Shown here: one piece after another, positions 1-23,809 of the stretch
Layout: each line of letters opens with the position of its first letter
Position numbering within the stretch: position 1 is the first letter of the stretch
Virus record (IMG/VR): IMGVR_UViG_3300030090_004910
Coordinates: 1-23,809 of that record
Source: a virus
Length of the DNA: 23,809 nucleotides
Strand: one strand, 5' to 3'
Position numbers and translations under genes: made by a program
The notes under the pieces: generated by a model
Database searches by the model: none
What the model was told of the DNA's origin: nothing
The model's input: the letters and a program-made list of their open reading frames with translations, nothing else

Positions 1-86
1 CCTGGTGAATTTTGTGCGGACTTTATGGATCCGCCGTTGCCTGGCGCCATCATGAATGCGCCTTTTGCTTGTTGTGGATGTTTCAT
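1..86 (-). CDS. 5' end of an unidentified small phage protein (partial)
   Basis: An ATG at 86-84 opens a frame that runs without a stop to the left edge, giving 28 codons that begin MKHPQQAKGAFMMAPGNGGS. It starts 4 bp after the TAA of the preceding 56-residue gene, the tight spacing seen throughout this operon, and the space between is A-rich (AAACA). The visible part is Gly/Ala/Ser-rich and probably unstructured. I do not recognise it, and the remainder lies outside the window. The call rests on position, frame continuity and spacing only. Confidence 0.5.
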   Translation of the reverse strand, partial: MKHPQQAKGAFMMAPGNGGSIKSAQNSP

Positions 87-90
87 TGTT

Positions 91-261
91 TTATTTTTTG
101 TTTCTTCTGTACGGGAACATTATGTTCATGGCCTCCTGCCTTCCCTCGCAGCCGCAAGGTATGTTAAGGCCCTGAGATATCCTGTCTACCATGGTTTTTA
201 TTCCCGTCGCTTTTGTGAATCTGTGGACCGTATCTCCCAGCCCTCTGTCTTTCTTAAACAT
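91..261 (-). CDS. Small conserved phage protein with CGC motif (56 aa)
   Basis: ATG at 261-259 and TAA at 93-91 encode 56 residues starting MFKKDRGLGDTVHRFTKATG, with IPCGCEGRQEAMN at 34-46 and an MFPY motif near the end. The pattern GLGDT...FTKATGI...CGC...R.EA(M/L)N..FPY is one I recall from small conserved proteins in many marine and Bacteroidetes phage genomes, usually among structural or lysis genes; no function is established that I know of. Cys36 and Cys38 could bind a metal or form a disulfide in a dimer. The start lies 9 bp after the stop of the 98-residue gene, with an AT-rich leader and no Shine-Dalgarno. Confidence is fairly high because composition and motif are protein-like and the spacing fits the operon. 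Confidence 0.8.
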   Translation of the reverse strand: MFKKDRGLGDTVHRFTKATGIKTMVDRISQGLNIPCGCEGRQEAMNIMFPYRRNKK

Positions 262-270
262 AATTTGATT

Positions 271-567
271 TTAGTATTTTCCTCTTACGCCTCTTGGGTT
301 TGACTTCGTGCTCTTGCCTTTGCCTCCCCAAAGGTCCTTGCATGCCCAGTATCTAGCGCTTAGCTTGTCTTTTGCCTGACCGCACTTGTGTCTTGCCCTA
401 AAGCTTTTTCTCGCGGCGGCCGAATAGTTGTGGCCGTACGAGCTGTGCCCGTAGTGTATTATCTTCTCTCTGCCTCCCGAGCAAGCCTTTACGACTTTCT
501 TCTTGTTCTTCTTCGGTGAGCTCCTGGGCTTGTTGCAGGGCATTTTCGCTTTATCTAGTCTTGACAT
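271..567 (-). CDS. Small basic four-cysteine phage protein (98 aa)
   Basis: A highly basic protein. Lys-rich residues 13-27 are followed by VKACSGGREKIIHYG (26-40), KSFRARHKC (54-62) and ARYWAC (71-76), and the C-terminus is a Gly/Lys tail. Cysteines at 11, 29, 62 and 76 are spaced as possible metal ligands. The combination K.CxxGxEKIIHYG...KSFRARHKC...ARYWxCK matches a small protein family that I remember as widespread in phage contigs, with no assigned function. ATG 567-565 is chosen because it lies one base after the TAA of the M15 peptidase gene (TAA-C-ATG). An internal Met at residue 9 (start at 543) gives the more typical family N-terminus MPCNKP and may be the real start. It may be a minor virion protein or bind nucleic acid; this is inference from charge. 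Confidence 0.85.
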   Translation of the reverse strand: MSRLDKAKMPCNKPRSSPKKNKKKVVKACSGGREKIIHYGHSSYGHNYSAAARKSFRARHKCGQAKDKLSARYWACKDLWGGKGKSTKSNPRGVRGKY

Positions 568-568
568 G

Positions 569-1030
569 TTATATCAGTTTATATACCGTTTTGGAGTTCT
601 CTCTGACCGCCTTGAGACATCTGTTCCTGTTTTCCTCCTCGCTTACGTAGCTTACGTGTACCCAGTCTGGGTTCTCGTCGTCTCCGAATTCCCATATCAT
701 CTGGTCGAAGTCAAGATTTTCCTTTATGAAGTTGTACATACCGTAGTTCTTCATGTTGCCGTACGTATCGTCTATATCTATCGCTTGGCCCTTGCAATGT
801 TGTGACTTGGAACTTCCTCCTATCGCGCGATTCAATTCGGGCGAGCGGAAGAATGAGTTTATCTTTATGGGTTTTCCGACGTACTCTCTTAGCGGTTCGA
901 ATATCTTTTCCGCCAGCAGCCGCATGTTCTCGAGCTGCTTCTCGTCAGGTTCGTTCTCCAAACCCAGTCTCTTAGCAGTAACACTGAACGTTCCCTCTCG
1001 GTAACTTATGTGTTTGCTTATGTTTTTCAT
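569..1030 (-). CDS. M15-type D-Ala-D-Ala carboxypeptidase-like endolysin
   Basis: This is a 153-residue zinc peptidase that would cleave peptide cross-links in host peptidoglycan at lysis. The M15A signature is complete: SKSQHCKGQAIDID places the ligands His78 and Asp85 in the S-x-H-x-x-G-x-A-x-D motif, and DWVHVS supplies the third ligand His125; Glu114 in IWEFGDD is a candidate general base. The N-terminal 60 residues (EKIFEPLREYVGKPIKINSFFRS) are typical of phage M15 enzymes. There is no signal peptide or cell-wall-binding domain, so release needs a separate membrane-disrupting protein; the 94-residue TM protein two genes upstream is the nearest candidate. The start is 10 bp after the thioredoxin-like gene with the leader TTAAAATCAA and no Shine-Dalgarno. 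Confidence 0.93.
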   Translation of the reverse strand: MKNISKHISYREGTFSVTAKRLGLENEPDEKQLENMRLLAEKIFEPLREYVGKPIKINSFFRSPELNRAIGGSSKSQHCKGQAIDIDDTYGNMKNYGMYNFIKENLDFDQMIWEFGDDENPDWVHVSYVSEEENRNRCLKAVRENSKTVYKLI

Positions 1031-1040
1031 TTGATTTTAA

Positions 1041-1454
1041 TTAGAATGCGGACGCCGTGTTTATTTCGTCGATGGCGTCTTGTATTTCGCTTATGGTTGT
1101 TGGCAGCTCAAGATCGAGTCCCGCCTTGAAGCTTTCCTCTACGCTGCCGTCCTTGAATATAAGTATGGTCGGAACCATTCTTATTTTGTATTTCTTTTTG
1201 GCGTTTGCCGCCTTGGCTATATCCACCCTGTAGTATAAGGCGTCTTTTATTTCTTGCCATTCGTTCAGGCAGTTCTGCGAATTGAAGTCCGCCCAAAACT
1301 CTACGACTATCGTGCTTTCGTTGTCGTCGCCGAATGCGCTGCTGTTAGATATCGCGTCCTCGAAGCTTGAGTCGTCAAGCCAGTACTTGTCAGGTACGTC
1401 TATTTGCGAGATTGACATCAGCGGTATTAAAATTAGAATTAAGTATTTTATCAT
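1041..1454 (-). CDS. Secreted thioredoxin-fold protein lacking the CxxC site
   Basis: 137 residues. Residues 1-17 (MIKYLILILIPLMSISQ) form a signal peptide, with no lipobox Cys, so the mature protein should be periplasmic. The rest follows the thioredoxin fold: beta strand plus active-site segment VVEFWADFNSQNC (50-62), helix LNEWQEIKD, then RMVPTILIFKDG (92-103) with cis-Pro95. The usual W-C-x-x-C is replaced by W-A-D-F-N-S-Q-N-C, leaving only Cys62, so ordinary dithiol oxidoreductase activity is not expected. I recall similar thioredoxin-like proteins with lost cysteines from marine Bacteroidetes viral contigs. Its ATG overlaps the TGA of the 94-residue membrane-protein gene (ATGA), suggesting coupled translation and perhaps a shared envelope role; a binding or scaffold function is my inference. 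Confidence 0.85.
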   Translation of the reverse strand: MIKYLILILIPLMSISQIDVPDKYWLDDSSFEDAISNSSAFGDDNESTIVVEFWADFNSQNCLNEWQEIKDALYYRVDIAKAANAKKKYKIRMVPTILIFKDGSVEESFKAGLDLELPTTISEIQDAIDEINTASAF

Positions 1455-1735
1455 CTCCTGGTCTGTATTTCGTACAATCTCTCGTCTATCTTGTCGAGCT
1501 TGTCCTTTATCTCCTCGACATCGTCTTGAGTATCTAGTATGGTGGATCGTACAAGTTCGTCTTTTAAATCGTATTCCGTTCTCGATATCTCAGGCTTCGG
1601 AAGCTCCTTGGCTTCGGCTATGTCAGCCTGCATTACGAAATACATACTGGCGAGCGATACAGCTCCACCAATGATTATTCCTATCGTTTTGAGATCGACG
1701 GTTACTTTGGTATCTTCTCCGATTTGCTTTGCCAT
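1451..1735 (-). CDS. Single-TM coiled-coil protein, candidate holin or i-spanin
   Basis: 94 residues. A short N-terminal region (1-16) is followed by one hydrophobic segment, TIGIIIGGAVSLASMYFVMQ (17-36), a Pro-containing linker (ELPKPE), and a charged heptad-like helix from about 57 to 92 (DVEEIKDKLDKIDERLYEI). The N-terminal lysines against the acidic C-terminal flank suggest N-in/C-out topology, with the coiled coil in the periplasm. That is the layout of an inner-membrane spanin; size and position beside an endolysin would also fit a holin. I recall near-identical architectures in marine phage contigs, beginning MAK(E/Q)IGEDTK. No lipobox-bearing o-spanin partner is visible nearby. It overlaps the downstream thioredoxin-like gene by 4 bp. 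Confidence 0.85.
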   Translation of the reverse strand: MAKQIGEDTKVTVDLKTIGIIIGGAVSLASMYFVMQADIAEAKELPKPEISRTEYDLKDELVRSTILDTQDDVEEIKDKLDKIDERLYEIQTRR

Positions 1736-1748
1736 TTCTATTGTTTTA

Positions 1749-1793
1749 CTAGCAAAGGCCGCAATAGCCTCCGCATATTGAGCATGTATTCAT
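1749..1793 (-). CDS. Cys-rich micro-ORF (14 aa), speculative
   Basis: ATG at 1793-1791 begins one base after the TAA of the 393-residue gene and runs 14 codons to TAG at 1751-1749, encoding MNTCSICGGYCGLC. Four cysteines in 14 residues form CxxC-x3-CxxC, the spacing of a metal-binding knuckle. It occupies almost the whole gap before the 94-residue TM gene, whose ATG is 13 bp downstream. The TAA-T-ATG spacing resembles that before the 98-residue gene, which favours translation. Against it: very short ORFs arise easily by chance, and no family is known to me. It may be a functional micropeptide, a translational coupler, or accidental. Confidence 0.3.
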   Translation of the reverse strand: MNTCSICGGYCGLC

Positions 1794-1794
1794 A

Positions 1795-2976
1795 TTATCT
1801 AAATGTTATGTTTATTCCGAAATTCGTGTGGTATATCTCAGAATCCCAGAACTTGGTGTACTCGCCTTCAGCGAATATACCCAGTGACTTGTTTATTTTC
1901 CAGCCGAGCATCAGTCCGAACTGATAGTCGTCCCATTGCTCAAGCTCAGCGTCTTTTTTCAATCCGCCCTTGCCCCAGTTGTTTCTGTTTAGGTAGCTTA
2001 CGTTTTCGTCTCCCTGCAGATACTTGTGGTATGGCAGTATCCAGTTTCCGTATGCGTGAAGCCAAAAGCTTGACTTGTAGTGGTAGAAATCGAAACCGAC
2101 TATCGGTGCGACCTCTCCGAAGGCGTCTATTTCAGACCAGGCCTCCTCGTTGAACCTGTTCATAAGGTCACCGAATATCAGGTCTCTGAACTGTCTGTCG
2201 GTATACGCGACTATGTTTCCGTCAGCGTCTATCCAATACCAGTCGAATATCTGGTTGCCTGACTCGTCTGTTGACTGATAGAATATATCGTCATACCCGT
2301 ACTCGAAACCGAGGCTGTACCAAGGGTTGAGGGCGTTTCCGTTCTCGTCTTCCTCGTTTAGCCATATCTCGATAGGGTTATACCCGTAAGGCTTTTGATG
2401 AGTTCTGTATATTGCTCCGGCGGATAGGCTGAACTTCTTACCTAACGGTAGTCGGCCTCTTACCTCGCCTGACATGTATTCGAATCCCACCTTGCCGGAT
2501 TCTCTTGCCTCAAACTTTCCTATATGGTATTTGCCGGTATGTCTTACGAATAGTCTCTTGTTGTCGAACTCGTCGCCGTTGATTCTTTGCTTTTCCCAGT
2601 TCAAAAGGTACTCTAAGCCCTTTACCGCTGATGTAGGCGCGGAAAGACCTATGTTGTTTTCCGTTCCGTTATAGAAGTTAGGCTTGTCTTCATATCCAAA
2701 TCTGGCTAACTTACGAATGCCCACCCCGTATCTGTAATCGAACGGGTGATATACGGTTTCGTCAACCACCTGGGGTATATCGTAAAGGTCATCAGGATTC
2801 GTTCTTATGAAATAATCCGGATTCTCGAGTTTAGCGTTTCCTATGTTTCCAGCAACGTATACGGTTCCGTACTCAAGAAAATCTGCATACAGTTCCTTAA
2901 AGAAGTTTTTCTTTTCTTGCGCGCCGACGCTAAAAGAAATTATAAGTATTAATATAGCTATTACTGTTTTTCTCAT
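1795..2976 (-). CDS. Phage-encoded outer-membrane beta-barrel-like protein
   Basis: 393 residues. Residues 1-19 form a clear signal peptide (MRKTVIAILILIISFSVGA|Q). The mature chain lacks hydrophobic helices and has many alternating aromatic/polar stretches typical of amphipathic strands, for example GKVGFEYMSGEVRG, KFSLSAGAIYRTH, YQFGLMLGWKINK, SLGIFAEGEYTKFW and the terminal FGINITFR. Tyr, Trp and Gly content is high and the end is strand-like, as in outer-membrane barrels, although the last residue is Arg after Phe. Acidic loops such as NEEDENGN and TDESGNQIFDW may face outward. Its ATG overlaps the TGA of the 2326-residue virion gene, so it is made with late proteins. Possible roles are outer-membrane modification at lysis, blocking superinfection, or receptor masking; none is shown by sequence. 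A secreted non-barrel protein is the alternative. Confidence 0.8.
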   Translation of the reverse strand: MRKTVIAILILIISFSVGAQEKKNFFKELYADFLEYGTVYVAGNIGNAKLENPDYFIRTNPDDLYDIPQVVDETVYHPFDYRYGVGIRKLARFGYEDKPNFYNGTENNIGLSAPTSAVKGLEYLLNWEKQRINGDEFDNKRLFVRHTGKYHIGKFEARESGKVGFEYMSGEVRGRLPLGKKFSLSAGAIYRTHQKPYGYNPIEIWLNEEDENGNALNPWYSLGFEYGYDDIFYQSTDESGNQIFDWYWIDADGNIVAYTDRQFRDLIFGDLMNRFNEEAWSEIDAFGEVAPIVGFDFYHYKSSFWLHAYGNWILPYHKYLQGDENVSYLNRNNWGKGGLKKDAELEQWDDYQFGLMLGWKINKSLGIFAEGEYTKFWDSEIYHTNFGINITFR

Positions 2977-5900
2977 CTTAACTTTAGTTTCTTTGTATTT
3001 AGTTTTAATTTACGTAGATTTAGGTTCTTTTTAAGTTTTAATCCTCTATTTGTACCGGTTCCACCATAAGGAAGGTACTTTTCTTTACCTATATCCAAAT
3101 CCCATTCGCTCCAACCACCCAAAAGGGCTATCTTTTGCCATATCTCTGTATCCTCTCTCAATGCCGCCTCGATGTTGTTGTATTTCCTTATTACCCTGTC
3201 TAACGGAATATTAAATGCTGCCGAAAGTATCTGCCCGGCTATCATATATGCCGGGTTTTCCAGGCTGAATCCCTGTGATCTTATTTCGTCTTTATCCCAT
3301 TTTAACGACCTGAATGCGTTTCTTACCTTGGTGACCTTTGATGATATAGGCGGCGAGAAATCCAGTAGCTCTAAGGCGGCCTCTTCGTAATCGGGCCTTG
3401 CCTTCTGCTCTTCCTGCCACAGTCTCAGTATCACGTTTTTGAACGTTGCAACGGCCGCACCTTGCCAACCCATTCCTCTAAGTAGCGAGTCGGCCATACC
3501 GTTTGCTGTATTTATTACCTTGTCTTGCGGTATCTCATCGTCATCGTCGAACGCCATTGTGAAAAGAGCATTTTGAATGCCGTTGAATATTACGTTCTGT
3601 ATAGCCCCGTAATACACGATCTTTGACACATTGGCTCTCCAGTCCCCTCTTCTGTTCTTGAGGTCAAGAATGGATTTCTTTATTATTCTGTTGTACTGCA
3701 TCGGCGTGTTCGCGAAAGCAAGAACCACACGCCCTAAAGGACCGGCCTGCTGCATGCTTATTCTGTCAGTCCTGCTCGACTGCTGCGTTTCCTCTGCTAT
3801 TTCCTGAAAATCAAGGAACGCCTGCTCTTCCGCTTTTTTCTGTTCCATTCCCTGCTTTAGATACGTTGATACTCGGTTTCGATACATGGTCGCCCCTCCT
3901 GTCGCTATTGCCATGCTATCCGCTATCTGTGTGAATAGAAACCCTTTTTTGAGAAGGTAACTTATGGCACCCTTCATTCCGCCTGTCTTCGCAACGTCGG
4001 CTATTTCCGACTCGGTTACGTTTATCTTTAGGCCCTGCCTTCTTTTGGTAAGAAACGGAGAGTTCATTAGATACATAACGTCTTTCCAGTATTGAGGCTG
4101 ATTCGCGAATGCCTTACCTGCTTTTATCACGTTGTTGTCCGTCCAGTTTATGAAGTTTACGTTGGATATCATCTGAAGCGCGGCAGACCTAACGTTAAAG
4201 AACATTATGGCGCCTACCGAGCCGTTTATCCAATCCATTATCTCATCTACGTTCTTGTTTCCGGATTGCAGCTTGTTGGTTCCTCTTCTTATTCTTTCGA
4301 GTGAGTTTTCCAGAGCCTCGACGTAATTGTTTCCGTAAAGAGCCCTAAGCTTGTTCTTGTTCTTTTCGGAGAATATCATCTCAGAGTTCTCTATGAACTC
4401 GGAAAGAAACTCCATTCTGTTCACCTTTCTTATGCTGTCTACCAGGTCTGACGTTATAGTTCCGCCTTGCCAATTGCTGTCGGGCGCGGGATATTCTCTT
4501 CCCTTCTGTATCTTCATAAGGCCTTCCGCGAAATCCCTGTATTGCGTTTCGGAATTCATGAATCTCATAAGCTCTTTTGAATCTTTCTTTGAAAGACCCG
4601 GCACCTCAAGGCCCTGCTTGTTCCATATGTATACCCTGACCGCGTCGGAGTAGCTATACCCCTCTATAGCCTCTTCCTGTAGCGTTTTGGGGATTTTAGG
4701 AAACATCTTTTTCAATGCCTTATAGTCCGTTGATACGCCAACCTGCATTCTGTCTACCGCCCTTGCCGTCCTGGCTATTGGGTCCAGAAGCTTTTCCTTG
4801 AACCACATGAACTGAGAGTCTCCGACTTTTCCCTTACCGAGCATCCTGTATAGAAGCCCTGCGAAGTCCTCTGCAGACGGAGGTATCAAATGAAGCGAGT
4901 TCTTTCGCTTGCCTATCGCCTTTGCCCTGGCGGTTGAGTATTCCTTGAACCACTCGACACCAGTGTTTTTCTCCAGTATGTCGTTGAATTGCCTGTCTAT
5001 ACTCTTTGTCTTGCTGTATTTCGCCTGTTGTACGTCAGACTTTACGTCAGCCACGTTTAGAATATCCTGAACCGCCTTCACGTTCTTGTACGCGTCGTCG
5101 GCGAAATAGAAGTCGTTGTAGCCTTCTGCTACCTTGCTTACTATCCAGTTTGCCTTCGACTGCGGGCTTCCGTCCTCGAGGCCCGTTATGTTTGCCAGCG
5201 GTATGTCGAGGCCCATTCCCTTTAGAAACTTACGTATCGCGGGAGCGGCGCTTTGAGGTCTTGCGGTAAGTATGAATATGTCTTTCGCACCGAACTTGTC
5301 TTTCCTTCTTTTGGCCAGGTCGAACAGCGGTCCCTTTTTGCCTCTTATGACCTTCTCGAACTCAGAAAAATCGAACTTTGCGCCTTTCGCTTCTAACGCG
5401 TCCGATTCTTTCGCGAATTGTGTAGCATTAAGTTTGCCTTTGGAGCCGTCTGGGAGCGTGTAAAGTACCTTAGAAGCCGTCCTGGCTAGCGTATCGTCAA
5501 AGTCGAAAACGCTTATTCCCTTTCCTTCGCCTTGTTTCGATGTTCTCGAGTAGTTTACGGCCTTGTCGTAATTTGACAGGATTAGATTCTGCTTTACGGC
5601 GTTTTCTATGCCTTTTAATATGTCAGGAAATGTATTTTGGTTTGCCCTTGAGGCTATCTTATCGGCGTCTTTTTCTTTCTTTATTGCATCTAGGCTTTTA
5701 AGCACGTCTGACGGATTCATTACAGTATTCGGAAGCACGAAGTGCAACGATGGATCTGAAATTTTAGAATGAATTTCTTCTATCGGCTGCTCGCTTATGT
5801 AAGTTTGCTCACCTATACCCTTAACCTCATCGAATTTTTTACCATCTTTTTTCGAAACTACGCCTCTTGCTTGCCCAAGTATCAGATCTTGCAAATCGTC

Positions 5901-8900
5901 TATTAGCTCCTGATCCGTGTAATTTTCTCCTCTTTTTGCCGCCTCTCTTATGATAGACTGAACGAATCTTGTGGTTCTTAAAGATTTTGAATAATGCTCG
6001 TCATGAGCCCCGTCTTTTAAAAGAGACACATCTGTAAAAGATACAAAAGGAACCAACTTTCTTATAAAATGCCCTTGATAGCTGGACTGCAGCCCTATGA
6101 TGTGGTTTATGCCGGCGGCCAAATCTGGCGATTTTTTAACTATAGCAACCAACGATGAAACCAAATCAGCCAATACGTTTGCTTTGGCTATGTTTTCTTT
6201 TACCACGGTTTGTTGCAGATCCTCGTTTGTTTTTAGATCTTGTAGAACATCTTTCTTTAATTTGCTTGTGCTTAATACAGACTTTCCCGCATAGTTCAAT
6301 GCGTTTTTTATTTCATCAGAGTTTTTAGCATCCTTTTCTAATTGTTTGTCTAAAAATAAAGCTTCACGCGCTGATTTTATATTCGGATATATCATACCCG
6401 ATTTTCCGAGTGTTCCGTCTAAATCGTCGCGGCCGGTGCCCTGCATGGTGTAGAGTAATACTGTTTTTTGCGCAGTCGTTAAATTAGCTGCCAATATAGG
6501 CACAACGTCCGTTTTTATAGCGTCTTTAACTATAGGATCTTCTTTGGCTAGCTTTTTTCCATTAAAAATCTGAAAAGTTTCATCCAATCGGGTCGCTTCT
6601 TTAAATCTAGATTTTTGATCCGAAATGGTTCTACTGTACATTATATCGCTTTTTCCAGAAGCTATTTTATCACCTATTTTTATTTTATTGGATATACTCA
6701 GGTCAGGCCTACTGTCTATATCCTGCCTGACGTAGTAGTTGGTTACCAATCTTGACGTAAGCTCCAATAAGCCTTTTATAGCCTGTGCCTCAGATGTTCT
6801 CATCTTGAAGTCAGGGTCGACCTTGTTGTCCTTTATTCCGAAAAGAGCAAGAAAGTCATTTCTGTTTATACGGTTTTTGCTCCACTGAAAGTTATTGCCT
6901 ATTCTTTTGCCTTTGGTGTAAAAGGCGTTAAGAAGGTTTCGAGGTACACCCGTGGGGTCACCACCTATTCTCACCAGTTTTTTCGCACCCTTTACCTTTG
7001 ACTGCACGCTTATTATGTCGGTATTGGCCTTAGGCATGAGCTTTATAAGCCTATCCGCATTCTTTAGTATCCATCTCTGTATCTCGGACACGTTGTCGCC
7101 TTGCCTTAAATTATCTTTAGGGTTGGTTATCCTGCTTCCCGGTATATTGAATATCTTACCGAATGCGTCAGCGGCCAGCACTCTAAGCTTTTTGAAATTG
7201 AGTTCCGATAGGTCTCCCTCCGTAAGCTTTGACGCAAGATTTTGCGTTTCTTTTACAAAGTCACTGGTTTCTTTTCCTGTAGGTAAAACAGAATCTGGCT
7301 TTATCTGCCTTACGGGCTTTTCGTCTTTCGTCGTCGTGGTCGTTTCCTGCACGGATATCTCCGCCTCTTCCTTACGTGTGAGGTCCTCTATTCTTCTTGA
7401 CTGCGCGACACCTACGCCCGCCTTGTCGAATTCGCTGCTGTAGAACTTCGAGCCTCTTCTACCTATAGTTGCGTTTATCCATGTGCTGAACTCCGACTCC
7501 GACGGATTGTACGTTCTCATGACGCTCGGAAACTCCGAGTTCACGAACGATATCGCGTTCTGGGGCGCTATGTCTCCCTTTCCTATATTGTAGCCTATGG
7601 CCGAAAGGGCCGCGCTCGTGTACTGCTTGTGGAAATCCAGAAGTTCAGTAGGCTCCAGCCTCTCGTATCTCCTGGCCATATCGTTCAGGGTTCTCGATTC
7701 CAATACTCTTCCCCGTTTTTTGTCCTCTTCTTTTTCGTCCAGAGCCGTGGCTTTTTTGCCCTTCTTTATGTTCTGCGAGTATGACTTTACGAAGTCGTAT
7801 GCCTGTTTGGCGTTGCTGAACTTAGCCTTTTTAAACGGCGTAAACCTGTTCAGTAATGACTCTATGCCCGCTTTTATGTCGTCGAATATGTCGTTGTCGA
7901 ACTCTATTTCTCCCTTAACTACCGCATCGGAAAAAGACGTAAAGTATTCCTCGTAATATAGTGACTCGGGATTTTCCATCTCGTTTCCGTCTTTGTCGAG
8001 TTTTATATTCCCGTCTTCATCTCTCTGATACCTGTAGTTGACGTCTATTCTTTTCTGGACTATATTATACAACCCGTTCGATCTCAATATATTTTTAAAA
8101 TCCTCGGTTATTTTTTGCTGCTCTTTGGGATCTCCAGTAAACTTGCTTTTCAGTAATCCGTGCAAAAGCTCGTGTGAACCCGCAGATATTGCCCCCACTT
8201 TAGCGGCAACTTCATTGTTTATGACTATCTTGTTGTCTTCTGTGAATGCTGCGTCGGCATCAGGATCAAGGCCTCTATCTGTCATTCCCTGCCTATTCGT
8301 CTCGATCACTTCAAATCCCCTTGATTCCGCAGCGGCTCTGATCTGCTTTACGTTTTTCTTTAGCAACTTTTGGTTTGCTCTTTCCTCTGCTATTCGGAAT
8401 ATATCCTTATTCTCCAGTATCTTTTGTTCAGCCCTTTTGCTTATACTTGCCTTTGTATTGGTTCTTGAATATTCCTCGTTTCGTATTTGGAGTACAGACT
8501 TGTCTATCGACGACAGGTTTTCCACGTACCTTATTCTTTCCTGGTCCGTCATTTCGTCTATTGAACGGGCAACTCTGATTTTGTTCATTCTTATTCTTGA
8601 CTCAAGTTGCTTTATCTCGTTCAAGGCGTCCTCGTCCCTGGTATCTATGTACTCTCCCTGAAGCTCTTGTATTCTTTGAGCAAATTTTTGGTTTTCAGCC
8701 AATACTTCCCTTGGAGTAAACCTTTCTACCATAAGGTTTCTCTGCCTGTTTTTGACCTGCCCTAACGTTGCCATACCGCCACCTATCAGTGAGGATATCA
8801 AGAACGTGTCGAAAGACCTCCTGAGCATTGCCATACCGTCGAAGTTTCCGTCCTTATCGTAAAACCTGTTCAGCCCTATCGATTGGTCGAACGCGAAGTT

Positions 8901-9953
8901 TATCTCTTGCGCACCAACCTCCGATACACCCTCGAACAACATGTCCATACCTAGTCTCTTTAAGAACTCCCTTGTGACAAACTTGCTTGCTGCTTCACCG
9001 TATTCTCCAGCACCACCTATACCTAACGCTCTTTTGGCTATTCCCCTGGTAACCTGTTCGCTTATCGCCTCTACGGTACCCTGCATAAGCGCGTTGCCCA
9101 GCATCAACGCGCCTCTCTTTTCTGGCTTTAGCTCAGCGAGCTCCTGGTACGAGTTGCCGGCCTCCGATGCCCCTAGAATAAACAGTCCTCCAGGCATTGC
9201 GGATATAGCCACGGAAGGTACCGCGCCCAACACGCCCTCTACGGTCTGCGAAAGCGCCGTCCCGAATTCTCCAGCCAATAGGTTTTCGCCTATGGTTTCA
9301 TTCCACTTCGCATCTTCCCTGCCTACTTTCTGTATATTCTCGAGCTCTTTACTCGCAACCGAAAGAAAGTCACTCTGGTTTTGAAATGGCAGAATAAGCT
9401 TTTGTAGTGGCTTTGTCGCGTCTGCCATACCAATTGCGTTCTCGTCCGTAAAACCCTGCGCCTTGAATACCTCTACCAATGCCGCGTCTAATACAGACGG
9501 AACGAAATCGGTAAGGCCCTTTGCTATATCGACAGTTGACTTTACCGGCGGTATGATAAGCTTACTGACAGCTTCGCCTTGTTCAACAGCTCTATCTATA
9601 TTACCTGTTGCTCCAGCGATCAAAGTACTTACTGGATTAAATAGTGTTGATATTCCTAATCCTACAGCCTTACTGGTTGCCCTATCTTTTCTTCTTTGTG
9701 TTTCTTGCTCTTCCACCAATGCCCTGTTTTCTTCTCTTCGCTGTCGTGCAAGAGCTTCTCTTTGTTCGCTAAAAAAATTGTTTATGTAATCGTAATCCTC
9801 TTTCTTCGGCGAGTCGCCAGTATACTTCTGGTAAAACTGGTTTATAGCATCCGAGGGGTCCATCGTCAATGCGTACCTAACCTTTTGCTCTATGTCTTCG
9901 GCACTTAGGCCGGAGGCGTATCTGGCGTAAAGCGCTCTGAATATTTCTTCCAT
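2973..9953 (-). CDS. Giant polyvalent virion protein with zincin-like and HAD domains
   Basis: 2326 residues, about 30% of the window. Order: N-terminal helical region (1-85); Gly/Ala-rich hydrophobic segments about 90-130, 155-180, 225-310 and 375-400 that could insert in membranes; charged coiled coil about 400-550; a zincin-like site H594-E-L-L-H598; mixed alpha regions of the kind found in phage large polyvalent proteins; an HAD phosphatase core with D1484-F-D-D-T, T1563 in ILTARP, K1600 and D1619-D1620; a further helical region from about 1640 to 2290; and a Lys/Arg/Leu-rich tail (last about 27 residues). Large multi-domain proteins next to internal virion genes are generally packaged and ejected with DNA, where their enzymes act on the incoming genome or host. 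ATG follows the upstream TAG directly (TAG-ATG) with CAGGAT about 8 bp before, and its TGA overlaps the barrel gene. The exact substrates are unknown. Confidence 0.93.
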   Translation of the reverse strand: MEEIFRALYARYASGLSAEDIEQKVRYALTMDPSDAINQFYQKYTGDSPKKEDYDYINNFFSEQREALARQRREENRALVEEQETQRRKDRATSKAVGLGISTLFNPVSTLIAGATGNIDRAVEQGEAVSKLIIPPVKSTVDIAKGLTDFVPSVLDAALVEVFKAQGFTDENAIGMADATKPLQKLILPFQNQSDFLSVASKELENIQKVGREDAKWNETIGENLLAGEFGTALSQTVEGVLGAVPSVAISAMPGGLFILGASEAGNSYQELAELKPEKRGALMLGNALMQGTVEAISEQVTRGIAKRALGIGGAGEYGEAASKFVTREFLKRLGMDMLFEGVSEVGAQEINFAFDQSIGLNRFYDKDGNFDGMAMLRRSFDTFLISSLIGGGMATLGQVKNRQRNLMVERFTPREVLAENQKFAQRIQELQGEYIDTRDEDALNEIKQLESRIRMNKIRVARSIDEMTDQERIRYVENLSSIDKSVLQIRNEEYSRTNTKASISKRAEQKILENKDIFRIAEERANQKLLKKNVKQIRAAAESRGFEVIETNRQGMTDRGLDPDADAAFTEDNKIVINNEVAAKVGAISAGSHELLHGLLKSKFTGDPKEQQKITEDFKNILRSNGLYNIVQKRIDVNYRYQRDEDGNIKLDKDGNEMENPESLYYEEYFTSFSDAVVKGEIEFDNDIFDDIKAGIESLLNRFTPFKKAKFSNAKQAYDFVKSYSQNIKKGKKATALDEKEEDKKRGRVLESRTLNDMARRYERLEPTELLDFHKQYTSAALSAIGYNIGKGDIAPQNAISFVNSEFPSVMRTYNPSESEFSTWINATIGRRGSKFYSSEFDKAGVGVAQSRRIEDLTRKEEAEISVQETTTTTKDEKPVRQIKPDSVLPTGKETSDFVKETQNLASKLTEGDLSELNFKKLRVLAADAFGKIFNIPGSRITNPKDNLRQGDNVSEIQRWILKNADRLIKLMPKANTDIISVQSKVKGAKKLVRIGGDPTGVPRNLLNAFYTKGKRIGNNFQWSKNRINRNDFLALFGIKDNKVDPDFKMRTSEAQAIKGLLELTSRLVTNYYVRQDIDSRPDLSISNKIKIGDKIASGKSDIMYSRTISDQKSRFKEATRLDETFQIFNGKKLAKEDPIVKDAIKTDVVPILAANLTTAQKTVLLYTMQGTGRDDLDGTLGKSGMIYPNIKSAREALFLDKQLEKDAKNSDEIKNALNYAGKSVLSTSKLKKDVLQDLKTNEDLQQTVVKENIAKANVLADLVSSLVAIVKKSPDLAAGINHIIGLQSSYQGHFIRKLVPFVSFTDVSLLKDGAHDEHYSKSLRTTRFVQSIIREAAKRGENYTDQELIDDLQDLILGQARGVVSKKDGKKFDEVKGIGEQTYISEQPIEEIHSKISDPSLHFVLPNTVMNPSDVLKSLDAIKKEKDADKIASRANQNTFPDILKGIENAVKQNLILSNYDKAVNYSRTSKQGEGKGISVFDFDDTLARTASKVLYTLPDGSKGKLNATQFAKESDALEAKGAKFDFSEFEKVIRGKKGPLFDLAKRRKDKFGAKDIFILTARPQSAAPAIRKFLKGMGLDIPLANITGLEDGSPQSKANWIVSKVAEGYNDFYFADDAYKNVKAVQDILNVADVKSDVQQAKYSKTKSIDRQFNDILEKNTGVEWFKEYSTARAKAIGKRKNSLHLIPPSAEDFAGLLYRMLGKGKVGDSQFMWFKEKLLDPIARTARAVDRMQVGVSTDYKALKKMFPKIPKTLQEEAIEGYSYSDAVRVYIWNKQGLEVPGLSKKDSKELMRFMNSETQYRDFAEGLMKIQKGREYPAPDSNWQGGTITSDLVDSIRKVNRMEFLSEFIENSEMIFSEKNKNKLRALYGNNYVEALENSLERIRRGTNKLQSGNKNVDEIMDWINGSVGAIMFFNVRSAALQMISNVNFINWTDNNVIKAGKAFANQPQYWKDVMYLMNSPFLTKRRQGLKINVTESEIADVAKTGGMKGAISYLLKKGFLFTQIADSMAIATGGATMYRNRVSTYLKQGMEQKKAEEQAFLDFQEIAEETQQSSRTDRISMQQAGPLGRVVLAFANTPMQYNRIIKKSILDLKNRRGDWRANVSKIVYYGAIQNVIFNGIQNALFTMAFDDDDEIPQDKVINTANGMADSLLRGMGWQGAAVATFKNVILRLWQEEQKARPDYEEAALELLDFSPPISSKVTKVRNAFRSLKWDKDEIRSQGFSLENPAYMIAGQILSAAFNIPLDRVIRKYNNIEAALREDTEIWQKIALLGGWSEWDLDIGKEKYLPYGGTGTNRGLKLKKNLNLRKLKLNTKKLKLR
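5070..5525 (-). other. HAD-superfamily phosphatase domain inside the 2326-aa protein
   Basis: All four HAD motifs are in register across about 150 residues. Motif I is VFDFDDTL, with nucleophile Asp1484 and acid/base Asp1486. Motif II is FILTARP with Thr1563, motif III is QSKANW with Lys1600, and motif IV is YFADDAYKN with Asp1619 and Asp1620. Between motifs I and II lies a Lys-rich cap-like insert (GSKGKLNATQFAKESDA...). The complete motif set argues for catalytic activity; HAD phosphatases of this size commonly act on nucleotides, sugar phosphates or nucleic-acid ends. I recall a very similar embedded domain from marine viral contigs. The substrate cannot be read from the sequence. Confidence 0.88.
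8130..8260 (-). other. HExxH zincin-like segment inside the 2326-aa protein
   Basis: The segment AISAGSHELLHGLLKSKF contains His594-Glu595-x-x-His598 on a predicted helix. It is preceded by a strand-like KIVINNEVA, as in gluzincin/metzincin-type folds and in the zincin domains described from phage polyvalent proteins. No clear third ligand (such as the Gly-x-x-His of metzincins) follows within about 10 residues; downstream acidic residues (the YYEEYFTSF region) could provide a glutamate ligand as in gluzincins. Protease function is therefore plausible but not certain. Confidence 0.6.
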
Positions 9954-11555
9954 CTATAATCCTGATTGAGGCCTAAATGTACCAAGTGTTGTTATTATAT
10001 TGTCTCTTATTGCGTTATCTCCCACCACAGTGTTTTCTATGAGAAGCATAAGGTCGTTTACGCTTATAAGCTTCTTATCGGTTGTCTTTATGCCTGACCT
10101 TCCTGCGCCCGGGTTGACTATTTTATCTCCCTTTAATATTCTGTTGCTGGCGTCGTAGGCCCTGTTAAATTCGATAAATTCCTGAGGCTCTTTGTCTTTT
10201 ACGTAGAATAGATGGCCTTCAGGACTCTTTGCGTACGCTACCCTGTACTGCTTGAGCTCTTCGATACGCGCTTCAGCCTTTTGCCTGATTTTCCTGTCAA
10301 TGTTTGGTCCTTCGATCGATAACTGTTGATCAGCTATCAGTAAGTCTATGTCTTCGATTATGCCCGACTTTGACTTTATCTGTATGTCTTTTCCTATACC
10401 GCTTCGCAACTTTGAATAACTGTTGAACAGCAGCGCCGTTTCATCTGACGAAATACCGTTCTTGTTTCGCATGAAGCCCGATACGTCTCGTAATACGGCC
10501 TTACTGGTTTGCCTCATCTCAAAAGGATCATCCTGCTTTACTTGAGATTGTTTCACTATGGAGTTTGAGTATTTAGTGGCGACGTCCTGCGCAACGTAAT
10601 CGTGTACCATCTTCTTTTGCTCATCGCTGCCGGTCCAATCCCCGCTCTCTTCCTCGAAATACTGGTTCCATATCGTGGCTCCCTTCTTTTTCGCCAGGTT
10701 CTTTATTGCTCTTCCTATCGCCGTCGGGTTCTTGTCCGAATAGTCATTCTTAAATATACCCGCGAGCTTTTCGGCATCGAAGCTTTGGCTTATGACTCCG
10801 TCTAGTGTTCTTTCGTCGCCCAACGCGTTCTCGTATTTCGAATTCTGCACAAGCAACGCGGCCAACTGTGGTGGCGTAAGGTTTAGCTTAGCCTCCTCCA
10901 TGTCTATGTCCCTGTCGTATTTAGTCTGTATCTCACTCGATATCAGCTTGAGCGGGTCCACCTGCTTTCTGTCCGTGAATTTTATAAAGCCTTTTACATC
11001 CTCTTCAGCGAAAAAGCCATCTGGATACGATACGAAAAACTCCATTTCGCCTGTTGCGTCGTTGAACTCGAACTCCAGCTTGTTGTTTCTTATGACGTCA
11101 TGCCCGTAATTGTCGAGTATAGACCCGGCGGCTATAAGGTCCTCGCTGTCTTCGCCTATGGGGTTCTCCCTTTCCGAAAAATCGTCTATGGCCTTGAACT
11201 TGGCCATAAACGCACCGTATTTCGCTATCTTCGCGTTCTTTTCCGCCCTGCTGTCTGTCTCTCTGGGTATTACCGTATCGATGAATTTGGTCACGGCCTC
11301 CTGGTTCAATTTGAACAGCTCAGGGTTTTCGGTCGCCAAAGTCATGGCTATCTTATCCTTGTTTTCCTCTATGAACCTTTCTCTCTCCCTCGCCGCTTTT
11401 GCCTTTTCAGATGCGGCCTTAGAGAAAGCCTGGCCAGCTTGTATAATGCCTGCCGCTATTCCCTCACCTACGCCACCTCTGTATTGCACCTGCTGAGGTC
11501 TTGCGTATGCACCGTAATCGTATCTCTTCGCTGTTACTACTGGTAATTTTGACAT
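9954..11555 (-). CDS. Probable internal (ejection) virion protein
   Basis: 533 residues, mostly alpha-helical and charged. The N-terminus is a short Tyr/Gln-rich stretch (RYDYGAYARPQQVQYRGGV), then a Gly/Ala helix (EGIAAGIIQAGQAFSKAAS, about 31-49) and a strongly charged coiled coil (SEKAKAARERERFIEENKDK). No catalytic motif is visible. Its place between the Ala/Gln-rich 237-residue protein and the 2326-residue polyvalent protein mirrors the set of two or three internal/ejection proteins between the tail hub and the lysis genes in T7- and P22-type podoviruses. Length and composition fit, but homology to gp15 or gp16 of T7 cannot be claimed. The leader TTTTTTTAAACATATAATCAAC is AT-rich with no Shine-Dalgarno. 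The stop abuts the next ATG. Confidence 0.85.
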   Translation of the reverse strand: MSKLPVVTAKRYDYGAYARPQQVQYRGGVGEGIAAGIIQAGQAFSKAASEKAKAARERERFIEENKDKIAMTLATENPELFKLNQEAVTKFIDTVIPRETDSRAEKNAKIAKYGAFMAKFKAIDDFSERENPIGEDSEDLIAAGSILDNYGHDVIRNNKLEFEFNDATGEMEFFVSYPDGFFAEEDVKGFIKFTDRKQVDPLKLISSEIQTKYDRDIDMEEAKLNLTPPQLAALLVQNSKYENALGDERTLDGVISQSFDAEKLAGIFKNDYSDKNPTAIGRAIKNLAKKKGATIWNQYFEEESGDWTGSDEQKKMVHDYVAQDVATKYSNSIVKQSQVKQDDPFEMRQTSKAVLRDVSGFMRNKNGISSDETALLFNSYSKLRSGIGKDIQIKSKSGIIEDIDLLIADQQLSIEGPNIDRKIRQKAEARIEELKQYRVAYAKSPEGHLFYVKDKEPQEFIEFNRAYDASNRILKGDKIVNPGAGRSGIKTTDKKLISVNDLMLLIENTVVGDNAIRDNIITTLGTFRPQSGL

Positions 11556-11583
11556 TGTTGATTATATGTTTAAAAAAATGTTT

Positions 11584-12297
11584 TTATTTCTGTGCTGACG
11601 CAAATGCTGATCCAGCCGCGCCTAGCGCGCTACCTAGTATTCTGCCCTGTGACGCCCTTGCGTCTTGGTACTGCTGTTGCGCTCCCTGCATCATTGCGGA
11701 GAATCTCGATATATCCGCCACGTTTCTCTGTTCTCTTACGTCGAACATGAATGTCTGACCTAGTATGTCCGCCTGTTGCAGCCTTTGTGCCTCTGCTATT
11801 CTTTGTTGCTGCGCCTGCGCCTCTCCCTGTGCCCTCAATTGAGCGTTTTGCGCCTCCTGCTGAGCTATACTAGCCGATATTCCAGCTTTCGATCTTGCGG
11901 CCGCTTGCGCTAATGCCGTGGCTCCTCCTGCTCCAGCTCCCGTCGCCCTTAGCGTATCTAGCGTGCTTGCCAGCGAGAGATCTGTTTCCTCCGCCTGCAG
12001 TTCCGCCGCCTGCGTGGCAACCTGAAGGTTTGCGAACGGGTTAGTTATCATGGCGCTCAGGTCCTCTACTCCTGCGTAAGGGTTTATTACTTCTTGCCTA
12101 TTCGCAAGCGCGGCGTTCAGTTTTCGCTCGTTTGCAGCGGCTCTTCTTGACGCTCTTCTTGCGGCTCTTCCCGCCGATGCGCTACCTAATATTCCCCCTA
12201 TAGCACTTACTGCTGCTCCAGCGGCTGCTATAACTGGAAAAGCCGACATTTTAAAGTCACCCGCGTTTCCGAATAGTATTTCAAGTATCTGTTCCAT
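11584..12297 (-). CDS. Ala/Gln-rich internal virion protein (T7 gp14-like by composition)
   Basis: 237 residues. A hydrophobic Gly/Ala segment at about 18-43 (SAFPVIAAAGAAVSAIGGIL) is followed by an Arg/Ala cluster (GRAARRASRRAAANERK), a variable middle, a Gly/Ala stretch (GAGAGGATALAQAAARSKAG), a Gln/Ala coiled coil (QQEAQNAQLRAQGEAQAQQQ) and another Gly/Ala tail. This pattern of a membrane-prone helix plus Gln/Ala coiled coil is characteristic of podovirus ejection proteins that form a trans-envelope channel. It is the first of three putative ejection genes. ATG at 12297 is 3 bp after the upstream TAG; Met17 (12249) before SAFPV is an alternative start with an AT-rich leader. Confidence 0.85.
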   Translation of the reverse strand: MEQILEILFGNAGDFKMSAFPVIAAAGAAVSAIGGILGSASAGRAARRASRRAAANERKLNAALANRQEVINPYAGVEDLSAMITNPFANLQVATQAAELQAEETDLSLASTLDTLRATGAGAGGATALAQAAARSKAGISASIAQQEAQNAQLRAQGEAQAQQQRIAEAQRLQQADILGQTFMFDVREQRNVADISRFSAMMQGAQQQYQDARASQGRILGSALGAAGSAFASAQK

Positions 12298-12300
12298 ATG

Positions 12301-13602
12301 CTAGTTTGAGGATAGAACGGCCTCGTGAGAAACGCTGAACAGTTCCTGCTCGCTTGACTCGCCGTTCTTCATTTGTATTTTGTTAAAGAATCCCTTTGTT
12401 CCCGACACGTCTATTGAGACCTGTCCCTTTAGTGCTGTTGTTCTGTTGTTCCTAAGGTGCCCGTAGTACTTGTCTTCCTTTCTTACGAAGTTTATAGGTA
12501 TCGTTCCCGCCTGTACGTCCGATACATTGGAGAATATCGGATATGCCGAATCCGATGAGTCCGTACGCGATGATTCGAGCGACCAGCCGCTGGTGCCCTC
12601 GTAGTTTACCGTATGAAAGTTCTTTACTATCGACGGGTTCTGGTTGGCTATAAGGTCAACCGTACTTGGGTACGACTCGCCGTAAAACTCGTTTCTCGTC
12701 TCGTTAGAGTAATGCTCGTATATGTCGGCGCTGCGAAGCGTATAATACTTACTGTTGAGGCTGAAGCCGAAGTTCGGTATGTACGTATAGAAGCTTATCC
12801 AACCGTTGTTGGTGTCGTCGAACGACAGCGTCTTGCTGGAGCTGCCTATCGTAGCCGCAGCCTTTATGCAAATAACATACTTCTTGTGGTGCTCGTCGAA
12901 CGTACCGTGTATCTCTTTTGCCACAGAGAGATTGTCTCTGAAGAAGTCGTTCATGCCGAACGAGGATATGGGCGTTATGCCGTCCTGAGACAGCCTTATC
13001 ACGCTTAACCTGTTCTTGTCTGAAAAGTACTTTCTGTTTCCGTATACCGCGAAGCTTTCCGGGTTCTTGCTTATTCCGAATCTTCCTGAATACGGTATTA
13101 TCTGGCCTATCACCTGCTGGCCCTGTATGCTTAGCCTCTGCCCTTCCGCCGTAAATATCGCGTCTTTGTCTATAAGTGCTCTGCTTACCTTGTCTTCCTG
13201 AAGTATTATCAGGTTCGTGTCTTCCGCGTAAAGTTTCTGTATGCTTCCGTGCGATATGTCTACCGCTCTTGTTATGTTTTCGCCGCTTGAGAATTGGTTT
13301 GAGTCGTTTATGCCGGTTCTAGAGTTGAATATACCGGAATATATCAATGCGTTCGGCCTGTGCGTAACCGTGAAGTTTTCGTCGGTTATAAACGCCTTTA
13401 CGCCGTATGCCATGGAGTTCTCGTTGAATCCGCCCTTTATTCTAGATTCCTCAATATGCCAATCGCCTATCTTTCCGTCAACGTCCACGTCATTCGAATA
13501 GCCTACGGAGCTGGCGCTTCTTTCGCTCGGTTGAGCGACCAGGTCGGTTTGAGGCTTCAAAATCATTGAGTTATAGTATGATATTTCGAGTGTGTACGCC
13601 AT
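12301..13602 (-). CDS. Tail hub/stabilisation protein, C-terminal half
   Basis: 433 residues, beta-rich. Recognisable blocks are IYSGIFNSRTGINDSNQF, GSIQKLYAEDTNLIILQEDK, GRFGISKNPESFAVYGNRKY, NRLSVIRLSQDGITPISS, NGWISFYTYIPNFGFSLNSK and KNFHTVNYEGTSGW. I recall these blocks, in this order, from long tail proteins of marine Bacteroidetes phages where they follow the domain encoded here by the upstream 1004-residue gene. The gene therefore probably encodes the second half of a divided hub protein that connects the neck to the tail tip, comparable in place to P22 gp10. It starts 34 bp after the upstream stop, in a different frame, with its own A-rich leader (AATATAAAAA-ATG). No enzyme motif is seen. 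Confidence 0.85.
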   Translation of the reverse strand: MAYTLEISYYNSMILKPQTDLVAQPSERSASSVGYSNDVDVDGKIGDWHIEESRIKGGFNENSMAYGVKAFITDENFTVTHRPNALIYSGIFNSRTGINDSNQFSSGENITRAVDISHGSIQKLYAEDTNLIILQEDKVSRALIDKDAIFTAEGQRLSIQGQQVIGQIIPYSGRFGISKNPESFAVYGNRKYFSDKNRLSVIRLSQDGITPISSFGMNDFFRDNLSVAKEIHGTFDEHHKKYVICIKAAATIGSSSKTLSFDDTNNGWISFYTYIPNFGFSLNSKYYTLRSADIYEHYSNETRNEFYGESYPSTVDLIANQNPSIVKNFHTVNYEGTSGWSLESSRTDSSDSAYPIFSNVSDVQAGTIPINFVRKEDKYYGHLRNNRTTALKGQVSIDVSGTKGFFNKIQMKNGESSEQELFSVSHEAVLSSN

Positions 13603-13636
13603 TTTTTATATTACGTGTTTAGTTCTTCATTTACCG

Positions 13637-16600
13637 CTAGCTGACCACAAGCAACGTCTCTCCGTTTTCGTTTATGTTTACCGCTGACACAGGGTTGGTT
13701 GTGCTTGACGCTCCCGGTTCTTTTGCCATTCCCCAGAATCCGGACCTGCCCAATGAGTCGTCTATACCGTTGAATACGACAAGCGATGGTGTAATCGCGG
13801 AGTAGACCACGTCTCCCGTGGGTCCTGTGGCGGCGCTTGGCCCTGCCGGTAAGTCACCCGATCCCTCATGGTATACCAATACGCTAGGGCTGGACGCCTT
13901 AGCAGCATCGGATGTGCTGAACTTGCTGGTCGTTATGTAAAACGTCTTATAGTTTATTCCCGTGCTGTTTATAACGAGAGTATCCTCCACGAAAGTCGTG
14001 TTGTCCGAGTCCGTAACCCTTATCACAAGGCTATCTTGCTGTCCTGACGTCACAAGACCTACCGTACTCAAATCGCCGTTAGACGAAGATATGGAATATA
14101 CCGCGCCGTTGTTGGTCTGGCTGGTTATAGAATACGTAAGACCCTGCTTTTCGAAACCAGGCTTTACGCTTCCCGTAGTTCCGTTTACCGTTGTCACCAC
14201 TGTTCCCGATGTCGTCGAGTTGTGTACGACCATAGGGTTGTTGTCGAAACTTATAGTCGGAGACACGTTCTTTAGGGATATATCTATGGAATCGTTGAAT
14301 ATCTGTTCCGTAGAGTTTCCCGAGCTGTCGACCACATTGAATGTTGACTTAAGATTGAAAGTATATACCTCGCCCGAAACTCCGAAAAAGAACGTGTTCT
14401 TTGTCTTAAGCTTGTATTCAGAGTTGTCTATGACAAGCTCGAAGTCACTTACGTTGTCTCCTGCAGAATTCTGAACCGATTCCAATTCGATTTCGGCTGA
14501 AGGCACAAGGCCGGAGTTGTTACGAGCGTTTATCTGCATGAATAGCGTATCTACGCTCATTCCCTCGTTCAAGCCGTTATTGAGCTCGGTTGTGGAAAAT
14601 GACGATACGCCGTCACCAAGAGTTGCCTCTATTGCTGTATTCAAATCAGAAACGAGTCCCGCCGTCGATGTCTCGAAGAATATGTCTATCTTAGAATCAA
14701 ACGGCTCTGTTTCGAAAACCGCCAGCTTTCCTTTATCTGAAGAATCTGGTATTAACGTTTGGTTTGCTGGAATTTTAGCAAACGATGCCCTAGTTCCGTC
14801 CAACACTGCATTTCCTATCGATGTTATATTAAATATACTGTCATCAGATAATATACCCGGTCTCGTTGTTTCATTAACAGTCGTTACCGCGTTATCAGTG
14901 GAAACATTTGTGTTTATTACTTTACTGTAAAGCTTTACTTGACTTCCGGCGGTATCAGATGAAGGATCAACATCTGTAACATCTCTAGGCACTTTGTTTA
15001 CGTTGTCGTTACTTAACCTTACAAACCCCTCATTATTGTCTTTTATATTTATCCCGTCGGTATATACGTTGTAGTATTCCTGTTCAACCTGCTTTACGAC
15101 TATTCTGTATGAATACCAACCAAAGGGGTTAGATGAGCTGTAAGCGTCCTTTATTTTTTGGTTGAAGGTTATGTTCAACGCGTCGCCCCACTTGTCCGTA
15201 TTGTATGGCTGATGCGCGGCTGTTCCGTCTGTCGCCTGATCATACGGTGTCCAATATTTAGAACTGAATGTTCTAGGGTTTCTTGCGGGTACGAATATCG
15301 AAGACCTTTCTACAGAGGTCTTTGCTGAAGTGGGTGGGGGCAATATTACGGAAGTCTGTCTTCCGAATATATCCGCCAATACCACACCTACCTGATATTT
15401 TCTTCTTGACTTTACGGAATGGTATGGGTATTCCTTATACAGGTATTCGTTTTCGTTTACGTTCGAAGAAGCCTTCGAGTTGAAGTTAATGTCGAAATCG
15501 ACGTTAGGTAATCTTCTTTGGTTTACGAAGTTTCCGTAAACTACTCTGTTTCCAGTTGTTTCCTGAGCTTTCGCTCTTATGGGAACGTTATCAAACACTC
15601 TTATCGTTTGGTTTTCCGGTAGTGTCTTGAACGGCTCGGTCGCGTTGTATGTATAACTTATCGTGTCGCCTGTTGGCTGATTTGCAGTTAGCGACATATC
15701 CAAGTCGTCTATTACCTTTACCGTAAGGTCACCGTCAACTCTAGACAGTATCTGTATTTTCGATATCTGAAGGTCTTCTAAGGCGGTTGATGACGGAAGC
15801 TTTATGCTCATTACTATATTGTTGATATAGTTTATCATATCTTTTACCTCGAACGAATCCAGTATGTCGGAAAGCTGAGATGCCGTAAAACCGGTATTGC
15901 CGTCGTATATTGACGGTATAAAAGCAACTTGAGAGAACGGTGCCATGGTAGAGTATTCGCCGTCATCGTATTTAAATCTATAGCTGAACCTAACGAAGTT
16001 TTTTTCCAAGAAGTCCGAAGATGTTTCCGCACTTTTTGTCATCGTAGAATTGTTTGACGAATCCAAAAGCCTTATTGGGTAAAAAGGCGCGAATTTAGCC
16101 ACGCTTATCTTTTGCTCACTGTCATAAAATGAACTGTCTCTTGCCGCGGTCTCTACGTTTATTCTTCTTGGCTGATTAAGATTATCCGTAAAGAACAGCA
16201 TGTCTCCGACCTTACTCACCCCTGTTATAAGATAATCTTTGGAAAAGTTAAGAAAAGACCCCTCTACTATTTTCTTGGGAGGAGTTCCCGGACTGGTTTG
16301 GTCCCAAACGTATATTGCGTGAAAACCCGAGGTATCTAACGTATTATCGCCTTCGCCTATGTTAACTCGGGGCTCAAATACGCCCGTTGACCTGTCCGTA
16401 ACGAAATAGTACGCCTTTTCTTTTTCGTTGTCTACATAAACGCCTATAACTCCCGTGCCTGACGGAACGTTGACGCTTTCACCGTATGGTAGCTTGTTTC
16501 CCTTTACGTTCTGCAAAACCCCTACATCAGAATCATCAGATTTTGTTATCGTGATGTTCTGAGCGTCCCTGTACTGTCCGTTGGGCAACAATCGATCGTC

Positions 16601-16651
16601 GAGATCCTTGTTCATTTTGCCCTGGATGAAGTTGTTCTTTATCTCAGGCAT
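13637..16651 (-). CDS. Tail hub/fibre protein with Ig/cadherin-like domains
   Basis: 1004 residues. The N-terminus MPEIKNNFIQGKMNKDLDDR followed by LLPNGQYRDAQNI is the start I associate with the large tail hub proteins of marine Bacteroidetes phages. Residues about 1-520 are beta-rich blocks (KAYYFVTDRSTG, NYLITGVSK-type repeats, RIYGNFVNQRRL-like motif at VVYGNFVNQRRLPNVDFD). A domain containing LAVFETEPFDSKIDIFFETS lies at about 640-690. Residues about 795-900 resemble an Ig/cadherin repeat (SPTISFDNNP...LTYSITSQTNN...LVIRVTDSDN). The last about 100 residues are Ser/Gly/Pro-rich and could contact the host. There is no catalytic motif. It lies directly after two neck proteins, 5 bp downstream of the 299-residue gene. 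The C-terminal Ig-like and tip regions appear to interrupt an otherwise longer hub protein whose continuation is the next gene. Confidence 0.88.
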   Translation of the reverse strand: MPEIKNNFIQGKMNKDLDDRLLPNGQYRDAQNITITKSDDSDVGVLQNVKGNKLPYGESVNVPSGTGVIGVYVDNEKEKAYYFVTDRSTGVFEPRVNIGEGDNTLDTSGFHAIYVWDQTSPGTPPKKIVEGSFLNFSKDYLITGVSKVGDMLFFTDNLNQPRRINVETAARDSSFYDSEQKISVAKFAPFYPIRLLDSSNNSTMTKSAETSSDFLEKNFVRFSYRFKYDDGEYSTMAPFSQVAFIPSIYDGNTGFTASQLSDILDSFEVKDMINYINNIVMSIKLPSSTALEDLQISKIQILSRVDGDLTVKVIDDLDMSLTANQPTGDTISYTYNATEPFKTLPENQTIRVFDNVPIRAKAQETTGNRVVYGNFVNQRRLPNVDFDINFNSKASSNVNENEYLYKEYPYHSVKSRRKYQVGVVLADIFGRQTSVILPPPTSAKTSVERSSIFVPARNPRTFSSKYWTPYDQATDGTAAHQPYNTDKWGDALNITFNQKIKDAYSSSNPFGWYSYRIVVKQVEQEYYNVYTDGINIKDNNEGFVRLSNDNVNKVPRDVTDVDPSSDTAGSQVKLYSKVINTNVSTDNAVTTVNETTRPGILSDDSIFNITSIGNAVLDGTRASFAKIPANQTLIPDSSDKGKLAVFETEPFDSKIDIFFETSTAGLVSDLNTAIEATLGDGVSSFSTTELNNGLNEGMSVDTLFMQINARNNSGLVPSAEIELESVQNSAGDNVSDFELVIDNSEYKLKTKNTFFFGVSGEVYTFNLKSTFNVVDSSGNSTEQIFNDSIDISLKNVSPTISFDNNPMVVHNSTTSGTVVTTVNGTTGSVKPGFEKQGLTYSITSQTNNGAVYSISSSNGDLSTVGLVTSGQQDSLVIRVTDSDNTTFVEDTLVINSTGINYKTFYITTSKFSTSDAAKASSPSVLVYHEGSGDLPAGPSAATGPTGDVVYSAITPSLVVFNGIDDSLGRSGFWGMAKEPGASSTTNPVSAVNINENGETLLVVS

Positions 16652-16656
16652 CTATG

Positions 16657-17556
16657 TTAGTTTTTTATTCTCTTGCTCTGTCCTCTCATGACTTGAGATA
16701 TCTGAGCCAGATTAAGTTTCGAAAGTCTTATCTTAGCGTTTCTAAGTGATGCTCTCTTTTCCTTTTTGTATCTTTGTACTATATATTCCGGTATGTTTCT
16801 TTTCGAAGAAAGAACACCTAACGCGATATGTTTGTAAAGCGCCTCTTCGGCAAACTTGTGTATCTTCATTTCAGCATCGGTGCCTAGACTATCTGATACG
16901 TATTCCAAAACTATTATCTTACCCGAAAGATCACTGCTGAAGTTGAAGCTTCCTGTTCTTTCGTTTACCGTAAAGTATCCGTTTATCTGCTGATGCTCCG
17001 GCTCAAGCCCGTATCTTCTGCCGAATCCCTCGTTCATGTAAGTATCGGTTCCTATGTAATAGTCATCACTTTCAGGCAAATGGCCAGTTATGCTGTCCGT
17101 ATCAAACTCGCTCCATTTCTTTTCCGTAAAAGAGTCACCCTCTATTACGTCACCCGCGTCGTCGTATATGTATTCGTAGTTATGGTCTTGCGCAGGATTT
17201 TGCGTTGGGTTAGATGTCAGCGTTGTAGGATATATTATTCTCTTTATGCCGTCGTCTCCTATATAGCACAACTTGACGTAGCTTACGTAATCCTGCGGCA
17301 TCATAAGCGCTAGTGATGGTCCGACTTCGACCTCTATGGACTTGACTGTCTTCAGCACATCGTAGCTGAATTCCTGCAATCCTCTCTTGGCATGGAATAT
17401 AACGTCGGATTTGTTTACGCTGTTTATAAGCTTTCCGTCTCCGACATAAGCGACCATAAAGTTGTTTACTATACTGGCTAGTGATGTATATCTGTAATTA
17501 CCGAGGTTATCTCCCTCGTAATACGTTTGTTCGCTTGTTGTTCCTAATAATCCCAT
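16657..17556 (-). CDS. Neck/tail-tubular (ring) protein
   Basis: 299 residues. The N-terminal block YYEGDNLGNYRYTSLASIVN, then NFMVAYVGDGKLI, DVIFHAKRGLQEFSYDVLK, VEVGPSLALMMPQDYVSYVK and IYPTTLTSNPTQNPAQDHNY form a set I recall from a conserved structural protein of crAss-like and marine Bacteroidetes phages, placed among neck/tail-tube components. It would sit in the connector under the portal, the functional place of T7 gp11 or P22 gp4. The basic C-terminus (KRNIPEYIVQRYKKEKRASL) is helical. It starts 3 bp after the 232-residue gene's stop, suggesting coupled expression of two adjacent ring layers. Confidence 0.85.
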   Translation of the reverse strand: MGLLGTTSEQTYYEGDNLGNYRYTSLASIVNNFMVAYVGDGKLINSVNKSDVIFHAKRGLQEFSYDVLKTVKSIEVEVGPSLALMMPQDYVSYVKLCYIGDDGIKRIIYPTTLTSNPTQNPAQDHNYEYIYDDAGDVIEGDSFTEKKWSEFDTDSITGHLPESDDYYIGTDTYMNEGFGRRYGLEPEHQQINGYFTVNERTGSFNFSSDLSGKIIVLEYVSDSLGTDAEMKIHKFAEEALYKHIALGVLSSKRNIPEYIVQRYKKEKRASLRNAKIRLSKLNLAQISQVMRGQSKRIKN

Positions 17557-17559
17557 TTA

Positions 17560-18258
17560 CTATTGGTTTTCGAGGTTAATGTTGTTTTGCTCTTCTCTTG
17601 TAGCCATCTGCAATACCGACGGGTCTTTTATTACCACCCCTGCGTATTTCAATATACCTATTACAAGTTCTACCTCTTCCGATGGGTGCAGAGTAAAGTT
17701 TACCGCGCCAGTGGCGTTATACGTAAACGCACCTGTCGTGCTATCGGTATCGAAGTTCCACTTGGGATCTGCGGGTACTGATATGTAGTCTATGTCTATG
17801 CTTGCTATCGTGGAAGGGTTTACCGTTATGGTACTGCCCGTTACGTAATATATAGGAAATGTAGAAGATGGTGCCGTCAATGGAGATGACAGAAGAAAGC
17901 TAAGCTTTGACTTATCTATTCTTTCTAACTGTGTCAATCTGCTGTCGGCCGATATGTTTATTATATTGTAGAATGTCGGTAATGTTCCGACTCCAGACGT
18001 AAGCGATATGCTTTCCGTCGCATAAAAGGGATCTATCTTGTCCTGTATTTTCTTTGGAATATTGGCATAGCCTTCACCCGTTCGACCCAACGATTCTCTT
18101 ACGACAGCTCTGTTGTAGTCGTAAAAAGCCTTGTCGAGCAATTCGAGCTGCACCTGAGAGCCTATATTATTGAACTCTCCTGGCGTAAGGAATCCTCTAG
18201 ACTCCTTGTTAAGTATAGATAATACTTTGGTGTATACCTCATTTACGTCTATTGCCAT
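17560..18258 (-). CDS. Neck/head-tail connector protein
   Basis: 232 residues. The helical N-terminus (VNEVYTKVLSILNKESRGFL, TPGEFNNIGSQVQLELLDK) is followed by a beta-rich middle containing FYNIINISADSRLTQLERID and PIYYVTGSTITVNPSTIASI, then LHPSEEVELVIGILKYAGVV near the end. This helix-plus-beta arrangement and gene position match connector proteins that attach beneath the portal in crAss-like phages; I recall the TPGEFN and P.YY...... .V.P blocks from such proteins. No enzyme motif is present. Its leader holds the hairpin at 18282-18299 and an A7 run 8 bp from the ATG, with no Shine-Dalgarno. Confidence 0.83.
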   Translation of the reverse strand: MAIDVNEVYTKVLSILNKESRGFLTPGEFNNIGSQVQLELLDKAFYDYNRAVVRESLGRTGEGYANIPKKIQDKIDPFYATESISLTSGVGTLPTFYNIINISADSRLTQLERIDKSKLSFLLSSPLTAPSSTFPIYYVTGSTITVNPSTIASIDIDYISVPADPKWNFDTDSTTGAFTYNATGAVNFTLHPSEEVELVIGILKYAGVVIKDPSVLQMATREEQNNINLENQ

Positions 18259-18281
18259 ATTCTTTTTTTAATATAACCTTA

Positions 18282-18299
18282 GGCCCTAATTAAAGGGCC
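18282..18299 (-). terminator. GC-rich hairpin between 264-aa and 232-aa genes
   Basis: On the transcribed strand GGCCC-T-TTAATT-A-GGGCC forms a 6-bp stem (five G:C pairs plus T:A) with a 6-base loop. It lies 17 bp after the TAA of the 264-residue gene and 23 bp before the ATG of the 232-residue gene. There is no U-run after it (AAGGUUAUAUU follows), so it is more likely an mRNA processing, stability or attenuation element than a strong intrinsic terminator. Confidence 0.5.
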
Positions 18300-18316
18300 C
18301 TGGTTATCGTTAGTTG

Positions 18317-19111
18317 TTAGTTTATTCTTTTGCTCAAAGACTTGTAAACCTCAACTCCTTCATCTGTTTTCAGCCAAGCGGCGAAAGCCGAATAAGGGTT
18401 TTCCTCGAAAGGAACCTCCATAAGCTTTCTGTTGTTTGACGCCCACGAGAAGTGTCTCTGGTCTTGAGATAGGCTAACTATACCCATCTCTACGGCTTTT
18501 ATGGCAAGGTTTCTAAGCATGACGTTTTCGTCATTAACCAAGTCTAAGAATAAAACCGGATTGGTTCTTGCGAAAAGATAAAGGTCTCTCTTTAATTCAG
18601 ATGAGCTCATCTTGTCGACAGCCGAACCTTTTTCTACTCTAAGAATAGCCTCTGCTTGCTCGATGTCTACGGCTACGGCGGTATTCAATGCCTCCATTTC
18701 CGTCTCTATGCTTACCAAGTCTTCTTTTGCTTCCTGTACGCTATCTTTTTCTTTGTATACGTAACCCTTTTTGGGGTGATATAACGATAATAGTCTTTGA
18801 AGCGCTTGATTTTCTTTTGGTACGAATAATCCGCCGTTTTCGAAAACTATGTGCTCTAGTATGGCGTTTTCGTCTTGTTCGTCTATGAATACAGAATTCT
18901 GATTACTCGCGTATCTCATTTCTCTATTTAGGCCTTTTTCCTCATCAAACCATAATAGAGGTTTTTTTCTAGTGGATTTTGACTGAAGCGTATAGGTTAA
19001 AGGATTTCCTCTTCCTATCAACAGATACATTCTGTCTTTTATTTCCCACGAGGGCTTTTTAGGTGCCTCAACCTTTTTTTCAGCCTTTTTAGGCTTTGCT
19101 GTTTTTTCCAT
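18317..19111 (-). CDS. Conserved marine-phage structural-region protein of unknown function
   Basis: 264 residues. A Lys/Ala/Pro-rich start (KTAKPKKAEKKVEAPKKP) precedes a folded part: WEIKDRMYLLIGRGNPLTYT, KKPLLWFDEEKGLNREMRYA, SNQNSVFIDEQDENAI, a central acidic helix with AEAILRVEKGSAV, then LKRDLYLFARTNPVLFLDL, NLAIKAVEMGIVSLSQDQRH and ENPYSAFAAWLKTDEGVEVY. I recall this order of motifs from a protein found at the same position, after the capsid gene, in many marine Bacteroidetes viral contigs, always without assigned function. It may be a neck, vertex or capsid-associated protein. It is the first gene after the probable capsid terminator. The leader ATATCATATT-ATGG is shared with the scaffolding gene. 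Confidence 0.8.
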   Translation of the reverse strand: MEKTAKPKKAEKKVEAPKKPSWEIKDRMYLLIGRGNPLTYTLQSKSTRKKPLLWFDEEKGLNREMRYASNQNSVFIDEQDENAILEHIVFENGGLFVPKENQALQRLLSLYHPKKGYVYKEKDSVQEAKEDLVSIETEMEALNTAVAVDIEQAEAILRVEKGSAVDKMSSSELKRDLYLFARTNPVLFLDLVNDENVMLRNLAIKAVEMGIVSLSQDQRHFSWASNNRKLMEVPFEENPYSAFAAWLKTDEGVEVYKSLSKRIN

Positions 19112-19140
19112 AATATGATATAATAAAATAGTTTAATAAA

Positions 19141-19166
19141 CCTAAGGCGCCCGAAGACGCCTTTGG
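19141..19166 (-). terminator. UUCG-tetraloop hairpin after the capsid operon
   Basis: On the transcribed strand the arms CC-A-AAGGCGTC and GGCGCCTT-A-GG enclose TTCG. The stem has eight consecutive pairs (one T:G) closed by the very stable C(UUCG)G tetraloop, then an A.A mismatch and two more G:C pairs. UUUAUUAAAC follows, a modest U-rich tail. It begins 17 bp after the stop of the 116-residue gene. Position just after the capsid genes recalls the T7 terminator behind gene 10. It could reduce downstream expression or stabilise the 3' end of capsid mRNA. Confidence 0.75.
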
Positions 19167-19183
19167 TTTAATGTTCAATATAA

Positions 19184-19534
19184 TTACGAATCGTGAGTAA
19201 TCTCTACGTTTGTGATGTCAGAATCAACAAATATAGAGTTATCTTGATCTGCAATTACGATGAAACCGCTGCTATCGTCAAAAGTCTTATCGTTGATAGC
19301 CTTGCATATTGACTCGATAACTTTCTTGTGTTTTCCAGAAGTGATTGTTAAATCAACTTTGTCAACCTCAGTAGTAGCACCGTCCCCTGTTACAGAAGAT
19401 ACGAATAACAACTGTAAAGAAGTAGCGTCTGAAGCTGGAATACTGTAACCTCTAAAAGACTCAATCGGATAACAAGCCATTTCGCTTGCGGCGTTTAAGC
19501 CGTCACCTTGTGTAAAATATAAAAATTTGTTCAT
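19184..19534 (-). CDS. Small beta-rich protein next to capsid, possible decoration protein
   Basis: 116 residues with alternating polar/hydrophobic strands (LQLLFVSSVTG, EVDKVDLTITSG, GFIVIADQDNSIFVDSD, TNVEITHDS) and one helix (HKKVIESICKAINDK). The pattern 'beta strand, G-K-hxxVxxxIxxAI, beta strands' is one I recall in small proteins immediately after the major capsid gene of marine phages. Position, size and capsid-like codon use suggest an abundant capsid-associated protein, but no function is proven. The leader AAATAATTAAAAA-ATG lacks a Shine-Dalgarno. A strong hairpin follows its stop. Confidence 0.75.
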   Translation of the reverse strand: MNKFLYFTQGDGLNAASEMACYPIESFRGYSIPASDATSLQLLFVSSVTGDGATTEVDKVDLTITSGKHKKVIESICKAINDKTFDDSSGFIVIADQDNSIFVDSDITNVEITHDS

Positions 19535-19567
19535 TTTTTAATTATTTTATTTGTTAATGATTATTTC

Positions 19568-20998
19568 CTATGACTCTTTTAATAAGATGAAGTTGTTAGC
19601 TCCCTGTACGATAACACATCTTTCAGAAAGATAATGTACTTCCATAACGTCGTCTCCAACGAATGAAGCGCCTCCAACAGAACCAGTGACCCAAGTTTTT
19701 AATCTTCTGTCATCAGTTTGAGAAGCTCTATATCTTACGTGTAAGAATGGTCTCTTGATGTTTTTACCAAGCGACTGATCGTATACGCTAGACGTACCGG
19801 CAGGTACCAATAATCCAGAGATATCTCCGAAACCACCTCTTGCAGCAGCGTCGTTTAGGTATTTCCAGTCAGACTTGTAGAAGTCATAAGAACCTCTTCT
19901 GATTCCTGTAAAACCTAAGTTTAACGCCATATCAGCGCTGTTTTCGAATACTCCAAATGAAGCACCACCTTGATAGTTAGCGTTCAATCCTGCAATCATG
20001 TCATCTAAGATTAATGCTAATGATCTGTTGACGAATAGCATGTTTTCTTCGATAGCACCCTGCTTGTCTAGATTTTTCAATATAGCGTCGAAATCACCTA
20101 AAGAAGCTAAGTCCTCAAAGATATTACCTCTTGACTGTACAGCCGCGAAGATACCTTCAGAACCGTTTACGTTAGATACGTGATCTGCAACACCAGAAGA
20201 TGCCTCAGTTAACTCAGCCTCAATCATCATTGACTCTAAGTAATCCTCGAATCTTAATCTAGTTTCACCAGCAGACTTAAGATACCATGAGTATCCTACC
20301 TGTCCAGCCTCGTCAGTAGTTTCAACCCACCCGATTTGAGCAGTGTCAGAACCGTCAATCTTGAAGTGGTCCTTTAAGATCAAAGGTCTGTTGTTGTACT
20401 GTTGGAATTGAGGCTTAAGCTCACCTGACATAGAAGCGGATCCTTTTGGAAATTCAGAACCGTAAACGAATACGTTTATTTTATCTGAATCTGCGAAAGT
20501 GACCTCACCAGAATCAAGCTCGTCTTGAGTGTAAGGTTTTACCGTAAACGTATTACCGGATACAGCAGAAACGATACACTTAAGAGTCTTAAGACCAGTA
20601 GCGTTGTCAGTTATTAATACGGTGTTATTGACTCTAATAGCGTTGTTTAAAGCTGAACCTAAAGTACATAGACCTGAGGCTGCAGTAGTAACAACAACTG
20701 TAGAATTGGCAGTAACATCGTCGTTTTTGTAAGCGATGTGAAGTCTATTTTGCTCAGACCAAATTACCTGGTCAGAACTCATAGGCATCTCAGCGCCCAC
20801 CATTTGTAAGAATCCACCTATAGTACGATTTCCGTATCTTTCGACTTCTTGCTCGTACAATTCTGGTAGATACTGTTGTGCCCATCCAGCTGTGCTCGAT
20901 GACGTAAAGTCGATAAAGTTTTGATCGCTTACAGTTGGGCTAGGCATGGGGCTTAGTGAGTATGAACCCAATAAACCTAAAGACGTATTAAATCCCAT
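19568..20998 (-). CDS. Major capsid protein (HK97-fold, crAss-like type)
   Basis: 476 residues, forming the icosahedral head lattice. The block SASMSGELKPQFQQYNNRPL, ILKDHFKIDGSDTAQIGWVE, GYSWYLKSAGETRLRFEDYL and MMIEAELTEASSG (about 187-270) matches what I remember of major capsid proteins of crAss-like and related Bacteroidetes phages. A beta-rich insert from about 92 to 178 (STVVVTTAASGL...KINVFVYGSEF) would be an insertion domain. The C-terminal part has KRPFLHVRYRASQTDDRRLK and ends FILLKES. No separate protease gene is seen nearby, and there is no obvious cleavable delta domain in frame. It lies directly downstream of the scaffolding gene and uses T/A-ending and ATC/ATT codons more than the tail genes, as expected for the most abundant late product. 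Confidence 0.92.
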   Translation of the reverse strand: MGFNTSLGLLGSYSLSPMPSPTVSDQNFIDFTSSSTAGWAQQYLPELYEQEVERYGNRTIGGFLQMVGAEMPMSSDQVIWSEQNRLHIAYKNDDVTANSTVVVTTAASGLCTLGSALNNAIRVNNTVLITDNATGLKTLKCIVSAVSGNTFTVKPYTQDELDSGEVTFADSDKINVFVYGSEFPKGSASMSGELKPQFQQYNNRPLILKDHFKIDGSDTAQIGWVETTDEAGQVGYSWYLKSAGETRLRFEDYLESMMIEAELTEASSGVADHVSNVNGSEGIFAAVQSRGNIFEDLASLGDFDAILKNLDKQGAIEENMLFVNRSLALILDDMIAGLNANYQGGASFGVFENSADMALNLGFTGIRRGSYDFYKSDWKYLNDAAARGGFGDISGLLVPAGTSSVYDQSLGKNIKRPFLHVRYRASQTDDRRLKTWVTGSVGGASFVGDDVMEVHYLSERCVIVQGANNFILLKES

Positions 20999-21022
20999 TG
21001 TTTAATTGTTTAGTGTGTTAGT

Positions 21023-22294
21023 TTACTTTTTAACTTTAAATTTCAACCTTGAACTGTCGTCGCCTTGAATAATCCTGACCTTCATGCCTCCTGCTTCCAC
21101 TACGGGTGCGGCCTTACGCGGTCCCATGTCTATGTTCTTAGAGTCCATAGCCGTTTGTTTTACCGCGTCAGCTCTCCCCTGGTCGTAGAAGTGCTTGACA
21201 ATCTTGTCTATATTCTTCGCAGCGTATAGCGCCTTGTGATATGCCTTAGCATCAGTCATCATATTTTTTTCGTCTAGGAACTCTCCTACGAAATTCAATA
21301 TGTCACTTTGATACTCTCTAGTACCACTCACGTCATTTACTTTGAACCTATACGTCTTTTCGCCTACGTTAAAATCAAAACCTTTGAAATTTTGGTTGAA
21401 AACGGCGTCGGTTGCTTTCTTGAAGTGATCTGCACTGGCTTTTTGATTTTTAATCAAAGCCTCCTGCTCTTGGTTGTATTTATTGTAAAAGCTTACGGCC
21501 TCTTGCTGGTCAGGTGTCAATTTGGAACCCAACTTGACTTCCTTGTAGTATTGATCCTTAAGCCCAGTAAGGTGCTTTTTGGCTTTTGCAATTTCTTCCT
21601 TGAAGGCCAATTTCTTTTTCTTTATGTCTCTTGGCTCATCAAGCTCCTCATCGAACTGGAAGTTATCCTCCATAAGGAAGTTTATCTCCTCCATGTTAAG
21701 ATGTGGTTTAGTCGTTTTGTAATACTCTTTAAGTAGAGTATCGTTATCTATATTTGAGTAATCGGCACTTAGTCTTACGTAATCCTCTAAGCTACCACCA
21801 GTCTCTTCCATGAACTTTACAACTTCTTGTATGTTCTCAGGTAGTGTTACGGCTGGTTCTTGTGTTTCTTTTTCCTGTAATATTTCTTCTTGTTGCGGTG
21901 GGGCGTCGGCATTTTCAGCGCCTCCAACCACTCCTGTCTCGTCAGTTGTATCTGTTTCATCTGTTACCTCCTCTAATACTATCTCTTCCTTTTCCTCTTC
22001 CTTACTTTCTTCGGCAGGCTCTTCAGTTGTCTTTTCGACGTTTTCTTCAGAAACTTCTCCGCCAAAGTCGGGTTTGTCGCGAACAGGTACCTCATCTGTG
22101 CCTTGCTTCTCAGTGGACTCATCTTGGAATTGTTTTAATTTTGATAAATCTAATTTTATAGTTCCGTCTTCTGTTTTTTCGCTGTACGACGGTTTCTCTT
22201 CAGCGGGCTTCTGCTCTTCATTGGTTTCCGCCACGGCTACTTCCGTGTTCTCTACCTCTTGAATAACATCTTCCTGTTTTTCAGTATTTGCCAT
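21023..22294 (-). CDS. Capsid scaffolding protein
   Basis: 423 residues. The first about 160 residues are extremely acidic and low in hydrophobics (runs of Glu, Thr, Asp; EEPAEESKEEEKEEIVLEEV), followed by helical coiled-coil segments (DIKKKKLAFKEEIAKAKKHL, KYNQEQEALIKNQKASADHF) and a basic C-terminus (MKVRIIQGDD...LKFKVKK). Acidic disordered N-terminus, helical centre and basic capsid-binding tail, placed between portal and major capsid genes, are the standard properties of phage scaffolding proteins, which organise capsid subunits and leave the procapsid. The C-terminal KF(K)VKK is likely the capsid contact. Its leader shares ATATCATATT-ATGG with the 264-residue gene. Confidence 0.87.
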   Translation of the reverse strand: MANTEKQEDVIQEVENTEVAVAETNEEQKPAEEKPSYSEKTEDGTIKLDLSKLKQFQDESTEKQGTDEVPVRDKPDFGGEVSEENVEKTTEEPAEESKEEEKEEIVLEEVTDETDTTDETGVVGGAENADAPPQQEEILQEKETQEPAVTLPENIQEVVKFMEETGGSLEDYVRLSADYSNIDNDTLLKEYYKTTKPHLNMEEINFLMEDNFQFDEELDEPRDIKKKKLAFKEEIAKAKKHLTGLKDQYYKEVKLGSKLTPDQQEAVSFYNKYNQEQEALIKNQKASADHFKKATDAVFNQNFKGFDFNVGEKTYRFKVNDVSGTREYQSDILNFVGEFLDEKNMMTDAKAYHKALYAAKNIDKIVKHFYDQGRADAVKQTAMDSKNIDMGPRKAAPVVEAGGMKVRIIQGDDSSRLKFKVKK

Positions 22295-22317
22295 AATATG
22301 ATATTATATAATTAATG

Positions 22318-23809
22318 CTATCTTGGTTCGAACTGCTCCAAGCCAAAGCCACCAAGATTGTCGAAACCTGCCGACTCGAAGTTCTTCGGTCCGGTCTCTT
22401 TCTTTCTCTGTTCTATCAGCTCACTCTGCTGTGTCGCTTGTATTTTCGTTCTCTCGTCTTTTCTGTCTTCCTTCTCTCTTTCTCTTTGCTTAATTCCCGA
22501 TACCTCAGCCTCTTTCAATCTCAGGTTGAAGCTAAACTCAAGTTCCATAAGCTCTTTCTTTATCGCCGCCTCTCTTTCCAGTTTCTGTATTTCGAACTGA
22601 GACTTCGATTGCTGAACCTGTATTTCCGTTTGCGCAAGCGCCTGCTGTTTCTGCATTTCCGCAGCCGCCGCTCTTTCGGCAGTCTGGGCGTTCGCATTTG
22701 CCTGTGCCTGTATATTCTGTTGCGCAAGCTGCTGGTCCGTGGCCTGCTTTTTCAGTCTTCTTATTTTAAGCAGTTGATTAGCAAGCTTTATGTTTTTCAC
22801 CTCACGAACGTCTATGGCGTCATCCAGATGTATTTGCTTTGACTGAAGCGCAACCTGTATATTGTTCTCAAGCCTTTGCTTCTCTTCCTCATCGGGAGCA
22901 AGCTCAAGAAATATGCCGAAATCATGCATGTGTAAATTAGCCATCTCGTTCAGCGTAGACACGTTAAACTTACCTAACGATCTTATAAAAGAATCTCTCG
23001 TTGGAGAGTACTCTATAACATCGGCGATACGCATTGATATACATTCAGCGGTTGATAAAGTAAGGTAAAGACTTCCGTTGAGTATGTGTCTAGTTGCCGT
23101 ATTTGAATTAGCCGCAGCCAGCTTCTGTAAACCAACTAATGCTCTTTCATCGGGTAATGCCCCGTCTCTCGCCTCGTTCAATCCGGTAACGTCTCTTATC
23201 ATCTGAAGATAATAGTTGTACGTCTGTATTAAGGAAGCTATCTTGTTGTTCTTGCCGCTTGAGGTAAGTTCCGATACAGGCCTGGTTCCTCTATTGAAGT
23301 CGCCGTCCTGAGTCATGGATCTTCCTATTACGCTACCTGTTTGGAAGTACATGTTCAGCGCCTCTTGAGGATTGTAGTTCGTACCGTTCCCCAAATCTAT
23401 TTCGGCAAGCGCGTCTGCGTCAAGGTAAACACCGTCTGGAACCATCTTGGCAAGTACCTGCTGTAGCTTCAGGTGCGTTATCTGAACCATATCCGCGAAG
23501 CCAGTTATTCTGCTTACCAAAGATTCTATTCTTCCTTCGTATATTCTCGGCGCCACCATAGCATAGCTCATTACGGCTTTCGTGGTATCGGCCTTGGGAC
23601 GCATCATGTTTTTCTTAAGCTCCCATTTCAATATCTTATCTCCGCTGCCTAATATCTTTACGCCCTCGTATATTACCTCTATCGCTCTGTCTATCTTTTC
23701 GAACATGTCGTTTTCAGGCGGATCAAACGTGTCGTCTTTCTTAACGGCTCTTTGCCCACCGGTCGGCGTATTTTTCAGCTTATACACTTGGTTTTTGTAA
23801 GTCTTATAT
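22318..23809 (-). CDS. Portal protein, C-terminal part (5' end outside window)
   Basis: The frame ending with TAG at 22320-22318 stays open to the right edge: seven in-frame codons (YKTYKNQ) precede the GTG at 23787, so that GTG is not a credible start and the gene is cut by the window. At least 496 residues are visible. Blocks such as NYNPQEALNMYFQTGSVIGR, MIRDVTGLNEARDGALPDER, ALVGLQKLAAANSNTATRHI and NLHMHDFGIFLELAPDEEEK resemble the clip/wing and crown parts of large portal proteins of crAss-like phages. From about residue 340 a long Gln/Ala/Glu/Arg coiled coil (QNIQAQANANAQTAERAAAA onward) extends toward the C-terminus, probably the barrel inside the head. The end is Gly/Phe-rich (FDNLGGFGLEQFEP). 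The portal forms the dodecameric DNA entry channel. Confidence 0.85.
   Translation of the reverse strand, partial: YKTYKNQVYKLKNTPTGGQRAVKKDDTFDPPENDMFEKIDRAIEVIYEGVKILGSGDKILKWELKKNMMRPKADTTKAVMSYAMVAPRIYEGRIESLVSRITGFADMVQITHLKLQQVLAKMVPDGVYLDADALAEIDLGNGTNYNPQEALNMYFQTGSVIGRSMTQDGDFNRGTRPVSELTSSGKNNKIASLIQTYNYYLQMIRDVTGLNEARDGALPDERALVGLQKLAAANSNTATRHILNGSLYLTLSTAECISMRIADVIEYSPTRDSFIRSLGKFNVSTLNEMANLHMHDFGIFLELAPDEEEKQRLENNIQVALQSKQIHLDDAIDVREVKNIKLANQLLKIRRLKKQATDQQLAQQNIQAQANANAQTAERAAAAEMQKQQALAQTEIQVQQSKSQFEIQKLEREAAIKKELMELEFSFNLRLKEAEVSGIKQREREKEDRKDERTKIQATQQSELIEQRKKETGPKNFESAGFDNLGGFGLEQFEPR

Follow-up and report, generated by a model that had tools for sequence, protein, structure and literature searches.

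How a phage might open the outer membrane of its host when no o-spanin lipoprotein is visible beside its endolysin is the question raised by this locus. Spanins act by drawing inner and outer membrane together or by breaking the outer one, and the original prediction proposed that this work is done here by the products of three neighbouring genes with different envelope addresses, a secreted thioredoxin-fold protein (TRX) bridging an inner-membrane coiled-coil protein (TMCC) to a phage-made outer-membrane beta-barrel (OMB). The window, i.e. the whole stretch of 23,809 nucleotides analysed here, is a 23.8-kb record representing a single, Crassvirales-like virus fragment in IMG/VR. Its structural PHROG matches are the portal, the capsid, and one further gene, and its capsid protein shares 38-49% identity with the counterparts in ctfjg026, Maribacter phage Panino, Flavobacterium elemo phages, and Cellulophaga phi38:1.

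The gene row and its three envelope proteins

The late genes of the window run leftwards on the minus strand, and their final row consists of the genes for a 2326-aa giant protein, OMB, TMCC, TRX, the M15 endolysin, and a small basic protein. All the ORFs of the predicted row were found in this order (Table 1), whereas the tight translational coupling ascribed to them holds in part: the giant gene overlaps OMB and TMCC overlaps TRX, but OMB and TMCC are 59 nt apart and TRX and the endolysin gene 10 nt apart.

Table 1. Positions of the module genes and of their main features in the window
Feature	Positions	Strand	Basis
M15 peptidase, probable endolysin, gene downstream of TRX	569-1030	minus	Peptidase_M15_3 E=6.5e-16; endolysin phrog_894 E=6.5e-32
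TRX (137 aa, secreted thioredoxin fold without CxxC)	1041-1454	minus	Pfam, AF2, fold matches
TRX Pro95, cis-proline of the thioredoxin groove	1170-1172	minus	P in 326/327
TRX residues 58-61 (N-S-Q-N), NxxN replacing redox CxxC	1272-1283	minus	327 distinct copies
TRX signal peptide, residues 1-16, then Q17	1407-1454	minus	Q17 nearly invariant
ATGA overlap of TMCC stop and TRX start, 4 nt	1451-1454	minus	ORF coordinates; the -4 nt spacing recurs in 110 cases of the family, more than any other
TMCC (94 aa, single TM, C-terminal coiled coil)	1451-1735	minus	TM and heptad statistics, 293 distinct sequences
TMCC predicted periplasmic segment: conserved I50...V62 stretch and heptads V73/I76/L80/I83/L87/I90	1454-1588	minus	293 distinct sequences
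TMCC transmembrane segment, ~residues 17-36	1628-1687	minus	hydropathy
OMB (outer-membrane beta-barrel, 393 aa, signal peptide)	1795-2976	minus	AF2 model, PDB fold matches
OMB conserved long loop following strand 2 (residues 90-119)	2620-2709	minus	low-pLDDT; conservation table
OMB signal peptide, residues 1-19, then Q20	2920-2976	minus	Q20 nearly invariant, 90 diverse homologues; Q-rule
Overlap of giant gene and OMB, 4 nt	2973-2976	minus	ORF coordinates

The three fold assignments of the original prediction were each borne out. The AlphaFold model of OMB (pLDDT 84.8) has 12 long strands, and its leading PDB fold matches are all outer-membrane beta-barrel proteins or barrel-assembly/usher complexes. 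With a signal peptide and an even number of strands in a barrel that is predicted to be closed, OMB resembles an outer-membrane barrel. These leading PDB neighbours match at low TM-scores and about 10% identity; the fold class is clear while no specific function can be assigned. OMB belongs to the same fold class as the 12-stranded NanC, EspP and other autotransporter translocators, and OmpT-type porins, but differs from them in having no sequence family; profile searches gave no Pfam family and no significant PHROG family. The closest viral model, A0A516LKJ4 (TM 0.70/0.80, 22% identity), is a nameless entry. OMB is highly conserved overall among 90 homologues, including its predicted extracellular loops (2.5-2.9 bits), and in the long loop after strand 2 the residues R92, Y95, E96, G104, and E106 are invariant. 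Strand parity would place this loop in the periplasm, where, speculatively, it might serve as a docking site. One query retrieved 285 OMB relatives from IMG/VR. A bacterial origin of OMB was considered and rejected: there were only eight matches in genome_contigs, all in MAG contigs and several with implausible hosts, and these are therefore probably binned phage.

TMCC has one transmembrane helix followed by heptads, of which positions V73, I76, L80, I83, L87, and I90 are hydrophobic in 100, 74, 100, 99, 100, and 94%, respectively, of 293 distinct sequences. The N-terminal side is the more positive one in 74%, weakly supporting an N-in topology, and the predicted N-in/C-out arrangement gives TMCC an i-spanin-like shape. 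Its coiled coil is short (about 45 residues), which counts against a spanin-like reading. Each of three IMG/VR queries gave more than 500 TMCC matches, and tandem TMCC paralogues occur. Comparison of TMCC with holin families yielded nothing above noise, the best match being a paralogue at E=0.015.

TRX matches Pfam Thioredoxin (E=5.3e-8), its AlphaFold model has a pLDDT of 86.4, and its fold-level matches are thioredoxins. The predicted lack of an active-site CxxC extends to all 327 distinct module copies, the sole match to the CxxC pattern lying in a signal peptide. Asparagines are aligned on both cysteines of WCGPC, N58 in 274 and N61 in 281 of the 327 copies. CxxC thioredoxins that have no signal peptide, the products of a different gene, are encoded elsewhere in some of the module-bearing phages, and therefore the cysteine loss is specific to the module TRX. 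Thus, TRX shares its fold and the cis-proline with the thioredoxin superfamily PF00085, but unlike those proteins it carries NxxN and no redox residues, is exported, and has a linked gene partner. Because NxxN stands in place of CxxC while the cis-proline is retained, TRX may be a thioredoxin that serves as a binding module rather than as a redox enzyme.

The signal peptides of both TRX and OMB are of the signal peptidase I type, and the Gln that follows them corresponds to the Q-rule of Bacteroidetes (PMC5837995). In loci L426, L438, and L474, the gene abutting OMB is not that of an endolysin but encodes a secreted protein, which counts against a lysis reading; the L438 protein has a T9SS sorting domain, and the L474 protein matches it below the cut-off. 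The Q-rule signals, the flavobacterial phage relatives, and the T9SS-domain gene beside OMB in one group together make a Bacteroidetes host likely.

Linkage, gene order, and spread

TRX lies directly after TMCC in 290 of 301 distinct IMG/VR TMCC genes, mostly at spacings of -4 or -1 nt, and TMCC lies within 4 kb of all 164 distinct well-flanked OMB genes; these figures, which describe the sampled set because the searches were seeded with module proteins and loci were deduplicated by exact TRX sequence only, put the gene linkage far beyond chance. In several of the 11 exceptions to TMCC-TRX adjacency, the TMCC gene is an additional copy or is separated from TRX by an insertion. Of the 183 distinct loci flanked on each side by 3.5 kb or more, 139 have an OMB gene within that distance, without exception on the same strand, and 44 lack it. 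The co-occurrence of the three families that the original prediction implied was thus found across Bacteroidetes-type phages, albeit with shuffled order: OMB-TMCC-TRX, TMCC-TRX-OMB, and M15-OMB-TMCC-TRX are all seen. Since the order is permuted, the linkage is not merely inherited synteny.

Because roughly one locus in four lacks OMB, TMCC-TRX is the core of the module, and this pair must be able to function without OMB. Furthermore, OMB was undetectable in 22 records that have only the pair, many of them fragments. A three-part bridge that includes a phage barrel is therefore not universal. Where OMB is missing, the pair might act with a host protein, with a lipoprotein, or directly with the outer membrane.

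The module is real and widespread, being present in several hundred uncultured, mostly marine viral contigs of three phage types. Crassvirales-like carriers have the capsid family phrog_13704 (the window, G023, G024, G033, and G035, and the pair-only records G001 and G005), T4-like carriers have Gp23 (six records of 130-181 kb), and in a HK97-type siphovirus carrier (L187) Phage_connect_1, Phage_HCP, and HK97-gp10 lie upstream of the pair. No copy of the module was detectable among isolates in the phage collection by tblastn with several queries, and a profile search found none in partial stretches of phi38:1, Panino, elemoF, and ctfjg026 or in P2559S and P2559Y. No ORF in the searched set matched two of the families, as a natural fusion would. 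As far as could be found, the module has not been named before.

Tree distances of TMCC and TRX correlate at 0.77 overall and at 0.46-0.67 within TRX classes, lending weak support to an association of the two proteins, and those of OMB correlate with TMCC or TRX no better than with M15. A direct-coupling signal between TMCC and TRX (327 pairs, Neff about 110), with its top pairs near the TRX groove, was discarded, as the TMCC-M15, TRX-M15, and holin controls were as high or higher.

Lysis neighbourhood and a proposed role in outer-membrane disruption

Within 3.5 kb, 108 of the 183 loci have an endolysin gene (M15 or Amidase_2), 86 a holin-like gene, and 132 at least one of the two. The 51 loci with no recognised endolysin or holin within this distance count against a lysis reading; in L426, L438, and L474 the holin gene lies just past the cut-off. 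The neighbours themselves differ among carriers, the endolysin being M15 or Amidase_2 (phrog_822) and the holin being the 3TM holin (phrog_3427) or, in T4-like loci, the product of a 2-TM holin-like gene. This unlisted 2-TM protein is a holin only by our guess from its TM pattern and place. When Crassvirales-like records were searched whole, the 3TM holin was found in all 14 OMB-bearing records (47-105 kb; Crassvirales-like by gene content and size, with the capsid family checked in four) and in all six pair-only records, and Peptidase_M15_3 was detected in 12 of the former and all of the latter. Thus, the roles of holin and endolysin are already filled in these phages. The two records with no Peptidase_M15_3, G023 and G030, may be incomplete or may use another endolysin. 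Loci that have only the pair still adjoin endolysin and holin genes.

No match to the Rz family PF03245 was above cut-off in any of 26 records. In scans for lipobox and TM segments, which used simple patterns and not trained predictors, the window contained no lipobox ORF, and five relatives (records of 53-69 kb and unstated completeness) contained no credible lipoprotein gene, with a single short ORF loosely fitting the lipobox, and, next to the lysis genes, no further candidate with one TM segment and a coiled coil. Neither the window nor these relatives contained an ORF of the unimolecular spanin type, i.e. with a lipobox and a C-terminal TM segment. These results agree with the earlier observation that no classical o-spanin lipoprotein is visible here. 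However, lipoprotein genes occur within 3 kb at 32 of 162 OMB-bearing loci, and also at several pair-only loci, so that a conventional o-spanin is possible at some loci, which counts against a spanin-less reading. A lipoprotein gene precedes TMCC in L167, L170, and L181, yet related ones co-occur with OMB, and the lipoprotein was rejected as a strict replacement for OMB. No tested copy of the module matched any lysis-related family of Pfam or PHROG.

Considering the tight pair, its permuted order and presence in unrelated phage types, the holin and endolysin neighbours, the lack of Rz, and the NxxN motif with retained cis-proline, we see an even chance that TMCC, TRX, and, where present, OMB form a spanin-like module that disrupts the outer membrane during lysis of Bacteroidetes hosts and has no o-spanin lipoprotein. 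The physical contacts, the topology of TMCC, the adaptor role of TRX, and the lysis function are what we infer from these data. In such a mechanism, a separate phage holin would permeabilise the inner membrane, and an M15 or amidase endolysin would degrade the peptidoglycan. TMCC would be fixed in the inner membrane and extend its coiled coil into the periplasm, and redox-dead TRX would act as an adaptor that joins TMCC to the outer membrane, normally via OMB. With the wall degraded, these connected complexes would draw both membranes together or rupture the outer one. Of the bridge originally predicted, the linkage, the lysis-gene setting, the addresses leading from inner to outer membrane, and the lack of an Rz-type spanin were upheld, but the part assigned to OMB does not apply where this gene is missing.

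Alternative readings and relation to known systems

The strongest rival to a spanin-like role is control of lysis timing. T4 holin T has one TM segment and a periplasmic domain, and RI is a secreted periplasmic antiholin. By analogy, TMCC would be a T-like membrane effector and TRX an RI-like antiholin, and OMB could sense superinfection and signal lysis inhibition. The single TM segment and periplasmic domain of TMCC, the secreted globular partner encoded by an overlapping gene, the tandem TMCC paralogues, and the location among lysis genes all fit this reading, but the separate holins speak against it, as they are present in every Crassvirales-like record searched whole and have a 2-TM counterpart in T4-like loci. 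Moreover, TMCC and TRX are similar to no holin or antiholin family, no homology to T or RI was found, and the thioredoxin fold is not known from antiholins. We therefore regard lysis-timing control as unlikely.

It is also improbable that the module serves surface remodelling or superinfection exclusion, with OMB inserted late to block or replace receptors and TMCC-TRX acting as its periplasmic assembly or tethering factor. OMB is indeed a phage-made, highly conserved outer-membrane protein, and its gene abuts that of a secreted surface-type protein in L426, L438, and L474 (with the T9SS tail in L438). On the other hand, the pair persists beside endolysin and holin in the 44 loci with no OMB, and the predicted extracellular loops are conserved, not diversified as expected at a receptor-phage interface. 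The same persistence of the pair, together with its position next to lysis genes in three phage types, leaves only a slim chance that TRX is a periplasmic chaperone that delivers OMB or host proteins to the BAM complex via its groove while TMCC holds it at the translocon, even though TRX retains the groove cis-proline and not the cysteines, and OMB never occurs without the pair. That the three are functionally independent genes hitch-hiking at a shared module boundary is very improbable: although late-gene islands are often compact and the OMB tree distances are no better correlated with TMCC or TRX than with M15, the linkage is retained despite permuted order across unrelated phages, with near-constant TMCC-TRX adjacency.

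Returning to the spanin-like reading, the only spanins that a 2025 survey reported from Bacteroidetes phages were unimolecular ones (PMC12596118). In the 2018 survey of Kongari et al., no spanin was found in about 13% of the phage genomes analysed, the spanin-less list including the marine flavobacterial (Croceibacter) phages P2559S and P2559Y and one Bacteroides phage; the authors asked about an alternative route through the outer membrane and named an OMP as a possible o-spanin (PMC6139136). The module described here is a concrete candidate for that other route and makes the 2018 question testable. In addition, TMCC followed by an NxxN thioredoxin provides a sequence marker for annotating the lysis regions of marine Bacteroidetes phages.

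Like the two-component spanins (lambda Rz/Rz1 and the families of Kongari et al. 2018, PMC6139136), the module lies next to holin and endolysin genes and has a predicted type II inner-membrane protein with a periplasmic coiled coil, whose gene overlaps the one for its secreted partner; its parts, too, would connect the inner with the outer membrane. In contrast to them, its partner is a thioredoxin fold with a signal peptidase I-type signal and, usually, an integral beta-barrel, with no lipobox and no similarity to PF03245. With the unimolecular spanins (T1 gp11) it shares the proposed role, but it consists of three separate proteins with neither lipobox nor C-terminal TM segment. Because the defining lipoprotein feature is lacking, we do not file the module as a spanin, although it may work like one. 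Rather, we tentatively propose that it is a third architecture, in which a coiled-coil inner-membrane anchor and an NxxN TRX coupler are combined with a beta-barrel in place of the o-spanin lipoprotein, and which is exchanged between unrelated marine Bacteroidetes phages.

Genes beside the proposed lysis module

A divergent second paralogue of the single-TM coiled-coil protein (TMCC) lies before or near the first, and its family is phrog_20984, annotated as of unknown function; several copies share a conserved RIKWPRGEMGALPDDAKQDLRI stretch. Lipoprotein genes also lie near the pair formed by TMCC and the secreted thioredoxin-fold protein (TRX), one of them directly preceding TMCC in L167, L170 and L181. 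Several of the lipoproteins near the pair belong to one family, which carries ITHVLAVTEQGDTLRLPI or a similar sequence and has tails rich in Asn and Tyr. PAP2-type phosphatase genes were located within the lysis neighbourhood in L123 and L098. Judging from sorting-domain matches, a phage gene beside the outer-membrane beta-barrel (OMB) gene apparently uses the host type IX secretion system (T9SS).

Features in the window and in other phage loci (L)
Feature	Location	Evidence
2326-aa late protein	window 2973-9953	apparent HAD-type phosphatase stretch (FDFDDTLA...) and HELLH zincin-like motif
98-aa basic protein	window 271-567	phrog_7595, E=9e-15
Lipoproteins near TMCC-TRX	L167:7623-8000, L072:12033-12479, L185:9063-9716	
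PAP2-type phosphatase	L123:1315-1869	Pfam PAP2 E=3e-5, below cut-off
PAP2-type phosphatase	L098:10592-11203	
Exported cysteine-rich protein, 690-800 aa	L426:1895-3958	adjoins OMB
Same	L438:1821-3968	adjoins OMB; T9SS C-terminal sorting domain (Por_Secre_tail)
Same	L474:1557-3965	adjoins OMB; Por_Secre_tail match below cut-off
Second TMCC	L004:11140-11454, L007:7681-7986, L133:9347-9670, and others	
~200-aa protein, phi38:1 gp084	L104:7297-7896	N-terminal TM, C-terminal amphipathic strands
P2559Y_0023	L240:22998-23621	same
Similar protein	L101:9661-10284	same
Similar protein, Panino	L102:12153-12755	same

Other genes of the window

The late protein had no Pfam match. The basic protein also matches part of phrog_220 (minor head/DNA pilot), and many relatives carry a homologue of it close to the module.

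Candidate lysis factors in isolates

In isolates without the OMB-TMCC-TRX trio, the ~200-aa proteins are candidates for a lysis factor that spans the membranes as a single protein. The endolysin gene adjoins theirs in three of four cases, Panino being the exception, and gp084 and P2559Y_0023 both match phrog_25644, annotated as of unknown function.
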